Assembly (NCBI GenBank): GCA_017433245.1 | Contig: JAFRHO010000014.1 | Location: 1 to 64,000, forward strand | Reading direction: 5' to 3' | Length of the DNA stretch: 64,000 nt | DNA from: Candidatus Saccharimonadota bacterium | Lineage (GTDB): Bacteria; Patescibacteriota; Saccharimonadia; Saccharimonadales; Saccharimonadaceae | In this document: positions 1 through 64,000 of the stretch, piece after piece | Position numbering within the stretch: position 1 is the first letter of the stretch | How the letters are laid out: each line of letters begins with the position of its first letter | Position numbers and translations under genes: made by a program | The notes under the pieces: model-generated | The model's database searches: none | What the model was told of the DNA's origin: nothing | What the model saw: only the letters and a program-made list of their open reading frames with translations

Positions 1-329
1 CTACCTACTAGTTTAGTATGGTTGGTATCATCATAAGAATCGCCAGTATAGCCAATGGCATAGATAGCAAAGCCATTATAATCATTACATATTACAGTAA
101 AGGTAGTCTTTCCTATACCATTCTCATAATCACTACCAGAACTAGCTGAGAATGTACCTGGAGTAATAGTAGCAGTATGAGAGTTCATGCCACTACCTGT
201 CATAGTACAGGCTTCGGGAACTGTGACGGAAGCATTAGACGTGGATGATTCGGCGGAAGTATTATTTGACAATAGAATGGCACCGCTAAGAAAGGTAACG
301 GTCAATAGTATAGATAAAACCTTATTCAT
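1..329 (-). CDS. Secreted surface protein, N-terminal part (truncated by window edge)
   Basis: The reading frame starts with ATG at 329 and runs off the left edge. The first ~27 residues (MNKVLSILLTVTFLSG and following) form a signal peptide. The mature part reads through VTVPEACTMTG, NGIGKTTF, CNDYNGFAIYAIGYTGDS and TNHTKLVG. These motifs match, in the same order, the N-terminal module of the FISUMP-type surface protein at 36382-38310 (NGIGKTTLTAFCNDYNGFS, GFTGDSYTDTNHTKLVG). It is therefore a paralogue; whether a FISUMP domain follows cannot be seen. A TATAAT box lies 6 nt before the ATG, so the mRNA is probably leaderless. Confidence 0.85.
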   Translation of the reverse strand, partial: MNKVLSILLTVTFLSGAILLSNNTSAESSTSNASVTVPEACTMTGSGMNSHTATITPGTFSASSGSDYENGIGKTTFTVICNDYNGFAIYAIGYTGDSYDDTNHTKLVG

Positions 330-335
330 ATTTAA

Positions 336-341
336 ATTATA
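336..341 (-). promoter_or_regulatory. -10 box (TATAAT) of the surface protein gene starting at 329
   Basis: A perfect TATAAT on the minus strand ends 6 nt before the ATG at 329. At this spacing transcription would begin at or within a base or two of the start codon. The intergenic region also carries the opposing -10 box of the gene at 413. Confidence 0.7.
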
Positions 342-399
342 ACATACTATTTATGCTTTAAATAATAATCAATTTTAGTTTCATTTCAAAAATCCAATA

Positions 400-405
400 T
401 ATAAT
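400..405 (+). promoter_or_regulatory. -10 box (TATAAT) of the polyphosphate polymerase operon
   Basis: TATAAT is followed by 7 nt and then the ATG at 413. There is no Shine-Dalgarno sequence in between. The spacing fits leaderless transcription of the VTC-DUF4956-beta-helix operon. Confidence 0.7.
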
Positions 406-412
406 ATATAGT

Positions 413-1174
413 ATGGAATCCAAGGTATTCGATCGTATCGAGAAAAAATATCTCATCACCGCAGAGCAGAAGCGCGCCCTATTAAAGCTCATCAAGCACA
501 ATATGAGAAAAGACGGCTATCATAAATCCGGCGTCATGAATCTCTATTTCGATAACGATATATTCGATCTTACTATTCAATCTATCGATTGGGTCGACTT
601 CAAGGAAAAAATCCGTGCTCGCAGTTACGATGGTTACGACCGCGTCTTCATGGAAGTCAAAACCAAGATTAAACCGCCCAAACAACTTGAGAAACACCAA
701 GAATACGAAGATCTAGAAGACAACATTGGCTACAAACGCCGGGTCATGATTACACATGATGACTTTAATGAACTCATTAACCATAACACCACTCTTGAGA
801 ATCTCGCTAAACGTTCCATCGAAACCAAGAATGACCTCCAAATTGCTAGAGAAATCGACTATCTCATTCAACGTTTTGATCTTAAACCCAAAGTCTACAT
901 CGCCTACGATCGTGAATCGTATAAAGACGACCACGGTCTTCGCATCACTTTCGACGAACATTTGAAATATCGTGACAAGAATTTAAGTTTCATTAAAGGA
1001 AAGCGTGATAAAATATACTTTAAGGACGACCAAAACATCATTATGGAAGTCAAAGCGAATGGTGTGATGCCTCTCTGGCTTGTGCACAAGCTGTCAGAGA
1101 TGAAAATCTACCCACAGCAATTCAGTAAAATTGGTAAAATCTATCAAATAATTAAGAAAGGAACCTATGTTTAA
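413..1174 (+). CDS. VTC-family polyphosphate polymerase domain protein
   Basis: This 253-residue protein has the features of the VTC domain: an early R-x-EKKY-L motif (residues ~8-14), KEKIRAR near residue 63, the strand motif MEVKTK near 80, and the repeat IMEVKANG near 210. Basic and acidic residues of this kind line the tunnel of triphosphate-tunnel enzymes. In the yeast vacuolar transporter chaperone the domain polymerises ATP gamma-phosphate into polyphosphate. Bacterial single-domain versions are normally encoded next to DUF4956 membrane proteins, as here: the stop overlaps the next gene by 8 nt. The protein is cytoplasmic, with no membrane segment; the membrane partner is probably the neighbour. 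Polyphosphate synthesis is inferred from the family and was not tested. Confidence 0.85.
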   Translation: MESKVFDRIEKKYLITAEQKRALLKLIKHNMRKDGYHKSGVMNLYFDNDIFDLTIQSIDWVDFKEKIRARSYDGYDRVFMEVKTKIKPPKQLEKHQEYEDLEDNIGYKRRVMITHDDFNELINHNTTLENLAKRSIETKNDLQIAREIDYLIQRFDLKPKVYIAYDRESYKDDHGLRITFDEHLKYRDKNLSFIKGKRDKIYFKDDQNIIMEVKANGVMPLWLVHKLSEMKIYPQQFSKIGKIYQIIKKGTYV

Positions 1175-1838
1175 TACAATTTTCGACACCAGTGCAGCGG
1201 GACTAGATATCCCTACTGCTCTAATTGCCGCGGGAGTCGCTTTGCTACTTGGTATCGCACTCGCTATTACGCACGCCAAGACCACCCAGACCACCAAAGG
1301 CATGATGGTCACCCTAGCAGTCCTACCTGTACTCGTTATGGCCGTCATGATTATGATTAACGGCAATCTCGGTACTTCCATTGCCATCCTCGGTGCTTTC
1401 TCGCTAATTCGTTTCCGTTCTCTCGAAGGCCGCGCCAAGGATTTACTGGCTATCTTCGCTGCGATGATGATTGGCCTCGCCTGCGGTATGGGGCATGTTC
1501 TCTTCGGTACTGTTATCATGCTTATCTACATTATTGCCGTCATCATCCTTTCTTATACTCCGTTCCTCGAGCCCGACCGACACGAACGCGTGCTTAAAGT
1601 CGTCATCCCGGAGGACCTCGACTACGAAGACGTCTTTGCCGATACTTTCAAAAAATACACTTCTCGTTCTCGCCTCGTCCGTATGAAAACCATGAATATG
1701 GGTTCACTGTACAAACTAACTTACGAAGTTAAAATGCGTCACGGCGTTAAAGAAAAAGAATTCCTCGATGAAATCCGCGTCAAGAACTGTAATCTGAAAG
1801 TCCTGCTCTCTGAACCTTGTTGCGAAGAGGAAATCTGA
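1167..1838 (+). CDS. DUF4956 membrane protein
   Basis: The 223-residue protein has about four hydrophobic segments in its first 130 residues (AALIAAGVALLLGIALAI-like, a second near 45-65, and two around 90-130). It carries the conserved DUF4956 stretch LGAFSLIRFRSLEGRAKD near 70-88 and a soluble C-terminal domain (EDLDYEDVF onward). DUF4956 proteins are recurrent partners of VTC-type polyphosphate polymerases, and a role in coupling synthesis to the membrane is inferred. The gene overlaps the upstream gene by 8 nt and its TGA overlaps the next ATG (ATGA), indicating translational coupling. Using TGA as stop here is direct evidence for the standard code. Confidence 0.85.
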   Translation: MFNTIFDTSAAGLDIPTALIAAGVALLLGIALAITHAKTTQTTKGMMVTLAVLPVLVMAVMIMINGNLGTSIAILGAFSLIRFRSLEGRAKDLLAIFAAMMIGLACGMGHVLFGTVIMLIYIIAVIILSYTPFLEPDRHERVLKVVIPEDLDYEDVFADTFKKYTSRSRLVRMKTMNMGSLYKLTYEVKMRHGVKEKEFLDEIRVKNCNLKVLLSEPCCEEEI

Positions 1839-3400
1839 TGAATAAAGAATCTAGCAAATGGCTCATCGTTTTTGTAGTTATTCTGTCGGTATTGCTTATG
1901 ACAGGACTTATGAATGCTAACCATACTGACAACACTGCCAACAAGGTCACTAATACTATAGATTTAGACAACGGTGACACCGATATTGATTGGGATCGCT
2001 ATCCGACGTCCAATATCTATCTCTCGAATTCCTTGGAAATCACTAAATCTGGTACTTATCATCTCACCGGTTCATTAATTGACGGCGAAGTTTCCATCAA
2101 AGGCGATAGTGAAGGCAAAATCAGGCTAATACTAGATAACGTCAATCTTCACAATTCCAATGGTCCAGTGATTGTATGCTACTCAGCTGATGACCTCGTT
2201 ATCGAATTAGTTGGCAAAAACTACCTTTCTGACGGCAATAGCTATTCTGCTCAATACGACGAAGATATTACGGGTGCTATTTATAGCAAAGCAGATCTAT
2301 CTTTCACTGGCGACGGCACACTTAACCTCACCGCTAATTACCAAGACGGCATTATTTCCAAAGATGACCTTAAATTCAATTCAGGTACATATAATATTAC
2401 TTCTCTTGATGATGGTATTCGTGGCAAAGACTCAGTATATGTTATCGCTGGCAATTTTACCATCGACGCTTCCGCCGACGCTATTAAATCCACTAATGAA
2501 ACCGACCAAGGTAAAGGCTTCATTATGCTCGAAAATGGCAATTATAATTTAACCGCCGGTAGCAAGGGTATCAAAGCCACTAGTAGCATTTTTATCAGTG
2601 GAGGTAACTATATTATTAATACTAAAGATGATTCCATCCATTCTAATAATTACGTTGGTATTCGTGGTGGTAAATTCAATATCAACGCTGGAGATGACGC
2701 CATCCACGCGGACCGTGAACTAGTGATTGACGATGGTGATATTACTATCGCAAAAGCTTATGAAGGTCTCGAAGCTCAGGCTATCACTATCAATAAAGGT
2801 ACGATTCATGTCACTACTAATGACGATGGTATTAATGCTGGTGGTGGTGCCGACAATTCTGCTAACAACCGACCTGGCGCCAACCCATTTGATGCCGATG
2901 AAAACTGCGTCCTCAGCATCAACGGTGGCGATATCTATATTAATGCGTCAGGCGATGGCGTAGATTCGAACGGCTGGCTCTATATCAATGGTGGCACAAC
3001 CATCGTTGATGGCCCCACCAACAGTGGTAACGGTGCCCTTGATGCCGGAATGGGTATAGTGATGAATGGTGGTGAAGTAATCGCCATTGGCGCAAGCGGT
3101 ATGGCCGAATCACTGGGAGACAGTTCGTCGATTAATAATGTCAGTATCTTCTTGCCATCCACACAACCCGCAAATACCACTATTACGATTAAAAATTCTA
3201 GCGGTGACACTATAATTGAACATACTTCAGCCAAATCGTTCGACCATATCGCATTCGGTTCAGGATTATTAAGAATGGGTGAAAAATACACGCTCTATCT
3301 TGATAATGAGTCAGTTGAACAATTCACGATTTCAGGCATCACGACTACCATTGGTCAATCAAATATGGATCAACCAATGATGCCAAACGGTAGAAGATAG
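1838..3400 (+). CDS. Secreted carbohydrate-binding beta-helix protein (Cthe_2159/DUF4353-like)
   Basis: I chose the ATG at 1838 because it overlaps the preceding TGA; the upstream in-frame ATG lies inside the previous gene. The protein has about 520 residues and begins with an N-terminal membrane anchor or signal (WLIVFVVILSVLLMTGLM). Many short beta-helix rungs follow, of the type LTANYQDGIISKDDLKFNSG, DDGIRGKDS, GSKGIKATSS and DDSIHSNNY. The pattern is that of the Cthe_2159 family, parallel beta-helix proteins of which one member binds polygalacturonate. VTC, DUF4956 and this family often sit together in bacterial genomes. A role at the cell surface is likely, but its link to polyphosphate is unknown. 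Confidence 0.82.
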   Translation: MNKESSKWLIVFVVILSVLLMTGLMNANHTDNTANKVTNTIDLDNGDTDIDWDRYPTSNIYLSNSLEITKSGTYHLTGSLIDGEVSIKGDSEGKIRLILDNVNLHNSNGPVIVCYSADDLVIELVGKNYLSDGNSYSAQYDEDITGAIYSKADLSFTGDGTLNLTANYQDGIISKDDLKFNSGTYNITSLDDGIRGKDSVYVIAGNFTIDASADAIKSTNETDQGKGFIMLENGNYNLTAGSKGIKATSSIFISGGNYIINTKDDSIHSNNYVGIRGGKFNINAGDDAIHADRELVIDDGDITIAKAYEGLEAQAITINKGTIHVTTNDDGINAGGGADNSANNRPGANPFDADENCVLSINGGDIYINASGDGVDSNGWLYINGGTTIVDGPTNSGNGALDAGMGIVMNGGEVIAIGASGMAESLGDSSSINNVSIFLPSTQPANTTITIKNSSGDTIIEHTSAKSFDHIAFGSGLLRMGEKYTLYLDNESVEQFTISGITTTIGQSNMDQPMMPNGRR

Positions 3401-3401
3401 T

Positions 3402-4880
3402 CTATGGCCTAACGTTTAATAATCTTTGGATGTACCATTCTGGGTTTTCCATAATAGCGGTTTGCATATTGGCATCGTATTCGGTTGGTACAACTTTAGT
3501 CTGTAACAACTTTCCATTATAGAAATAGTGTGCCAACACTAAACTCCGAGTAGTACCAGGCCACCAAACCTGATCAAAGAATAGATTCCCAAGCCCATAA
3601 TAAATCACACCATCTTCAAAAAGTTCATACGTCTGTGGTTGATGCGCACTTGTTCCTACAACCATATCAGCACCCAAATCTATCAAATGACGGAAGAATC
3701 CAACTTGATCTCCTGCTGCCGAATCTGCCCTATCACAAGTAGCATCTTCATATTCTGAAGCATAAGCACTACATTCGTAATACTGAACATCTATAATCAC
3801 AAAATCACCACGTTCCTTTGCTGCATTAATCTCCGCTACGGCGTTTTCCTCATAGTACTGATTCGCGCCGGGAGTATTATCAATCGTCGCTCCACCAGTC
3901 GATAAGTTATACGCCAACATAGCAATCCCGGTTCCCTTCTCTGTTAATTCAAGTGGCACAGCCGCCTCTTCAGCCGTTTTGCCGCCACCCACTATTTTAA
4001 TTTGATTCTCATGATAAATATCAATTGTGTTTTCCGCATCCTCATCACCACAATCTTGGTTATGATTACCAGTTAGTTCCACGACGTCCAGTCCAATCGC
4101 GGTTAGAGTGTCAATAAAGCGCGTGTCCGAACATATATTATGTGCATCTGCGTAATCAGAGAAAGACGATTCATTCGAAGTGTGCGTCAAATCAAAACTA
4201 GATAAGTAATCACCGATTTTTTCAGCAAAATACTTTGCATCGCCGACTTGATATAGCTTCTCGTTCATTCCGCGAGAAAGTGCGGTTACGCCAGTTTGCG
4301 CAAAAGTTAATACAGTATCTTTTTCTGGAAACTTTCGTGCCAGTGTCTCATCCACCAACGGGCGAATTTCATCCTCGAAAGTCTCAGACTCAAAATCAAT
4401 CACACGGTAAGCCGCACCTTTATCAAATTCATCCAAATAATAGTGTCCATTTAAACTTAATAACTTATCACTAAAGCTTAGCTCATCTACAGGTATCATC
4501 TTATAGTAAACGTCCATTTGGTAAGCATCTGCAAATAAGTTTTCAGCATTGTCTACGTCAATATTTGTGTCAGCACTATAAAAATCCGTTACCGGTACAT
4601 ATATATTATATACATAGGCTCCATCTTGCTCAGTTGGACGTTCTAGACTGTATTCTGCTTTGATCGTAACATCTTTGTCTAAAACTACATTCTCGGTGAA
4701 TATACTAGAAAGTAATTCCTTTTCACTCTCGTCTAGGCTCTCATCATAGTATACTACACCAGGAATCTTAAAAAGTCCGGTTTTCGTAATCCACTGAGCA
4801 CCAAGGAACACGGCCGCCCCAATCAAACAAAAAACTAACATAGAGGTTATTAAATGATTACTTTTTTTCCTTCTTCCCAT
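3402..4880 (-). CDS. CapA family protein (PGA_cap metallophosphatase-like)
   Basis: The 492-residue protein starts with a basic stretch and one membrane segment (residues ~9-31). A region with FAQTGVTALSRGMNE, then VELTGNHNQDCGDEDA near 290, MLAYNL, and GADMVVGTSAHQPQ with YGLGNLFFDQ near the C-terminus are the hallmarks of the CapA/PGA_cap fold. That fold is related to calcineurin-like metallophosphatases. CapA proteins are linked to poly-gamma-glutamate capsule biosynthesis; no capB or capC is present here, so the substrate is open. The first ~150 residues are unlike standard CapA and may be an extra extracellular domain. Its stop is 1 nt from that of the convergent neighbour. A TATAAT box sits 6 nt before the ATG. 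Confidence 0.85.
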   Translation of the reverse strand: MGRRKKSNHLITSMLVFCLIGAAVFLGAQWITKTGLFKIPGVVYYDESLDESEKELLSSIFTENVVLDKDVTIKAEYSLERPTEQDGAYVYNIYVPVTDFYSADTNIDVDNAENLFADAYQMDVYYKMIPVDELSFSDKLLSLNGHYYLDEFDKGAAYRVIDFESETFEDEIRPLVDETLARKFPEKDTVLTFAQTGVTALSRGMNEKLYQVGDAKYFAEKIGDYLSSFDLTHTSNESSFSDYADAHNICSDTRFIDTLTAIGLDVVELTGNHNQDCGDEDAENTIDIYHENQIKIVGGGKTAEEAAVPLELTEKGTGIAMLAYNLSTGGATIDNTPGANQYYEENAVAEINAAKERGDFVIIDVQYYECSAYASEYEDATCDRADSAAGDQVGFFRHLIDLGADMVVGTSAHQPQTYELFEDGVIYYGLGNLFFDQVWWPGTTRSLVLAHYFYNGKLLQTKVVPTEYDANMQTAIMENPEWYIQRLLNVRP

Positions 4881-4935
4881 ACCATGATTATAGCATACTA
4901 AGACTTAGCGACTCCAAACATGGTATAATAAGCTT
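4881..4935. promoter_or_regulatory. Divergent leaderless promoter pair between CapA and GH97 genes
   Basis: The 55-nt gap between the two divergent ATGs contains a minus-strand TGC-TATAAT at 4887-4892 for the CapA gene and a plus-strand TATAAT at 4924-4929 for the GH97 gene. Each -10 box is 6 nt from its start codon. The two -35 regions must overlap within the middle of the gap. Neither gene has a Shine-Dalgarno sequence. Confidence 0.7.
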
Positions 4936-6891
4936 ATGTTTAAGTGGTTTACGAAAGAATCGGCCGAAAAAGATATTTTTTCACCTAACGGGCGGGTTAA
5001 ATGCCATTTTAGTCTCAAGTCCGGTCGAATTTTTTATTCAGTAATCAAAAACGACAAATTACTAGTTAGTTCGTCTGCTCTGGGATTTCTGATTTTTGGC
5101 GAAGAGCCACTAGGCGATAATCTTAAACTTATTCGAGAACGCCAAACTCGCCACACTGAAACCATTGAAATGCCATGGGGAGAAGATCGTTTTATTAATA
5201 ACAATTACAGCGAAGGATGTTTTTACCTCTCCGAGCATAAGGAACCCCATAGACTATTTACACTAAGATTTCGGGTTTTCGATAATGCAGTAGCATTTCG
5301 CTACGAAATCCCGCCCCAACCTAAATTCCAGCAAATCAGTATCAAAGAAGAACTCACTGAATTCAACGTTGACCCCAACTCTACCGCTTGGAAAATCCCC
5401 GCCTACCAACCTGACCGTTATGAGTATAGTTATGAAAAGACTTCAGTACGAAATCTAGAGCACTCAGTTCATACGCCGCTAACTATCAAAACCCCTAACG
5501 GCTACTATTTGGCTATTCACGAAGCAGCACTTTATAATTATGGTTCCATGACTATTAAGTTGGATTCCAAATATAGTCTCACAACTGACATTACTCCACT
5601 TTCTGATGGTAGTAGAGCACATGTAACTTTACCATTCAATACTCCTTGGCGATTAATTATGATTGCTGATTCTTGTCTCGAACTTACCACGAACCGTACT
5701 ATGTTTGCGCTGAATGAACCGCCCAGAGAGGATTTCAGTTGGGTCGCAACACTCAAATTCATCGGTATTTGGTGGGCAATGTATGTCGGAGAGTGGACTT
5801 GGGCACCAGGCGAACGCCATGGTGCTACTACCGAACACGCTAAGTCCTACATCGACGCAGCCGTACGTCTCGGTATTAGAGGTTTGCTCATCGAGGGATG
5901 GAACGAAGGTTGGGAGGGTGATTGGCTAGAAAACGGCATTCATAACAAGTTCACTGTCGCCACACCAGATTTTAATCTAGAAGAGGTCGCCAGTTATGCC
6001 AATCGCAACCACATCGAATTGGTTGGCCACCATGAGACAGTAGGCTTTATTGATAATTACGAAAAACAACTCGAGGCAGCCTACGATTATTACGCGGCCA
6101 ATCACATTCATTACATCAAGACAGGCTATGCTGGCTCTATGATGTCAATCAACGGTCGACGCGAATATCACCACTCACAGTTAGGAGTTAACCACTATCA
6201 AAAAACCGTCGAACTTGCCGCTAAGAAAAAAATTTGCCTGGACATTCATGAACCTATCAAGGGCACCGGTATCGAACGTACTTGGCCTAATCTTCTCTCA
6301 CGTGAGGGCGCTCGTGGTCAGGAATATGAAGGCGGTGCGCTCAGCCCTTCGCACGCCTGTTATCTGCCATACACTAGATTATTATCTGGTGGCATGGATT
6401 ATACTAGCGGTATTTTCGACCTCGAAAACAGCGTCAAACGCATGTCTACCACGCTAGCACGACAATTAGCCTACTTTGTTACTATCTATTCAGGGATGCA
6501 AATGGCAGCGGATCGACCTATATTTTATGAAGAGAAATTTCCAGAAGAGTTTGAATTTATCCGTCAAGTTCCTACTAATTTCGAAAAAACCATTCCACTT
6601 GCTGGCGAAATTGGTGAGTACTATGTTGTAGCCAGAAAGGATCGTGATTCTGACAATTGGTTTATCGGGGGTGTTACAGACGAAGAGGGTAGACATATTC
6701 ACATTAACTTAGAGTTTTTAGATGCGGGAACCTACGAAGTAAATATTTATGCCGATGCCGACAACGCACATTATCGCGATAACCAATTCGCGATTATAAA
6801 ACAAACCAAACACCTTAGCCGTAGCGAATCAATAGATCTCCATATAGCACCTGGCGGAGGTTTTGCAATCAGTCTACAAAAACAGTCTTAA
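4936..6891 (+). CDS. Glycoside hydrolase family 97 (alpha-glucosidase-type)
   Basis: The 651-residue protein has the GH97 order: an N-terminal beta-sandwich (to ~270), a TIM barrel and a small C-terminal beta domain. Diagnostic segments are RGLLIEGWNEGWEGDW (~310), HHETVG (~358), YIKTGYAGSM (~390), DIHEPIKGTGIERTWPN (~430) and REGARGQEYEGG (~455). The HEP glutamate and the glutamates of REGARGQEYE are candidates for the calcium-binding and catalytic glutamates of inverting GH97 enzymes. The retaining-type nucleophile Asp appears to be replaced by Gly in KTGYAG. This resembles SusB-like alpha-glucosidases. There is no signal peptide, so it probably acts on imported or internal glucans, possibly with the GT4/GH57 pair at 9.6-12.1 kb. 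Its TAA overlaps the TAA of the convergent sortase gene. Confidence 0.88.
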   Translation: MFKWFTKESAEKDIFSPNGRVKCHFSLKSGRIFYSVIKNDKLLVSSSALGFLIFGEEPLGDNLKLIRERQTRHTETIEMPWGEDRFINNNYSEGCFYLSEHKEPHRLFTLRFRVFDNAVAFRYEIPPQPKFQQISIKEELTEFNVDPNSTAWKIPAYQPDRYEYSYEKTSVRNLEHSVHTPLTIKTPNGYYLAIHEAALYNYGSMTIKLDSKYSLTTDITPLSDGSRAHVTLPFNTPWRLIMIADSCLELTTNRTMFALNEPPREDFSWVATLKFIGIWWAMYVGEWTWAPGERHGATTEHAKSYIDAAVRLGIRGLLIEGWNEGWEGDWLENGIHNKFTVATPDFNLEEVASYANRNHIELVGHHETVGFIDNYEKQLEAAYDYYAANHIHYIKTGYAGSMMSINGRREYHHSQLGVNHYQKTVELAAKKKICLDIHEPIKGTGIERTWPNLLSREGARGQEYEGGALSPSHACYLPYTRLLSGGMDYTSGIFDLENSVKRMSTTLARQLAYFVTIYSGMQMAADRPIFYEEKFPEEFEFIRQVPTNFEKTIPLAGEIGEYYVVARKDRDSDNWFIGGVTDEEGRHIHINLEFLDAGTYEVNIYADADNAHYRDNQFAIIKQTKHLSRSESIDLHIAPGGGFAISLQKQS

Positions 6892-7382
6892 TCACTAACT
6901 GCAGTTACTATTAATCGATGTGTTGCATCGCCATTTTCTAGTAATTCGCCAGCACAAGTCATCAAAACTATTGTGTCATTATTAGTAGCCTTCAACAAGC
7001 GCGTCATTGAAATATCAGATTTAGCCTGAATCGTATATGAGATGACCGTATATGAAGTATTATTGTATTCTATCATGTCGCCTAGACGAATATCATCTAA
7101 GTGAGCAAATATTGTCGTCGAGTGGCCAATCAGCAATGTTTTGTTATCCGCTCGTGAATAACTGCCTACAATTGTATCAGGCGTATCTAAATTACCATCA
7201 CGTAAAGTCAGTTCAGTCACGTCAGATCGAAGTCCAATAGCAGGAATTGATAGGTTTGCTGAAATTTCATAGTTAGCGGCAGCTTCGGCCGGCTGCAACC
7301 CGACTATAATATAAATAACAAACAAAAGCACATACAATCCTACGAAAATATATCGTAAATCGAAGTGTCTTCTTAACTCCAC
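6888..7382 (-). CDS. Sortase (small, membrane anchored)
   Basis: The GTG at 7382 is the best start: it follows the strong ribosome site AAGGAGGAG at ordinary spacing, and a TATAAT lies further upstream. The 164-residue product has an N-terminal membrane segment (YIFVGLYVLLFVIYIIVGL, ~10-28) and the sortase beta-barrel. The catalytic triad is visible as His in LLIGHST (~88), Cys in VLMTCAG (~142) and Arg in THRLIV (~157). Sortases cleave a sorting signal and transfer the protein to an amine on the envelope. No classic LPxTG substrate was found in this window. Two further sortase-like genes are at 38420 and 49540. Confidence 0.85.
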   Translation of the reverse strand: MELRRHFDLRYIFVGLYVLLFVIYIIVGLQPAEAAANYEISANLSIPAIGLRSDVTELTLRDGNLDTPDTIVGSYSRADNKTLLIGHSTTIFAHLDDIRLGDMIEYNNTSYTVISYTIQAKSDISMTRLLKATNNDTIVLMTCAGELLENGDATHRLIVTAVSD

Positions 7383-7415
7383 ACTCTCCTCCTTACCCCC
7401 ATTATAACATAAGAA

Positions 7416-7961
7416 TTATATTCCAGGCGAAAAATGTTTTAGTTTTTTTTCATGGTTTTTGTAGTTTTTATCGTGAGAGCCTACTTCGGCCCAAAAGGCC
7501 TTTGAATGATCCATGTGGTTAAGGTGTGCTAGTTCGTGTAGGATTACATAATCACGCAAAATCTCGGGTAATTTCATCAGGCCTATATTTAATGATATAG
7601 TTTTATTTGAAGAACATGACCCCCATCTCGTATTTGCATGTGACAAACGACATTTAGTATAAGAATAGCCATACAATTTCGCATAATACTCCAATCGATA
7701 CGGCAAATACTCACGTGCTTTCTTCATAAGCAATTTCTTCTGATAATCACGTGCTCTTTGTTCGTTTGGGTCTTTGAGCGGTAAATTCTCGCGAATCATT
7801 TTGCGATTGGTTTTAAGAAATCTTTTCGCCAAAAAATCCGAAGTGTGTTTGGGTACCGACATCTGCAAACGACCGGATGTTGATACGCTAAACCTTACCC
7901 CACGAGCCAAGGGACTCTTGCGAACGATTACTTCGCCGAACTCATCATCCTGAATAATCAT
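7416..7961 (-). CDS. YgjP-like (DUF45) metallopeptidase domain protein
   Basis: The 181-residue protein carries the zinc-peptidase signature HELAHLNHMDHSKAFW (~137-152). It also has the upstream SHANTRWGSCSSNKTISLN motif typical of the YgjP/WLM-related COG1451 family, followed by a C-terminal region rich in Lys and His. A soluble cytoplasmic metal-dependent hydrolase or protease is expected; the substrate in bacteria is unknown. It is downstream of and overlaps the P-loop gene by 4 nt (ATGA-type), so the two are co-transcribed. Confidence 0.85.
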   Translation of the reverse strand: MIIQDDEFGEVIVRKSPLARGVRFSVSTSGRLQMSVPKHTSDFLAKRFLKTNRKMIRENLPLKDPNEQRARDYQKKLLMKKAREYLPYRLEYYAKLYGYSYTKCRLSHANTRWGSCSSNKTISLNIGLMKLPEILRDYVILHELAHLNHMDHSKAFWAEVGSHDKNYKNHEKKLKHFSPGI

Positions 7962-8461
7962 TTGGATTCAACTAAATCAGCCAAACCAGTAATTGCGTGC
8001 TTAGTTTGCGTTTCGAAAGTATGTTTACCAGAAAGAATAATCGGACGTTCAAAATCAGTCGGTGCCTCCATCTCGCTTGTCGCGGTGTCAAAGAATTCTT
8101 TGGCTTTAGCGACAGAATGAAATTTGGACTTCAATCTCATCCGAATCGTAGCGACATCAGTCTGCACCCAAATCAACGACGGTTCATAGTTGTGTTTTCT
8201 GAGGAGATTGCGAATCTCCGTGCGGTCATTCTCAGTATCAAGTCCACCTTCAATAATAATAGTTTGTCTGGTACGTAAAATCAGCTCCAAGACCCTTAGT
8301 ATCCCTTCACGAGTGAACTCTTCTTTCATTAGTTCACCTAAATCATAATATGCTAAGCCAAATTTCTGTGCGAATTTCTCCGCGAAAGTAGTTTTACCGC
8401 TGCAAGGTGCACCAAATATTAACAGCGCTCGAGATTTGTTCATTTTTTTATTACCTTCCAT
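7958..8461 (-). CDS. Small P-loop NTPase / nucleoside-kinase-like protein
   Basis: The 167-residue protein starts (after MEGNKKMNKSRALL) with the Walker A motif GAPCSGKTTFAEKF (~17-30). IIIEGGLDTENDRTE (~70) and a lid-like basic segment (RMRLKSKFHSVAKAKEFF) follow. The size and layout resemble adenylate, cytidylate or shikimate kinases and AAA_33-type zeta-like kinases; the substrate cannot be decided. The first ATG (8461) lies 8 nt after a TGA-TACAAT -10 box, while the internal ATG at 8443 has a GGAAGG 10 nt upstream; both are possible starts. It is translationally coupled to the YgjP-like gene. No canonical adk is found in the secY region, where it normally sits. Confidence 0.72.
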   Translation of the reverse strand: MEGNKKMNKSRALLIFGAPCSGKTTFAEKFAQKFGLAYYDLGELMKEEFTREGILRVLELILRTRQTIIIEGGLDTENDRTEIRNLLRKHNYEPSLIWVQTDVATIRMRLKSKFHSVAKAKEFFDTATSEMEAPTDFERPIILSGKHTFETQTKHAITGLADLVESK

Positions 8462-8508
8462 ATGACATTATTGTATCATACAACATCGATAAAAATCAAC
8501 CTTTTCGC

Positions 8509-9504
8509 TTAATTATTCACGCCGTGGTGCGCAGCAAAGGAGCTCTCTTTAAGTCCACTAAAAACAAAGCCATGTTCAAGGCCATATTGTATTATACGGT
8601 CAACGGCATCTACCGAATAAGGCTTGACATCATGTTGTAACACAACATACTCACCACCGTTGCCTAAAGCGCTCACGACGTTATTGTAAACTTCATCAGC
8701 TGTCGTTGCTCCTCCTGCGTCATCTGAATCAATATTCCAATCGAAATAGGCATAGCCCCGCTCGGACACTTCATTGACCAAAGCTGACATAATTCTCTGC
8801 CCACCATCATAAACCGAACTAACCATATTCGAACTACCACCAGGAAAACGTATGATATTAGTGTGCTGCCCTGTAATGTTCTGTACCCTATCTTGCACGG
8901 CATTTAAATCAGCCCAATAATTATTTTTATTGGCATATATATAACTATAATTGTGTGACATAGAATGTAACCCAACAGTATGTCCCTCATCGTGCTCACG
9001 CTTAATCAAAGCATCATCACCATACCCAGTCACAAAAAAAGTCGCCTTTACGCCATTTTTATTTAGAGTATCTAGAAGAGCGGCCGTAGAATCACTTGGT
9101 CCATCATCAAAAGTTAGATATATTCGTCCACTTGGGCGAATCACTTTTACTTCTCGTTCCGCGAAAGTTACATTGTCGGCATCATCAGTCGCGACATAGT
9201 TGATTTTGTATTCACCTTCTTGCGTTATATTCACATGATTCTCGATTTCAACTTTGGGAATAGAACTGTCGTCATAAGCTATAATCCTAGGTTCTTCCAA
9301 AACATCCCCTACTGCCATTGTTAAGGCATCTCCACCAATCATTTCAATCACAGGCGGAGTTGTATCTACTACAATTTCACCTGAATTACTCCGAGAGTTT
9401 AGTAACGTAACAGTCAGCATTAAAGCAGAATAGCACAATACAGAAAAAACAAGCAAAACTTTTAGTATCAACCTTGACCAATGGACCCGTCGTTTACGTT
9501 TCAT
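8509..9504 (-). CDS. Polysaccharide deacetylase with Ig-like DUF5011 domain
   Basis: The 331-residue protein has an N-terminal membrane segment (~12-33). Residues ~48-118 form an Ig-like DUF5011 domain (DTTPPVIEMIGGDALTMAVG ... GEYKINYVATDDADN), and a NodB deacetylase domain follows from ~125. The metal-binding motifs are TFDDGPS (~131) and HSMSHNYSY (~179), with RFPGGSSN (~220) as motif 3. The family removes N-acetyl groups from peptidoglycan or chitin-like sugars outside the membrane. The DUF5011 module probably positions it in the envelope. The gene lies 15 nt downstream of tRNA-Trp on the same strand and may share its transcript, because no other promoter is evident. Confidence 0.88.
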   Translation of the reverse strand: MKRKRRVHWSRLILKVLLVFSVLCYSALMLTVTLLNSRSNSGEIVVDTTPPVIEMIGGDALTMAVGDVLEEPRIIAYDDSSIPKVEIENHVNITQEGEYKINYVATDDADNVTFAEREVKVIRPSGRIYLTFDDGPSDSTAALLDTLNKNGVKATFFVTGYGDDALIKREHDEGHTVGLHSMSHNYSYIYANKNNYWADLNAVQDRVQNITGQHTNIIRFPGGSSNMVSSVYDGGQRIMSALVNEVSERGYAYFDWNIDSDDAGGATTADEVYNNVVSALGNGGEYVVLQHDVKPYSVDAVDRIIQYGLEHGFVFSGLKESSFAAHHGVNN

Positions 9505-9519
9505 TATCTATTCAGTTTC

Positions 9520-9594
9520 TGGCAGGGATGCTCGGAATCGAACCAAGATCTACGGTTTTGGAGACCGCTATACTAACCGTTGTACTACATCCCT
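9520..9594 (-). tRNA. tRNA-Trp (anticodon CCA)
   Basis: On the minus strand the acceptor stem AGGGATG pairs with CATCCCT, followed by discriminator G and an encoded CCA end. The anticodon stem-loop GGTCTCCAAAACC presents CCA in the loop CTCCAAA. The T-arm GGTTCGATTCC is standard. A UGG-only tRNA-Trp agrees with UGA being a stop codon. Confidence 0.93.
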
Positions 9595-9650
9595 ATAAAG
9601 TTCTATTAATAATTTTACCACATTTTTGTTACAAATCATTAAAAATATGC

Positions 9651-9656
9651 TAAAAT
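9651..9656 (+). promoter_or_regulatory. Extended -10 box (TGC-TAAAAT) of the GT4-GH57 operon
   Basis: ATGCTAAAAT is followed by only 5 nt before the ATG at 9662 (8 nt before the adjacent second ATG). No Shine-Dalgarno sequence is present. A TTGTTA sequence 19 nt upstream is a poor -35. Confidence 0.6.
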
Positions 9657-9661
9657 TAAAT

Positions 9662-10882
9662 ATGATGAAAATACTAATGCTTGGCTGGGAATTACCACCT
9701 CACAATAGTGGAGGATTGGGTGTTGCTTGCCTGAATATGGCCCGAGCGCTGTCTAAGTATGGTGTCAAGATTGATTTTGTGGTTCCCTACTCAGCCGAAC
9801 ATCCGGAAGCATCTTTTATGCACGTAATTGCCGCCACGCATCTAGATCCAATCGCCCGATATGGCGGCGCTTATGAATCAAATAGTATATATGAGCAAAT
9901 CATTCCGACTGCGGATGAGGCCAAATATGTTTCTATTCGTGATATTCAGCATTCGTATTGTGAATTTATCGAGGGATTCCTAAAGACACACCGTCCCGAT
10001 GTCGTTCATGCTCACGACTGGCTTACCTTTGAGGCAGGTATTATTGCCAAAAAACAGCACGATTTACCATTGATTGCTCATGTTCATGCCACCGAATTTG
10101 ATCGCGCTGGAGCACATGCTGGTAACCCTATTATCCATGAAGTAGAGCAAGAAGGCCTTATCGCAGCTGATAAGATTATTGCAGTTTCCGAAGCCACCAA
10201 ACGTATTATACACGACAACTACCATATTCCGTTGAATAAAATCGACGTTGTGTATAATTCATTAGATGAAGGATACAACACATCTAATTACCACTTCAAA
10301 GAAGACACTTATGATTATCTCCAAAAAATGAAAGCCTCCGGTTATACTATTGTTTCAACAGTCGGTCGTTTTACTGTTCAAAAAGGCTTACATAACCTCT
10401 TGCATGCCGCAGCTCTCGCCGTCCATAAGAACCCCAAACTTCTATTTATACTTGCAGGTGACGGAGAAGAGCGCAACGAATTAGTTAAATTATCCGCCGA
10501 TCTCGGCATTGGAAAAAATGTCATCTTTACCGGCTTTATCCGTGGCAAACGCCTACGTGACATTTACTCACTATCAGATATTTTTGTGATGAGTTCAGTC
10601 TCGGAACCATTTGGGCTTACCGCTCTTGAGGCGGCCCATCATGGTGATGCCTTAATTCTTACCAAGCAATCTGGTGTATCAGAAATCATCTGGTCCGCTA
10701 TGAAATATGATTTCTGGGATGAACGTAAACTCGCCGATGAAATCCTTGCCATCGCCAATAGCCAGACATTACGACAAACTTTGCAGCAAAATGTCTTGCA
10801 CGAATATAATAAAATATCATGGGATCAAGTTGCCAAAAAATGCATGAAGATATATAATAATGTAAAACATAAGAGGAATTAA
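9662..10882 (+). CDS. Glycosyltransferase family 4 (glycogen/starch synthase-like)
   Basis: The start at 9662 (MMKILMLGWELPPHNSGG) was preferred over the upstream ATG at 9626 because the family begins directly with this KILMLGWELPP strand. The ~406-residue protein has the GT-B fold. The N-domain holds GGLGVACLNMARAL and HAHDWLTFEAG; the C-domain holds STVGRFTVQKGL (~225), LAGDGEER and the nucleotide-sugar motif EPFGLTALEAAHHG (~315). This resembles the GT4 enzymes paired with GH57 proteins in alpha-1,4-glucan metabolism of archaea and CPR bacteria. The next gene starts 3 nt after its stop, so they form an operon. Donor and acceptor are inferred only. Confidence 0.88.
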   Translation: MMKILMLGWELPPHNSGGLGVACLNMARALSKYGVKIDFVVPYSAEHPEASFMHVIAATHLDPIARYGGAYESNSIYEQIIPTADEAKYVSIRDIQHSYCEFIEGFLKTHRPDVVHAHDWLTFEAGIIAKKQHDLPLIAHVHATEFDRAGAHAGNPIIHEVEQEGLIAADKIIAVSEATKRIIHDNYHIPLNKIDVVYNSLDEGYNTSNYHFKEDTYDYLQKMKASGYTIVSTVGRFTVQKGLHNLLHAAALAVHKNPKLLFILAGDGEERNELVKLSADLGIGKNVIFTGFIRGKRLRDIYSLSDIFVMSSVSEPFGLTALEAAHHGDALILTKQSGVSEIIWSAMKYDFWDERKLADEILAIANSQTLRQTLQQNVLHEYNKISWDQVAKKCMKIYNNVKHKRN

Positions 10883-10884
10883 TT

Positions 10885-12090
10885 TTGCGAGCAATTTGTT
10901 TATACCTACACATCCATCAGCCAGTTCGTTACCGCGAATATTCCATTTTTGACGTCGGTAATGACCACCATTATTTCGACGATGATTACTACGGTCGCCA
11001 ATCCAATGAACGTATTTTCAAAAAGGTCGCAGACAAAAGTTACTACCCGATGCTTAGTCTATTGGAAGATAGTATTAACAGATACCCAAGTTTTAAATTC
11101 TCACTTTCGATTACCGGCACTTGGCTCGACCAGGCCGAGAGATGGACACCTGAATTAATCGCGCAAATACGTCGTTTAGTTGATACGGGGCGCGTCGAGA
11201 TAGTTAGTGAAACTTATTACCATTCATTGGCCTTTTTCTCTAATCTTGAAGAATTCAATGAGCAAGTCAAACTTCATACAGAGAAAATCAAAACTCTCTT
11301 CGGCGTCACACCACAAGTATTCCGTAATACTGAATTTGCATACAATGATCAGCTCGCCAAATGGGCCGACGAAGCCGGCTACAAGGGTATCCTAGCCGAA
11401 GGATGGGACAAAATCCTCGGCTGGCGTAGTCCTAATCATGTCTATCAGCCAATCGGTTGCAAAAACATCAAACTACTTCTCAAGAACTATCGCTTATCAG
11501 ATGATATTGCCTTTAGATTTTCCAATCGGAGTTGGGGCGAATGGCCACTCACCGTCCCCAAATATCAACGTTGGGTCGATGATGATTGCTTACGTGGCCC
11601 GCTTATCAACCTATTTATGGACTTTGAAACCTTTGGCGAGCATCAATGGAAAGATACTGGTATTTTTGACTTCATGAGAAACCTTATTCCAAGTTGGCTT
11701 AGCGAATATGAAAACAAATTCATCACTGTTTCTGAAGCCTGCGAACTGGAACCACCAGTTGATGCTATTTCGATGCCAGAAACCGTTACATGGGCCGACA
11801 CCGAGCGTGATCTCTCCGCTTGGGCCTCCAATGCTATGCAAAATTCTGCCATGAGTGATTTATATAATATGCGTGATAGTGTCTTAGCTACTGATGATCT
11901 TGAACTAATTCGAGACTGGCGATACCTTACTACTTCAGATCACCCCTATTCTATGTGCACTAAATACTGGCACGACGGCGACGTTCATGCTTATTTCTCG
12001 GCTTACGCTTCACCCTATGAATCTTTTATGTATTTCGAAAACGTCTTGCGCGACCTAGATTATCGCTTAGAAATAAAAAACCACCGGTAG
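10885..12090 (+). CDS. Glycoside hydrolase family 57 (alpha-amylase-type)
   Basis: Translation most likely starts at TTG 10885, 8 nt after the ribosome site AAGAGG; the first residues MRAICLYLHIHQPVRYRE contain the GH57 HQP motif. Further family motifs are SITGTWLDQ (~75), FRNTEFAYNDQ (~150; this Glu is the expected nucleophile) and LFMDFETFGEHQW (~238; this Asp is the expected acid). The C-terminal part is alpha-helical. GH57 enzymes hydrolyse or branch alpha-glucans. At 401 residues it is near the size of compact cytoplasmic alpha-amylases. There is no signal peptide. Together with the GT4 gene upstream it suggests storage of, or scavenging on, glycogen-like polymer. Confidence 0.9.
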   Translation: MRAICLYLHIHQPVRYREYSIFDVGNDHHYFDDDYYGRQSNERIFKKVADKSYYPMLSLLEDSINRYPSFKFSLSITGTWLDQAERWTPELIAQIRRLVDTGRVEIVSETYYHSLAFFSNLEEFNEQVKLHTEKIKTLFGVTPQVFRNTEFAYNDQLAKWADEAGYKGILAEGWDKILGWRSPNHVYQPIGCKNIKLLLKNYRLSDDIAFRFSNRSWGEWPLTVPKYQRWVDDDCLRGPLINLFMDFETFGEHQWKDTGIFDFMRNLIPSWLSEYENKFITVSEACELEPPVDAISMPETVTWADTERDLSAWASNAMQNSAMSDLYNMRDSVLATDDLELIRDWRYLTTSDHPYSMCTKYWHDGDVHAYFSAYASPYESFMYFENVLRDLDYRLEIKNHR

Positions 12091-12196
12091 AGATACCCGA
12101 CAAGGCACGAGGAGTAACGCAACGACCGTACTTATGGTACAGCGAAGCAAGTAACACATCCCATAACGAAGTCGGGTGCTCTAATGGTGGTTTTTT
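12075..12196. terminator. Large bidirectional terminator between GH57 and rpmG
   Basis: The ends AAAAAACCACC (12075-12085) and GGTGGTTTTTT (12186-12196) are fully complementary and overlap the stop codons of the two convergent genes. Inside, AGAG and CCCGAC pair with GTCGGG and CTCT. The central ~70 nt loop contains a further GTAC-based hairpin. A/T tails on both sides make the stem usable in both directions. The loop is much longer than in ordinary terminators. Confidence 0.6.
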
Positions 12197-12404
12197 AACG
12201 TTTCTTTTCCTTGACCTCGTTCCTGCCAAGATTCTTTTTGGTCTCGACAAACAAAACATGCTTTCTTAGAACCGGGTCATATTTCTTAAGGCTCAATTTA
12301 TCGGGAGTATTCATGGTGTTCTTCTTGGTATAATAAGCACGTACACCAGACTCTTCCGAAACGAGCCCAACTAACTTTCTCTTAGTATTATTCTTCTTTG
12401 CCAT
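12195..12404 (-). CDS. rpmG: 50S ribosomal protein L33 (cysteine-free form)
   Basis: The ATG at 12404 ([20 protein letters not shown]) gives a 69-residue protein that matches L33 through [20 protein letters not shown] and [18 protein letters not shown]. The upstream in-frame start would add a hydrophobic stretch not found in L33. The two CxxC pairs of zinc-binding L33 are absent. The extra C-terminal ~12 residues ([12 protein letters not shown]) are beyond the family norm. The protein sits near the tRNA exit site of the 50S subunit. A TATAAT lies at 12415-12420, so the mRNA has a leader of only a few nucleotides. Confidence 0.93.
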
Positions 12405-12432
12405 AATTACAACAATTATATCACAGAGAAGA

Positions 12433-12463
12433 AAAAATGGCAAGACATAATGTCTTACCATTT
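12433..12463 (-). terminator. Intrinsic terminator downstream of the zinc-ribbon gene
   Basis: On the minus strand AAATGG-t-AAGACAT is followed by its complement ATGTCTT-g-CCATTT and a run of six T. It lies 34 nt after the stop of the 12497-12703 gene and just before the rpmG -10 box, separating the two transcripts. Confidence 0.8.
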
Positions 12464-12496
12464 GAAGAAGTGGTTAATAGTTACATTACATGACAG

Positions 12497-12703
12497 TTAA
12501 TCCACGCCGCTACCCTTACAGTGATGGCAGATGATACCATAAACATCTTTGCCACGACCGCCACAATAAGGGCATTTGCGCCAGCTATCAGATCGACGAT
12601 AGCCCTGTTCGTGCTCTGTTTGAATATGAGCCTGTAACAGGCGATTAAGATCAGAACTGTCAGCGACAATCACTTTACCACAATACGGACAAGTCTCGTG
12701 CAC
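12497..12703 (-). CDS. Small double zinc-ribbon protein, function unknown
   Basis: The GTG at 12703 lies 3 nt after the strong ribosome site GGGGGTGAGG. The 68-residue product has a first CPYCGK knuckle (residues 5-10) paired with a distal HIQTEH. A second DnaJ-like module follows with CPYCGGRGKD and CHHCKGSG, i.e. CxxCxGxG repeats. It could bind zinc and act as a chaperone-type or nucleic-acid adaptor. It stands out because other zinc sites in this genome segment have been lost. An overlapping frame starting with ATG four bases upstream has no family features. Confidence 0.7.
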   Translation of the reverse strand: MHETCPYCGKVIVADSSDLNRLLQAHIQTEHEQGYRRSDSWRKCPYCGGRGKDVYGIICHHCKGSGVD

Positions 12704-12765
12704 TCATCCTCACCCCCTTCCAATAATGTTCTATATACTATAGTAGCAAATATGCAAGTATTATA

Positions 12766-15700
12766 CTACTTTTCACTATCTATAGCAAGCAGAAGCGCAA
12801 TGAAATTCTTGATATCTTTTATCCCCAAACTCTCATCAGGTGAAACGAACAATCTTTCATCTTCCAAGAACTTAAGACTTGACACTACTTCATAGACCAC
12901 CTTAATTAAGGCACGAATTTCGGCTTCATCGGTCTCATTATACTCATAAACTTTATCATAGACCTCTCCGTCCTTATCTGGTACCACAAATAAGATATGT
13001 GCCTTCTCGACTTTGTACTTTGCATAAGTAGGAGAATTGTTAAGAAGTATTTTATAGAACTCCAACTGCAACATATATTTATATAAGGTCGCATGTGACT
13101 GCCATTTCTCTTTATGGTATCCACCAGTTTTAAAATCATATACTTCAATCGTTTTATTTTGCTCATCAATCGTGATATGATCGATTTTACCAGTTACCGG
13201 TACACCATCAATTGAAATATTCTCCACGCCAAGATTGACCTCGGCCTTACCATTATTTAGAATGCTGCCAAAACTATTTAAGGCAATTTCAATATCCGCT
13301 GGACCTCTCTCGCGTAATTTTTGAATAGTCTCAACCGGCAATTCTTTTTTATTCAGTTCATCCAAGAAGTATTGAGTTGCTTTCTCGAGATTGAACCCCG
13401 AATTAGTTACCTGTTCGAACGTTTTGTGCACAAGATCACCAAAGGCCAAAGCCTCAGTTTCGGGCTCACGCGGAGCTTGTAATAGATAAGACTTAAAGAA
13501 TGACTCCGGACCAGCATAAACAATGTCAATAAAAGTCGTCAGAGCCGAAGCTGACATCTTCCACCGTTTGATACGTTCTCGATAGATTGCCTTCATGTCT
13601 GGAGTAGCATGCCGATAAGGCGTCAGCCAGTTTTTCACATTTTTCTCGACAAGTACATCCGCGCTTCCATGATAATGCGTTGTGACTTCACCAGCTGGAA
13701 TTAGAGGCGAGAATACTTTATCTTTTTCCGCAAATTCGCTCAAGTATTCCAACCTTTCCGGACTTTTACCATTGAAATCATGCAGAGAATTAGTGATATA
13801 TAAACAATCCTTAGCCCTAGTTAATGCTACATACAGAATGCGGAGTTTTTCACCATCCGTAGTCCCAGTGTGTCGTATTTGCATCAAGTTCTTTGGTAAA
13901 CTGAGTAGATTATTGTTCCCTTTCCCTTTACCCCAAGCCATGTGATCGGCAGCAATGATAAATACATGGGCAAATTCCAATCCTTTAGCCTTGTGCGCCG
14001 ACAGAATCGACACCGCTTCATCTGCTTCACGATAAGGAGATGACAGATTAATCGGCATGTCTGCCTCTTCATAATCATCTAACATTTGGATTAAGTCAGA
14101 AAGTTTCAGACTTCGATCACCGAAATGCTTCTTCAACTTACCTCTTAGTGAAGCCAATTTTTCATATAATGAAAACACCGAATAGTCATCATTATTACTG
14201 TAATATTCTATAAACGGCGAACGCACTCCACCAAAGTCTGCTACACCAATCAGATAATCTAAGAAAATTTCAAGCGGTTCATTAAACGATCTAGCCACCA
14301 AACCCGCAATAAGGTTCGCCACTTCGACTACTTTCGGGTCATCTGACTCCGACATCACATCAAATACTGCACGTTTTTCCATACGCGCTTTACTTGTTAG
14401 TTTAATCGTAGTAAGCGGAGGCATATTGAAAAACGGATACGACAGTATTTCCATTATTGAAATAGTAGAACGCTTCTCATTAGCAATTTCATCTATGAAC
14501 CTAGCCAAAGTTAAAACCTCATGGATTTTCTCATCTTCTAACAAATTATCTTTCTTTTCATAGGCTATCTTAATTTCAGGGTATGCATCAAGATAGGGTA
14601 AAAGCGGCATAAAATACTTGGTTTTATAAGAAATCACGGCTATTTCGTTCTGTGACACGCCAGAACGAATCAGTTTCGCAATCTGCTCTGCGATAAAACC
14701 ATACTCCATATCTGAAGATAGGAATTCATGTCGATAGATTTGTGTTTTCTTCGGTGAATCTTTGTGGGCAGTTAATTCCTTGTCGGCAAATCTATCTGGC
14801 GCTTGGTCTATAATCTTATGCGAAAAATCTAAAATTTCTTGTGTACTACGATAATTTTCGGTCAAAGCAATAACTTCGGCAGTATAATGCTTCTGAAAAT
14901 CAGTTAAATTAGTTGAAAGCGCACCTTGGAATTCATAAATCGCCTGATCGTCATCCCCAACAGCCATCACCAATGGTTTCTCGTAATCAGTCAACTCTTT
15001 AATAATCGCAAATTGTGAAGGGTTCGTGTCCTGAAACTCATCTAACATGACTACTTGGTAACGTTCAGACAGAGTAGCCCTAAATCCTGTATCATTCTGC
15101 AATACTTTCAAGGCTTCTTGGATCATATCATCAAAATCATACAGTCCATTATCACGTAGATGTTTATCATACTCTATCATAACGGAAGAGATAGATAGCA
15201 GTTTTTTATTAGCGATTCGATCTCGTAGTCGATAATTACCTTTATTATCTTTTTCAAAATAGGTATCTTTCCAGGCACTTAACGGTTTAATCTTTTGCTC
15301 CTCAAGAGCAGCTGCAATAGCCTCTTTTAAATCTCTTGCCATCCCGCCAATAGAGCGCTCAACATTTTTAACTATCACTTGAGAGTCAGTATAATCTTTT
15401 AAAATCTCATAAATCGGTGCATAGGCGTTCTCGTACGATTCTTTAAACACTCTCGGTACGATATTTTGGAGTAACGGCGAAATCGCCCTTGAAAGAGTCT
15501 CAGAATCTGCCATATTCTGCTCTGCAATTAGTTTTAAGTCATCTACGCTGAGTCCTGCAGACTTTGCGCTCGAAATTACAGAGATAATATCTTTTACTGA
15601 ATCGCCCCTCAAAATATCACGTCCATGTAGTTCATCCTGAATGCTTTTAACGATTTTAAACTGTGTTACCTCATCAATCGCCGAATCTAACATTCTATCA

Positions 15701-16002
15701 TAATCATCCGCATAGTTCTTGTACTGTGCCAAAATTTCCGCACCAAAGGCATGATAAGTACCAATGTTTACTTTAGCGGCATCTTTACCAATAATAGTCT
15801 TGAGACGCTCTCGCATATTACTTGCGCCAGAATCAGTAAATGTCATACAAAGTATATTTTCGGGATTCGTATCAGTATTCTGCAGTATATAAGCAACTTT
15901 CTGTGATAACAGTTGTGTCTTACCTGTGCCCGGACCGGCTAATACTAGTAGTGGCCCATCTAGATATTCAACGGCTCTTTTCTGAGCGTCATTTAACTGC
16001 AT
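12766..16002 (-). CDS. UvrD/PcrA-type ATP-dependent helicase with RecB-like nuclease domain
   Basis: The 1078-residue protein begins with the Q-motif LNDAQKRAVEYLDGP and Walker A GPGTGKTQLL (~18-27). It has CMTFTDSGASNMRERL (motif Ia), VVMLDEFQDTNPSQF (motif II, ~310), GDDDQAIYEFQGA (motif III) and VSILSAHKAKGLEFAHVFI (~640). The motif VI arginine is in LRILYVALTRAKDCLYIT. The last ~250 residues form a PD-(D/E)xK nuclease domain with GKIDHITID and EVYDFKTGGY. This combination matches AddA/RecB-related enzymes in DNA double-strand-break repair. It overlaps gpsA by 14 nt and uses GGGAGG as ribosome site, so it is co-transcribed with iscU-like and gpsA genes. Confidence 0.9.
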   Translation of the reverse strand: MQLNDAQKRAVEYLDGPLLVLAGPGTGKTQLLSQKVAYILQNTDTNPENILCMTFTDSGASNMRERLKTIIGKDAAKVNIGTYHAFGAEILAQYKNYADDYDRMLDSAIDEVTQFKIVKSIQDELHGRDILRGDSVKDIISVISSAKSAGLSVDDLKLIAEQNMADSETLSRAISPLLQNIVPRVFKESYENAYAPIYEILKDYTDSQVIVKNVERSIGGMARDLKEAIAAALEEQKIKPLSAWKDTYFEKDNKGNYRLRDRIANKKLLSISSVMIEYDKHLRDNGLYDFDDMIQEALKVLQNDTGFRATLSERYQVVMLDEFQDTNPSQFAIIKELTDYEKPLVMAVGDDDQAIYEFQGALSTNLTDFQKHYTAEVIALTENYRSTQEILDFSHKIIDQAPDRFADKELTAHKDSPKKTQIYRHEFLSSDMEYGFIAEQIAKLIRSGVSQNEIAVISYKTKYFMPLLPYLDAYPEIKIAYEKKDNLLEDEKIHEVLTLARFIDEIANEKRSTISIMEILSYPFFNMPPLTTIKLTSKARMEKRAVFDVMSESDDPKVVEVANLIAGLVARSFNEPLEIFLDYLIGVADFGGVRSPFIEYYSNNDDYSVFSLYEKLASLRGKLKKHFGDRSLKLSDLIQMLDDYEEADMPINLSSPYREADEAVSILSAHKAKGLEFAHVFIIAADHMAWGKGKGNNNLLSLPKNLMQIRHTGTTDGEKLRILYVALTRAKDCLYITNSLHDFNGKSPERLEYLSEFAEKDKVFSPLIPAGEVTTHYHGSADVLVEKNVKNWLTPYRHATPDMKAIYRERIKRWKMSASALTTFIDIVYAGPESFFKSYLLQAPREPETEALAFGDLVHKTFEQVTNSGFNLEKATQYFLDELNKKELPVETIQKLRERGPADIEIALNSFGSILNNGKAEVNLGVENISIDGVPVTGKIDHITIDEQNKTIEVYDFKTGGYHKEKWQSHATLYKYMLQLEFYKILLNNSPTYAKYKVEKAHILFVVPDKDGEVYDKVYEYNETDEAEIRALIKVVYEVVSSLKFLEDERLFVSPDESLGIKDIKNFIALLLAIDSEK

Positions 16003-16759
16003 CGATTACCTCCCTTAATAATTTCGCTTTGGCAGGAACCATGATTTCATGCCGTACAATTCGACGAATCGCCGAAAGCCCTTCTACTGTATTAGTCGGT
16101 TCATAGTTCGGATTTTTCTTCAAAATAGTACCGAATTCATAATTACGCGATGGTAAACCACAAGTCAGTTTTAAGTCGCCTTTTCCGCACACTAACTCGA
16201 CCGTTTCTGGCTCAGACCCATTGACTTCCAGGATGGTCGCCATCTCCTCACTAGCTTTGCGCACAAATTCTCTCCACTCACCAGTTTCACGTTTCAGATT
16301 TTTCAACCCCGCCAGGATTGCGTATACGTTTTTCAAGGCACCACACATCAATACTCCACGCCTATCGTCCGTAAAGTCAAATTGAATATAATTGGTATTA
16401 AACAAATCAACCACTCTAGAATCAGTTGCAGTTAGAAAAGTCTTCTTTCGAGCTTTAATATCATCTGCAAAACCTGGACCTGAAAGTACCATCCAATCTT
16501 TAAAATCATGAAAAGCCACATCAACTAGTATTCCCTTAGTTGCCACAATTAAAGGTATATTTTTTGGTAAATAAGGCAATAGATATGGCACCGCCACCGA
16601 TGGCACACAGAGTATTATATACTTAGCATGTGCTAACACATCAGATAAGCGCTCGCGTTCGACTTTTGAATCATAATAATCGATATCATACCCCTTGTCT
16701 GCCAAGATACCGCCTAACGCTGTACCGAAAGCACCTGCACCCAAAATCGCAATTTTCAT
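15989..16759 (-). CDS. gpsA: Compact NAD(P)-dependent glycerol-3-phosphate dehydrogenase
   Basis: The 256-residue protein starts with the Rossmann motif GAGAFGTALGG. It has VATKGI (~88), LSGPGFADDI (~112), the catalytic-lysine region CGALKNVYAILAGLK (~158), and GKGDLKLTCGLPSRNYEFG (~210), the glycine-rich substrate loop of GpsA. The usual length is 320-340 residues, so loops and the C-terminal helices are shortened. The enzyme reduces dihydroxyacetone phosphate to sn-glycerol-3-phosphate for phospholipids. Its start overlaps the stop of the iscU-like gene by 4 nt. Confidence 0.85.
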   Translation of the reverse strand: MKIAILGAGAFGTALGGILADKGYDIDYYDSKVERERLSDVLAHAKYIILCVPSVAVPYLLPYLPKNIPLIVATKGILVDVAFHDFKDWMVLSGPGFADDIKARKKTFLTATDSRVVDLFNTNYIQFDFTDDRRGVLMCGALKNVYAILAGLKNLKRETGEWREFVRKASEEMATILEVNGSEPETVELVCGKGDLKLTCGLPSRNYEFGTILKKNPNYEPTNTVEGLSAIRRIVRHEIMVPAKAKLLREVIDAVK

Positions 16760-17154
16760 TTCTCACTCCTGTAATTCTTAATTGCTTCCCTAAGAGCGTC
16801 ATGGCCCAGTATTGAACAATGAAATTTATGTTTAGGTAGTTTACCAAGATAGTCGTCGATATCTTCCGCCGTAATTTTAAGGGCATCGTCTAAAGTCTTA
16901 CCTTTGGCGATCTCAGATAAAGCCGAAGTCGAAGCAATTGCCGAAGCGCAACCATAAGTCTTCCATCGAATATCTTTTATTCTATTATTCTGCACCTTAA
17001 TATACATCTTCATCTGATCACCACAAATCGGGTTCCCAACTATACCAACTGCATCATAATCAAACTTAGACTCATCTCCCATTAAGAAATTTCGCGGGTT
17101 CAAAAAATGGTCTTTTACGATGTCGCTATATACCCAATCTTGTCCCTCTGTCAT
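16756..17154 (-). CDS. Fe-S cluster assembly scaffold, IscU/SufU/NifU-N type
   Basis: The 132-residue protein contains the three cysteines expected of the scaffold: GNPICGDQ (~41), KTYGCASAIASTS (~67) and KFHCSILGHDALREAI (~112). The conserved Asp follows the first Cys (CGD). The N-terminal YSDIVKDHFLNPRN is also typical of the family. It builds Fe-S clusters on the way to client proteins; no desulfurase is adjacent. A -10 box TAAAAT (17161-17166) lies 6 nt before the ATG, so this three-gene operon probably has a leaderless mRNA. Confidence 0.88.
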   Translation of the reverse strand: MTEGQDWVYSDIVKDHFLNPRNFLMGDESKFDYDAVGIVGNPICGDQMKMYIKVQNNRIKDIRWKTYGCASAIASTSALSEIAKGKTLDDALKITAEDIDDYLGKLPKHKFHCSILGHDALREAIKNYRSEK

Positions 17155-17195
17155 GTTTCTATTTTACTCAACTTTCGAACACAGGTCAATAATAA

Positions 17196-18395
17196 TTAGA
17201 TTTCGCCAATCAGTTTAACTGATTCGGCTTCCGGCAACTCTTCTACGGCTTTCAATTTCTTCTCAATTTGTCTAGAGGTAGTCTTAGCGGAATCTATTTT
17301 ATTAGCAGATTCCTGCAATTTCTTCTGTACACCTTCCAACAAATCCGAAAACTTGCCAAACTGCGTCTTCACGGCACCAAGCGTTTGCCAAACTTCAGCT
17401 GAACGCTTCTCAATAGCAACCGTCTTAAAGCCCATCAAGAGACCGTTCAAAGCCACCGGTAGAGTTGAAGGACTAGTAATCGATACCCGGTACTTTTGCC
17501 GTACTTCATCTGAAAGGCCTGGAATCCTCAGAATCTCTGCATATAACGATTCGGTCGGCACAAACATCATCCCAAAATCAGTCGTCATCGGTGGATCCAA
17601 ATATTTCATCGAAATCTTCTTCGCCTGCTCTTTGACATCCGTCGCTAAAGCCTTCGAATACTTCTCAATCTCAGCTTTCTCGCCATTATCATATGCTGCA
17701 ATTAGTCTCGAATAGTTCTCTACTGGGAATTTCGAGTCAATCGGCAAATAGACCAAACTCTCTGTATCTTTACCAGGCATTTTAATGGCAAACTCCACCC
17801 TATCAGAACTGCCTTTTTTAGTAATTACATTTTCCTCATACTGTGATTTATTCAGAATATCCTCAATAATAGCTCCTAATTGTACTTCACCATAGATACC
17901 ACGCGTTTTCACACCTTCCATTACCTTTTTCAAATCACCTACACCAGTCGCTAGATTCTTCATCTCACCCAGACCTTGGTATACTTGAGTTAGTTGATTA
18001 GAAATTGACTTGAAACTTTCATTAAATCGTTTCTCCACCGATGCCTTGAGCTTTTCATCGACTGTCTCACGCATCTCTTCAAGACTTTTTTCATTACTTG
18101 CGCGCATTTGTTCAAGTTTTTTTTCGTTACCAGATCTGAGTAATTCCAAACTCTTAGTATTACTATTTTGCATCCGTTCTAGATTCTCGCTGATTTCTTT
18201 GCGGTTCTCACGGAAATTACGGTCAATCGCCGGATTAATCTTGCCGACCTCACCCTCGACCCTAATCAAGCGTTCATTCATCATTTTGAAATCAGCTAAT
18301 TCAGAAGAATTAGAGTTCTTACGTAATAGCAAAATGATAGCCACAATTAACAATACAATTATTATTACCCCCAAAACAATCATCACAATATCCAT
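17196..18395 (-). CDS. rmuC: DNA recombination protein RmuC
   Basis: The 399-residue protein has an N-terminal membrane anchor (~3-26) and a long coiled coil rich in Glu, Lys, Met and Arg (~35-135). The RmuC domain follows from ~150, including VGDLKKVMEGVKTRGIYGE, LPIDSKFPVENY and FGMMFVPTESLYAEIL. RmuC limits DNA inversions in E. coli and is related to PD-(D/E)xK nucleases. A TATAAT (18402-18407) is 6 nt upstream of the ATG, so the transcript is probably leaderless. Confidence 0.92.
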   Translation of the reverse strand: MDIVMIVLGVIIIVLLIVAIILLLRKNSNSSELADFKMMNERLIRVEGEVGKINPAIDRNFRENRKEISENLERMQNSNTKSLELLRSGNEKKLEQMRASNEKSLEEMRETVDEKLKASVEKRFNESFKSISNQLTQVYQGLGEMKNLATGVGDLKKVMEGVKTRGIYGEVQLGAIIEDILNKSQYEENVITKKGSSDRVEFAIKMPGKDTESLVYLPIDSKFPVENYSRLIAAYDNGEKAEIEKYSKALATDVKEQAKKISMKYLDPPMTTDFGMMFVPTESLYAEILRIPGLSDEVRQKYRVSITSPSTLPVALNGLLMGFKTVAIEKRSAEVWQTLGAVKTQFGKFSDLLEGVQKKLQESANKIDSAKTTSRQIEKKLKAVEELPEAESVKLIGEI

Positions 18396-18410
18396 AAATA
18401 TATTATATCA

Positions 18411-21400
18411 CTAATCGTTGTCTTTATTACTACTAGCATAAGCGTATGTTAACCCACCAGCACCTGCCACGGCAGCGGCAGCAATCGCAAGTCCTGCAGC
18501 GTCAATTCCAGAATCAGAAGTTTCTTCATACACACCAAGAGGCTCAGTATAGTTAGAATCACTATTATCGGTAATTGGAAGATTACTATTAGCCGAGCTC
18601 GCAGATATCGTCTCACTAGCACCAGATTCAGCTACTTGTGATGACACATTTGGACTGCTCGTGTATGGAACATTCATCAAAGATTGAGTTTGTTGAGAAC
18701 TATTGCTATTACCCTGACCACCTGGTGCTGGCGAAGGCGATTGCGATTGAATCGGAGTCGTCATTGCCGCTCGGAAATCATCGATTAAGTCAGAGTCGGC
18801 ATTTGGATTATGCATATACCAGTCGATGATATCTTGAGTAGTCTGCACATACTCCATCATGAAGACGAACTTTAAATTATTGGTACTTGTCTTTTGCTTG
18901 TAGTACCTAGTTCTATCGAACAAACCAGAGAGGTGCGTCAGTTCATACTCTTGATATCTTTCCTCATCCGGCACACCAAGGAGACCCTCGAGCAAGTACG
19001 CTACAGTGCCAGTACGGTCAGCACCTACACGGCAATGGAAGTAAATGTTCTGAGGATTATTTTCATTTACAATGTCCTCCATAATATTTGTTACCGCCGT
19101 CCAAGCTCTCATGTAATTCGAGGTAGCATTATTCTCATCTCCAGAATTATAGTCAAAGTTGTAATGAATTACCTGGTCATTCTGATAGCTAGAAAGTTTC
19201 GTATTGCCAGAATACTCAGCTGGATCACCCACATCATACTCCTTCGTAATGCCGAGATTAGTTAGGTTAGTTGCTGGAGCCGTCCACAGTTTCTCACCAC
19301 GGAACAATCTACCGTAATCTACATAGGCATCCACCGTTCCATCATCATCCGTATCAGCTGGTAAACCACCAAGGTCACGCACATTTCTAATCTGACCTGC
19401 ATCCACCCAACGTGTACCATGGTCTGAACCATTAGAGGTGACCGTAACATAACCATACACTGTATTGTCGCCATCTTTCACCCACTTGTAAGTATTGCCC
19501 GGAATCAGGTTGCGGATAATACCGTCATCAGCTTCAGCATAAGTCACCTGTGCACCCAGAGTCTGATTATTGTACAGATACACATTAAGCGCGGAACCAA
19601 TCAGAGTATCATATTCATCTGGTTTCGAGCAGTCTACCGAGCCGTTAGTCCAGGCCGTCGGGTTTGGCGTAGTTGTAGCCGCATCACCATAGCTTGGCTT
19701 TAGACAATTATTAGTCTCGAAATTATTTTTTAGTGTCGACCAGAATTGTACTTCAGAAAGTTCGCTCGTATCACCCCAGGTAGAATCATTGATCGTGGTA
19801 GTATTCTTATTAAAGGTCGTGATATTTACAGGGCTCCCAACCCAGTTATTAATAATAGTCTTGTATCCCCTCGTCGCATCGTTTGACACATCAAACACCA
19901 CAGGCGTATCAGAAGAATTATACACCCAGTGCGCCACTAAAGTCACATTGCTAGTCGGGACATATTGAGTACCATCGGTCACCAAAGTGTTGCCATCGTA
20001 CCAGCCACCGAAGGTATAATTCGCACTCGGCGCAGTTGGCGTCGGTAAAGCTCCTACCGGATCACCGGCCGTAATAGTATAACTACTTTGGGCGCCACTA
20101 GGCAAAGTGCCATCATTTGGATCAAGATTGACCAAATATTCACTATCCACGCCTAACTTCACGTACATATCAGTTAACTTGCCTATCAATGGTCGCATCG
20201 GGGAAGTGCCATTAGCTGCTTCCGCGCCACCGAACCAAATTTTAGTATTAAACTCGAAGTGGGTCTTATTAGTCACATCCTCATATAATGTCCAAGCTCC
20301 ACCATTGATCGAATAATAAATCCGATAGTAGTCATTGCCCTGCTCGGTCACTTTACGTTTTTGTATTTTTATGGTCTTCGTGGTCGCATAAGGAATGTCA
20401 CTCTTTGCCAACGACTGAGCATCGCCCTTCCACCTGGATGTAATCTCAATAAAATTAGTACCACTATAACGACGAACCACGAAGCCAGGATAGTTATTAG
20501 TGCTATCTTCTTTCTTGGTGCTGACAAAAGTTGCCTGATTGCCACCGCCAGAAAGTTGGCTAGCTGGATCATACTCAGTTATTGTAAAGCCAACTTCGAA
20601 ATCTTTGTTATAATTTGCAGCCGTGAATAACTGAAGGTTAGTATCAATATAATACAAACTATTACTTGTATTTCCACAATAAGTACCAGTTACCGCAGTT
20701 CCGGTAAATGTACATTCATTAATTTCCGACCACACAATTGGGAAACTCGAAGTATCTTCTTCCCACTTAGCATAATAAGTTGTATCAGAATATACTACTG
20801 TCTCAGGGTAGACCTCATCATAGAAAGTACCATCATCAGCATACCAGCCGAAGAATTTATAATTTGTCTTGGAGGCTGTCGGTAGAGCACCAACTCCATC
20901 ACCATCGTCTACAGACCTAGTAACAGAAGCCCCGTTATCCAAAATTCCGCCATTAGTATTAAATGTCACAGTGAATTGTTGGACAGATGACAATACATCA
21001 ACCTCAAGCGTTTTTGTCAAGCCAGAATTCGTACCAGTCATAATGATATTTACAGTACCGACGCTCACACCAGTCACTACACCAGTCGATGAATCCACTG
21101 TAGCAATTGTGCTATCCTGAGAACTAAAGGTATATGGCTCAAGCGCAGCTGAATTGCTCACTTGAATCGTGATGTTACCACCCACTGGTACCGTCAAATC
21201 GTTGTTGGCAATTATTGCATTAGTCACATCTAGTAACGTAGGTGTAAATTTTTCAATCAATTTATACGGCACCACAATGGCTGGGCGCGCAGCGCTAGTC
21301 GCAGTACTACTAGCCCCAACCACCTTATGGCTATTCGAATGGAACCGGAGATAATCACCTTCATTCAAAACCCAATATGCAGACCTACCACCACCATCAT

Positions 21401-24400
21401 ACCCAGTATTCTCCATCAAATAATCACAAGCGTCCATCGGATTAGTGCCAGAGTCAACAGCGACACCACAACCAGCGGTCATTTCAGAGACCTTCATCAA
21501 TCTAGCAGCTTTATTATTATCTTGCGCAACTAATCCAGGATTATCCCATGCACCGCTAGCATTGCTTGGAAGCGCATTAAGAGCATTTGCATATAACATA
21601 TTTTCACTGCTATCGCCTATGCCCCAGGCAGTGCTCATATAATTATTCCAAGCAGATAATACCGCATTACCATTCCCATCTTGAGTTAGGTAATAGAATC
21701 TTTCTGTATCGTCATCAAAATTACCATCATAATCTACATCGCAATTATACGCATCACCACCATGAGGAGTAGAACTATTAGCAATCTGACCATAAGTATT
21801 GTTTGATGCGGTATGAAGATTTGCGGAAGAAGTCTCTAATTTGCAGACAATCTTCTTGTACTGTGCGTGATAAGTTTCGCCATCGGCACTTGGCGTAGTT
21901 GTACCATCTACAGCGGTACCACCTGTCGCCGCAGTAAACCAACCCATGAATACTTCATCGGTACCACTTGGAGTCGGATCTGCCGGGATATTGCTGCTGC
22001 CAATTTGCTGACCAGCAGTCACAGTCGCACTTGAGTTAGGTTCACCATTATGTGGATTGAAATAAACTGTATATTGAACTACTGGCGCCGTCACCGTTAC
22101 AGTTGCAATCTGATTTGTAGTGCTAGAAGTAGCACCCGTAATCGAGATATTTGTCGTACCAGCCGCCACTGGCGTAATTACGCCAGTAGAAGAGTCAATC
22201 GTTGCTACATTCGGATCACTAGATGAGAATGTGAAGCCTTCGAGATCAGCTGCATTGGTGACCGAAACAGTCGCAGTTCCACCAGTAGCTACTGTAATAC
22301 TATTTTCGGCTACCGTTGCCAATGCCACGGTACCCTTCCACTGTGCATGATATGTGATGTCAGCGCTTGGTTCGGTGCTACTAGAAATCTGCGAGCCACC
22401 AGTCGCTGCTGTGAACCAGCCTTGGAATAGATGATTCGCGTAAGATGGATTTGTAGCAGGATAAACATCACTTAGGTCATCTCCTGCATCAATTGTTTCA
22501 GTCCAAGAACTAGTTTCATTATGTGGATCAAAGGTAATATCGTAGGTTTCAGTCTCGACATATGGCTGGACATATTCAACCGGAACATCAATCGTAGCAC
22601 GCGCAGCATTTGCAGATGTGCTGCCATGAGTCAGAGTAAGGCTATTCGTTTGAATTCTATTCTTAAAGCTAGGTTGTTCCTCAAGCCAAATACCGTCTGT
22701 CGCATTATTTGTCGCAAAATTTGATTGTTCGAACAAATAAGTACTCACTGGGTCACTAGGAGTTATATGATTGGTGCCGCCACTCCAGAGACCACCAGTA
22801 ATTTCAGGATAAGTCATAAATCGTGCAGCCTTGCCAGCGTAATCACCAGTAGTGTGCGTTATAAGATGCGGATTATCCCACACTGGCACCAACGGGTTCT
22901 GTTGATCTAATTCGTAATTTGGAAGCAGTGCAATCGCTGCATTGTAGGCTACGCTTGGATTCAACTCATCCGTAGCATTATTTGGCATATTTTTATAATG
23001 GATAAATTTAGCGTTGCCATTCTCGGTGCCGAAATAATAGAATCTTTCATTTTCAGAATCATATGTTCCATCATAATCAACATCGCAATCATAAGCAGCA
23101 CCATGCGTCTCTTCTGCCTTACTCACCAAGTGACCATATTCTATTATTGTATTGCTTGCATCGCTAGCCCAACCGGCCTTACGGCAACCATTACCATTAG
23201 ACTTACTACAGGTTTCAGTATGAAGTGAAGTTGCAATTCTACAGACATAAACCATTTCAGTCCAATTTGCATAATACTGAGTTGGCGTGTTTTCATCAAA
23301 CACCGTAGACGTCGTAAGCTCTGTGCCAGTACCGTTAGTACCAGTCCACCATCCCGCAAACTCATGGTCTTCCTTGGTTGGCGCTGGAAGCGTTGAGAAG
23401 GATGAGCCATCACCCACATCCCAAGTATAAGATGCTGGAGTACCTCCTTGCGAATCAAAGGAAACGTGAATCACCTGACCAGTCACCGTTACATCAATAG
23501 TCTGAGTTTCTCCAGAAGTTGCACCAGTCATAGTAATAATTGCCGTACCAGGCCCAATAGCAGTAATTTCTCCAGTAGTTTGATTCACTGTTGCAACGTT
23601 ATCATTGCTTGAACTAAACGTATATGGTTCAAGTTCAGAAGCGTTGTTCACGACAATTGTTTCTGTGTCATCTGGCTCTAGAGTAATCACAGGATTATCA
23701 ATATCAGCAATCGCAACCGACCCCAGCCAATGCGCATAATAATCGGCAGAAGCGTCAGGTATTGTCGAAGAGGTCACTTCAGTCCCACCACTCTGATCAG
23801 TAAACCAACCTTGGAAATAGTGGTCGGCGTAAACAGGCGCAGTAGGTATAGTCGTAACAGCATTACCATCCTTTATCAAGTAAGTAGCTACAGTCGTAGT
23901 AGTGCCATCATTTGCTTTAAAACTAATCGTATGAACATCCTCATCCGAATACTCGCCCAATCTAATATACATATTTGACATAGTCGCCTCAGGAATACGT
24001 TTGGCGTTAGTGCAAGGGCCTTGGCTACCATCACAATCATCCCGAGGATATGCACCAAACCAGGTCGTAAGATCAAACTGTTGGTTAAATCCAGTGATAT
24101 CTTGTAGAAATACTAGCGGTCCACCATCATAGCTATAATAAATCTTATTGTCCAATCTAAACATCGAGACGTCATGAACTTGCGCATAGGGTATCTCTTT
24201 CTTTTCTTGTTCATCACCGAACTTTGAATTAAAGTCGATGTTACTTGTAGCTCGTCTTACCGTCACACCAGGTGCCTTCCCATCGGCCGCGTGCGAGCCA
24301 AGTTTATCATTTACGAAAGTCTGCTGTCCATTATCTTCACTGCCGAAATAATTAACCTGCTCACTAGGAAGATAATGATCGAGCGTGAAATGAATCTCAA

Positions 24401-25445
24401 AATCCTTCAAGTAATTTGCTTGGCTATACAAAGCTACCCCAGTATCAATAAACCTAACATTATGATAATCACTACATGCAGAACCAGTAATATTGCCATT
24501 TGTCGCACCATGAAATTCACAGGCACCCATTTGATTCCACACCACCGGGAAAAGAGTATCCACCCATACAGCATACAAAGTTATGTTAGGCCCAGCAGTC
24601 TGATCCACTGGCAATTCATCACCAGCTTTATATAGAGTACCAGAGCACGTATCATCACCAGATGCAACATCAGTGCCCGTAGCCACATCGCACCATCCAG
24701 CAAACTTCTTGTCATTTCGCACTGGCGTTACATCAGAAAGAGTTACATAACTATCTTCTGCAGGAGTACCACCGTCAATTGTAGTAGGTTGCGGATTAGG
24801 CGTCGGCATGTTCGTCACAGTATCTGTCGTATTATCGTCATATGTCACGTTAAAGACGATAGAATTCGCGACAGCTGTCAAAACATAAGTATTCGTATAA
24901 GTTCCCGCCGGCAACGACATATCGACTCTCGTACCAAACGAAAGAGTATAGGTATTAGCTATACTATTGGCAGCAGATGTTTTATCGATCACTAAACCTT
25001 GGTCAGATGGCGCCGGTAGAAAATCCGTATTATTCACTACAGTATCAATACCTCCAGAACTCGAAATATACTGATTCGGTTTAATCCCCCATTTATTATT
25101 ATAAGCGGAGCTCGTTGAAAAAGTCTGGTTCGAAATCGCCGATGAAATCGAGGTAATTTCATCGCCATTCTCATTAAGCAAGCTGGCGCCATCGCCCATG
25201 CTTAAGGATAATTTATAGCCAGTATAATTATCAGTCGTAACTGATAAAGTTGCATTGCCCGACTCGCCAAAAGTACCTCCCGCCGCAGGCATCAAATTGA
25301 CCGAGAGCGAGCCAGATTGTATCGACATCGAAATCGTGCTCTGCGTCGCCACAGCGAACACGCTATTAGAGGAAAAGCCCAAAATGCAAAAGAAAGTCAA
25401 AAATAACACGCAGATAGCAGACAAAACTTTCTTACCTACTTTCAT
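18411..25445 (-). CDS. Giant surface protein with lectin-like, Big_2, InlB-repeat and tyrosine-phosphatase domains
   Basis: About 2344 residues. I chose the ATG at 25445 (MKVGKKVLSAICVLFLTF, signal peptide) because GAGG lies 6 nt upstream; an in-frame GTG at 25469 is an alternative. Approximate domains: shared N-terminal module 30-190; two concanavalin/LamG-like modules (~300-500 and ~1570-1770); three Big_2 modules (each with YTFSS or FTFSS, VATV or VATI and TGATSG-like ends); seven InlB/Flg_new repeats (FQGWFT, FAGWWT, FMGWFT, FFGWYA); and two FISUMP-like modules with CDVDYDG. A phosphatase domain (~1990-2215) has IRNVRDLGGL and the active-site loop HCRVGADRTG. A C-terminal membrane segment (AAGLAIAAAAVAGAGG) ends in SSNKDND. 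It is likely an anchored host-contact or adhesion protein carrying an extracellular phosphatase. It has no LPxTG. Confidence 0.9.
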   Translation of the reverse strand: MKVGKKVLSAICVLFLTFFCILGFSSNSVFAVATQSTISMSIQSGSLSVNLMPAAGGTFGESGNATLSVTTDNYTGYKLSLSMGDGASLLNENGDEITSISSAISNQTFSTSSAYNNKWGIKPNQYISSSGGIDTVVNNTDFLPAPSDQGLVIDKTSAANSIANTYTLSFGTRVDMSLPAGTYTNTYVLTAVANSIVFNVTYDDNTTDTVTNMPTPNPQPTTIDGGTPAEDSYVTLSDVTPVRNDKKFAGWCDVATGTDVASGDDTCSGTLYKAGDELPVDQTAGPNITLYAVWVDTLFPVVWNQMGACEFHGATNGNITGSACSDYHNVRFIDTGVALYSQANYLKDFEIHFTLDHYLPSEQVNYFGSEDNGQQTFVNDKLGSHAADGKAPGVTVRRATSNIDFNSKFGDEQEKKEIPYAQVHDVSMFRLDNKIYYSYDGGPLVFLQDITGFNQQFDLTTWFGAYPRDDCDGSQGPCTNAKRIPEATMSNMYIRLGEYSDEDVHTISFKANDGTTTTVATYLIKDGNAVTTIPTAPVYADHYFQGWFTDQSGGTEVTSSTIPDASADYYAHWLGSVAIADIDNPVITLEPDDTETIVVNNASELEPYTFSSSNDNVATVNQTTGEITAIGPGTAIITMTGATSGETQTIDVTVTGQVIHVSFDSQGGTPASYTWDVGDGSSFSTLPAPTKEDHEFAGWWTGTNGTGTELTTSTVFDENTPTQYYANWTEMVYVCRIATSLHTETCSKSNGNGCRKAGWASDASNTIIEYGHLVSKAEETHGAAYDCDVDYDGTYDSENERFYYFGTENGNAKFIHYKNMPNNATDELNPSVAYNAAIALLPNYELDQQNPLVPVWDNPHLITHTTGDYAGKAARFMTYPEITGGLWSGGTNHITPSDPVSTYLFEQSNFATNNATDGIWLEEQPSFKNRIQTNSLTLTHGSTSANAARATIDVPVEYVQPYVETETYDITFDPHNETSSWTETIDAGDDLSDVYPATNPSYANHLFQGWFTAATGGSQISSSTEPSADITYHAQWKGTVALATVAENSITVATGGTATVSVTNAADLEGFTFSSSDPNVATIDSSTGVITPVAAGTTNISITGATSSTTNQIATVTVTAPVVQYTVYFNPHNGEPNSSATVTAGQQIGSSNIPADPTPSGTDEVFMGWFTAATGGTAVDGTTTPSADGETYHAQYKKIVCKLETSSANLHTASNNTYGQIANSSTPHGGDAYNCDVDYDGNFDDDTERFYYLTQDGNGNAVLSAWNNYMSTAWGIGDSSENMLYANALNALPSNASGAWDNPGLVAQDNNKAARLMKVSEMTAGCGVAVDSGTNPMDACDYLMENTGYDGGGRSAYWVLNEGDYLRFHSNSHKVVGASSTATSAARPAIVVPYKLIEKFTPTLLDVTNAIIANNDLTVPVGGNITIQVSNSAALEPYTFSSQDSTIATVDSSTGVVTGVSVGTVNIIMTGTNSGLTKTLEVDVLSSVQQFTVTFNTNGGILDNGASVTRSVDDGDGVGALPTASKTNYKFFGWYADDGTFYDEVYPETVVYSDTTYYAKWEEDTSSFPIVWSEINECTFTGTAVTGTYCGNTSNSLYYIDTNLQLFTAANYNKDFEVGFTITEYDPASQLSGGGNQATFVSTKKEDSTNNYPGFVVRRYSGTNFIEITSRWKGDAQSLAKSDIPYATTKTIKIQKRKVTEQGNDYYRIYYSINGGAWTLYEDVTNKTHFEFNTKIWFGGAEAANGTSPMRPLIGKLTDMYVKLGVDSEYLVNLDPNDGTLPSGAQSSYTITAGDPVGALPTPTAPSANYTFGGWYDGNTLVTDGTQYVPTSNVTLVAHWVYNSSDTPVVFDVSNDATRGYKTIINNWVGSPVNITTFNKNTTTINDSTWGDTSELSEVQFWSTLKNNFETNNCLKPSYGDAATTTPNPTAWTNGSVDCSKPDEYDTLIGSALNVYLYNNQTLGAQVTYAEADDGIIRNLIPGNTYKWVKDGDNTVYGYVTVTSNGSDHGTRWVDAGQIRNVRDLGGLPADTDDDGTVDAYVDYGRLFRGEKLWTAPATNLTNLGITKEYDVGDPAEYSGNTKLSSYQNDQVIHYNFDYNSGDENNATSNYMRAWTAVTNIMEDIVNENNPQNIYFHCRVGADRTGTVAYLLEGLLGVPDEERYQEYELTHLSGLFDRTRYYKQKTSTNNLKFVFMMEYVQTTQDIIDWYMHNPNADSDLIDDFRAAMTTPIQSQSPSPAPGGQGNSNSSQQTQSLMNVPYTSSPNVSSQVAESGASETISASSANSNLPITDNSDSNYTEPLGVYEETSDSGIDAAGLAIAAAAVAGAGGLTYAYASSNKDND

Positions 25446-25512
25446 GGTAGCCTCGCAGTCCATTAACACCTAAATACACTCTATTATTACTCCACAATAT
25501 TTATATATAACC

Positions 25513-25541
25513 ATTATAAATCATATAATTTCATTATGCAA
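25513..25541 (-). promoter_or_regulatory. Promoter of the giant surface protein gene
   Basis: On the minus strand TTGCAT (25536-25541) is separated by 17 nt from TATAAT (25513-25518). The predicted 5' UTR is about 60 nt and includes the GAGG ribosome site. The region is AT-rich and shared with the divergent surface-protein gene. Confidence 0.65.
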
Positions 25542-25619
25542 GTGCTTTTATCCACAATTCAGACAAAAAATATAACATTTTTACACATAAAATATATAGT
25601 ATATTCATCACGTTTATGA

Positions 25620-25625
25620 TAAAAT
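25620..25625 (+). promoter_or_regulatory. -10 box (TAAAAT) of the second giant surface gene
   Basis: TGA-TAAAAT is followed by 7 nt and the ATG at 25633, with no Shine-Dalgarno. This predicts a leaderless mRNA, in contrast to the divergent neighbour, which has a normal leader. Confidence 0.6.
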
Positions 25626-25632
25626 AGAATGT

Positions 25633-28515
25633 ATGAGAGTGTGGAGGAAAAATGTTATTTTGAATGGACTTTTTCTGTTCGGTATCATTTTTGGGTTGAG
25701 CCTCATTGGGCAGTCAGCTTTTGCTGAATCGGACCCCTCTATTTCGATTTCCGTCGATACCGTCAATATGACTTTACAGCCTGGTGAATTTGGGACCGCC
25801 AATCAAACCATCACGGCATCCACCACTAGCTCCTCAGGCTACACGATTAAACTAGCAAACAACAACAATTCAACCGATCTTATTAATACGACAGACAACA
25901 CAAAGGTAATACCGACTTTCACAATGCCAAGTGGGTCAACAAGTATTCCAGTTAGTCAACTCGGTAATGGTTATGGATTTAGTACAGACAATGGCGCAAA
26001 TTATTCAGCCATCCCAGATCCGAACACTGCTGTAAAACTGTTCAAAACTTCGTCCAGTGGCGCCAACCAACACACACTCACTTTTGGCGTCAAAGTACCA
26101 ACCAATATCACAGCCGGTACTTATACCAATTCGTTTGATATTATCATTGTGGCGAACTTCGAACCCTGCCTCGCCGAAAAAATTTGCTACTATGGTAATA
26201 ACGACGACGGTACCGGAACAATGTCTGACCAACCCGCCAGTTCGAATACCGACACTACCCTCATGGCATCTAACTATTCTCGCGCTGGCTATGGCTTTGC
26301 TGGTTGGAATACTAGCGCCGACGGGACCGGCACTAATTATGGACCTGCTCAAACTATCACAACCGGAGATTTATCGCAAGAAGGGCTGTCACTTTATGCT
26401 AATTGGGTACAATCAGCCGGTAACTTACAAGATTGGCAAGGCTGCGACAGTATGAGTATTGGTGATATCACAGCACTTACGGATACTCGCGATGGTAGTA
26501 CCTATGCCATTACTAAATATGCTGACAACAAATGTTGGATGATGGAAAATCTACGCCTAGATCTATCGGACCAAGACCTCCAGATCACCAGCAGTAATAC
26601 CAATAAACCAACAGCGTCATTTATAACCGCAATCAATAATCACCCAGCATCTAGCAATTCCTTCTGCGAAAACACCAACTCAGCCTGCATCGACCAAGTA
26701 AAATTTAATACCAACAATATCAATCGAGGGTTGACGGCCGCACATGACACCGCCGACACTACAAGCTCGTGGTATTCCTATGGAGTATACTATAACTGGT
26801 TTGCCGCCACAGCAGGCAATGGCACATATGCACTTACAAATGCAGGCATAATCGTCGAAGGTGACCTCTGCCCAGCCGGCTGGCACTTACCTACCGGATA
26901 TGGCATCGACGGTGAATTAGCCGTCCTTGATAAGGCCTACAATGGTTCAGGCAACAACCAAGAATCAGGAAATACCGGGCTTAACGGTTCAAAGCGTTGG
27001 CGCAACTTCCCATTAAACTATATCTATAGTGGCGAATGGCGCGCTAATAGTAGTCTTAACCGAGGTGTTTCGGGTGGATATTTTTCTGCCAGCAATTACA
27101 CCGCAATACGTTCCTACAATCTCTGGCTTCGTCCAACTGCAATCAATATGAATTCAAATTCCAACCCAAAATACCGTGGTCAAGCCATCCGCTGCATTGC
27201 CACTAATAATAGTTCAATCATCGGCAACATCCACTATGACTCCAATGGTGGTACTGGCACTATGACAGATCGAACAGGCATAGATTTTACCACCGCCACA
27301 GCTGACAGTAATACATTTACAAAACAAAACGCTACCTTCCTTTATTGGAATACTAAAGCTGATGGTACCGGCACTATCGTCCTAGAAGGCGGGTCAGTAA
27401 GTAACGCCGCAAGTACCATGGGTCTAGTAAGTGGCGACACGTTAACCCTATACGCCATTTGGCAACCCATCTTCTCAGTTACCTATAATGGCAACGGAGC
27501 CGACGCGGGCACCATGCCAACTTCCCAAATATCTATCAATGCATCTCTAACTCTCTTAGCAAGTAACTATTCCCGTGCCGGCTATGGTTTTGTTGGTTGG
27601 AGCCATGATGATGATGCTGCCACCAAGCTAATTAACGGCCAAACCATCGAAATCTTTGGACCAAACCAAGTTGTTTCAACCGGCAGTAGCTTCACGAGTC
27701 ATGCAAATAGTAACAACCTCATTACTCTATACGCCGTTTGGCTCCCAGCCGACATCAATGACACACTTCAAACCTTCGATAACGTCAAATGTAACGCCAT
27801 GTCCACTGGAGACATTCTAGCCCTCACCGACAATCGCGATAACAACACATACGCAGTCGCCAAACTCGCAGACGGTAATTGCTGGATGATCGAGAACCTC
27901 CGCCTCGATCCATCAACCACAACCTTCTCGAGTAGTAACACCAATAACCCAACCACCGCCTTCATTTCCGCCGCCCCATCATCTAGCACATCCAATACCA
28001 TGTGCGGTGGCAATACTGGTAATAATAGCACCTGTATCGACCAAGTCGCCTTTAACAGCAATAATCTCAACCGCAGTCTTTCTGCCTCGGCAACAGCAAG
28101 TTCGCCTGCCCAATGGTACAGTTATGGCATGATGTACAACTGGTACACTGCTTCAGCCGGCAATGGCACCTACGCCATGTCGAGCGGCCATGTGGCAGGT
28201 GATATCTGCCCTGCAGGCTGGCGTTTACCAACCGCTGGTACGGGAGGCGAGTTAGCCGTGCTTAATAGCAGCGTCAACGGTGGAGCTACTAACAACGACA
28301 GCGGCCTAGTATCCTTCCCAAATAACTTCATCTATTCTGGCGACTTTAACCAAACTCAATCCGGCGGTCGCGGTAACTACGGACGTCTCTGGAGTGCAAC
28401 CGCATCGAACAATAGCAACGCCTTCCGCCTCGGCTATCGCAATAACGAAGTCACGCCAGTCAAAGCCTACAACAAATGGGATGCCTTCGCACTAAGATGC
28501 ATTGTAAAGCCATAA
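25633..28515 (+). CDS. FISUMP-domain surface protein with InlB-type repeats
   Basis: The 960-residue secreted protein has a signal peptide ending near AFAESD (~32). The N-terminal module (~33-180) resembles that of the divergent giant protein (TLTFGVKVPTNITAGTYTN against TLSFGTRVDMSLPAGTYTN). InlB/Flg_new repeats follow (GYGFAGWNTSADGTG, FLYWNTKADGTG, GYGFVGWSHDDDA). Two FISUMP modules (~275-520 and ~730-960) share ALTDTRDGSTYAI or ALTDNRDNNTYAV, a CWMMENLRLD or CWMIENLRLD motif, CPAGWHLP or CPAGWRLP, and an AIRCI or ALRCI end. FISUMP modules are common in surface proteins of Fibrobacter and Saccharibacteria. There is no C-terminal membrane anchor, so it may be released or held non-covalently. 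Confidence 0.88.
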   Translation: MRVWRKNVILNGLFLFGIIFGLSLIGQSAFAESDPSISISVDTVNMTLQPGEFGTANQTITASTTSSSGYTIKLANNNNSTDLINTTDNTKVIPTFTMPSGSTSIPVSQLGNGYGFSTDNGANYSAIPDPNTAVKLFKTSSSGANQHTLTFGVKVPTNITAGTYTNSFDIIIVANFEPCLAEKICYYGNNDDGTGTMSDQPASSNTDTTLMASNYSRAGYGFAGWNTSADGTGTNYGPAQTITTGDLSQEGLSLYANWVQSAGNLQDWQGCDSMSIGDITALTDTRDGSTYAITKYADNKCWMMENLRLDLSDQDLQITSSNTNKPTASFITAINNHPASSNSFCENTNSACIDQVKFNTNNINRGLTAAHDTADTTSSWYSYGVYYNWFAATAGNGTYALTNAGIIVEGDLCPAGWHLPTGYGIDGELAVLDKAYNGSGNNQESGNTGLNGSKRWRNFPLNYIYSGEWRANSSLNRGVSGGYFSASNYTAIRSYNLWLRPTAINMNSNSNPKYRGQAIRCIATNNSSIIGNIHYDSNGGTGTMTDRTGIDFTTATADSNTFTKQNATFLYWNTKADGTGTIVLEGGSVSNAASTMGLVSGDTLTLYAIWQPIFSVTYNGNGADAGTMPTSQISINASLTLLASNYSRAGYGFVGWSHDDDAATKLINGQTIEIFGPNQVVSTGSSFTSHANSNNLITLYAVWLPADINDTLQTFDNVKCNAMSTGDILALTDNRDNNTYAVAKLADGNCWMIENLRLDPSTTTFSSSNTNNPTTAFISAAPSSSTSNTMCGGNTGNNSTCIDQVAFNSNNLNRSLSASATASSPAQWYSYGMMYNWYTASAGNGTYAMSSGHVAGDICPAGWRLPTAGTGGELAVLNSSVNGGATNNDSGLVSFPNNFIYSGDFNQTQSGGRGNYGRLWSATASNNSNAFRLGYRNNEVTPVKAYNKWDAFALRCIVKP

Positions 28516-28524
28516 AATATGTGC

Positions 28525-28530
28525 TATAAT
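28525..28530 (+). promoter_or_regulatory. -10 box (TGTGC-TATAAT) of tRNA-Thr(TGT)
   Basis: TGTGCTATAAT ends 8 nt before the tRNA 5' end. A TTGTAA 17 nt upstream, inside the end of the preceding coding region, is a reasonable -35. It shares the TGTGC extended -10 with several other promoters in the window. Confidence 0.7.
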
Positions 28531-28538
28531 AATAAAGC

Positions 28539-28614
28539 GCCGTGATAGCTCAGTTGGTAGAGCAGCCGCCTTGTAAGCGGCAGGTCGCCAGTTCAAGCCT
28601 GGCTCACGGCTCCA
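28539..28614 (+). tRNA. tRNA-Thr (anticodon TGT)
   Basis: The acceptor stem GCCGTGA pairs with TCACGGC; discriminator T and the CCA end are encoded. The anticodon stem GCCGC/GCGGC closes the loop CTTGTAA, giving anticodon TGT. D-arm and T-arm are standard. Confidence 0.94.
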
Positions 28615-28616
28615 TC

Positions 28617-28645
28617 AAAAAATAGCCCCGCAGGGCTACTTTTTA
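28617..28645. terminator. Bidirectional terminator between tRNA-Thr and rubrerythrin
   Basis: TAGCCC-cgca-GGGCTA is flanked by A-rich and T-rich tails on both sides (AAAAAA before, CTTTTTAT after). It can end both the tRNA transcript (plus) and the rubrerythrin mRNA (minus). Confidence 0.75.
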
Positions 28646-28654
28646 TAGGTAAAT

Positions 28655-29200
28655 CTAGTAATTCTCGGCCTTGATCTCGAAATATGACTGCGGATGCGCA
28701 CAAACTGGACAAACTTCAGGCGCTTCCTTTCCAATCACAATATGACCACAATTACGGCAAACCCAAATCATGTCACCATCGCGCGAGAAGACCTTCTTCT
28801 CCTTTATGTTGGATAGTAATTTGCGATACCTCTCTTCGTGAGATTTTTCAATCTTTGCTACACCTTCAAACTTCTCTGCTAATTCATCAAAACCTTCCTC
28901 ACGGGCAGTCTCTGCAAACCCTTTATACATATCCGTCCACTCGTAATTCTCACCGTCAGCCGCCGCCTCAAGATTAATCTCAGTATCTTCTACAGCCCCA
29001 CCATGCAACTCTTTGAACCACATCTTTGCATGCTCTTTTTCGTTCAGCGCCGTTTCTGCAAAGATCGCCGCAATCTGTTCATAGCCATCCTTCTTGGCTT
29101 TCGAAGCAAAATAATCATATTTATTCCGCGCCTGGCTTTCGCCCGCAAAAGCCGCCTGCAGATTTTCTAAAGTCTTAGTTCCATCATATTTAGTTTTCAT
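28655..29200 (-). CDS. Rubrerythrin
   Basis: The 181-residue protein has the ferritin-like diiron domain with [15 protein letters not shown]-type helix 1 ([17 protein letters not shown]), [14 protein letters not shown] near 50, [25 protein letters not shown] near 105, and a C-terminal rubredoxin domain (VCRNCGH and [12 protein letters not shown]). It reduces peroxides in the cytoplasm with electrons passed through the rubredoxin iron. AAAGGAGA precedes the ATG. It lies 15 nt after the SDR gene on the same strand, so a joint redox operon is likely. Confidence 0.95.
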
Positions 29201-29215
29201 ATTATCTCCTTTCTT

Positions 29216-29977
29216 TTAAATAGCCGTATACCCGCCATCTACTGGCATAATAAGGCCCGTAACGTATGATGCTTCTTCCGATGCCAAAAACACCGCCGCC
29301 GCATCTAGCTCGCCCGGCTTGCCATAACGCCCCATCGGCACGTGGATCTTCGCAAACTCCTGAAACCTCGGTGTATCCAGCACTTCTTTTGTTAACTCTG
29401 TCTCGAAATATCCCGGACAAATCGCGTTGCAAGTGATCCCGTCTAATGCCAATTCCGCCGCCACTGCGCGCGTGAAGTTCACCACCGCACCCTTAGAGGC
29501 GTGATACGCAACCGTATGAATCTCAGTGTTCCCTACCAGGCCATACATAGAGGCGATATTGATAATTCTTCCATAATGGTTTTTCTTCATAATATTAGCA
29601 AACGCCCTAGTCATCTTGAAAACGCTCGTCTCATCCGTGGCGATAGTAAAATCCCACTCCTCATCAGTCATTTCAAGTACACCCTTATCTTTCGACGAAC
29701 CGGCACAGTTTAGCAAAATATCGACCCGGCCAAATTCCTTCTCAACCTTCTTGGCAACATCGTTAATATTCTTAGAATCCGTTACGTCACATTTATAAGC
29801 CACCACTTTCGCCGCACCGGCCTTTTCAAGTTTTGGCTTAAACTCCTCGAGTCGCTCTACCCTGCGTGCTAAAATCGCCAGTGAAGCCCCTTGCCCTGCA
29901 AAAGCCAAAGCCATTTGCTGTCCTAGCCCAGACGAGGCGCCCGATACGACTGCAACCCTGTTCTTTAAATCAAACAT
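29216..29977 (-). CDS. SDR-family oxidoreductase (FabG-like)
   Basis: The 253-residue protein has the Rossmann motif VSGASSGLGQQMA (~12), LLNCAGSSKDKG (NAG-like, ~88), the catalytic Ser in INIASMYGL (~140) and the YxxxK in TVAYHASKGAV (~155). The motif ICPGYFETE and the C-terminal LIMPVDGGYTAI complete the classical SDR pattern. It resembles 3-oxoacyl-ACP reductases and glucose or gluconate dehydrogenases; the substrate cannot be assigned. A TATAAT and an AAGGAGA site precede the ATG. Confidence 0.9.
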   Translation of the reverse strand: MFDLKNRVAVVSGASSGLGQQMALAFAGQGASLAILARRVERLEEFKPKLEKAGAAKVVAYKCDVTDSKNINDVAKKVEKEFGRVDILLNCAGSSKDKGVLEMTDEEWDFTIATDETSVFKMTRAFANIMKKNHYGRIINIASMYGLVGNTEIHTVAYHASKGAVVNFTRAVAAELALDGITCNAICPGYFETELTKEVLDTPRFQEFAKIHVPMGRYGKPGELDAAAVFLASEEASYVTGLIMPVDGGYTAI

Positions 29978-30033
29978 TGAATCTCCTTTCTTCTCTATTT
30001 ATTATATCAAAATATGTTAAAATATATATAAAT

Positions 30034-30717
30034 ATGTCCGATAAAACTAAGCAAAAGAAAACCCGCGAACGAATTATCATTGAATCTGGCTATCTTTTTA
30101 TTGCTACCAATTTTTTACTTGGCATTTTTAACATCATCATCGGTATTTTTTCTGGCTCTATTGCTATTACTTCTGACGCAGTTCACAGTTTCATCGACTC
30201 AGTTTCGGGGGTTCTAATCATTATCAGCGAGAAACTATCATCACATAAAAAGCTCGATAAGCATCGCGCCAAAATCGAACGCATTACCACAATCATAATT
30301 GCTTCAATTATTATTATCACCGGTATTCACATCATCTTTGAATCCTTCGAGAAAATCTTCACTCTCGAATCACCTGATTACTCTCTACCAGTAATTATCG
30401 TCTTAATTGCATCTATTGTTGCAAAGTATCTACTAGCCGCTCATCTCAAAAATGCTGGTCACGAGCACAAATCAACGGTACTCGTAGCCTCCGGCGCCGA
30501 AACTATGAACGATACTTGGATTTCTGTCGCCGTACTATTGTCAGCTTTTCTCTATCTCATCACCCATATCGATATCGAATCCTATGTCAGTATAGTAATT
30601 GCTATACTAATTATCAAAGTCGGTCTTGAATTTATTTTCCCTCACCTAACAAATCATCACCACCACCATTTAGAATCAAATCCAGATCATGATCATTGTA
30701 AAGATCATCGAAATTAG
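30034..30717 (+). CDS. Cation diffusion facilitator (CDF) transporter
   Basis: The 227-residue protein has six hydrophobic segments and the CDF motif SDAVHSFIDSVSG (~45) with metal-binding Asp and His. The second half carries VASGAETMNDTWISV (~155), the matching HxxxD-like site in TM5 with His replaced by Glu. It exports divalent cations (Zn, Fe, Mn or Co) by H+ antiport. The C-terminal tail is a short His-rich stretch (HHHHH and later HDH), much shorter than the cytoplasmic domain of typical CDF proteins. Its 3' end overlaps the convergent gene by 86 nt. The start at 30034 was preferred because the upstream extension would run inside the divergent SDR gene. Confidence 0.85.
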   Translation: MSDKTKQKKTRERIIIESGYLFIATNFLLGIFNIIIGIFSGSIAITSDAVHSFIDSVSGVLIIISEKLSSHKKLDKHRAKIERITTIIIASIIIITGIHIIFESFEKIFTLESPDYSLPVIIVLIASIVAKYLLAAHLKNAGHEHKSTVLVASGAETMNDTWISVAVLLSAFLYLITHIDIESYVSIVIAILIIKVGLEFIFPHLTNHHHHHLESNPDHDHCKDHRN

Positions 30718-31057
30718 ATGGGCGTTTCTTTGGTTTATTGTCGACAATTTCTGGTTTTTTAGGTACATCAGGAGTAGCAGGTTTTGGCTCTTCAACTGGT
30801 TTTGCTGGTTTCGGAGCAATTGGAGTAGGTTTGCTAACATTTGTCGCAAATTGAATGGGTCTCATCGGGCGTTCTACGCGTTTCTTGAAGATTAAATCCA
30901 CTTCCATCGGTTTTCCATTAGGAGCAAACAGAATCGGAATGTACCCAAGATAATCAAAACCTTTCTTCGTAACATAATCATTAATAATCTCACGATGTTC
31001 CCTAATGTCGGAATCAATCAGTTTATTGTTGGCATACTTCAATCTTACGAATTCCAT
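30632..31057 (-). CDS. Conserved small protein with proline-rich linker, function unknown
   Basis: The 141-residue protein has a folded N-terminal part (MEFVRLKYANNKLIDSDI, YLGYIPILFAPNGKPMEVDL, ~1-60), then a Lys/Pro/Glu-rich low-complexity linker (~75-115) and an acidic end (FDDLYNDHDLDLIL, ~117-130). I do not recognise the family. A good ribosome site (AGGAGG) and a TATAAT promoter upstream support expression. Its last 86 nt are antisense to the His-rich tail of the CDF gene. Confidence 0.65.
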   Translation of the reverse strand: MEFVRLKYANNKLIDSDIREHREIINDYVTKKGFDYLGYIPILFAPNGKPMEVDLIFKKRVERPMRPIQFATNVSKPTPIAPKPAKPVEEPKPATPDVPKKPEIVDNKPKKRPSNFDDLYNDHDLDLILNGGGDDLLGEGK

Positions 31058-31089
31058 TAAACCTCCTTTTCTTACATTATATCATACCA

Positions 31090-31345
31090 GACAAAAACAT
31101 AGTTTTCTAGAAAACCAGTTTTTGGCAAGCAGAGAAAGGATAATTCCACCCTAGGGGCTGTAGCACTTGGAAAGGAACCGTAACTTCGCACCTTTGCGAC
31201 ATCTAGGTACGCCGATGATCAACTGCCTAGCTACCAGTCACGCAACGCAATGGCCTGCCATTATGTTTATTACTGCTACTGGTACCTGGACTCGCATCGA
31301 GCGAAGTGAGATCCGAGTCCTCGCTTTTTGAGTTTTTTTCAAAGA
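31090..31345 (+). ncRNA. Candidate structured RNA ending in an intrinsic terminator
   Basis: The ~255-nt region carries no ORF on the plus strand but many hairpins: GTTTTC-ta-GAAAAC (31102-31115), CGCA-cctt-TGCG, CTAGG/CCTAG, TACCAGT/ACTGGTA enclosing AATGG-cctg-CCATT. Finally GGACTCG and CGAGTCC form a strong stem, followed by TCGCTTTTTGAG and a run of seven T. The T-tracts favour transcription on the plus strand. It matches no family I can recall (not tmRNA, RNase P, SRP or 6S). It could instead be degenerate tRNA-tail debris, since the minus strand resembles a tRNA 3' end near 31270. Confidence 0.4.
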
Positions 31346-31352
31346 ACAAAAA

Positions 31353-31437
31353 TGGTGCTGGAAGTAGGACTCGAACCTACGAAGCCCGAAGGCGAGAGAT
31401 TTACAGTCTCTTGTCATTGCCACTAGACGATTCCAGC
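31353..31437 (-). tRNA. tRNA-Tyr (anticodon GTA)
   Basis: The acceptor stem GCTGGAA pairs with TTCCAGC, discriminator A, encoded CCA. The anticodon stem AGAGA/TCTCT closes loop CTGTAAA (anticodon GTA). The long variable arm (CGCCTTCGGGC) identifies a class II tRNA. The promoter at 31448-31475 is TTGACT, 16 nt, TATAAT. Confidence 0.94.
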
Positions 31438-31447
31438 AACTACTTAT

Positions 31448-31475
31448 ATTATACCTTATATATATCATAAGTCAA
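31448..31475 (-). promoter_or_regulatory. Promoter of tRNA-Tyr
   Basis: TTGACT (31470-31475) and TATAAT (31448-31453) on the minus strand are separated by 16 nt. The -10 ends 10 nt before the tRNA. Confidence 0.75.
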
Positions 31476-31512
31476 CAGTTCGAAATAAAGAACCAAATTG
31501 TTTAACTTAATC

Positions 31513-31542
31513 CTTTACAAGAGATAGTACTTATGTTATAAT
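31513..31542 (+). promoter_or_regulatory. Leaderless promoter of the DHH-like gene
   Basis: TTTACA is separated by about 17-18 nt from TATAAT (31537-31542). Only 6 nt separate the -10 from the ATG at 31549, and no Shine-Dalgarno is present. Confidence 0.65.
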
Positions 31543-31548
31543 ATATCT

Positions 31549-32502
31549 ATGAATCCACGGATACGTAATACACTCTTTACCGAAAAGAAAAAATGCATTA
31601 TCAATGCCGATTTAGATGGCATGCTTAGCGGTATTATCTTACATAACGTCTTAGGCTGGGAGATTATAGGATTTAGTATGTGTAACGGTAAGCCAAACGA
31701 CGAACTCTGGTTACCTCAAGGGATGACCTTAGAACGAGCAATCGCAGAATGCATTTTTATTGATTTACCGGTGATGCTCAAGCAGGCAACCGTTATAGAC
31801 CAACACTTTAACGCCTTAGATGAAGATTCCGTCAACACCTTCAGGGTAGATGAAAACAAAATCAACCCAAACATTTTAAGGGGAATGAATTATACTTCAA
31901 CAGAAAAGGGCTACACCAGAAAATACCCCTTTGGTACAGTTCATTTAATCATAGCCGTTCTTGAAAAATATAACCACAACATCAATCTAAACCTTAATAA
32001 AGATTTAGGAGGCTTTACTAGTCTAGACGTACTTTTACGTGCCGATCGCGTTATTGGAAACACAGCCATATACACACCAAACTGTAGAGATTGGGCCGAC
32101 TATTTGGCAACGGACAATCAAGGTACAATCACCAACTTAATTAAATCTATCATTCACTCAGATAGTCTCAGCGAATACAGCATACGAGAACATAACGTCG
32201 AAGAAAAATTAAAAATTCTTGGATGCGCCAGAAATGATGGGGACTGTTCCAATCTACTATCTATGGGAGAAACCACCAAAGTCAAAGAAATAATCGCATG
32301 GTTATCATCAATACTAGGTCTCACCGCGCCGAGTATACCAAACAATCTTCAGACAAGTAATGTTCTCACCGGTGAAAGATATCCACTATCGGTAGACAAT
32401 TACTTATCAATTAAAAGAATTCTCGAAGACCCAAACATTTTCTCATATGCTATCGTCAACACTCGAGTATTGTCTGTCACGAGAATAAAAAACGTATTAT
32501 AG
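31549..32502 (+). CDS. Orphan protein with DHH-phosphoesterase-like motifs
   Basis: The 317-residue protein has IINADLDGMLSGIIL near residue 18, resembling motif I (DxDxDG..S) of RecJ/DHH phosphoesterases. FIDLP follows near 71 and TVIDQHFN near 81, in the position of the DHH motif. A Phe/Gly region (KYPFGTVHLI, ~125) and a helical C-terminal half follow. No DHHA1 glycine-rich motif is clear, so this is a tentative superfamily placement. It is flanked by tRNAs and transcribed alone. Confidence 0.6.
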   Translation: MNPRIRNTLFTEKKKCIINADLDGMLSGIILHNVLGWEIIGFSMCNGKPNDELWLPQGMTLERAIAECIFIDLPVMLKQATVIDQHFNALDEDSVNTFRVDENKINPNILRGMNYTSTEKGYTRKYPFGTVHLIIAVLEKYNHNINLNLNKDLGGFTSLDVLLRADRVIGNTAIYTPNCRDWADYLATDNQGTITNLIKSIIHSDSLSEYSIREHNVEEKLKILGCARNDGDCSNLLSMGETTKVKEIIAWLSSILGLTAPSIPNNLQTSNVLTGERYPLSVDNYLSIKRILEDPNIFSYAIVNTRVLSVTRIKNVL

Positions 32503-32518
32503 TACCAGAACAAAAAAA

Positions 32519-32594
32519 TGGAGCCGCGAACCGGGTTTGAACCGGTGACCTCATCCTTACCATGGATGCGCTCTACCGACTGAGCTATCGCGGC
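32519..32594 (-). tRNA. tRNA-Thr (anticodon GGT)
   Basis: GCCGCGA pairs with TCGCGGC; discriminator T and CCA are encoded. The anticodon stem CATCC/GGATG closes loop ATGGTAA with anticodon GGT. It is the second tRNA-Thr in the window, the other being TGT. Confidence 0.94.
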
Positions 32595-32608
32595 ATTTTA
32601 ATAGAACC

Positions 32609-32637
32609 ATTATACCAAAACACCCTTGAATTGTAAA
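32609..32637 (-). promoter_or_regulatory. Promoter of tRNA-Thr(GGT)
   Basis: TTTACA (32632-32637), 17 nt, TATAAT (32609-32614) on the minus strand, 14 nt before the tRNA. The -35 is adjacent to the end of the TPR gene. Confidence 0.7.
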
Positions 32638-32647
32638 CTCAAATCCT

Positions 32648-33442
32648 CTAGACCTTTTTTCTCCCTATTTGTAATCTTGACTGTCCAGTGGCCGCTTTAC
32701 CAGCGGATTTCTTATTTTTCGTATGAGAATTCTTAATTGTGGTTCGAGAATGAGTCTTCGCAGAAGTACCAGCCACCCGCATCGCTTTAATTGCTCGACT
32801 AGTCGCACGTTTACGCCGCGCCTCAGCCTCTTTAGCAATTTGCGCCTCTATTCGTGCTGCCGTCGCAGTTGCTGCTTCCGTATCGCCTGAACCTTCATAA
32901 ATCTCTTGGATTTGTTTCAAAGTCGCAATCTTCGGATCCAACTCATAGGCACTTTCGAGCGCATCTACAGCTTTCTTCGGACGGCCCAATTTCTCCTCTG
33001 CTCGAGCCAATGCAATATAACGTGCTGGTACATCGCCTTCGAGCGCTATTGCTTGTTGGAATGCCATTTCGGCTTTCTCATACGCGCCCGTTTCAAAGTA
33101 AATTAAGCCCGCATTATGAATCGAAGCTGGGTTATTATCGAGCGATTGTGCAATCTCGAAACACTCTACTGCCTCATCGTATTTCTGCTCCTTCGCATAT
33201 AAAATGCCCAGCCTGTTGTAAGCGGCCGCATTTTTCTCATCAAACTTCAGAATCGTCAGAAGCGCCTTCTCCGCCCGAAAAGGCTTCCGTTCTTTCATTG
33301 CATTTTGTGCAATTTGCCAGAGTTTCTTCATTTGTGCGCTGTATTTTACAGACTTCTCCTCACGCCTCTTCGGCTTTTCCTCCATTGGGAAGAAAAAGGT
33401 TAAATACGTGACAAAAAACATTATCGCAAAAATTGCTACCAT
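32648..33442 (-). CDS. Membrane-anchored TPR protein
   Basis: The 264-residue protein has an N-terminal membrane segment (AIFAIMFFVTYLTFFF) and a charged linker. About four to five tetratricopeptide repeats follow (~45-205), e.g. AAAYNRLGILYAKEQKYDEA and ASIHNAGLIYFETGAYEKA. The C-terminus is very basic (RKRATSRAIK ... RSRLQIGRKKV). TPR proteins are scaffolds; the basic tail could contact nucleic acid or polyphosphate. A TATAAT (33450-33455) 7 nt before the ATG overlaps the holB stop codon, so it can be expressed leaderlessly or as the last gene of the trpS operon. Confidence 0.82.
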   Translation of the reverse strand: MVAIFAIMFFVTYLTFFFPMEEKPKRREEKSVKYSAQMKKLWQIAQNAMKERKPFRAEKALLTILKFDEKNAAAYNRLGILYAKEQKYDEAVECFEIAQSLDNNPASIHNAGLIYFETGAYEKAEMAFQQAIALEGDVPARYIALARAEEKLGRPKKAVDALESAYELDPKIATLKQIQEIYEGSGDTEAATATAARIEAQIAKEAEARRKRATSRAIKAMRVAGTSAKTHSRTTIKNSHTKNKKSAGKAATGQSRLQIGRKKV

Positions 33443-33450
33443 ACCTCATA

Positions 33451-34107
33451 TTATATCAAACTTGCCACAATCTGCAACTTTACATGTCCATTTTGCATCA
33501 AATGTTCATACAGTGCCAAAAACTTCGGCAACTTCCGTACAAACACATCTTTATTCGTAATAAAATACGATTTATAAAGCATCTCAATCACCGTGCCTAC
33601 CACCTCAAGCGCATAAGCCCGTGTCCCGTCCTTTTTCTTGGCAATTTCATCCGCAAGACTCGGCAAATCCGCCGGTCTTGCCACCATTAACCGTTTAGCC
33701 AAATCCTTCACCTTATCGTCCGCATGAATCGAACCATCATCCTGCACCCTTAAATAATATAATGACGCCCGACTTAGAATAGTCGAAAGCAGCATCGAAG
33801 GCTTGCTCGTTATTAATACATAATGCACCTTATCGCCAGGTTCTTCCAAACTCTTCAAAAAAGCATTCGCCGCCTCTAGTTGCAACTTCTCCGCTGGTCG
33901 AATCACTACGTAAACGTCCTTAGTCTGTTTTAATTCCAACCGTGTCATCATCTCCCGCACCTGCTCTATCGTAATCACAGTTTTCTCTTCAGGTTGCAAG
34001 ACTAAAGCCTGAGGAATCTCCACCTGAAATTCGTCCGGCACCACAAAAACAGCCGTCCCACACTTCCCTGCTATTTCCTGGACCTGGGAGACATCCTCAA
34101 AAAACAT
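33451..34107 (-). CDS. holB: DNA polymerase III delta-prime subunit-like protein (short)
   Basis: The 218-residue protein matches the middle of HolB/DnaX-type clamp loaders: TIEQVREMMTRLELKQTKDVYVVIRPAEKL, ANAFLKSLEEPGDKVHYVLITS and LLSTILSRASLYYLR (sensor-1 and SRC-like region with Ser-Arg). The P-loop and zinc-binding module are missing, as in many delta-prime proteins, and it is about 100 residues shorter than usual. It would belong to the replicative clamp loader. It overlaps the upstream rluA gene by 11 nt. Confidence 0.78.
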   Translation of the reverse strand: MFFEDVSQVQEIAGKCGTAVFVVPDEFQVEIPQALVLQPEEKTVITIEQVREMMTRLELKQTKDVYVVIRPAEKLQLEAANAFLKSLEEPGDKVHYVLITSKPSMLLSTILSRASLYYLRVQDDGSIHADDKVKDLAKRLMVARPADLPSLADEIAKKKDGTRAYALEVVGTVIEMLYKSYFITNKDVFVRKLPKFLALYEHLMQNGHVKLQIVASLI

Positions 34108-35020
34108 GATTTATCCCTTTTTGCTTAGCGCTCTCCCCAGGCGCCACCAGCGCATCAAATGACCGCGGCCTAGGCACTCTAAACACTCGCCTATCACCCC
34201 CAGGTAAGGTAATTTCAAGTTCGCCCGCATGCAAATACAACCTCTCTTTATCACCCTTACCGTACACCCTATCACCCACAATCGGATGGCCCAAATACTG
34301 CATATGCACCCTCAGTTGATGTGTCCGCCCAGTAATTGGACGCAGCTCCACCAAGGAATAATCCCCATTCGTCTTTAGTAACCGATAAAAAGTTTCCGAC
34401 TCTTTACCGTTCGGGTCTATCCGAAAGGTCGTTGGTCGCTTCAAATCTCGCATCATCGGTAATTGGATACGCGCCTGCTCCAGCTTTGGTTGCCCCTCAA
34501 CCACCGCATAGTACGTCTTATGCACCGTCCGCCGCTGGAATTGCCGTTTCAGGAAATGCAATGTATCTTCATTTTTCGCCAAAATCATCACCCCAGACGT
34601 GTCCCGATCCAACCGATGCGCCACCATGCCAAAATCCGCCAAAGTCCGCTCCGGACAATACTCACCCTTCGCCTCTGATAGCAAGCCAGCAGGTTTATTC
34701 ACTACCATCACGTTATCGTCTTCGTAAATCACCTCCGGCCTCACATCGGCATTTTTGAGTTCTTCTGGCACGACCAACTCGATCTTCACTCCACGCGTTA
34801 GTTTCGCGTTCGGCTTCACCACTTTTTCGCCATTCACTGTTACGAAACCACTCTCGATAAATTTCTGTAAAGTCGACCGATTATAGCTCCGATAGATTTC
34901 TCGCATCAGTACATCTAGCCGCACCTTCTCTTCCGGCTGCTCTTCCTCTGGCAAAACGGTATCACCATTAATCACCCGCGACATCTCTGGCTTACTAAAC
35001 TTTTTACCCGTCCGAATCAT
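34097..35020 (-). CDS. RluA-family pseudouridine synthase with S4 domain
   Basis: The 307-residue protein has an S4 RNA-binding domain (~27-85: LDVLMREIYRSYNRSTLQKF and GFVTVNGEKVVKPN) and the catalytic domain with YEDDNVMVVNKPAGLLSE (~97) and the catalytic Asp in AHRLDRDTSGVMILAK (~134). ITGRTHQLRVHMQYLGHPIVGD (~228, given here as ITGRTHQLRVHM and GHPIVGD) is the third motif. It isomerises uridine in rRNA or tRNA; the RluD/RluC subtype cannot be fixed. Its start overlaps the trpS stop by 4 nt. Confidence 0.92.
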   Translation of the reverse strand: MIRTGKKFSKPEMSRVINGDTVLPEEEQPEEKVRLDVLMREIYRSYNRSTLQKFIESGFVTVNGEKVVKPNAKLTRGVKIELVVPEELKNADVRPEVIYEDDNVMVVNKPAGLLSEAKGEYCPERTLADFGMVAHRLDRDTSGVMILAKNEDTLHFLKRQFQRRTVHKTYYAVVEGQPKLEQARIQLPMMRDLKRPTTFRIDPNGKESETFYRLLKTNGDYSLVELRPITGRTHQLRVHMQYLGHPIVGDRVYGKGDKERLYLHAGELEITLPGGDRRVFRVPRPRSFDALVAPGESAKQKGINHVF

Positions 35021-36027
35021 CGAAGTCCGACCGCTTTCTGCACCTCTAATAGTTTCTCATTGGCTACTTTATTGGCATATTGTTCACCCGCCTCAAATAG
35101 CCACAGTACTTCATCATCCGAAATCTCTTTCAACTTCGCCTGGAAATCCGCCAACATCGTTGCCACCGACTCCGCCACCTGTTTCTTAAGTTCGCCATAA
35201 CGCGTCTCGCCTGCCCATTTCTCTACTACCTTGTCTAACGGCGTACCGGTCGAAAGCGCCTCAATCACGAGCAGATTAGAAATCCCCGGCTGCGCCCACA
35301 TATCATATTTCACCATCCCCACCGAATCAGTCGTCGCGCTCATAATTTTCTTCTTGGCTCGTTCCGGTGTGTCAGTTAGCATAATTTTCGAATTCTCTGC
35401 CGGAGTAGATTTACTCATCTTCTTCTCGGGATTCAACAAATCACGAATCCTCACCCCGTTATCAAGCCCCATAAACTCAACCTGTTCCTTCGTGGTCACC
35501 GGAACCGTAAATACTTCACCATATTTATTATTGAACCGCTGAGCCAAGTTTCGCGCCAGTTCGAGATGTTGGAATTGATCTTCCCCCACTGGCACATATT
35601 CCGCCGAATACAATAAAATGTCCGCCGCCATCAGCACAGGATAGTCGAAAATCCCTACATTCACCGTCGTGCGGCCTTCACCCTTCTCCTTATACTGCGT
35701 CATGCGGTTAAGTTCACCCATCGTAGCGGTACAATTCAAAATCCAACATAGTTCCGAATGCGCTGGCACGTGTGACTGTCGATAAATATGCACATTATCA
35801 TTTGGCTTCAGTCCTGCCGCGAGATAATATTTCACATTCCGAATAATATTCTCTTGCATTTTACCGTCAACTTCACTAATGATAGAATGAAGGTCCGGAA
35901 TGAAAAAATTGACCTGATAATCCTTGCTGTGCTGGTTCGCAAGGTTCGCCATATGCGTCAACACCCCAAGATAATGCCCAATATGTAAATCGCTGTTAGC
36001 CCGAAGGCCTGTTAATATTGTCTTCAT
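35017..36027 (-). CDS. trpS: Tryptophanyl-tRNA synthetase
   Basis: The 336-residue class I synthetase has the HIGH-type motif DLHIGHYLG (~15), MAADILLYSAEYVPVGEDQ (~132) and the KMSKS loop KKMSKSTP (~202). It charges tRNA-Trp, whose gene is at 9520. It heads the trpS-rluA-holB-TPR operon. An extended -10 TGC-TAAAAT (36034-36039) sits 6 nt before the ATG, predicting a leaderless mRNA. Confidence 0.96.
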   Translation of the reverse strand: MKTILTGLRANSDLHIGHYLGVLTHMANLANQHSKDYQVNFFIPDLHSIISEVDGKMQENIIRNVKYYLAAGLKPNDNVHIYRQSHVPAHSELCWILNCTATMGELNRMTQYKEKGEGRTTVNVGIFDYPVLMAADILLYSAEYVPVGEDQFQHLELARNLAQRFNNKYGEVFTVPVTTKEQVEFMGLDNGVRIRDLLNPEKKMSKSTPAENSKIMLTDTPERAKKKIMSATTDSVGMVKYDMWAQPGISNLLVIEALSTGTPLDKVVEKWAGETRYGELKKQVAESVATMLADFQAKLKEISDDEVLWLFEAGEQYANKVANEKLLEVQKAVGLR

Positions 36028-36033
36028 ACTTCC

Positions 36034-36039
36034 ATTTTA
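36034..36039 (-). promoter_or_regulatory. Extended -10 box of the trpS operon
   Basis: TGC-TAAAAT lies 6 nt upstream of the trpS ATG, with no Shine-Dalgarno between. A plus-strand TAAAAT just upstream of tRNA-Ala(GGC) diverges from it. Confidence 0.65.
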
Positions 36040-36081
36040 GCATATTTCATGGTAAAATAAAATCACGGGGGAACACCGAAT

Positions 36082-36157
36082 GGGGTGTTAGCTCATTTGG
36101 TAGAGCGCTTCCATGGCATGGAAGAGGTGAGGAGTTCGAGCCTCCTACACTCCACCA
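36082..36157 (+). tRNA. tRNA-Ala (anticodon GGC)
   Basis: GGGGTGT pairs with ACACTCC (one G-T pair), discriminator A, CCA encoded. The anticodon stem CTTCC/GGAAG closes loop ATGGCAT with anticodon GGC. Confidence 0.94.
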
Positions 36158-36164
36158 TAGAAAT
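36141..36164 (+). repeat. Direct repeat, copy A (3' end of tRNA-Ala)
   Basis: CCTCCTACACTCCACCATAG plus AAAT. The copy at 36327-36350 matches 20 of 24 positions, and all four differences are transitions. The two copies bracket the 162-bp structured segment. Confidence 0.6.
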
Positions 36165-36193
36165 AACCCGACCGTTTGGTCGGGTTATTTCTA
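36162..36193 (+). terminator. Intrinsic terminator of tRNA-Ala(GGC)
   Basis: AATAACCCGACC-gttt-GGTCGGGTTATT forms a 12-bp stem with a short T-rich tail (TTCTATTG). It begins 5 nt after the tRNA CCA. Confidence 0.85.
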
Positions 36194-36206
36194 TTGTTGG
36201 GATATA

Positions 36207-36333
36207 TGGAGGGACGAACTCCGCAGGAGTTCGGACGCGGTAGGAGTCAAGCAGAAATCTAAAGCTTGCTTTAGATTTCTCGAGACGACGCCCCGCGTAG
36301 TGGTTTTGCGCTAGCAAAACCACTGGCCTCCCA
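36207..36333. other. Cloverleaf-like inverted-repeat structure beside tRNA-Ala
   Basis: TGGAGGG (36207-36213) can pair with CCTCCCA (36327-36333) and encloses three arms: GAACTCC-gca-GGAGTTC; ACGCGG...CCGCGT enclosing the 13-bp hairpin AGAAATCTAAAGC/GCTTTAGATTTCT; and GTGGTTTTGC-gcta-GCAAAACCAC. It is followed by a degenerate copy of the tRNA-Ala 3' end. No ORF is convincing here. It may be a small non-autonomous element, a processed RNA, or the terminator region of the minus-strand surface gene. Confidence 0.55.
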
Positions 36334-36350
36334 CACTCTACTATAAAAAT
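36327..36350 (+). repeat. Direct repeat, copy B (degenerate tRNA-Ala 3' end)
   Basis: CCTCCCACACTCTACTATAA plus AAAT, 20/24 identical to 36141-36164. The pattern of a tRNA 3' end repeated downstream resembles attachment-site scars left by elements that integrate into tRNA genes. Confidence 0.55.
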
Positions 36351-36381
36351 CAAAAAGAGAAACTACAAACCGACCGCAAAA

Positions 36382-38310
36382 CTAAGACCCTGACAGAGCC
36401 ATGCAGCGGATAGTCCTCCCGCCGTGCTTGTGGGGGGTACCCGACCCTGGGGTGACGTTCGTACCGCGGAAGGACAGGTCGTAAGCGTAGTTGGCCATGT
36501 TGGCCGTAGACGACCAATAGTAGCCGCCGAAGCCACGATTGCTAAGCGAGGCGCCCTCCACGAGGCCGGAATGGACAAAGTTATTAGGCCAGGTACGAAT
36601 AAGAGCATCTACTGGACCCGCTTCAGCTGAACCATCGTAAATTGGCTTTGTACTACTCGTATAATTGGCCGGATTGATGCCACCATTTAAGGCATCTACT
36701 ACAAGGTTCCAGAAGTCATTATCATCATTAGATTCTATTCTAGCCTTATTGCCACCTTTTGGTAGTCTCCAATTGGTTGGGCATAAATCGCCTGCGGTAC
36801 TATTGTTATTAGTGCTGAGTCCATAAGTACCACGTCCTGCGGTAGCCGAGTACCAGTTATAGTAATTGCCATATGTATAGAGATTAGCACTAGTAGACAT
36901 CGTAGCATCAGAAGCGTAAGATACACGATTTACAGTATTATCAGTACGAAGTCTAGATTGGTCATAGCAAGCAGCAGATTGAGAGGTGCACCAACCATCC
37001 GGAGAGCTGGTTTCATTATAGACTACTGATGAGGTTGCAGAGAGAGTATTATAGGTCTGCGTATCAGTGTAATTATGCTTCAACGTCACATCGGTACCAT
37101 CATTTAGTGGATTATTAGTATTAAGAGTAGTAAGTTGTGCTGTATTATCTAGCCTTAAGTTTTCTATCATCCAGCACTTGTTATCTGCGAGTTTCGCGAT
37201 GGCGTAGGTCTGATTATCACGTTCGTCTGTGAGAGCAGAGACACTAGCGAGAGTTCTAGTCCCACTCGTTGAGGCAGCCGTGACGGCATTACAAGCGGCT
37301 GTGGTGTCACTAGTATTCTGGAAAGAACCAGCCGATGGTACCCAGACCGCATAGAGTGAAAGACCTGGATTAGAACCTGTATACTGACCGGCTGCAAAAG
37401 AAATGGTTTCATTCGGGCCATAAAAGTTAGCGCTAACATTAGTTGCATAGTCAAAGGCATCACTCCAACCAGCGAAGCCGTAACCAGAACGACTAAAATT
37501 AGAAGCGAAAAGTTTAGCTGTCGTAGCCAAATCACTGATAGTTTGGCACCCCATTGTTCCATCAGCCATAGCAGTGTTTGCATAATAACAAATTTTGCCA
37601 GGAGAAGTGCCTTGCGGTTGTGCTGGCACTTCGTTGTATGGATGCACCAGAGTATACTTCACCTTCCCTTCATAAGTATCCGCCGCCTGACTAGCCGAAA
37701 CGTATGCCTGATAAGTAGTTTCCAACTTACCACCTAGCACTGTATCTGTAACCGAAGAACCAGAATTAGCATGATACTGTGCTACTTTAGTATAAGTATC
37801 TGGAACTAAATGCCAAGAATCAAAACTGTTTTGGATAGACATATTGGCAGGAATATATGATATGGTTCCATCGGTTATCTTATCTATTTTCATTGCCCAT
37901 GAGGAAGTGGTATCCCCACTGGTATATAATCCAGTACTAATTGTATTGTTGTTGTCTGTAGCGCCTACTAGTTTAGTATGATTAGTATCAGTATAAGAAT
38001 CTCCTGTAAAACCAACAGCATAAATCGAGAATCCATTATAATCATTACAAAATGCAGTAAGTGTAGTTTTGCCGATACCATTCACATAATCACTGCCGCT
38101 TTGACCAGAATACTCAGCATTATGAAGTGTCGCTACGTGCGAGTCCATCCCTACACCAGCCAAAGTACAAGACTCTTCTACAGTAACATTGACCTGATCG
38201 ATAACGGTGTCGTTATCAGCCAATACTGAACTAGCCACCAACATTACACCACAAAAACAAGATATTATTAACAAGAAGATAGCCACAAGATTATAATTAC
38301 CTCTCTCCAT
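36382..38310 (-). CDS. FISUMP-domain surface protein
   Basis: The 642-residue secreted protein has a signal peptide (~8-32) and an N-terminal module (~34-230) with CTLAGVG, NGIGKTTLTAFCNDYNGFS and TNHTKLVGATDNNN that matches the truncated gene at 1-329. A Flg_new/InlB-like repeat follows (SRSGYGFAGWSDAF, LSLYAVWVPSAG). A single FISUMP domain (~345-642) contains ALTDERDNQTYAIAKLADNK, CWMIENLRLD, CPTNWRLPKGGNKA, SNRGFGGYYWSST and a final RCMALSGS. It has no C-terminal anchor. A TATGAT -10 box and a purine-rich GAGAGGG leader precede the ATG. Confidence 0.88.
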   Translation of the reverse strand: MERGNYNLVAIFLLIISCFCGVMLVASSVLADNDTVIDQVNVTVEESCTLAGVGMDSHVATLHNAEYSGQSGSDYVNGIGKTTLTAFCNDYNGFSIYAVGFTGDSYTDTNHTKLVGATDNNNTISTGLYTSGDTTSSWAMKIDKITDGTISYIPANMSIQNSFDSWHLVPDTYTKVAQYHANSGSSVTDTVLGGKLETTYQAYVSASQAADTYEGKVKYTLVHPYNEVPAQPQGTSPGKICYYANTAMADGTMGCQTISDLATTAKLFASNFSRSGYGFAGWSDAFDYATNVSANFYGPNETISFAAGQYTGSNPGLSLYAVWVPSAGSFQNTSDTTAACNAVTAASTSGTRTLASVSALTDERDNQTYAIAKLADNKCWMIENLRLDNTAQLTTLNTNNPLNDGTDVTLKHNYTDTQTYNTLSATSSVVYNETSSPDGWCTSQSAACYDQSRLRTDNTVNRVSYASDATMSTSANLYTYGNYYNWYSATAGRGTYGLSTNNNSTAGDLCPTNWRLPKGGNKARIESNDDNDFWNLVVDALNGGINPANYTSSTKPIYDGSAEAGPVDALIRTWPNNFVHSGLVEGASLSNRGFGGYYWSSTANMANYAYDLSFRGTNVTPGSGTPHKHGGRTIRCMALSGS

Positions 38311-38419
38311 TTAACACCCTCTCACGTTACTAATTCAATCATATCACGTCACTAAAATAAAAACAAGCAGTTTCAAACTGCAATTTTACAACAATAAAAA
38401 CCCACCTAAAGAATTAATC

Positions 38420-39052
38420 TTACACCCTATTTGCAAATAACACCCATCGATAAGGCGTATCACCATACCCAGAACAAGTTTCAAGAGCCAAGTCATAGGC
38501 ATCTAGCGCTTTGGCGATATCCTTCATCGCATAAACCTGGCCCGTACTAGTATCTTGCAAATCATTTGCCGAAATCTTCAGCATCTCACGCTTCCACACA
38601 ATCTGATATCTAGACGTAACACCATTTTCAGTTATAGTGATGATATCTCCAACATTTTTATAAGACAAACTGAGAAGTAGATTCGAAGAATTATGCCCAT
38701 AAACCATTTTTTTGTATTTATAAATATGTGAATAACTCAAATTATACGCCAAAGCATTGTATTCTGAAGCCGACGCTACCTGATAAGTCACAGTATAATT
38801 CTCAACAACAGGAACCACAGGCTTAGTAGAGTTTACAGTATTAACAGCAGTTTCATACGAGCCAGTCATCGGCGCCGCAGGCATTCCTGACGATACCGGC
38901 TCCGGTTCAGGCTCTGGCAAAGGTACCGTTTCTACAATCTTCGCCGGGTTCAACGCCGTCACCGCCACCTCATCAGAAGCAGCCAAATCAAACGGACAAC
39001 CCGCTATAGCGAATAACGCCAAGAACAGTAACAAAAACAGTTTCCTCGCCAT
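38420..39052 (-). CDS. Secreted sortase-like protein
   Basis: The 210-residue protein has a signal peptide with a possible lipobox (LALFAIAGC, Cys ~19) and a Pro/Glu-rich linker (VPLPEPEPEPVSSG, ~44-57). The C-terminal domain has the sortase order: YGHNSSNLLLSL (His ~118), VGDIITITENGVTSRYQIV, and ALETCSGYGDTPYRWVLFANR (Cys ~193, Arg ~203). I infer a divergent sortase or inactive sortase-fold protein. A consensus promoter TTGACA, 17 nt, TATAAT (39085-39113) and an AGAGGAG site precede the ATG. It is close to the FISUMP gene, a possible client. Confidence 0.7.
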   Translation of the reverse strand: MARKLFLLLFLALFAIAGCPFDLAASDEVAVTALNPAKIVETVPLPEPEPEPVSSGMPAAPMTGSYETAVNTVNSTKPVVPVVENYTVTYQVASASEYNALAYNLSYSHIYKYKKMVYGHNSSNLLLSLSYKNVGDIITITENGVTSRYQIVWKREMLKISANDLQDTSTGQVYAMKDIAKALDAYDLALETCSGYGDTPYRWVLFANRV

Positions 39053-39084
39053 TATAACTCCTCTATTAATGACCTTATGCTTTA

Positions 39085-39113
39085 ATTATAGCACAAAGAT
39101 GCAGAAATGTCAA
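39085..39113 (-). promoter_or_regulatory. Consensus promoter of the sortase-like gene
   Basis: TTGACA (39108-39113), 17 nt ending in TGTGC, TATAAT (39085-39090). Both hexamers are perfect. Same layout as the promoters at 44810 and 60885. Confidence 0.85.
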
Positions 39114-39166
39114 TAAAAACATAATCGTCTTATCTGTAAAACCAACATTATTTCCAAATAATATGC

Positions 39167-39172
39167 TATAAT
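39167..39172 (+). promoter_or_regulatory. Extended -10 (TGC-TATAAT) of the HD-domain gene
   Basis: ATGCTATAAT is followed by a ~43-nt leader containing AGGAGGGAG and the ribosome site GGAGG before the ATG at 39216. Confidence 0.7.
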
Positions 39173-39215
39173 AGAGGCAATAGGAGGGAGTACATTTAGA
39201 ATTTGGAGGTGTTTT

Positions 39216-40055
39216 ATGGATATTCTTGAGATATATGAACAGATTATGCACAACGAAGCAATACTAAGAGCAATAAAAACCGACGATCCCTGCAATCGTT
39301 TTTTACCATTAGAACGTCCTGCCATGATGCGTGATATCACTTTACGAATCATGGAAATCGCTAGAAGTAGCACGGTTTTAAGAAGCGGTAACATCACTAG
39401 TAAACTGACAAAAAACAGCATAGCATTCGAATCTGATGCTGCTCATACTAATCTGGTACAAGCTCTGGTAAAATGCGCTCTTGATTCCCGTTACGGCTGG
39501 GGGGTGTCTCCACCTAACTACGACCGCACCGAGATCCATGAGGCTATCATGATACACGATTTACCAGAGAACGAGACCGGCGACATCCCAGACAATCGCA
39601 ATCGCGATGAAGTCGAGAAAAACAAAATTGAACAAGCCTATCTCGACAAGTTTCTAGCCAAATATAGTTTAGCGCACCATACTCACTGTTGGAATATCAA
39701 GAAACTCCTGCGAGAAATGCAGGACAAATCCAGCATCGAAGGACGTATTCTGTATACTGCAGACAAAGTCGCCGCCATCATCATGATGCTTTGTTACGAC
39801 AAAATGGGTCTAAACCCACGCGTCAGCCCGACTGATGATACTCTTGCAAAAGTCAATCAAATCGAAATTGACCTCTGTCACAGAGAACCCGGTGGCAAAA
39901 TTCTCTTGAGCGAACTTTGGACTGTCGATTTTCTTTACGGACGCGAGATTGTCCAATATGATGACACGGGTTTCTTTTTGTCCATTCTCGTTATGATGAC
40001 ACTACTCGTCCACGGTAAGTGGTACGACTGGCGCGAAGCACAGTATTTGCAGTAA
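39216..40055 (+). CDS. HD-domain hydrolase (YfbR/5'-deoxynucleotidase-like)
   Basis: The 279-residue protein has DAAHTNLVQALV (~75, first His), IHEAIMIHDLPENETGDIP (~107; HD with the E-x-x-TGD motif of YfbR/HDDC2 5'-nucleotidases) and YTADKVAAIIMM (~182, distal Asp). This is the classic HD metal site. YfbR-type enzymes dephosphorylate dNMPs. It is encoded directly before thyA, folA and glyA but has its own promoter and terminator. A role in dUMP or dNMP balance is inferred. The ~100-residue C-terminal extension is unusual for the family. Confidence 0.78.
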   Translation: MDILEIYEQIMHNEAILRAIKTDDPCNRFLPLERPAMMRDITLRIMEIARSSTVLRSGNITSKLTKNSIAFESDAAHTNLVQALVKCALDSRYGWGVSPPNYDRTEIHEAIMIHDLPENETGDIPDNRNRDEVEKNKIEQAYLDKFLAKYSLAHHTHCWNIKKLLREMQDKSSIEGRILYTADKVAAIIMMLCYDKMGLNPRVSPTDDTLAKVNQIEIDLCHREPGGKILLSELWTVDFLYGREIVQYDDTGFFLSILVMMTLLVHGKWYDWREAQYLQ

Positions 40056-40082
40056 GAAACACTCCCTCCAAAATAAATTTAA

Positions 40083-40112
40083 GGCCTCGTTTGTATTGAC
40101 GGGGCTTTTTTA
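40083..40112 (+). terminator. Intrinsic terminator after the HD gene
   Basis: GCCTCGT-ttgtattg-ACGGGGC (one G-T pair) followed by TTTTTT. It separates the HD gene from the thyA operon, whose -10 TGC-TATAAT starts 4 nt later at 40116. Confidence 0.8.
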
Positions 40113-40115
40113 TGC

Positions 40116-40136
40116 TATAATTTTATGAAAAGGAGG
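40116..40136 (+). promoter_or_regulatory. Promoter -10 and ribosome site of thyA
   Basis: TGC-TATAAT (40116-40121) is followed by a short leader with AAAGGAGG (40129-40136) just ahead of the ATG at 40140. The strong Shine-Dalgarno decides for this start over the ATG at 40125. Confidence 0.8.
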
Positions 40137-40139
40137 ACA

Positions 40140-41105
40140 ATGTCACAATTCGACGACCAATATATTGAGCTCTGCCGACGTATTCTAGACCACGGCGAGA
40201 AAATCACCAACTACAAACGCACCGACCGCCGCAGTAAAGCCGTCGCCTCTAGCATTCCTGACCATACCGCTCAGGCCAAATCTTCCGCTCGCACTATCCG
40301 ACTCCCCCATCAAGTCCTCCAGTTCGACCTAGAGCAAGAATTTCCTATCCTAGTCAGTAAGAAAGTCGGTTGGAAAACCGCTATCCTTGAAATCCTCTGG
40401 ATCTATCAGGTAGCTTCTAACGACGTCCGCTGGCTTCAGGAACGTGGCATCAAAATCTGGAACGAATGGGAAATCTCCGAATCCGGCGAATACCAAGGCC
40501 GTAATATTAACAAAATCTTCACTAAAAACCATCCCGATGAACCCAAAACTGACTTTGCTCACACTATTGGCACTGCCTACGGCTGGATTGTCAATCGCTA
40601 CCACCTCATTGATAACCTCATCGAAACCCTCAGAGAGAACCCCGGCAACCGACGCATGGTCCTCTCCCTCTGGCAAAATGAATGGCTCGAAACCGCTGCC
40701 CTTCCATCCTGTGTCTGGAACACACAATGGAATCTTATCGATGGGCACCTTAATCTCTTAGTCACCTCCCGTTCTTCCGATGTCCCTCTCGGGCTACCAT
40801 TTAATGTGGTTCAATATGCTGCACTTTGTTATTTGATCGCCCACGTTATAGGCGTCAGGCCCGGTCAACTCACTTTTATCACTAACGACGCCCATATCTA
40901 CGAAAACCAGATTGACGGCATTCGTGAACAAATTTCCCGCTACGATAAAGCCATCAAGGATGGTACCCTACCACCTGCACCCAAACTATGGCTAAATCCC
41001 GAGATTAACAGCTTCCGCAAATTCGACAATTCTCGCGAATTAAAAGATATTAAGCTAGAATACTATGAAAATCTTGGTGTCATCAAGATGCCAGTTACGG
41101 AGTAG
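40140..41105 (+). CDS. thyA: Thymidylate synthase
   Basis: The 321-residue enzyme (start MSQFDDQYIELCRRI) has LQFDLEQEFPILVSKKVGWK, GTAYGWIVNRY, RRMVLSLWQNE and the catalytic Cys in LPSCVWNTQWNLIDG (~188). SSDVPLGLPFNVVQYAALC then binds dUMP. The residue after the catalytic Cys is Val rather than the His of E. coli-type ThyA, and the whole LPSCVWNTQW segment resembles the divergent LPPCTYETxW class. It methylates dUMP to dTMP with 5,10-methylene-THF. It is followed by folA after 2 nt and by glyA, closing the folate cycle. Confidence 0.95.
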   Translation: MSQFDDQYIELCRRILDHGEKITNYKRTDRRSKAVASSIPDHTAQAKSSARTIRLPHQVLQFDLEQEFPILVSKKVGWKTAILEILWIYQVASNDVRWLQERGIKIWNEWEISESGEYQGRNINKIFTKNHPDEPKTDFAHTIGTAYGWIVNRYHLIDNLIETLRENPGNRRMVLSLWQNEWLETAALPSCVWNTQWNLIDGHLNLLVTSRSSDVPLGLPFNVVQYAALCYLIAHVIGVRPGQLTFITNDAHIYENQIDGIREQISRYDKAIKDGTLPPAPKLWLNPEINSFRKFDNSRELKDIKLEYYENLGVIKMPVTE

Positions 41106-41107
41106 AT

Positions 41108-41581
41108 ATGTTTACATTAATTTCATGTATAGGCAAAAATAGAGAAATTGGCCGCGGCAAACAACTTGTCTTCAATATCAAAGAAGACATGAAATGGTTC
41201 CGCGAAACTACCACTGGCCACCCAGTTGTCATGGGCTATAATACCTGGAATTCCTTACCGGGAAAACTTAAAAATCGCGAAAATCTCGTCGTTTCGTATA
41301 AAGATGTCCCCGAAGCAGACCGAACCATCAAAGATCTTGACGAATTCATCAAGTGTCATAAAGATATCGAAGAAGAGATTTTCATAATCGGTGGCGGAAT
41401 GATATACACCGCTTTTCTACCCTACGCCAAACGCCTCTTTCTCACCGAAGTCGACGCTACCGCTGACGATGCTACCGTTTTCTTCCCTAAGTTTGATAAA
41501 TCTAAATACTCCCGCAAAGTAATTAAGAAAGGAAAGGACCATGATCTAACTTTCACTATCGTCCAGTATACCAAAAAATAA
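41108..41581 (+). CDS. folA: Dihydrofolate reductase
   Basis: The 157-residue protein begins MFTLISCIGKNREIGRGKQL, with VFNIKEDMKWFRETTTGHPVVMGYNTW (quoted in parts: KEDMKWFRETT and VVMGYNTWNSLPG) and FIIGGGMIYTAFLPYAKRLFLTEV, matching DHFR throughout. It regenerates tetrahydrofolate after the ThyA reaction. The Asp/Glu of the folate site is the Asp in KEDMKWF. It starts 2 nt after the thyA stop. Confidence 0.94.
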   Translation: MFTLISCIGKNREIGRGKQLVFNIKEDMKWFRETTTGHPVVMGYNTWNSLPGKLKNRENLVVSYKDVPEADRTIKDLDEFIKCHKDIEEEIFIIGGGMIYTAFLPYAKRLFLTEVDATADDATVFFPKFDKSKYSRKVIKKGKDHDLTFTIVQYTKK

Positions 41582-41596
41582 TCTTAAAGGAGTATT

Positions 41597-42973
41597 ATGA
41601 AAGATATAGTTTTTGATTTAATCAACGAAGAAAAAGCTCGCCAAACTGATGGTTTGGAACTTATTCCTAGCGAAAATTACGTATCCAAAGATGTTCTTGA
41701 AGCCATGGGCTCAGTTCTCACCAATAAGTATTCAGAAGGCTACCCTAATTTCGAAGGACTCACCAGCTGGTCTGAGGCTAAAATTGCCAAGGAAATCCTG
41801 CCCAATTACCGCTACTACGGTGGCCAACCCAATGTCGATCGTATCGAACGCCTTGCCATTGCCCGCGCCTGCAAATTATTTAACGCCGATCACGCTAATG
41901 TTCAACCCCATTCTGGCGCTAACGCCAATGAGGCAGTTTACTTCGCTTGGTGCGAACCTGGTGACAATATCCTCGCCATGAACCTCGGTCACGGTGGTCA
42001 CCTTACTCACGGTTCCCCTGTCACCCGTAGCGCTAAAATCTACAATTTTATCCCTTATGGCACCACAAAGGAAGGTGATCTCGACTATGACGAGATCGAA
42101 AAACTTGCCCTCGAGAATGACGTGAAACTCATCCTGATTGGCTACTCTGCCTTCATGAAAATACCCGATTTCGAACGCGTAGTCAAAATCCGCGAGAAAG
42201 CCGAGAAAAAATGGAAACACGAGATCTTGTTAATGGCCGACATGGCCCATGTTGCTGGCCTCATCGCCGCTAAAGTCCACCCCAATCCTTTGGATTATGG
42301 TTTCAATGTTATGACCACTACCACCCACAAGACTCTCCGTGGCCCACGTGGCGGCCTTATCCTAACCAAAGGCACCGTCGGTTCGCCATTGAAGAAGGTT
42401 AAAGAGAAGACACTCGAAAACATCCCAACTCTCGTCGACAAGGCCGTTTTCCCTGGCACTCAGGGTGGACCACTTGAACACATTATCGCCGCCAAGGCTG
42501 TCTCATTCGGCGAAGCTTTAAAGCCAGCCTTTAAGACATACGCCAAACAAATCGTTACAAACGCCAAAGCCCTCGCCTCTAGATTAATTGAAAACGGCTT
42601 CTTGTTACAAGGTGGCGGAACCGACAATCACCTAATCCTTATCAATGTTAAAACAAGTTACAATATCACTGGAAAATTCTACGAGAAGGCCCTTGATCTT
42701 GTCGGCCTCACCCTTAATGCTAACGCCCTCCCAGGCGATACCGGTGGTGCCTTCAACCCCAACGGCGTCCGTCTCGGCACTCCAGCCATTACTACGCGTG
42801 GCATGAAAAAACCTGAGATGGGAAAAATCGCCGACTGGATGAAACAAGTCGCCCTTCTCTGCCAAAAAGCCGAAACCATCGAAGTGCTAGAAAAAGACTA
42901 CTCCGAAGAGCTTGCCGTCATCCGCGATGAAGTTAAAAACCTCTCTCATGACTTCCCCGTCCCTAGCATCTAA
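41597..42973 (+). CDS. glyA: Serine hydroxymethyltransferase
   Basis: The 458-residue PLP enzyme has LELIPSENYVSKDVLEAMGS, NKYSEGYPN, GGQPNVDRIE, NVQPHSGANANEAVYFA, and the PLP lysine in MTTTTHKTLRGPRGG (~240). It interconverts serine and glycine while supplying methylene-THF to ThyA. AAAGGAG precedes the ATG. With thyA and folA it forms a complete dTMP-synthesis cycle in one transcript. Confidence 0.97.
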   Translation: MKDIVFDLINEEKARQTDGLELIPSENYVSKDVLEAMGSVLTNKYSEGYPNFEGLTSWSEAKIAKEILPNYRYYGGQPNVDRIERLAIARACKLFNADHANVQPHSGANANEAVYFAWCEPGDNILAMNLGHGGHLTHGSPVTRSAKIYNFIPYGTTKEGDLDYDEIEKLALENDVKLILIGYSAFMKIPDFERVVKIREKAEKKWKHEILLMADMAHVAGLIAAKVHPNPLDYGFNVMTTTTHKTLRGPRGGLILTKGTVGSPLKKVKEKTLENIPTLVDKAVFPGTQGGPLEHIIAAKAVSFGEALKPAFKTYAKQIVTNAKALASRLIENGFLLQGGGTDNHLILINVKTSYNITGKFYEKALDLVGLTLNANALPGDTGGAFNPNGVRLGTPAITTRGMKKPEMGKIADWMKQVALLCQKAETIEVLEKDYSEELAVIRDEVKNLSHDFPVPSI

Positions 42974-42976
42974 TCA

Positions 42977-43004
42977 CAAAAAGAGCCTTTTGCGGGCTCT
43001 TTTT
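42977..43004 (+). terminator. Intrinsic terminator of the thyA-folA-glyA operon
   Basis: AAAAAGAGCC-ttttgc-GGGCTCTTTTT with a T7 run. Confidence 0.9.
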
Positions 43005-43130
43005 TTAAGCTAACGATCAATCACGACTAGATTAAGTAAGTCTTAATAAGCCAGATCTTAATAGCGCATAAAAGAGACCCTCAAAAAAAATTGCGTAATT
43101 GCACTATCTAATTTCGATAGAGAGATACAA

Positions 43131-43154
43131 AAAACGCCCATTACTGGGCGTCAC
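43131..43154 (-). terminator. Intrinsic terminator overlapping the end of the 43141 gene
   Basis: On the minus strand ACGCCCA-gta-aTGGGCGT is followed by TTTTTTG. The loop contains the TAA stop of the gene, so the hairpin forms over the last codons. The ~125 nt between this and the glyA terminator hold only small hairpins (e.g. CTATC...GATAG) and no gene. Confidence 0.8.
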
Positions 43155-43698
43155 GACGAAACAGTCGTACTAAGAAGCCAGACTTCTTCTGGGTAGCGCC
43201 GGCAGTACTCGAAGTACTAAGAACAGTAGTCTCGCCTCGATACTCGTCCGGGAAGGCAAATTTAACTTCGCCTTCACGAAATCCGATGAGATATCCTAGT
43301 GAAGCAATTTTATGCCAGAACTTGTTTAACTTATCGTTTTCCTCTTCAAAATGTGTTTCTCTATAAGTCACATCTTTAGCATTAAACCGATCAATATTAG
43401 CAGAGTATTCTACCTTATAGCTTTCATAGAGAGTCTTCAGCTCATCGAGCGGCATCTTAGCGTACTCATCATAATCAATAATCCATTCCTGGTCCATAAG
43501 CCATTCAACGTTCTTAGGTTCTTTGTAGACGCAATCGAATCGGAAACCATCAGCAGCCCCATTCATACAAAAAAATTTATCACCTCCGTCACCAAACGTT
43601 TCTTGCATAATACTCGCCGGAAAACTCTTAAGCTCATGCAGAATACTGGCAACCTCGTACTTCTGCAAATAGACTTTACCACCAATTTTGAGTTTCAT
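43141..43698 (-). CDS. Orphan protein of unknown function (185 aa)
   Basis: I chose the ATG at 43698 because AGGAGGGG lies 7 nt upstream; the longer frame would start without a ribosome site. The product (MKLKIGGKVYLQKYEVAS) is soluble, acidic and mixed alpha/beta, with DEEYAK-like helices (DYDEYAKMPLDELKTLYESY) and a Ser/Thr-rich tail ending in a basic FLVRLFRRDAQ. I do not recognise the family. The 5' flank contains copy 1 of the 150-bp repeat that also precedes the 44100 gene. Confidence 0.6.
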   Translation of the reverse strand: MKLKIGGKVYLQKYEVASILHELKSFPASIMQETFGDGGDKFFCMNGAADGFRFDCVYKEPKNVEWLMDQEWIIDYDEYAKMPLDELKTLYESYKVEYSANIDRFNAKDVTYRETHFEEENDKLNKFWHKIASLGYLIGFREGEVKFAFPDEYRGETTVLSTSSTAGATQKKSGFLVRLFRRDAQ

Positions 43699-43825
43699 AC
43701 CCAACCCCTCCTTTAGCATAGCAACAACTAACAAAAAAGAACATAGTTTACCTACCATATTATCATATCATATCTTTAATAAAAAAACAATGGCAAGGCA
43801 TTATTGCGTTTACGTGCATTAACAG

Positions 43826-43974
43826 ACGAATTATAGAGGTAAATTATAGTTTTGAATATATTTTTGATCAAAAATTACATAAAAATAGCCCTCTATGCTA
43901 ACGAGGGATCCATTCAATAGATCTTCACGGATTGCGAAATAGTTGAAAGCCACTTTATAACCTGATTGGTGGGG
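43826..43974 (-). repeat. 150-bp repeat, copy 1 (upstream of the 43141 gene)
   Basis: Starts with ACGAATTATAGAGGTAAATT and ends with TTATAACCTGATTGGTGGGG. It is about 75% identical to 44858-45004, with best conservation in the AAAAATA-CCCTC...GAGGG hairpin, the GGAATAGTTGAAA-like block and the final CCTGATTGGTGG. The hairpin plus T-run (CTATTTTTATG) reads as a weak terminator on the minus strand. The rest of the 43699-44099 gap holds a weak promoter (TTGCCA, 18 nt, TATGAT near 43750-43780) and the terminator of the next gene. Confidence 0.75.
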
Positions 43975-44058
43975 CTTAATTAATCAGGTTTTAACAACCT
44001 ATATGGAGAATTTATGGACAGTTAGGGTATTTTGACATGGAATTATTTAGTCAACGAA

Positions 44059-44088
44059 AATACGTAGGACGAATGAGCCCTACGTATT
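44059..44088 (-). terminator. Intrinsic terminator of the sigma-like gene
   Basis: On the minus strand AATACGTAGG-gctcattcgt-CCTACGTATT followed by TTCG; a perfect 10-bp stem 12 nt after the stop of the 44100 gene. Confidence 0.75.
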
Positions 44089-44099
44089 CAAGCAAGGTT

Positions 44100-44753
44100 C
44101 TAGGATAATTTTGTAAGCTTTTTGAACTCGTCGACCACGCCATACAATTTGCTAATGGCGTTTTTCTCGTGATAAGCGGGGCCACCTTTTGACTCCCAGC
44201 CAAAATGTTGCGCAATTTCTTGCCACTCACGGCATCTTCCGTCATTAAGACCAAATCTCATGCAGATGACTTCGTACTCGGTGCTCGTGAGAGTTTTACT
44301 AAGTAACTCCTTTACTCTAGCAACAATATCATCGTCGTACCCCTGCCAGCTTTCATACTTGTCGTTATCCAAGCGTCTGATCAAGCGGTTGACGTAATCA
44401 TTGCTATCATAGTAATAGGACAAGCCTCTACTAGATTTTTCTGCCACCATCTGTCTGAGTGCAACGATGTTAGCTGACAATATAAAACGTTCTGAGCTGT
44501 AAAAATCATCTCGAATCATATCAAGTCGTCTCAATTCTGACTTCATTTCCTTGCCGAGTCGCTTTAAGCTCTCTCGAGCGTTCGCTCTGCGTTTGAAATC
44601 AAATTTTCGACCGTATTCGATAGATCTCCTTGCATCATGGAATGGCGGAAAGTCATCGTGCCTAACTAGCATAACAACTTCGTCGATAGGGAGCTTATCG
44701 AGTAGCTCTTTGGACTTTTCACTTAGATTCAAATCAAGATTCATAATAGCCAT
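44100..44753 (-). CDS. Sigma-70 region 4-like HTH protein
   Basis: The 217-residue protein has a charged helical N-terminal half (FDFKRRANARESLKRLGKEM). The C-terminal domain resembles sigma region 4: LTSTEYEVICMRFGLNDG (~155-172; compare LPxREREVLxxRFGLxDG), then REWQEIAQHFGWESKGGPAY as the helix-turn-helix. No region 2 is evident, so it is more likely a transcription regulator or a sigma-like orphan than a full sigma factor. AGGAGGA lies 7 nt before the ATG. It is driven by a consensus promoter (44810-44838) and sits between the two copies of the 150-bp repeat. Confidence 0.65.
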   Translation of the reverse strand: MAIMNLDLNLSEKSKELLDKLPIDEVVMLVRHDDFPPFHDARRSIEYGRKFDFKRRANARESLKRLGKEMKSELRRLDMIRDDFYSSERFILSANIVALRQMVAEKSSRGLSYYYDSNDYVNRLIRRLDNDKYESWQGYDDDIVARVKELLSKTLTSTEYEVICMRFGLNDGRCREWQEIAQHFGWESKGGPAYHEKNAISKLYGVVDEFKKLTKLS

Positions 44754-44809
44754 GTTTTTATCCTCCTATAAATATACTCTATGCACCTAAAAGGCCAGTC
44801 GCTACCTTA

Positions 44810-44838
44810 ATTATAGCACATATGCTTATATTTGTCAA
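44810..44838 (-). promoter_or_regulatory. Consensus promoter of the sigma-like gene
   Basis: TTGACA (44833-44838), 17 nt ending TGTGC, TATAAT (44810-44815); a perfect sigma-70 promoter with a ~55-nt leader. Confidence 0.88.
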
Positions 44839-44857
44839 TATATTAGGGATTTAACCA

Positions 44858-45004
44858 ACGAAATTACAGGGGTAAATTACGAATTTTGACATGTTTCTGT
44901 AGCAAAAATGGCATAAAAATACCCCTCTATTTTAACGAGGGATTTAACAGACATTTACAGATTACGGAATAGTTGAAAATCATTTTATAACCTGATTGGT
45001 GGAG
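44858..45004 (-). repeat. 150-bp repeat, copy 2 (between tRNA-Ala(CGC) and the sigma-like gene)
   Basis: Begins ACGAAATTACAGGGGTAAAT and ends CCTGATTGGTGGAG. The last 8 nt are the 3' end of tRNA-Ala. In both copies a CCCTC...GAGGG hairpin with T-run follows the tRNA end and may terminate the tRNA transcript. In copy 2 AGGGGTA also pairs with TACCCCT; in copy 1 ATAGAGG pairs with CCTCTAT. Confidence 0.75.
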
Positions 45005-45072
45005 TAGATCGGACTCGAACCGACCACCTCAGCAATGCGAATGCTGCGCTCTACCAGATGAGCTACTACCCC
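44997..45072 (-). tRNA. tRNA-Ala (anticodon CGC)
   Basis: GGGGTAG pairs with CTACTCC, discriminator A, CCA encoded. The anticodon stem CAGCA/TGCTG closes loop TTCGCAT with anticodon CGC. It is the second tRNA-Ala in the window. Confidence 0.93.
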
Positions 45073-45080
45073 ATAAAAAT

Positions 45081-45109
45081 ATTATATCAGAAAGCATAAA
45101 AAATAGCAA
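45081..45109 (-). promoter_or_regulatory. Promoter of tRNA-Ala(CGC)
   Basis: On the minus strand TTGCTA, 17 nt, TATAAT (45081-45086), 8 nt before the tRNA. Confidence 0.7.
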
Positions 45110-45176
45110 CTAAAAATAGTTTTCGAGACATTTTGGAATCGCTCGATAAAAATTGAACGGAAAACAAGGGGAAAAA

Positions 45177-45340
45177 CAACTTAAAGCAATTTCTTCGCAA
45201 CTTTTTGAGGCTACCCAGGTAAAAAAAACACAACAGTTACGGACGAGTATCTGATACTGCAATATCAGGACGAGTCCGACTGACCTGTTGTATTTTTTAC
45301 CATGGCGTAAGCTCAAGGTTGCGAAAAATGCTTTAAGTTG
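45177..45340 (-). ncRNA. Long nearly perfect hairpin RNA at the 3' end of the ribosomal operon
   Basis: Starting 8 nt after the rpsI stop, the 164-nt segment folds end to end on the minus strand: CAACTTAAAGCA/TGCTTTAAGTTG, TTCGCAAC/GTTGCGAA, TTGAG/CTCAA, GGTAAAAAA/TTTTTTACC, ACAACAG/CTGTTGT, CGGAC/GTCCG and CTGATA/TATCAG with loop TTGCAG. A T-run (GTTGTTTTTCC) follows the outer stem only on the minus strand. It may be a 3'-UTR-derived RNA, an RNase III substrate that protects or processes the operon mRNA, or an elaborate terminator. It matches no known RNA family that I can recall. Confidence 0.6.
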
Positions 45341-45348
45341 CTTGAATA

Positions 45349-45750
45349 TTAACGCTTACTGAACTGTTCTTTCTTACGAGCCGAACGCAAACCATACTTC
45401 TTGCGCTCTTTCTCGCGTGGGTCGCGCTTAATCATGCCAGCCTTTTTGAGAACTGGCTTCAAATCCGCAGCTTCAACCACCAAAGCTTTCGAAATTGCAA
45501 GTTTAATCGCATCCACTTGACCAGCAAGACCGCCACCTTTTACAATCACTGAAACATCGAATTCTTTCTGCTTCTCAGCGAGTGCTAGCGGATCAGTAAT
45601 CTCTGCTAGATAAGTTTTATTGCCAGAAAGATACTCTAGCGCTGGCTTATCATTGATAGTAATCTCACCTTTACCCTTATAGAGACGTACTGTAGCAGTA
45701 GCTGATTTCCGCCTGCCGAGACCGTAGGTGTATTTTTTCGTTGCTACCAT
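45349..45750 (-). CDS. rpsI: 30S ribosomal protein S9
   Basis: The 133-residue protein has YGLGRRKSATATVRLYKGKGE, ITDPLALAEKQKEFDVSVIV, GGGLAGQVDAIKLAISKAL and the conserved C-terminal tail KKYGLRSARKKEQFSKR, which reaches the P site. Last gene of the operon. Its ATG overlaps the rplM stop by 1 nt. Confidence 0.97.
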   Translation of the reverse strand: MVATKKYTYGLGRRKSATATVRLYKGKGEITINDKPALEYLSGNKTYLAEITDPLALAEKQKEFDVSVIVKGGGLAGQVDAIKLAISKALVVEAADLKPVLKKAGMIKRDPREKERKKYGLRSARKKEQFSKR

Positions 45751-46187
45751 TATTTAATCTCCTTCAAAATAGCCTTGGGAGTCTGTGCTTCGTGATCGTG
45801 TTCATTAGATTCGAATACACGTAGCCGTTTCATCCTATCAGCCATCAGTTTATTCTTCGGAAGCATACCTTTTACAGCCTCGCGAATCGCCCGAGATGGG
45901 TCCTTCTCGATTACTTCCTCGAGTTTCAACTCTTTTATACCACCTGGGTAACCACTATGGCGATAATACTTTTTCTGTATCATCTTCTCACCAGTTACCA
46001 CTAAATTCTTCGCATTTGTTACTACTACATAGTCACCATTATCGATATGTGGAGTATAAGTCACCTTGGACTTGCCCATCAACTTATCGGCAATTACTAC
46101 TGCCAATTTACCAAGAGGCAAACTCGATGCGTCAATTACCCACCATTCACGCTTAATTTCACTTGCTTTTTGAGAATAAGTTTTCAT
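45750..46187 (-). CDS. rplM: 50S ribosomal protein L13
   Basis: The 145-residue protein begins MKTYSQKASEIKREWWVIDA and has LPLGKLAVVIADKLMGKSK, YTPHIDNGDYVVVTNA, KKYYRHSGYPGGIK and GMLPKNKLMADRMKRLRVF, all typical of L13. An early assembly protein of the 50S subunit. It shares a base with both neighbours (stop/start overlaps). Confidence 0.97.
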   Translation of the reverse strand: MKTYSQKASEIKREWWVIDASSLPLGKLAVVIADKLMGKSKVTYTPHIDNGDYVVVTNAKNLVVTGEKMIQKKYYRHSGYPGGIKELKLEEVIEKDPSRAIREAVKGMLPKNKLMADRMKRLRVFESNEHDHEAQTPKAILKEIK

Positions 46188-46621
46188 TATTTATCCTCCT
46201 TTTTTGCTCGCTTATCTGATTTAGTAGCCTTAGCTGGCTTCTTTTCCTCGACCTGCTCAAAATCGATATCATCTACAAAACTAATCGTTCCCATTTCGGC
46301 ATTATCGCCACGACGATACCCAGCATGTTCAATTTTAAGATAACCAGAATCACGCTTAATCTGAGGTGCAATCACATCCACAAGAAGTGCAGCTACTTCT
46401 ATATCATTCAGTCTAGCGATAATCAAACGACGATTCGCAAGACCACCTTTCTTAGCAAGTGTAATCAACTTCTCAGTCGAACGACGAATTTCTTTCGCTC
46501 GAGCAAGAGTTGTCGTAATACTTGTATTTTTGATCAAAGAGCACATTAGCCCACGGGTCAGCGCCAATCTCTGATCGGTTTTACGGCCGAACTTACGACC
46601 AAAAGTCCCATGTCTATGCAT
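46187..46621 (-). CDS. rplQ: 50S ribosomal protein L17
   Basis: The 144-residue protein starts MHRHGTFGRKFGRKTDQRLA, with LMCSLIKNTSITTTLARAKE and RRGDNAEMGTISFVD. The C-terminal Lys/Glu/Ala-rich extension (EEKKPAKATKSDKRAKKEDK) is longer than in E. coli L17 after the core. Located 1 nt after rpoA as in many bacterial alpha operons. Confidence 0.96.
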   Translation of the reverse strand: MHRHGTFGRKFGRKTDQRLALTRGLMCSLIKNTSITTTLARAKEIRRSTEKLITLAKKGGLANRRLIIARLNDIEVAALLVDVIAPQIKRDSGYLKIEHAGYRRGDNAEMGTISFVDDIDFEQVEEKKPAKATKSDKRAKKEDK

Positions 46622-46622
46622 T

Positions 46623-47573
46623 TTAAATATTAAACTCCGTTAATTTTTCCTTCACTTCGTCTAACGCCTTTTGACCAAAACCCTTCAAATCCTTAAGATC
46701 AGTTTCTGAAAGAGTTACGAGATCACGGATTGTCCGGATATCGTTATTAATCAAAGCATTAGCCGTCCGAGCAGATAAATCTAACTCTTCAATTGGTAGC
46801 ATCAGACCACTATCATCATCGCCAGCACCAGCACCTGGGGCCGGGGCAGACTCGATTTTAGTACTACCAGCTAGTGCAGTGTATTGATTGACCAAGATTG
46901 CCGCAGCCTCTTCAAAAGCTTCCTTTGGTGAAATCGTACCATCGGTTTCGACCATCAAAGTCAACTGTTGCAAATTCGTATCTTGACCAACGCGCGTATT
47001 CTCTACTTTATAGCGAACTCTAAGAACCGGGGTGAACACTGCATCCACCGCAATCATATCTGAATGCACCCTAGAGCTGCTAGCCTGTTCAATGGTCATA
47101 TAACCACGGCCACTCTCAACTACCAAATGCATTTTCAAAGTATATTTTGGATCATCAATATGACAAATTGTCTGATTCGGATTAGAGACTTCGACTTCTG
47201 CCGGCAACTTAATATCGCCAGCCACAACACGCTTATCACCATCTTTTTCAGATTGTTTGTCGCCTCTAATCTCAAGGTTTAGCTCAATCGGGTTATCAGT
47301 GTGCATCTTAAAACGAATGTTCTTTAAGTTCAGCATGATATCCACGACATCTTCACGAATTCCCTTAATCGCTGTAAATTCATGAGTAGTACCCTCGATC
47401 GAAAAGGCTGTAATAGCAGCGCCTTTCACGCTAGAGAGAAGCACCCGACGAAGCGAATTACCAAGCGTATTACCATAGCCATAGTAAAGTGGGCGAATCA
47501 CAAATTCAGCCTGAGTTTTACTCAGTTCTTTCACTTCAGCTAATTTTGCTTCGTGTATATTTTTTGTAGCCAT
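46623..47573 (-). CDS. rpoA: RNA polymerase alpha subunit
   Basis: The 316-residue subunit has the alpha-NTD (YGNTLGNSLRRVLLSSVKGAA near 33, FTAIKGIREDVVDIMLNLK near 67) and a complete alpha-CTD (IEELDLSARTANALINNDIR near 256, TLSETDLKDLKGFGQKALDE). The inter-domain linker contains an Ala/Pro/Gly-rich stretch (APAPGAGAGDDDSG). It nucleates RNA polymerase assembly, and the CTD can contact UP elements and activators. Confidence 0.97.
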   Translation of the reverse strand: MATKNIHEAKLAEVKELSKTQAEFVIRPLYYGYGNTLGNSLRRVLLSSVKGAAITAFSIEGTTHEFTAIKGIREDVVDIMLNLKNIRFKMHTDNPIELNLEIRGDKQSEKDGDKRVVAGDIKLPAEVEVSNPNQTICHIDDPKYTLKMHLVVESGRGYMTIEQASSSRVHSDMIAVDAVFTPVLRVRYKVENTRVGQDTNLQQLTLMVETDGTISPKEAFEEAAAILVNQYTALAGSTKIESAPAPGAGAGDDDSGLMLPIEELDLSARTANALINNDIRTIRDLVTLSETDLKDLKGFGQKALDEVKEKLTEFNI

Positions 47574-47582
47574 TTATTCCTC

Positions 47583-48200
47583 CTAACGTGAGTAATACTC
47601 AACGATTAATTGTTCATTAATACCAGCCTCAGCTTCTTCACGCTTCGGCAAAGCGGTAATTTCGATTTTCATTTTCTTCGCGTCGACCTTCATCCATGAA
47701 AGCGGCACAGCGTTAGCCGCCCCGATGATATTCGGAAGATTCTTGAAATACTCGGTTTTAGCCGATTTTGGACGTACTTCTAGAACATCACCCGGGTTCA
47801 AACGAATCGATGGAATATCAATTCGTCGACCATTCAATAGAAAATGTCCATGCGAGACCAGCTGTCTTGCTTGCCTACGAGTTAAAGCAAATCCTGCGCG
47901 GTAAATCGCATTATCTGCCCGTCGTTCTAGGAACTCTAGAAGTTTTTCACCAGTCAAACCCTCAGCCTTCACAGCCTCAGCCATCAACTTAGCAAACTGC
48001 TTCTCGAGGAGACCATACATACGACGTACTTTTTGTTTCTCACGTAACTGAGTCAAATATAGACTTCCGCCACGCACACGCATATCACCATGCTCACCTG
48101 GGATACCAGATTTCTTTGCCATCACCTTGTGGGCTTTTGGCGCTAGCGCTGTCGCCTCACGACGACTTTGCTTTACAATAGGAGCAGTATCTCTAGCCAT
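47583..48200 (-). CDS. rpsD: 30S ribosomal protein S4
   Basis: The 205-residue protein has the S4 N-terminal arm (GIPGEHGDMRVRGGSLYLTQ, LREKQKVRRMYGLLEKQF) and the S4 domain with RADNAIYRAGFALTRRQARQ and FLLNGRRIDIPSIRLNPGD. The N-terminal zinc-type Cys cluster is absent. Binds 16S rRNA early in 30S assembly. Confidence 0.97.
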   Translation of the reverse strand: MARDTAPIVKQSRREATALAPKAHKVMAKKSGIPGEHGDMRVRGGSLYLTQLREKQKVRRMYGLLEKQFAKLMAEAVKAEGLTGEKLLEFLERRADNAIYRAGFALTRRQARQLVSHGHFLLNGRRIDIPSIRLNPGDVLEVRPKSAKTEYFKNLPNIIGAANAVPLSWMKVDAKKMKIEITALPKREEAEAGINEQLIVEYYSR

Positions 48201-48631
48201 TACGGTTTCCTTTCTCCCTTTGGTCGCACGCCACCGTGTGCAATCGGGGTTACATCTACAATACTATCAATCTTAATTCCAACTGTAGAAATTGCTCTTA
48301 TCGCAGCATCACGACCCAAACCAATTCCGGAAACATATACGTCAACAGAATTAAGCGCATGATTCTTCTTCGCAACTTCGAGAGCCTTCTCAGCCGCTAC
48401 ACCCGCCGCGAAAGCGGTGCCTTTCTTCGAACCCCTAAAGCCACAGGCTCCGGCTGAAGATGCTGACAGAACTCCGCCCATCTTATCAGTCACGCTTACA
48501 ATAGTATTATTGAAAGTAGCCTGAATATGAACCTGACCGGCGTTCACAATCCTCTTAGCCTTTTTACCTTTAGCCTTAGGAGCTGCAGCCTCTGCTTCAA
48601 CAGTTGTCTTCTTTACTTCTTCTTCTGCCAT
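48200..48631 (-). CDS. rpsK: 30S ribosomal protein S11
   Basis: The 143-residue protein has GQVHIQATFNNTIVSVTDK, SSAGACGFRGSKKGTAFAAG, GRDAAIRAISTVGIKIDSI and the end HGGVRPKGERKP. The first ~25 residues form an acidic-then-basic extension (MAEEEVKKTTVEAEAAAPKA) beyond the usual start. Confidence 0.97.
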   Translation of the reverse strand: MAEEEVKKTTVEAEAAAPKAKGKKAKRIVNAGQVHIQATFNNTIVSVTDKMGGVLSASSAGACGFRGSKKGTAFAAGVAAEKALEVAKKNHALNSVDVYVSGIGLGRDAAIRAISTVGIKIDSIVDVTPIAHGGVRPKGERKP

Positions 48632-48640
48632 AATTACTCC

Positions 48641-49027
48641 TTAAGTCTTACTTGCTGCTTTAGGTTGTGCACCACCGACCGCGATCGCCTTACCCTTACG
48701 AGTACGTGCATTCGTACGAGTACGCTGGCCGTTGACTGGCAATTTCGCCTTGTGACGCATCCCCTTGTAGGAATTAATATCCTTTATACGTTTAATATTA
48801 TTGCTCACGATTCGACGTAAATCACCTTCAACGCGATACTTCGCAGAAATAATGTCGTTGATTTTTTGTTCGTCAGCCTCGGTGAGATCTTTCACCCGAG
48901 TGGTAGGCTCGATTTTAGCCTCCGCAAGGATTTTCTTTGATGTTGTGCGGCCAATCCCATACACATAAGTCAGCGCAATCCACACTTGCTTATCGGAAGG
49001 AATTACCACACTAGCTATTCTAGCCAT
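48641..49027 (-). CDS. rpsM: 30S ribosomal protein S13
   Basis: The 128-residue protein begins [20 protein letters not shown], with [19 protein letters not shown] and [30 protein letters not shown]. It lies at the 30S head and contacts the P-site tRNA. Confidence 0.97.
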
Positions 49028-49032
49028 ATATT

Positions 49033-49149
49033 TTAACCCTGCCTTTGCTTATTCTTAGGTTTTTTCTTGTTGATAACACGAAGCACGCCCTTCCGGCGCA
49101 CAATGATGTCATCTGGTGAAATTTTTTTAACACTTGCACGTACTTTCAT
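49033..49149 (-). CDS. rpmJ: 50S ribosomal protein L36 (cysteine-free form)
   Basis: A 38-codon reading frame, ATG at 49149: [20 protein letters not shown], then [18 protein letters not shown]. It is too short for most ORF cut-offs. The frame and the order infA-rpmJ-rpsM identify L36. The zinc-binding Cys and His residues of standard L36 (KICEKCK, VICENPKHKQ) are all replaced except the last basic block. Placed 6 nt before rpsM. Confidence 0.92.
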
Positions 49150-49280
49150 TGTGTTAAAACCCTTTCCTTGTTATTGTTGTAATAACCAACACTATGGAGA
49201 GTCCCACCGCTAAATACTTTTGCAACTAGTATTTAACTCTATGCCTCCATTAAATGTTGTAAAAATTACAACAGTTAATA
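49150..49280 (-). promoter_or_regulatory. Structured leader between infA and rpmJ
   Basis: The 131-nt spacer is unusually long inside this tight operon. On the minus strand it can form TGTTGTAA/TTACAACA; ATGGAG...CTCCAT enclosing AAATAC/GTATTT; and GTTATT-acaac-AATAAC, followed by AAGGAAAGGG ahead of the rpmJ ATG. This suggests a ribosomal-protein autoregulatory leader or a processing site for the rpmJ-rpsM-rpsK-rpsD-rpoA mRNA. No known leader family is recognised. Confidence 0.45.
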
Positions 49281-49505
49281 TTAATCCTTGAGTCGAAAGC
49301 TGATTCTACCCTTTGTAAGATCGTAAGGGGTTAACTCAACCTCAACTCTGTCACCCGGGACGAGACGAATATAGTTCTTTCGCATCTTCCCGCTCATATG
49401 GGCAACAATAACATGACCATTCTCGAGTTCAACCCGAAACTGGGTATTTGGCAATGCTTCCACAACACTGCCAGTGAGTTTAATCACTTCCTTTTGACTA
49501 GCCAT
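49281..49505 (-). CDS. infA: Translation initiation factor IF-1
   Basis: The 74-residue S1/OB-fold protein has [39 protein letters not shown] and [16 protein letters not shown]. It occupies the A site during initiation. The promoter TTGACT, 17 nt, TACAAT lies at 49519-49547, overlapping the end of the sortase gene. Confidence 0.97.
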
Positions 49506-49518
49506 AAATTACCATTTA

Positions 49519-49547
49519 ATTGTAGCACACAAAAACGAATTAGTCAA
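49519..49547 (-). promoter_or_regulatory. Promoter of infA
   Basis: TTGACT (49542-49547), 17 nt ending TGTGC, TACAAT (49519-49524). It overlaps the stop of the upstream sortase gene. Confidence 0.75.
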
Positions 49548-50223
49548 CAAGAACCGCTCGTGTGAATTGACGCGATAAATATGTTTGCTGTTGATCTGAC
49601 CAATCACCCGTACAAGTAATTAAAGTAACTGATTCTTTGCCCTTTTCAGGGGATTTACCTGCTTCCGGCATATATCCATTCGATTCCGCCAAGGGGACAG
49701 CTTTATTCTCAACCACCTTATAGTTGAATACCACGCCATCTCCACGCTCCACCTTAATTATGTCACCAATCACTAAACTTGGTAAATCCTTAAATACTCC
49801 ATGCACGTGTGGTCCACCATTATGTCCATCAATCATCATCGTACCGCCCTGACCCGGCTTTCCTGAGCTCTCATACCAACCCACATCGAAAATATTCCGA
49901 GGCGTATCAAGCTCACCTTTCTCATTCACCCCCATCGATAAAATACGGGCATTTCTTATCCCAAGTCTCTCTATAGTCAAATATCGTGGTCGGTCTGGTG
50001 CTACAACATATTCATACACCTCCGTCTCGGTTGGTGGAGTTTCAATCAATTCTTCCTCCTCTAGTTGTCCTTCTACTACTACCCTCTCAGAACCCTCTTT
50101 TTCATTATAATAACCATTTTCAAACGTAATCACTCGAATCAAGAACACCAAAAACAGTATTACTATAACCGACCAAATTGCCCACCTGATAATATCTCGG
50201 CGGTTACCAAGCCTAAGACTCAT
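49540..50223 (-). CDS. Sortase inserted between secY and infA
   Basis: The 227-residue protein has an N-terminal membrane segment (~13-31), an acidic linker (EGQLEEEELIETPPTETEV) and a sortase domain from ~80: YLTIERLGIRNARILSMG, IDGHNGGPHVHGVFKDL (His ~137), SVTLITCTGDWS (Cys ~203) and SRQFTRAVLV (Arg ~221). The layout resembles class E/F actinobacterial-type sortases. It overlaps secY by 11 nt, so it is co-translated with the translocon that exports its substrates. It occupies the position of adk-map in most bacterial spc operons. Confidence 0.9.
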   Translation of the reverse strand: MSLRLGNRRDIIRWAIWSVIVILFLVFLIRVITFENGYYNEKEGSERVVVEGQLEEEELIETPPTETEVYEYVVAPDRPRYLTIERLGIRNARILSMGVNEKGELDTPRNIFDVGWYESSGKPGQGGTMMIDGHNGGPHVHGVFKDLPSLVIGDIIKVERGDGVVFNYKVVENKAVPLAESNGYMPEAGKSPEKGKESVTLITCTGDWSDQQQTYLSRQFTRAVLVD

Positions 50224-51637
50224 TGCTAAAATCGTCGTATGTTATCATTAATGCTCTAGAATCCACCGACCTTAGATTCTCCAGTGCCACCGTCACTACA
50301 ATCAGAAGTCCAGTACCCGAAATCGATAAACCAATCGGCGCCCCAGTCGTCACAATAAAGATATAATCAGTAATAAACGGCAACATCGCAATTAAGCCTA
50401 ACGACAAAGCTCCAAACAAATCCAGGTGATTGACTACCTTTGACAAATATTTTGCTGTAGCAATCCCCGGCCTTACTCCTTCGATAAAACCACCTTGCTT
50501 CTGCAAATTATCCGCAATCTCCTTCGTGTTAAAGATGATTGAGGTATAAAAATAGGTAAAAGCGAATACTAACACAAAGTACATCGCTGGGTAGACAAAC
50601 CATTTGGCTGTTATACCATCCGGATACATCGTGGCGAAATTGTTAGCCGAAGGTGCCGAGAATACTGAAACTAGAGTCTCGCCAATCTCGTTACCGGGAT
50701 TAACTGTAGTAATAACTTGACCTACCAACGCCGGTAGAGACAAGAACGCTGTCGCAAAAATTACCGGAATCACACCAGCCGCGATTAGTTTAATCGGCAA
50801 TATCGATTTAATCCCGCCATAAGATGAATTACCATGCACTCTCTTTGCATAGTTTACCGTAATAATCCTCTGCGCCTCGTTCAACTTCACCAATATATAA
50901 ATTACTACAATCATTGCAATCGTAAAGCCAAAGATAATCCAAAATGTAGTTGGATCTACCGGAATATCTAACCCAAACAAATTCAATGTACCATTGCTTG
51001 TATCGAAAAGTGCTGCACCAAGTGAAGCCATTGTCATGGGAAGTTGTGAAATAATCGAAGCAAAAATCATGGTCGAAATACCATTTCCAATGCCTTGTTC
51101 AGTAATCAATTCACCCAACCACATCAAAATCACCGAACCTGCCGTCATTGCTGTTACCGACAAAGCCCAATCTCGGAAGGTCGGCACGAAATCTGTTGCG
51201 ATATTCGCCGACACAGTCGACTGGTATAAAATAAAGATATAAGCAATTGATTGCACCACCGCTAGAGGTACCGTGAGCATACGGGTCCACTGATTAATCT
51301 TTCGTCGCCCTGTCTCACCGTCATTCGATAATTCCTCCAAACGTGGTACCGCTTTAGTTAAAAGCTGAATCACAATCGAACCGGTAATGTATGGCGAGAG
51401 ACCAACTAGAATAATACTAAATGAGGCCAGTCCGCCACCCGAAATCAAGTTCAAGAAATTCGAAAAGTCTGACTTCTCCATCAAATTCGATACTGCTTCC
51501 TTAAAAGTTGAAGCATCGCCCATTGGCACTGGAATCTGCGCGAGCAGCCGATAAGCCACAATAATCCCGAGTATAATCAATACTCGTTTCAGCATGTCTT
51601 TATTCTTTAGGGATTTGAAAATAGTCTTGAAATGCAT
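50213..51637 (-). CDS. secY: Preprotein translocase subunit SecY
   Basis: The 474-residue membrane protein has ten predicted transmembrane segments. Family motifs are RLLAQIPVPMG, FSIILVGLSPYITGSIVIQL, GRRKINQWTRMLTV, GNGISTMIFASI, and in loop C5 KEIADNLQKQGGFIEGVRPG. It forms the Sec channel. RBS AGAGG precedes the ATG. Confidence 0.97.
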   Translation of the reverse strand: MHFKTIFKSLKNKDMLKRVLIILGIIVAYRLLAQIPVPMGDASTFKEAVSNLMEKSDFSNFLNLISGGGLASFSIILVGLSPYITGSIVIQLLTKAVPRLEELSNDGETGRRKINQWTRMLTVPLAVVQSIAYIFILYQSTVSANIATDFVPTFRDWALSVTAMTAGSVILMWLGELITEQGIGNGISTMIFASIISQLPMTMASLGAALFDTSNGTLNLFGLDIPVDPTTFWIIFGFTIAMIVVIYILVKLNEAQRIITVNYAKRVHGNSSYGGIKSILPIKLIAAGVIPVIFATAFLSLPALVGQVITTVNPGNEIGETLVSVFSAPSANNFATMYPDGITAKWFVYPAMYFVLVFAFTYFYTSIIFNTKEIADNLQKQGGFIEGVRPGIATAKYLSKVVNHLDLFGALSLGLIAMLPFITDYIFIVTTGAPIGLSISGTGLLIVVTVALENLRSVDSRALMITYDDFSNES

Positions 51638-51684
51638 AAAACCTCTTTAGTAACTACATACTATAATACCACACCCACACCAAA

Positions 51685-51711
51685 AAATAAAGGGCTTTAC
51701 GCCCTTTATTT
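51685..51711 (-). terminator. Intrinsic terminator of rpoBC
   Basis: AAATAAAGGGC-gtaaa-GCCCTTTATTT with T-run, directly after the rpoC stop. Confidence 0.9.
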
Positions 51712-54700
51712 TTAGAGATTTTCTAAATCTGCTTCTGTAGGTACTTTTGAATCCGGAGTCTCAAAATCTTCGAGCGGTACTACACCAGTCCCCACCGGAA
51801 TCTTACGACCGATAATCACATTCTCCTTCAAGCCTCGCAAATGGTCAACACGACCATTGATTGCCGCATTGATAAGTACACGAGTAGTATCTTGGAAAGA
51901 TGCTGCAGATAAGAATGAGTCCGAAAAGATAGAAACTTTCGTAATACCAAGTAATAAGTTGGTATAAGTTGCTGGCTCTTTACCAGCCTTCTCTAGCCTA
52001 CGATTCTCCATCGTCACTACTGCTCTAGATGTAATATCGCCAGAGACAAACTCCGAATCGCCAGGATCATTGATTTGTACTCTAGAGAACATCTGACGTA
52101 CCAAAATCTCAAGATGCTTTGGTGAAATTTCATGGCCCTGAGCCGCATACACGTTCAAAACATCATTCATAATATAGCGTTCGGTTGCCTCAATTCCTTT
52201 ATACTTCAACAAATCTTGCAAGTTCAAAGAACCAGTCGTGAGTCTATCGCCAGCCTTAACTGAATCATTTGATTTCACTACCAACTCAGCGTCACCAGGA
52301 ATCTCAATACGAATTGGTGCACTCGCTGCTGCAACCAAGATTACAGCATCTTTCACTAGTTCCACTACACCATCACGTGGTGCCTTAATGGCAGGCTTAT
52401 CGCCAGCTTTTCGTACCAAAGTAGCTCCCGCTTTCACACTTTCACCATCTTTGACCACTGGCTTACGGCTACCGATTTCAAATCGCTCAATCTCACCAGA
52501 CTGTGGAGTAACTTGCACCACATAGTGATTACCATCCTCCCAAACTTCCACTACACCATCAATCGGTGAAATGTAAGCTTGACCTTTCGGCGTACGAGCC
52601 TCAAGAAGCTCTTCCACACGAGGAAGACCTCGAGCAATTGCACCGGAACCCGCCACACCAGAACCGTGTTTAGTATCGAGCGTTAGCTGCGTACCAGGTT
52701 CACCAAGCGACTGTGCCGCAATCACGCCCACTGGTTCATTGGCAGCCACCAACTCACGTGTTGACATATCCACACCATAGGCCTTACGTGGTACACCGTC
52801 AACGGCGGTCGTCGACAAAACAGATTGTATCTTAACGGAATCAATCTTCTCATCAGCTTCAATCTGTTCAGACATTTCCTTAGTAATCAACTCATCAGCT
52901 TCGAGGTAACCCGGCACCGGCTCAGCCGTATACCGACCGACCAGCCTTGCAGCAAACCCGATTCCAGAAAGTTCAGTCTCATTACGATACACTGTAAACC
53001 CAGGATCCTCTGCCACTTCGTCAGTCGTAAACACATCCTGAGACACATCTACCAAACGACGCGTGAGATAACCAGAGTCAGCAGTGCGAAGTGCCGTAGA
53101 TACCTGACCTTGACGCGCACCTCGAGTTGCAATAAAGGATTCTAGGGTATTTAAGCCTTTCTTATATGAAGACTTTACCGGAAGCTCAATTTCGTTGTTG
53201 TTAATATCCACCATGATACCAATCTCTGCCGAAGCAAGCTTGATGTTCGAAATATTACCACGAGCACCGGAGTTCACCATTACCGCAATATCGGTATCCA
53301 TCTCAGATAGTTTCCCTTGCAAGAACTCTGAGATCTTTTTATCGATATCACGCCAGTTCGCTACAGTTAACTTATGACGTTCCTCTTCAGTCGTCAAACC
53401 ATCGTTATAATCTTGCTGAATGAGAGCAGTCTTCGCATCACCTTCCGCGATGAAATCATCAATCTCATCATAAGTCGGATAATCATCCTTCGCAGTTGAA
53501 ATTGACGCAATCGTCTCATACTCGAATGCTAAATCTTTCAAATCATCAGCCGTCTTGACCATAACCTCTGAACCATATAGGTCAAAGATATCGGCCATTA
53601 CCTTAGACAAATGCTTCTTAGTCTGTACTGAATTATCATATGGATAATCAACAGGTAGAATCTCATTAAAAATCACACGACCGAGAGTAGTATCACGAAT
53701 TTCCTTTTTCGCAAATACTCTAATCGGCGTCTGAAGCGCGATAATACCCTGATCGTAAGCCATTTCAGCCTCATACACACTAGAGAACGCTTTTGGCTTA
53801 CCAGTGTCCGTACCAGGCTTATCATAAGTCAGATAATAAGCCCCTAACACCACATCCTGGTAAATCGCAAGAACTGGAGAACCATCTGCAGGTTTCAGCA
53901 AGTTCTTCTGGGCCGACATCAATTCTCTAGCCTCAGCCTGTGCAGCGTCAGACAAAGGTAGATGCACTGCCATCTGGTCACCATCATAGTCCGCGTTGAA
54001 CCCTGATGCTACCAAAGGATGCAGTTTAATCGCTTTACCTTCAATTAATCTCGGCTGGAACGCCTGAACTGACAAACGATGTAGAGACGGAGCACGGTTG
54101 AGAAGCACATACTTACCCTTAATTACTTCATCAAGTGCATCCCAAACTACGGTTTCCTTCGATTCAATCAAACGAGAAGCTGATCGAATATTATTGGCAT
54201 ATTCATTACCAATCAACCATGAAATCACAAACGGCTTAAAGAGCTCGAGCGCCATTTGCTTCGGCAAACCACATTCATTAAGCTTTAGTTCTGGACCTAC
54301 CACAATTACTGAACGACCAGAGTAGTCCACGCGCTTACCAAGTAGGTTCTGACGAAAACGACCTTGTTTACCTTTCAGTAAATCGGATAATGATTTCAAT
54401 TTGCGTCGCCCATTGGCTGAGTTTACCCCGCGCGAACCATGCGCAGCAGAGTTGTCAATCAAAGCATCAACCGCTTCCTGGAGCATTCTCATTTCATTGC
54501 GACAAATCACTTCTGGAGCATTCAAATCAATCAATTTCTTCAACCGGTTGTTTCGGTTAATTACTCGACGGTACAAATCATTCAAATCAGAGGTAGCGAA
54601 ACGCCCACCAGGAAGTGCAATCATCGGACGGAGATCCGGAGGAATCACTGGTATGACAGTTAGAATCAGATCTTCTGGTTTAATTCCAGCCGCCTGCATA

Positions 54701-55545
54701 CCCTCCAAGGTCTTCAAACGTTTTTGAATCTTCTTTTCCTTCTGACCACGAGCCTCAGCTTCTTCAGCCCGAAGATTTTCAATCAATTTGTCGAGGTCAA
54801 TCTCGTCTAACATTTTCTTAATTGCCGAAGCACCCATCTCAACCGTAATAAAGTCCTCATACTCTTCTGGTAAGTTGCGGTATTCAACCTCAGTAATAGT
54901 ATTACCCTTTTTAAATGACTCTAGACTTGACTTCCTAGCAGAATAATCCGCTTCTAGTTCGTCTAATTCGTTAGCTTGCGCTTCAGCCAAAGCTTTCACA
55001 TCCGCCCCGTCAGCTTTCGCTTCCTTCTCATAGCGTAACTTAATAGCTTCGCGTGCCGCCATCGTCTGGCTTTCCAAATTTTCCAATGCTTTCTGCACTT
55101 CATCGGTTTTTGCGTCAATGATAAGATAAGTTGCAAAGTAAACCACCTTCTCAATATTTTTCACAGTAATATCGAGTAAAAGTGATAAAGCTGAGGGTAC
55201 ACCACGCATAAACCAGATGTGCGCCACTGGAGCAGCCAGTGAAATGTGCCCCATCCGCTCACGCCTCGTAATTGACTTTGTAACTAAATTACCTTCCTTA
55301 TCAACAGCTGCTTCACGGCTTCTTACACCTTTAAGCTTCGAATCATGCGGATTGATATCCTTAGTCGGACCAAAAATTCTTTCGCAGAATAATCCGTCAC
55401 GTTCTGGTTTTTGAGTCCGATAGTTAATCGTCTCTGGCTTGGTGACTTCACCATAGCTCCAATTCAAGATATCGTCACGACTAGCTACCGTCAGTCTAAT
55501 CGAGTCGAAATCCGAAGCGCTGATAAAATTATCCATCCACGCCAT
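51712..55545 (-). CDS. rpoC: RNA polymerase beta-prime subunit (zinc sites lost)
   Basis: The ATG at 55545 (MAWMDNFISASDFDSIRLTV) follows AGAGGAG and the rpoB stop; an in-frame start 33 nt further upstream would overlap rpoB. The ~1277-residue subunit has the catalytic Mg motif NADYDGDQMAVH (~450), RTADSGYLTRRLVDVSQDV and EPVGVIAAQSLGEPGTQLTL. In the N-terminal zinc ribbon (after FCERIFGPTKD) the four Cys are missing (DINPHDSKLKGVRSREAAVD). The second zinc site before MSTRELVAANEP reads STTAVDGVPRKAYGVD, also without Cys. Both zinc sites are thus lost. Confidence 0.96.
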   Translation of the reverse strand: MAWMDNFISASDFDSIRLTVASRDDILNWSYGEVTKPETINYRTQKPERDGLFCERIFGPTKDINPHDSKLKGVRSREAAVDKEGNLVTKSITRRERMGHISLAAPVAHIWFMRGVPSALSLLLDITVKNIEKVVYFATYLIIDAKTDEVQKALENLESQTMAAREAIKLRYEKEAKADGADVKALAEAQANELDELEADYSARKSSLESFKKGNTITEVEYRNLPEEYEDFITVEMGASAIKKMLDEIDLDKLIENLRAEEAEARGQKEKKIQKRLKTLEGMQAAGIKPEDLILTVIPVIPPDLRPMIALPGGRFATSDLNDLYRRVINRNNRLKKLIDLNAPEVICRNEMRMLQEAVDALIDNSAAHGSRGVNSANGRRKLKSLSDLLKGKQGRFRQNLLGKRVDYSGRSVIVVGPELKLNECGLPKQMALELFKPFVISWLIGNEYANNIRSASRLIESKETVVWDALDEVIKGKYVLLNRAPSLHRLSVQAFQPRLIEGKAIKLHPLVASGFNADYDGDQMAVHLPLSDAAQAEARELMSAQKNLLKPADGSPVLAIYQDVVLGAYYLTYDKPGTDTGKPKAFSSVYEAEMAYDQGIIALQTPIRVFAKKEIRDTTLGRVIFNEILPVDYPYDNSVQTKKHLSKVMADIFDLYGSEVMVKTADDLKDLAFEYETIASISTAKDDYPTYDEIDDFIAEGDAKTALIQQDYNDGLTTEEERHKLTVANWRDIDKKISEFLQGKLSEMDTDIAVMVNSGARGNISNIKLASAEIGIMVDINNNEIELPVKSSYKKGLNTLESFIATRGARQGQVSTALRTADSGYLTRRLVDVSQDVFTTDEVAEDPGFTVYRNETELSGIGFAARLVGRYTAEPVPGYLEADELITKEMSEQIEADEKIDSVKIQSVLSTTAVDGVPRKAYGVDMSTRELVAANEPVGVIAAQSLGEPGTQLTLDTKHGSGVAGSGAIARGLPRVEELLEARTPKGQAYISPIDGVVEVWEDGNHYVVQVTPQSGEIERFEIGSRKPVVKDGESVKAGATLVRKAGDKPAIKAPRDGVVELVKDAVILVAAASAPIRIEIPGDAELVVKSNDSVKAGDRLTTGSLNLQDLLKYKGIEATERYIMNDVLNVYAAQGHEISPKHLEILVRQMFSRVQINDPGDSEFVSGDITSRAVVTMENRRLEKAGKEPATYTNLLLGITKVSIFSDSFLSAASFQDTTRVLINAAINGRVDHLRGLKENVIIGRKIPVGTGVVPLEDFETPDSKVPTEADLENL

Positions 55546-55546
55546 C

Positions 55547-58500
55547 TTAGAACTCCTCTCCGAGGTCGACCGTGCCATCCTCTTCGTCTACCTCTGTTAT
55601 TTCTACACCTTCTTCCGCCATCATTGCTTCGGCCTCCGATTCATCGAGGTCGAGAATCTGCGGCTCGGTGTCTTTCTTATGCTGATCATAGATGGATTGA
55701 TCATCTTTGTTTTTCTCAATTTCTCTTGACGTTCTCTCAATTACGTCGCCTGCATCGGCTGATTCACCGTGGTCTAACAAATCTACCTTGAGACCTAAGC
55801 CTTGCAACTCTTTCACTAACACATTGAAACCTTCTGGTAACTTCGGCCCTTCAATCGGTTCGTGTTTAATGATTGCCTCATAGGCCTTCGCGCGGCCATA
55901 GACGTCATCTGACTTAATTGTTAACATCTCTTGCAAAGTCGTCGCTGCGCCATAAGCCTCTAGTGCCCAGACCTCCATTTCCCCGAAGCGCTGACCACCA
56001 TTTTGGGCTTTACCACCTAATGGCTGTTGCGTCACCATCGTGTAAGGACCAGTTGAACGCGCGTGAATCTTATCTTCTACCATGTGGTGAAGTTTTAGCA
56101 TATGCATCACACCAACTGAAGTTCTTTCCTCAAATGGTTCACCCGTAAGACCATCATACAGTTGTACTCTGCCGTCACGTTGATAACCAGCTCTTTCAAG
56201 CTCTGACGAAATCTTCTCATCAGGCACACCGTTAAATGATGGAGTTGCTACTGTGTAGCCTAATGCTCTAGCGGCCATACCAAGGTGTGTTTCGAATAAC
56301 TGCCCGAGATTCATACGTGAAGGCACACCCATTGGCGAAAGTACGATATCGATTGGCGTACCATCTTCCATAAATGGCATATCCTCTACTGGAAGCACTC
56401 TCGATACCACACCTTTATTGCCGTGACGACCAGCCAACTTATCACCAACACCAATCTTACGCATCTCTGCGACAAAGATTTTAATCTGCATGATTACGCC
56501 AGCTTTCAGTTCGTGACCCTGCTCACGTGTATAAACACGCACATCCACCACTTTACCAGTCGATGAACCGTTCATTCTAACCGAAGTATCACGTACATCC
56601 TTGGCCTTCTCACCGAAGATTGCCCGAAGCAACCGTTCCTCTGATGATAATTCCTGCTCACCTTTAGGCGTAATTTTACCAACCAGGATATCGCCATTGG
56701 ACACCTCAGAACCTACAGTTACGATACCATCTTCACCTAGGTGGCGAAGTGCATGTTCGGAGACGTTCGGGATATCTCGTGTGACTTGTTCTGGACCAAG
56801 TTTGGTTTCCCTGACCTCTACATCGAAATCCTTAATGTTTATCGAAGTCAAAGTGTCATCCTCAACCAAACGATTCGAAATCACAATTGCATCATCCATG
56901 TTATAACCACGCCACGGCATAAATGCTACTAGAAGATCTCGGCCAAGCGCTAACTCGCCATTATGAATCGAGGCACCCTCAATCAAAGTATCACCTTTTT
57001 TCACCTTTTGGCCACGGGCCACCGCTACGCGCTGATTATAACAACGATCATCATTAGTTTTTTCAAAATGTTGCAATCTGTATTCTTGATCACCACCTTT
57101 ATCATAAGTTACAATTACAGATTCACCATCAGCCTTCTTTACTACACCTGTCCCTGAAGCCATCACGAGTTGTGAAGTATTCTTGGCAACTTCACCTTCA
57201 ATACCAGTACCAACAATTGGATTATCTTGGCGAAGTAGAGGTACTGCTTGCTTCTGCATGGCACAGGCCATCAAAGAACGGTCAACACGGTTCTTTTCTA
57301 CGAATGGGATTAGCGATGCTGATACACCTAAAATCTCTTTGTGGGCTGCATCAATATGTGTCACTCTCTTAGCTTCTACCTGAGCCGGCGTACCATGCAC
57401 ACGTGCTGACACCCAATCTTCCACAAATTTACCGTTTTTGTCTCGTTTTACTGAAGCATCTGCGATAATCATATCATTTTCAGTTTCAGCATCCATGTAA
57501 ACGACCTCATCGGTCACTTTACCATTCTTCACTACTCGGTATGGCGCCTCAATGAAGCCATATTCATTCACTCTAGCGTAAGTCGCAAAGTTAAGCACCA
57601 AGCCTACGTTACCCCCTTCAGGTGTTTCCACCGTACAAATACGACCGTAGTGTGTCGGGTGCGCATCCCGCACATCAAAGCCGGCTCTTTCCCGAGTAAG
57701 ACCACCGGGGCCCATCGAAGATAAACGTCTCTTGTGGGCTAATTCCGAGAATGGGTTTACTTCATCCATTAACTGTGAAAGCTGTGAAGTAGCGAAGAAC
57801 TCCTTTACCGCAGCCACTACTGGACGCGAATTTAAAAGCTGCGACGGGGTTACATCGTCAGCACTTGCCATCGACATTCTATCGAGAATGTTGCGCTGTA
57901 ACCTGAGCATACCAAGACGGAATTGACGTTGCACCAACTCACCCACCAACTTCACACGACGGTTCGATAACGAATCAATATCATCCGCCGGTTCTTGTGT
58001 ATTATTTAAGCGAATAATCTCAGAGATAATTGCAATCACATCCTGCATCTGCAAAGTACGGTGTGTAGGATCATTCGGCGTATCAAAACCAAGTCGACGG
58101 TTAATCTTAAACCGACCTACATTTGAATAGTCATAACGCTTCGCATCAAAGAACATCCGTTCAATCATAGACTTTGCGTTTTCAACTGTCGCCAAGTCAC
58201 CTGGACGAATTCGGCGATAAACCTCAAGCAAAGCCTCACCTTGATTCGCGGTAGTATCCTTGTCAAGAGTAATGTCAATATAACTTTTCTCGCCATTATC
58301 AATATCTTTGAATTTTTCCTTAATCTCAGATTTGCCTAGTCCCAACGCCTTCAAGAAAGTTGTTACTGGAATTTTGCGGCGACGATCAATCTTCACATAA
58401 ATTGCATTATTAGCTGCAGTTTCGAATTCGAGCCAAGCACCACGACCTGGAATTACTTTAGCGCCATAATAATTACGCGTACCAATCGTCTCTGCGCTGA

Positions 58501-58927
58501 AGAATACCCCAGCTGAACGAATGAGCTGCGACACAATCACACGCTCAGTGCCATTAATAATAAACGTTGCACGTTCCGTCATCCACGGATAATCACCAAA
58601 GTAAATATCTTGCTCTTTTTTCTCACCAGTAGTCTTATTCTCAAGTTCTACCAGCACATGAAGAGGAGCTTCATAAGTTGCCAAATTATACTTCGCTTCT
58701 TGTTCCGTCTCCTTCGGATCCTTAAAGTAATAATCTTTAAACCTGAGTGAAAGTTTCTGACCAGTGTAGTCATCAATCGGATTTAACTCCGCAAAAACTT
58801 CCCTGAGGCCATTTTTGACAAAATCTTCCCACGAATCCTTCTGATGCTGTGTTAAATCAGGGATTGGGAGAGATTGGTCACCTTCGGTGAAGAATACTCT
58901 CTCACCTTGCTTTGGTTTTGTAGCCAT
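55547..58927 (-). CDS. rpoB: RNA polymerase beta subunit
   Basis: Start ATG 58927 (MATKPKQGERVFFTEGDQSL) after AGAGGTAG; the in-frame upstream ATG at 59005 has no ribosome site. The ~1126-residue subunit has SQLSQLMDEVNPFSELAHKR and RLSSMGPGGLTRERAG (the rifampicin region), RICTVETPEGGNVGLV, and near the C-terminus GGKAQNGGQRFGEMEVWALE. The extreme C-terminus is acidic (EEDGTVDLGEEF). Separated from rpoC by 1 nt. Confidence 0.97.
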   Translation of the reverse strand: MATKPKQGERVFFTEGDQSLPIPDLTQHQKDSWEDFVKNGLREVFAELNPIDDYTGQKLSLRFKDYYFKDPKETEQEAKYNLATYEAPLHVLVELENKTTGEKKEQDIYFGDYPWMTERATFIINGTERVIVSQLIRSAGVFFSAETIGTRNYYGAKVIPGRGAWLEFETAANNAIYVKIDRRRKIPVTTFLKALGLGKSEIKEKFKDIDNGEKSYIDITLDKDTTANQGEALLEVYRRIRPGDLATVENAKSMIERMFFDAKRYDYSNVGRFKINRRLGFDTPNDPTHRTLQMQDVIAIISEIIRLNNTQEPADDIDSLSNRRVKLVGELVQRQFRLGMLRLQRNILDRMSMASADDVTPSQLLNSRPVVAAVKEFFATSQLSQLMDEVNPFSELAHKRRLSSMGPGGLTRERAGFDVRDAHPTHYGRICTVETPEGGNVGLVLNFATYARVNEYGFIEAPYRVVKNGKVTDEVVYMDAETENDMIIADASVKRDKNGKFVEDWVSARVHGTPAQVEAKRVTHIDAAHKEILGVSASLIPFVEKNRVDRSLMACAMQKQAVPLLRQDNPIVGTGIEGEVAKNTSQLVMASGTGVVKKADGESVIVTYDKGGDQEYRLQHFEKTNDDRCYNQRVAVARGQKVKKGDTLIEGASIHNGELALGRDLLVAFMPWRGYNMDDAIVISNRLVEDDTLTSINIKDFDVEVRETKLGPEQVTRDIPNVSEHALRHLGEDGIVTVGSEVSNGDILVGKITPKGEQELSSEERLLRAIFGEKAKDVRDTSVRMNGSSTGKVVDVRVYTREQGHELKAGVIMQIKIFVAEMRKIGVGDKLAGRHGNKGVVSRVLPVEDMPFMEDGTPIDIVLSPMGVPSRMNLGQLFETHLGMAARALGYTVATPSFNGVPDEKISSELERAGYQRDGRVQLYDGLTGEPFEERTSVGVMHMLKLHHMVEDKIHARSTGPYTMVTQQPLGGKAQNGGQRFGEMEVWALEAYGAATTLQEMLTIKSDDVYGRAKAYEAIIKHEPIEGPKLPEGFNVLVKELQGLGLKVDLLDHGESADAGDVIERTSREIEKNKDDQSIYDQHKKDTEPQILDLDESEAEAMMAEEGVEITEVDEEDGTVDLGEEF

Positions 58928-59284
58928 TCTACCTCTTTTATATTTAGTGTTATTAATCTTTTTTGATAATTCATGAGTACACCTAACTCCATCGGGTATT
59001 CTCACAAAATATCTCAGCGCCGAAGATTACTGCCCTATCTCCCCCTGGGACTCGCCATATCCCACAAGTTACAAAAACAGGACACACTGCTTCTTATATT
59101 CAATAGTACCATACTCTCAGCGAATTTACAAGACTTTTACCACCAAAAAATCCTCTTTCTCAACTTAAGAGGATTTTTTAGACATATATAAGCTCTCAAC
59201 CCAATTTGTTATTTTCAAGCAAACTCGCAGTTAGTTAGCTTATGTTTAATTATACACGACCGTATTTAAATGTCAAGCACTTTT
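58928..59284 (-). promoter_or_regulatory. rpoB upstream region: P1, attenuator-like terminator, leader peptide, P2
   Basis: The 357-nt gap contains (minus strand) P1: TTGACA (59271-59276), 16 nt, TATAAT (59249-59254). A perfect intrinsic terminator lies about 65 nt beyond it: AAAAAATCCTCTT...AAGAGGATTTTTT (59145-59179). A 6-residue reading frame MSKKSS (ATG at 59185, stop inside the hairpin, with GAG 9 nt upstream) overlaps the 5' arm. P2 follows: TTGTAA (59126-59131), 17 nt, TACTAT (59103-59108). The remaining ~170 nt to rpoB are GC-richer with hairpin potential (GGGAT...GTCCC-type). A ~98-nt RNA from P1 is predicted; either attenuation or a small RNA is possible. Confidence 0.6.
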
Positions 59285-59749
59285 TTATATATCGAGGTCA
59301 TCTAAGTCAGCTAATTCTGCACGAGTTTTCTCAGCTAATTCCGATGAAGATTCTTCCTCATTCTCATTTTCCTCATCTTCTGGTTCCTCTTCGCTGATTT
59401 CTTCAACTTCGTCGTCTTCTAGCATTTCTTCCTTAACAGGCTCATCTTCTTCTTTTTTAGCTGGCGTCTCAGGCTTTTCTGGATGCGCCTCACCACTCTC
59501 ATTGTCAGTATTTACAATCTTCAAATTATATCTAGCGTCTTGCTTTGTGCCAAGTGCTCTAAGCAATACACGAATCGCCTGCGCCGTCACACCGCGCTTA
59601 CCGATTACGCGACCGACATCCTCAGGATCCACCGTTAATGAAAGCAGTACACCCTTTTCATCGATTGTACGATCAATTGCTACCTTTTCAGGATTGTTGA
59701 CTAAAGTTTTTACGATATATTCTACGAATTGTTGGTCAATAGTAGCCAT
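59285..59749 (-). CDS. khpA: KH-domain RNA-binding protein KhpA-like, with acidic tail
   Basis: Start ATG 59749 (MATIDQQFVEYIVKTLVNNP) was chosen for the GGAGAA 5 nt upstream. Residues 1-80 match KhpA with the GxxG loop VIGKRGVTAQAIRVLLRAL (~45-63). The remaining ~75 residues are a very acidic low-complexity tail (many Glu and Asp) absent from standard KhpA (~76 aa). KhpA binds RNA with KhpB in firmicutes; the gene is often next to rpsP, as here. Promoter TGTGC-TATAAT (59787-59792) upstream. Confidence 0.88.
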   Translation of the reverse strand: MATIDQQFVEYIVKTLVNNPEKVAIDRTIDEKGVLLSLTVDPEDVGRVIGKRGVTAQAIRVLLRALGTKQDARYNLKIVNTDNESGEAHPEKPETPAKKEEDEPVKEEMLEDDEVEEISEEEPEDEENENEEESSSELAEKTRAELADLDDLDI

Positions 59750-59786
59750 ATTCTTCTCCATTAATTAATTTTATTTTATGTTAACC

Positions 59787-59822
59787 ATTATAGCACAAAA
59801 ATAGTCCCGCACGGGACTATTT
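59787..59822 (-). terminator. rpsP terminator (59799-59822) followed directly by the khpA -10 box
   Basis: AAATAGTCCCG-tg-CGGGACTATTT with a T-run on the minus strand ends rpsP. The T-run merges into TTTTTGTGC-TATAAT (59787-59792), the extended -10 of khpA. Confidence 0.8.
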
Positions 59823-59859
59823 TCAAAATAAATACTTACACCTCATTCTCAGTAGTAAT

Positions 59860-60234
59860 CTATTCAGCCGAAGTTTCCGCCGGAGTCTCAACTGGAGCCT
59901 CCTCCGCTGGGGTCTCTTCTTTTGGCTGATTCTTGCGCAATTTATCTGCGTGTTTTGCCACAGCTTTCTGAGGCTTAGGCTCTTTATACCACTTAGGCAA
60001 CTTTACGCCATTCTTTTTCAAGATAAAAGCAACTCTTGAAGATGGCTGTGCGCCATTATCTAAATATTTCTTCACCGCTTCTTTATCCAAGGTCAAAGCC
60101 TTGGTTGCGGGATTATAGTTGCCGACCTCTGCAACCACGCGTCCCGAAAGCGGATGACGCTGTGATTCTTGGACGACTATCCGGTACGTTGGGTAATGTG
60201 ACCGGCCATTACGTTGCATGCGAATCGCTAGCAT
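59860..60234 (-). CDS. rpsP: 30S ribosomal protein S16 with long tail
   Basis: The 124-residue protein begins MLAIRMQRNGRSHYPTYRIV, followed by GRVVAEVGNYNP and LDNGAQPSSRVAFILKKNGV. The first ~80 residues are S16. The tail is basic, then acidic (EETPAEEAPVETPAETSAE). AAGGAG precedes the ATG. Confidence 0.96.
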   Translation of the reverse strand: MLAIRMQRNGRSHYPTYRIVVQESQRHPLSGRVVAEVGNYNPATKALTLDKEAVKKYLDNGAQPSSRVAFILKKNGVKLPKWYKEPKPQKAVAKHADKLRKNQPKEETPAEEAPVETPAETSAE

Positions 60235-60291
60235 TGTTTCTCCTTAAATTATTATAATTCCTATATTTTAGCCTATTTTTTATAAAAAATC

Positions 60292-60318
60292 AACCCCTGA
60301 AGATGAACCTCAGGGGTT
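60292..60318 (-). terminator. Intrinsic terminator of the 60325 gene
   Basis: AACCCCTGA-ggttcatct-TCAGGGGTT then GATTTTTT on the minus strand, 6 nt after the stop. Confidence 0.85.
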
Positions 60319-60324
60319 TAATAC

Positions 60325-60834
60325 TTAATGTTTCTTCTTTAATCGCTTTTCCAGAAGCTTCTGGTAATCAGCTTCCAACCTCTCAGGTGAACGAGCTTCT
60401 TTCTTTTTTAGGCAAGTCTGGAGATAACCTTTGTAGGCCTTTCTCCTATCCGAATAGAGAGTTAGCATATTTAAGAATAATTTCCTCTCTGGCATTGTAT
60501 ACCCAAGTCGAGCAGCCTGGACAGAAAGCGCACCAAACGCTATTTCCGCCTTCGTTCTCCATTCGTTTAACTGATCAATGTAATAAGCCAAATCATGTTG
60601 ATATGCAGATGCTACAATCTTAGCTTTATTCACTTTTGCTGCCAAGTATTTTCTCATATTGAAATGATACGACACCCAACCACAATCATCTATTAAAGCC
60701 TTGAATTGAGCAACATATTCAATGACTGGTGAAATTACTTCGTCAACTACAGGTATTGCTTCACAATCCGGCACAAGTTCGCCATTAAATGTTCTCGCAT
60801 CATCCATTTCCTCGAAGCTAAAATCATCTCGCAT
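60325..60834 (-). CDS. Orphan helical protein, function unknown (169 aa)
   Basis: The protein is soluble and mostly helical: an acidic N-terminus (MRDDFSFEEMDDARTFNGEL), then long amphipathic helices (YLAAKVNKAKIVASAYQHDL, YTMPERKLFLNMLTLY) and a strongly basic end (LLEKRLKKKH). I do not recognise it. A GGGGGG site is near the ATG and it is driven by TTGACT, 17 nt, TATAAT (60885-60913). The dyad GTGCTATA...TATAGCAC (60872-60894) overlaps the -10 and may be an operator. Confidence 0.6.
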   Translation of the reverse strand: MRDDFSFEEMDDARTFNGELVPDCEAIPVVDEVISPVIEYVAQFKALIDDCGWVSYHFNMRKYLAAKVNKAKIVASAYQHDLAYYIDQLNEWRTKAEIAFGALSVQAARLGYTMPERKLFLNMLTLYSDRRKAYKGYLQTCLKKKEARSPERLEADYQKLLEKRLKKKH

Positions 60835-60871
60835 TATATCCCCCCCTTTCGAGATAGTGAAACATTTTAAA

Positions 60872-60913
60872 GTGCTATATCTATATTATAGCACAAAACA
60901 CCAAATTAGTCAA
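60872..60913 (-). promoter_or_regulatory. Promoter with operator-like dyad of the 60325 gene
   Basis: TTGACT (60908-60913), 17 nt ending TGTGC, TATAAT (60885-60890). The 8-bp inverted repeat GTGCTATA-n7-TATAGCAC (60872-60894) covers the -10 and start region, a layout expected for a repressor site. Confidence 0.7.
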
Positions 60914-60941
60914 CCGCACCCCCGTTTATCCCCTATAGCAG

Positions 60942-61637
60942 TTATTTCGCGCGATACTTTTTCACCCCTTCGCGCGCTGCCGCTGTTTGTGCTTCTTGCT
61001 TCGAATGTCCAGTTCCTACCCCTTTAAGAGTATTCCCCACATATAATCCTACCGTAAACAACTTATCGTGGTCTGGCCCTTCTTCTTTCAAAGTCTTATA
61101 TACAGGAGTAACGCCATCTGCTTTCTGGGCCAATTCTTGCACATAAGACTTCGGGTCACGCCAAAGCCCCTCCTCTATTACCATATCTGTCTTTGACAAA
61201 ATATGTTTAGCAATAAACTCTCTTGCTGTTTCATATCCCTGGTCTAGATAAATCGCTCCAATCACCGCCTCAAAACAATCAGCTAGAATCACATCATGCG
61301 CTCGTTCCGAACCATGCGCCTCACCCCTAGATAGTCTCACCAGTGGCTCATAGCCCAATTCCTTACCGGCATCCCCAATCGACTCCGTGCGCACTAGAGC
61401 TGCCCGAATCGCCGTCATCACCCCTTCTGGATAATCATAATTCCGGTACAAATAATCCGAAGACACCAACTCGAGTACTGCATCGCCCAAAAATTCAAGC
61501 CGTTCATTATGCTCATGGGCCGCTTTGTGTTCATTGACATAACTCCGATGCGTCAAGGCAACAACCAACAGATTAATATCATTAAACGCAAAGCCCAATT
61601 TTTCCCTTGCAAACTCCTCATAAAGTTTAAAATCCAT
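60942..61637 (-). CDS. rnc: Ribonuclease III
   Basis: The 231-residue enzyme has LTHRSYVNEHKAAHEHNERL and EFLGDAVLELVSSDYLY (~42-60, signature), then ADCFEAVIGAIYLDQGYE (~118). A C-terminal double-stranded-RNA-binding domain (~155-228; DPKSYVQELAQKADG ... GTGHSKQEAQTAAAREGVKK) follows. It processes rRNA precursors and long hairpins such as the one at 45177. It is in the rpmF-nusB-nudix-rnc cluster. Confidence 0.96.
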   Translation of the reverse strand: MDFKLYEEFAREKLGFAFNDINLLVVALTHRSYVNEHKAAHEHNERLEFLGDAVLELVSSDYLYRNYDYPEGVMTAIRAALVRTESIGDAGKELGYEPLVRLSRGEAHGSERAHDVILADCFEAVIGAIYLDQGYETAREFIAKHILSKTDMVIEEGLWRDPKSYVQELAQKADGVTPVYKTLKEEGPDHDKLFTVGLYVGNTLKGVGTGHSKQEAQTAAAREGVKKYRAK

Positions 61638-61660
61638 TCCACTCCTTTCTTTTAAATACT

Positions 61661-62275
61661 TTAATAATCACCGGTACGTACTTTTTTCTTAGCGATCAAC
61701 ATCAACTTCCCAATATCATCATATTCAATCGTGTCTAAAGCATCCGTAAATGAGAACCACTTAATTCCCTTCATCCACTTCTCTCCTACTGGCATCTCAT
61801 GTGTATCCAACGCCTGCACTAAATAAATCTGCGTTGTCATGAGCACCAACTTATCCGCCCGTCGATATTTAAAATGAATCTTCCCGAGCCAAGTCAGAAT
61901 AGAAACATTTCGAAGGCCAGTCTCTTCCTCAATCTCACGGCGTGCCGTCATCTTGGCGGTTTCACCCGGCTCAATATGTCCTTTCGGAATCGTCCAACGA
62001 CCTTTAGAATCTTGAATTAGCAGAATTTCAATATCCTTCTGATCTCGAGTCAATCGAAAAACAATCCCACCAGAGGTTGGTTCTCTAACTACCTCTTGAA
62101 TCGCTACTTTTTTGCGAAACATTGCCGACGTGATTTTTTTAAGAGGTGAGGTCTTCGTCTCTTCAATCGGCAAAGCGTCTGGAACCTTTAGTTTTCTTCG
62201 TGCTAAAGGCTCTCTACTTATCTCCGTCGTTCGTCCCCGCCTCTGATTCGTCAACGGATTTACTCTTTGATTCAT
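61661..62275 (-). CDS. NUDIX hydrolase
   Basis: The start at 62275 (MNQRVNPLTNQRRGRTTE) is supported by GAAGAGAAG upstream; it overlaps nusB by 62 nt. The Nudix box is GHIEPGETAKMTARREIEEE followed by TGL (~102-124), with LLIQDSKGRWTIPKGHIE before it. A disordered basic N-terminal ~50 residues precede the domain. Substrate unknown: nucleoside diphosphate derivatives, diadenosine polyphosphates or mRNA caps. Confidence 0.88.
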   Translation of the reverse strand: MNQRVNPLTNQRRGRTTEISREPLARRKLKVPDALPIEETKTSPLKKITSAMFRKKVAIQEVVREPTSGGIVFRLTRDQKDIEILLIQDSKGRWTIPKGHIEPGETAKMTARREIEEETGLRNVSILTWLGKIHFKYRRADKLVLMTTQIYLVQALDTHEMPVGEKWMKGIKWFSFTDALDTIEYDDIGKLMLIAKKKVRTGDY

Positions 62276-62720
62276 GATTCTTCTCTTCAGTAATTCCGAG
62301 CTGCTTGTATGCCGTGCCAAGCACGCCATTAATAAACTTCGAGGAATTCTCGCTCCCAAAAGATTTCGCCAGCTCTACAGCTTCATTAATAGCAACTTTC
62401 GGCGGGATGCTGTCGCCGCATTCCGAAAGTTCATATAGCCCCATCCGTAGGATATTCCTATCAATCGCAGCAATCGAGTCAATTGGCCACTCTGGCGCCA
62501 TCGGCTGCAAAGCTGTATCTAGAGTCGTAAACTCTTTTGCTACATTATGCGCCAAATTATAAACGAACTCCGTATCACCCAGAGTTTTCTCATATGGCTC
62601 GATGTTTTTCGCGATAATAGTATCCAAATCGACCTTGGGGTCACGTGCAAGCGTTCTCAGTTCATATTCATACAAACTTTGCAGAACAATTACTCTTCCT
62701 AAATGTCGATTACTAGCCAT
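62214..62720 (-). CDS. nusB: Transcription antitermination factor NusB
   Basis: The 168-residue protein has NRHLGRVIVLQSLYEYELRT, LAPLMAPEWPID-like LQPMAPEWPIDSIAAIDRN, ILRMGLYEL and VAINEAVELAKSFGSENSS-KFINGVLG. These are NusB helices 4-7. The C-terminal tail is charged. It supports rRNA antitermination with S10. Follows rpmF. Confidence 0.94.
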   Translation of the reverse strand: MASNRHLGRVIVLQSLYEYELRTLARDPKVDLDTIIAKNIEPYEKTLGDTEFVYNLAHNVAKEFTTLDTALQPMAPEWPIDSIAAIDRNILRMGLYELSECGDSIPPKVAINEAVELAKSFGSENSSKFINGVLGTAYKQLGITEEKNHESKSKSVDESEAGTNDGDK

Positions 62721-62736
62721 TTTTTAAAATTCTTTC

Positions 62737-62895
62737 TTATTTAGTTGTTTTAACTTTTAGATTTGGGGTCTTTTTCTTTGTCTCGAAAGCTTTCACTGGT
62801 GAAGTCTTATTCACTCTTCGTGCCAACTTGAGCCTGAGATGACTCCTGCGAAGCCCAGTCTTACGCGGGCTACTTTGTTTCTTAGGTTCAGGCAT
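62737..62895 (-). CDS. rpmF: 50S ribosomal protein L32 (cysteine-free form)
   Basis: ATG at 62895 (MPEPKKQSSPRKTGLRRSHL) after AAGGAG gives 52 residues; the upstream frame has no ribosome site. The PxPKKxxSPRKxGLRRSHLRL stretch is L32, but the four zinc Cys of standard L32 are absent and replaced by a basic end (VKAFETKKKTPNLKVKTTK). The rpmF-nusB-nudix-rnc order fits bacterial L32 clusters. Confidence 0.92.
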   Translation of the reverse strand: MPEPKKQSSPRKTGLRRSHLRLKLARRVNKTSPVKAFETKKKTPNLKVKTTK

Positions 62896-62999
62896 TTTAC
62901 TCCTTAATTTAATAGATAATTTTATCCATTTTACCACCTTTTCACCAAACAATCAAGTAGTTGACTAAACCTAAAAACATGATGAAACACAATTATAAT

Positions 63000-63206
63000 T
63001 TAGACCTCGAGAGATCTAATCGCTTTTTTAATCGCTGGACGATCGAATCCTATAATCCGTTCGCCATTAATCTCTGTTACCGGCACCGCGCTAATATCTG
63101 GCTCTTTCGTGGCGTCCATTTCTTTGTATTCCACCCCCATTTTGTCTAACCAATCCATCAAAGCATGACAATATGCACAGGTTGGTGTTGTATATACTTT
63201 TATCAT
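63000..63206 (-). CDS. Glutaredoxin-like protein
   Basis: The 68-residue thioredoxin-fold protein starts MIKVYTTPTCAYCHALMDWL with the active site CAYC (~10-13), AVPVTEING (cis-Pro) and IIGFDRP. It is NrdH/Grx-sized and likely supplies electrons or repairs disulfides. Its ATG overlaps the TrmH-type gene stop (ATGA) while a TATAAT lies 6 nt upstream inside that gene's last codons, giving both coupled and leaderless options. Confidence 0.9.
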   Translation of the reverse strand: MIKVYTTPTCAYCHALMDWLDKMGVEYKEMDATKEPDISAVPVTEINGERIIGFDRPAIKKAIRSLEV

Positions 63207-63709
63207 AAATTCATTATACCATACAGAGCGATACCAACAGCCACCGACACATTAAATGATTCCTTTTGTCCTCGCATTGGTATCTCCACAAACAGGTCAA
63301 TAATATCATATAATGAATTATTTATGCCATTAACTTCCTCGCCCAGAACCAATACCGCCTTATCTGTTAATCTCTTGTTCAACTCCTTGCCATTTAATTG
63401 TATCAATTTATTAGATACTATATTATTCTCCAATCCCACAATCTGCCAACCCTGTTTTTTCAATTGTTTTAACTCTGCAATTATATCATCGCACGAATAT
63501 ATATTTAGCATTCCTTCTGCACCAAGTGCCGTTTTATGAATCTCACGGTCCAACTTGTCACGCAGATGCGGTAATAGTTTAGCATCATGCACCCTGGGTG
63601 TATAACCAGATAGAATCACTCGCTCCACCCCAAATCCTTCCGCCGAACGTAAAATCGAGCCGACATTATAACACGAACGAATATTATCCAATACTATATA
63701 CATTTTCAT
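63203..63709 (-). CDS. SPOUT RNA methyltransferase (TrmH/SpoU family)
   Basis: The 168-residue protein has VLDNIRSCYNVGSILRSAEG (motif 1), VLVLGEEVNGINNSLYDI (motif 2) and RGQKESFNVSVAVGIALYG (motif 3), forming the trefoil-knot AdoMet site. It 2'-O-methylates rRNA or tRNA; the target is not determinable. A -10 TAAAAT (63717-63722) lies 7 nt upstream of the ATG (leaderless). Confidence 0.93.
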   Translation of the reverse strand: MKMYIVLDNIRSCYNVGSILRSAEGFGVERVILSGYTPRVHDAKLLPHLRDKLDREIHKTALGAEGMLNIYSCDDIIAELKQLKKQGWQIVGLENNIVSNKLIQLNGKELNKRLTDKAVLVLGEEVNGINNSLYDIIDLFVEIPMRGQKESFNVSVAVGIALYGIMNL

Positions 63710-63777
63710 TCTCTTTATTTTATCATAAATAAATTATAGGTTTCTGTCATAATTGTCGCTCATTAACAAAACCATGT

Positions 63778-63783
63778 TATAAT
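63778..63783 (+). promoter_or_regulatory. -10 box (TATAAT) of the last, partial gene
   Basis: TATAAT ends 6 nt before the ATG at 63790 and no ribosome site is present. Confidence 0.65.
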
Positions 63784-63789
63784 AAAAAT

Positions 63790-64000
63790 ATGAATAACAG
63801 TAATTACGAAAAAGAATTTATCAATAGTATAAAACAAACGGGACAACAGATACCATTGTCTCAGCAAAAGCTCAAAATCGCCACCAATACCTCAAAACCT
63901 CATTTGGCTATCACTATAATACTCGCAATTATCGTTTTAATCGAATCTGTCGCATTGGCTATTCTTGCGTTCAATTATGGTGAAGTCCTGGATTTGTATG
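63790..64000 (+). CDS. Membrane protein, N-terminal part (truncated by window edge)
   Basis: MNNSNYEKEFINSIKQTGQQ opens a ~45-residue polar segment. One membrane segment follows (LAITIILAIIVLIESVALAI, ~45-65) and then the start of an extracytoplasmic part (NYGEVLDLY). The family cannot be told from 70 residues. Confidence 0.7.
   Translation, partial: MNNSNYEKEFINSIKQTGQQIPLSQQKLKIATNTSKPHLAITIILAIIVLIESVALAILAFNYGEVLDLY

Follow-up and report, generated by a model that had tools for sequence, protein, structure and literature searches.

A probable non-autonomous miniature insertion element that duplicates tRNA 3' tails in ruminant gut Saccharibacteria

Why does the end of a tRNA-Ala(GGC) gene appear a second time a short distance downstream in a Candidatus Saccharimonadota bacterium, and what lies between the two copies? 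The window, i.e., the whole 64,000-nt stretch of DNA that we analyzed, belongs to contig 8 of a 0.69-Mb genome (G000) that is 78% complete. Among named genomes, its closest relatives by RpoA belong to Candidatus Saccharibacteria, most of which come from the guts of sheep, goats, yaks, buffalo, and cattle. tRNA 3' ends are classic docking sites of mobile DNA, and to our knowledge the mobile tenants of these sites are large and restricted to one or few tRNAs. The first-pass annotation of the window had pointed to a tRNA-Ala tail that recurs 186 bp downstream with four transitions only, and this observation held: the 25-mer at positions 36140 to 36164 is repeated, at a spacing of 186, at 36326 to 36350 (21/25 identical, all four differences being transitions), whereas 300 shuffles of the 25-mer scored no higher than 17 within the next 2 kb. 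The segment between the copies folds into a four-way junction (-68 kcal/mol, z = -7.0) with a closing stem and three hairpins of 8 bp (hp2), 13 bp (hp3), and 11 bp (hp4), much as had been proposed, except that the closing stem is 5 bp long (GGAGG/CCTCC) in the minimum-energy fold rather than 7 bp. Folded on either strand, the segment gave z values of -7.0 and -6.7.

The elements of the locus all lie on the + strand, and their order is that of the unit in general: tRNA-CCA, hp1, a T-arm-complementary strand, hp2, a P3 stem containing hp3, hp4, and a tail copy, with a body of ~170 nt (~168 nt here, 36158 to 36325). The last 18 nt of the tRNA-Ala gene (36082 to 36157) constitute the proximal copy of the duplicated tail (nt 59 to 76; GCCTCCTACACTCCACCA, 36140 to 36157). 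Hp1, which is typically a long A/T-rich terminator-like hairpin beginning at or inside the CCA, here has 20-nt arms and starts within the CCA (36154 to 36197); it travels together with the body in near-identical copies at other loci. The following degenerate inverted copy of the tRNA 3' end (36194 to 36225) is complementary to the T arm and the acceptor 3' strand, and it contains the 5' strand of the closing stem (36208 to 36212). Neither this inverted copy nor the terminator-like hairpin directly after the CCA had been noticed at first pass. Hp2 (CGAACTCC/GGAGTTCG, 36215 to 36233) bears the T-loop sequence, which it also repeats across the family. In the core (36235 to 36298), the P3 stem (36235 to 36240 paired with 36293 to 36298) surrounds the conserved GTAGGAG...CGACGCCC and hp3, a perfect 13-bp hairpin of variable sequence (36253 to 36280); in the general anatomy, P3 encloses GTAGGAGNNGAG, hp3, and NGANNCGACGCCC. 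A perfect 11-bp hairpin, hp4 (36299 to 36324), precedes the distal copy of nt 59 to 76 (GCCTCCCACACTCTACTA, 36326 to 36343, three transitions), within which lies the 3' strand of the closing stem (36327 to 36331).

Judged by the three transitions in its 18-nt tail and by a closing stem that has been reduced to 5 bp, the window copy is an old, degenerate one, in which hp2, hp3, hp4, and P3 are intact. The first-pass annotation had named two findings that would speak against its reading, namely a tail similarity without significance and a segment belonging to a coding or terminator region. The similarity proved significant; the stretch between the copies is neither coding nor merely a terminator: an intrinsic terminator, defined as one G+C hairpin plus a T run, roughly describes hp1 alone and does not describe the conserved body beyond it. 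Two Fib_succ_major surface protein genes are also present in the window (25633 to 28515 and 36382 to 38310, of which the latter scores under the Pfam cut-off); one ends beside tRNA-Thr, and the other ends 38 nt from the tRNA-Ala element.

How far does this unit extend beyond the window? BLAST with the window segment matched cognate sequences in the same genus, and a better copy used as the query matched 82 of the 174 genus genomes. An alignment of 24 copies yielded a consensus structure with double (compensatory) changes at 14 of 23 pairs, from which we built a covariance model. At an E value of ≤0.001, this model detected the element in 139/174 genomes of this ruminant gut Saccharibacteria genus, comparisons here being made at the species level, on metagenome-assembled genomes and with capped searches; the window copy was matched at 36208 to 36337 with an E value of 1.1e-30. 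A deeper search of four genomes returned 4, 16, 18, and 32 matches, weak ones counted. In an order-wide sample of 247 genomes from 132 genera, the element was found in 31 genomes of 5 genera, all of which belong to the window's family. Across copies, the sequences of P3, hp2, hp3, and hp4 vary while their complementarity is kept; the conserved letters are those of the internal loop around hp3, which contains GA motifs. Of 106 tRNA-linked copies, 93 fold into a closing stem from which exactly three branches extend. At six loci, in several genomes, two nested hairpins of larger size (AATTGAAAGGCGCCATCTYGGCGTTTTTTC...GAAGAAAACACCAATCTGGCGCCTTTCAA) stand in place of hp1, directly behind a tRNA or a tRNA tail. 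The window genome holds a second copy (contig C12, 28052 to 28174) behind tRNA-Arg(TCT), which lacks hp1 and the inverted strand and has its core set straight into the T-loop of a further T arm.

A search of Rfam 15 at the gathering score matched only tRNAs, a loose threshold gave nothing credible for the element either, and a phage collection contained no DNA similar to it. Three pattern hits in viral contigs were GC-rich sequence without a tRNA and were judged to be chance, so carriage by phages was rejected. Since the literature that we searched, whose coverage is incomplete, held no description of this family, it is apparently new to science.

The tRNA-flank statistics cover fetched loci. 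To measure place and orientation, 60 copies were fetched by model score alone, blind to tRNAs. A tRNA lies directly upstream on the same strand in 58 of these 60, representing 21 anticodon types; none has a tRNA upstream on the opposite strand or downstream on either strand. Of the 93 hits in an earlier set, which took in weak ones, 53 were tRNA linked, and the two sets combined cover 28 anticodon types in 55 genomes. Weak core-only matches were also found away from tRNAs. At four loci of one genome (G171), the core hairpin starts exactly at the stop codon of genes ending in ..RCLSTVLGM*, which encode Fib_succ_major-like surface proteins, and a second GGCTATGTAGGAG follows the core hairpin. 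At seven loci of another (G195), core-type hairpins, some of them in small clusters, lie antisense next to apparently truncated Fib_succ_major gene fragments, an arrangement with the look of silent cassettes.

The far tail proved to be specific to the tRNA that precedes it. Tails matched their cognate tRNA at a mean of 17.4 of 24 positions, versus 11.9 for other tRNAs, and the tail copy (nt 58/59 to 76 with the CCA, often followed by a second terminator) starts at nt 58 or 59 in 55/86 copies and within nt 55 to 61 in 83/86, whichever tRNA is involved. At sites that differ between same-anticodon tRNAs of different genomes, the copy follows its own host tRNA over the alternative by 339:38; 127 comparisons were won and 13 were lost. 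The clearest case is a pair of copies behind tRNA-Val(TAC), L083 (G006) and L319 (G018), in which hp1 is identical and the core 99% identical, whereas the outer flanks (0.60 and 0.68 identical versus ~0.55 for random sequence) are at or near the random level. Their tail copies, ..CCTCATCACCCACCA and ..CCTCACAACCCACCA, each match their own tRNA-Val allele, and both the proximal and the far tail follow the host allele. Given that near-identical bodies carry host-specific tails, a target-site duplication fits this pair better than a tail carried by the element. L376, in which the tRNA and the tail copy differ, is a counterexample, and the case for duplication leans on this one very clean pair and on the allele statistic. 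In fresh-looking copies, the direct repeat extends 16 to 72 nt beyond the CCA, often up to the end of the terminator (56 nt of perfect repeat in the tRNA-Ile copy L204; extensions also at six further loci), which implies that the duplication is not always 18 to 19 nt long.

The T-arm-complementary strand is matched to the target as well. Its duplex with the tail copy has a mean energy of -18.0 kcal/mol for cognate combinations versus -12.2 kcal/mol for noncognate ones. In 83 pairs of copies whose cores are ≥83% identical and whose tRNAs carry different amino acids, 130 comparisons favored the fit of the strand to its own tRNA, and 3 favored its fit to the tRNA of the partner. These results indicate that the core is common to different tRNAs and that the complementary strand is exchanged or remade.

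Cores nevertheless do not mix freely among tRNAs. Grouped by similarity, they tend to fall together with others of the same anticodon (71 label changes, compared with 88.7 in shuffled data, for which the minimum was 84), and the nearest neighbor has the same anticodon in 46 of 111 cases (5.7 shuffled) and comes from the same genome in 7 of 111. This clustering argues that jumps between different tRNAs are rarer and that inheritance or same-tRNA transfer is common and accounts for part of the pattern. Among 30 genomes with an identical tRNA-Tyr, the site behind that gene holds type A copies, type B units, decayed pieces, or nothing, many sites being empty. No filled and empty site was found in a pair of near-identical genomes, presence and absence differing between species, and in an empty-site alignment for L204, related genomes were not syntenic at that place. 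Modules also recombine: L369 and L376 have the core and the outer flank in common, while hp1 and the complementary strand are not shared, and this arrangement points to module exchange rather than clean insertion.

The type B unit is a stretch of ~62 to 76 bp behind tRNAs that consists of a spacer or terminator, a short hairpin of T-loop sequence (GGACTCG...CGAGTCC), and a tRNA tail to the CCA. In G113, a 64-bp type B unit forms at least 2.9 perfect tandem copies in an array that runs off the contig end (C11); other type B loci were seen in G091, G099, G018, and G096. The window has a degenerate type B hairpin on the - strand behind its tRNA-Tyr (GGACTCGGATCTC...GCGAGTCC, 31288 to 31320), and the unit is intact at the same tRNA-Tyr place in other genomes. 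The suggestion that the element might recur at 31.3 kb thus survives only as a degenerate relative of a shorter unit type, whose 17/25 tail match lies at the top end of what shuffling yields. The second example that had been claimed, tRNA-Ala(CGC) at 45.0 kb, has to be given up: its best downstream tail match, 14/25, equals the shuffled level.

Do these structures act as DNA or as RNA? Together, the arms of hp2, hp3, and hp4 contain 1,992 Watson-Crick pairs, 11 G.T pairs, and 6 A.C pairs, whereas the tRNA stems of the same loci contain 952, 57, and 3, respectively; only Watson-Crick pairs counted toward the score in the hairpin search. By the same measure, hp1 has 22 G.T and 8 A.C pairs of 1,414, which argues that method bias is not the whole cause of the difference. 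Given the near absence of wobble pairs, hp2 to hp4 lack the wobble bias of folded RNA and resemble DNA palindromes that are kept perfect. Such pure Watson-Crick arms favor maintenance at the DNA level, perhaps by a process such as template-switch correction. They also caution against taking compensatory changes in a palindrome as a sure sign of RNA function, as the arms vary freely with nearly no wobble.

With moderate confidence, we favor the explanation that this family is a non-autonomous miniature insertion element of tRNA 3' ends, which duplicates the tRNA tail and leaves the tRNA intact, and that the window copy is a degenerate example. The body, comprising hp1, the T-arm-complementary strand, hp2, the core with hp3, and hp4, would enter directly 3' of the tRNA CCA, and the last 18 to 19 nt of the tRNA (nt 58/59 to 76) would be duplicated at its far end, so that the tRNA gene would stay whole and keep a terminator. 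The T-arm-complementary strand would pair with the far copy and close the four-way junction; a trans-acting enzyme may recognize the folded DNA, and the complementary strand may help to choose or hold the target. We infer that the element moves; what the genomes directly display is its fixed place and orientation, a tail copy of the host allele, a target-matched strand, a body that recurs without sharing of flanks, and patchy presence at tRNA-Tyr. The idea of a family of tiny non-autonomous tRNA-targeting elements, already raised at first pass, is supported by the 139 model-positive genomes, the 58 tRNA-linked copies, and the cognate tails, as well as by bodies that are near-identical although their flanks are unrelated, by similar cores that follow different tRNAs, and by the lack of any gene seen in the element. 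A bolder version, in which the complementary strand is an exchangeable target-recognition segment by which one core has reached 28 tRNA types, while an enzyme of these ultrasmall bacteria duplicates the tail, from T-loop nt 58 up to the CCA, at every insertion, strikes us as unlikely.

Tyrosine-recombinase-type integration would instead place a crossover in the T-loop, with an element-borne tRNA 3' fragment and terminator, the far copy being the displaced host tail and tandem units arising by accretion. The identity block does begin in the T-loop, orientation is strict, cores cluster by anticodon, tandem units exist (the 64-bp array and two further loci, L206 and L313), and phage Ms6 provides a precedent (PMC1762012). 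However, both tails follow the host allele despite near-identical bodies, the block starts at nt 58/59 rather than at the 5' edge of the T-loop, and one enzyme would need to use 28 anticodon types. Moreover, PF00589 proteins occur in 164/174 genomes, nearly all genomes having one that is Xer-like, and in many copy-rich genomes, among them G157, G130, G167, G171, and G181, this Xer-like protein is the only one; we consider the integration reading rather improbable. An Xer-like tyrosine recombinase gene beside a copy-bearing tRNA in G195 and near a core-only copy in G171 was set aside, as it has the appearance of a normal chromosomal gene. The other candidate mobilizers fared no better, with Y1 (HUH)/REP-type transposases found in only 8 and Cas1 in only 11 of the 174 genomes, neither tracking the element. 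Reverse transcriptase matches were obtained in 98 of the 174 but not in copy-rich G195, G171, G157, G130, or G167. No helper that tracks the element was thus found among PF00589, Y1 transposase, reverse transcriptase, and Cas1 in these genomes. The same lack of a match in copy-rich genomes disposed of a diversity-generating retroelement as the driver, a candidate prompted by the core hairpins at Fib_succ_major-like stop codons in G171. It also weighs on a tRNA-primed retroelement, in which reverse transcription primed from the 3' end would leave an 18-nt tail ending at a putative m1A58 stop, with the complementary strand as the primer-binding site. That scheme would suit the boundary at nt 58/59 and the 18-nt length, the complementary strands that start opposite the CCA in some copies, the self-complementary run across hp1, and the repeat blocks of fresh copies that stop at transcript ends. 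But fresh repeats beyond the CCA misfit a mature tRNA primer, and no reverse transcriptase gene lies in or beside the elements examined, so we hold it to be highly improbable.

A resident, vertically inherited tRNA trailer structure, with an RNA or regulatory role in tRNA expression or processing and only rarely copied between tRNAs, would account for the position on the tRNA strand in 58/60 copies, the conserved internal loop with its GA motifs, the compensatory changes at 14/23 pairs, the anticodon clustering, and the look of a CCA-ended minihelix. It is hard to reconcile with the missing RNA wobble signature (11 G.T and 6 A.C versus 1,992 Watson-Crick pairs), a terminator-like hp1 ahead of the body, patchy presence, and unrelated flanks around near-identical bodies, and we judge it distinctly improbable. 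Replication template switching at palindromic tRNA genes, which creates forward-inverted-forward duplications with no dedicated machinery, would explain that order of copies, the near-perfect palindromes, and the short type B units, which are little beyond a T-arm hairpin and a duplicated tail. Since it would offer no source for a shared core, GTAGGAG...CGACGCCC, that keeps one position across 28 anticodon types, it is already disfavored for type A copies, and overall we find it very improbable.

In this lineage of reduced genomes, one tiny body stands behind 28 anticodon types, with a strand that matches whichever tRNA precedes it. Should this strand aim the insertion, it would represent a new kind of targeting; should it be made afresh at each insertion, it would expose the chemistry of the event. 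The tRNA-Tyr locus and the fresh copies make the targeting question testable.

Several known systems share individual traits with the element. Casposons (Cas1-solo transposons) enter tRNA genes at their extreme 3' end and generate a 14- to 15-bp target-site duplication (PMC6977970). The likeness lies in tRNA 3'-end insertion with a target-site duplication, but casposons encode their own machinery and have terminal inverted repeats, whereas the element here is ~170 nt long and found at many tRNAs, in genomes that rarely carry Cas1 (11/174), with a duplication of ~18 to 19 nt from nt 58/59 that is longer in fresh copies and not fixed at 14 to 15 bp. Phage Ms6, which integrates at the T-loop by a tyrosine recombinase, has an identity block from the T-loop to the tRNA 3' end and leaves the tRNA whole (PMC1762012). 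Here too, a direct-repeat block reaches from one of the tRNA loops to the 3' end (83/86 start within nt 55 to 61), but there is no integrase gene in or tracking the element, no cargo, and not one but many tRNA targets, and the tail copy follows the host allele. Tyrosine-integrase elements bring the proximal tail and displace that of the host; on this point, both tails follow the host allele in our best pair, and L376 is a counterexample. Integron attC boxes (RYYYAAC/GTTRRRY) were not seen by eye in the alignment consensus, and IntI was looked at only via PF00589. The element differs from the target hairpins of diversity-generating retroelements, in that the copy-rich genomes G195, G171, G157, G130, and G167 gave no reverse transcriptase match. 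The GTAG motif at the hairpin foot is a point of resemblance to REPIN and IS200-like elements, and so is the short, palindromic, non-autonomous, folded-DNA character. REPINs and IS200-like miniature elements, mobilized by RAYTs, are short, palindromic, non-autonomous, and dispersed folded DNA (PMC3116915), but tRNA targeting and target-derived tails are not among their features, Y1 transposases occur in just 8/174 genomes, and instead of an inverted doublet of one short motif between genes we observed one core, with full copies behind tRNAs. With classic MITEs and small bacterial repeats, finally, the element shares a non-autonomous, palindromic form of <200 nt; it differs from them in that no terminal inverted repeats bound its body, the long duplication is always of the tRNA tail, and an internal strand matches the target.
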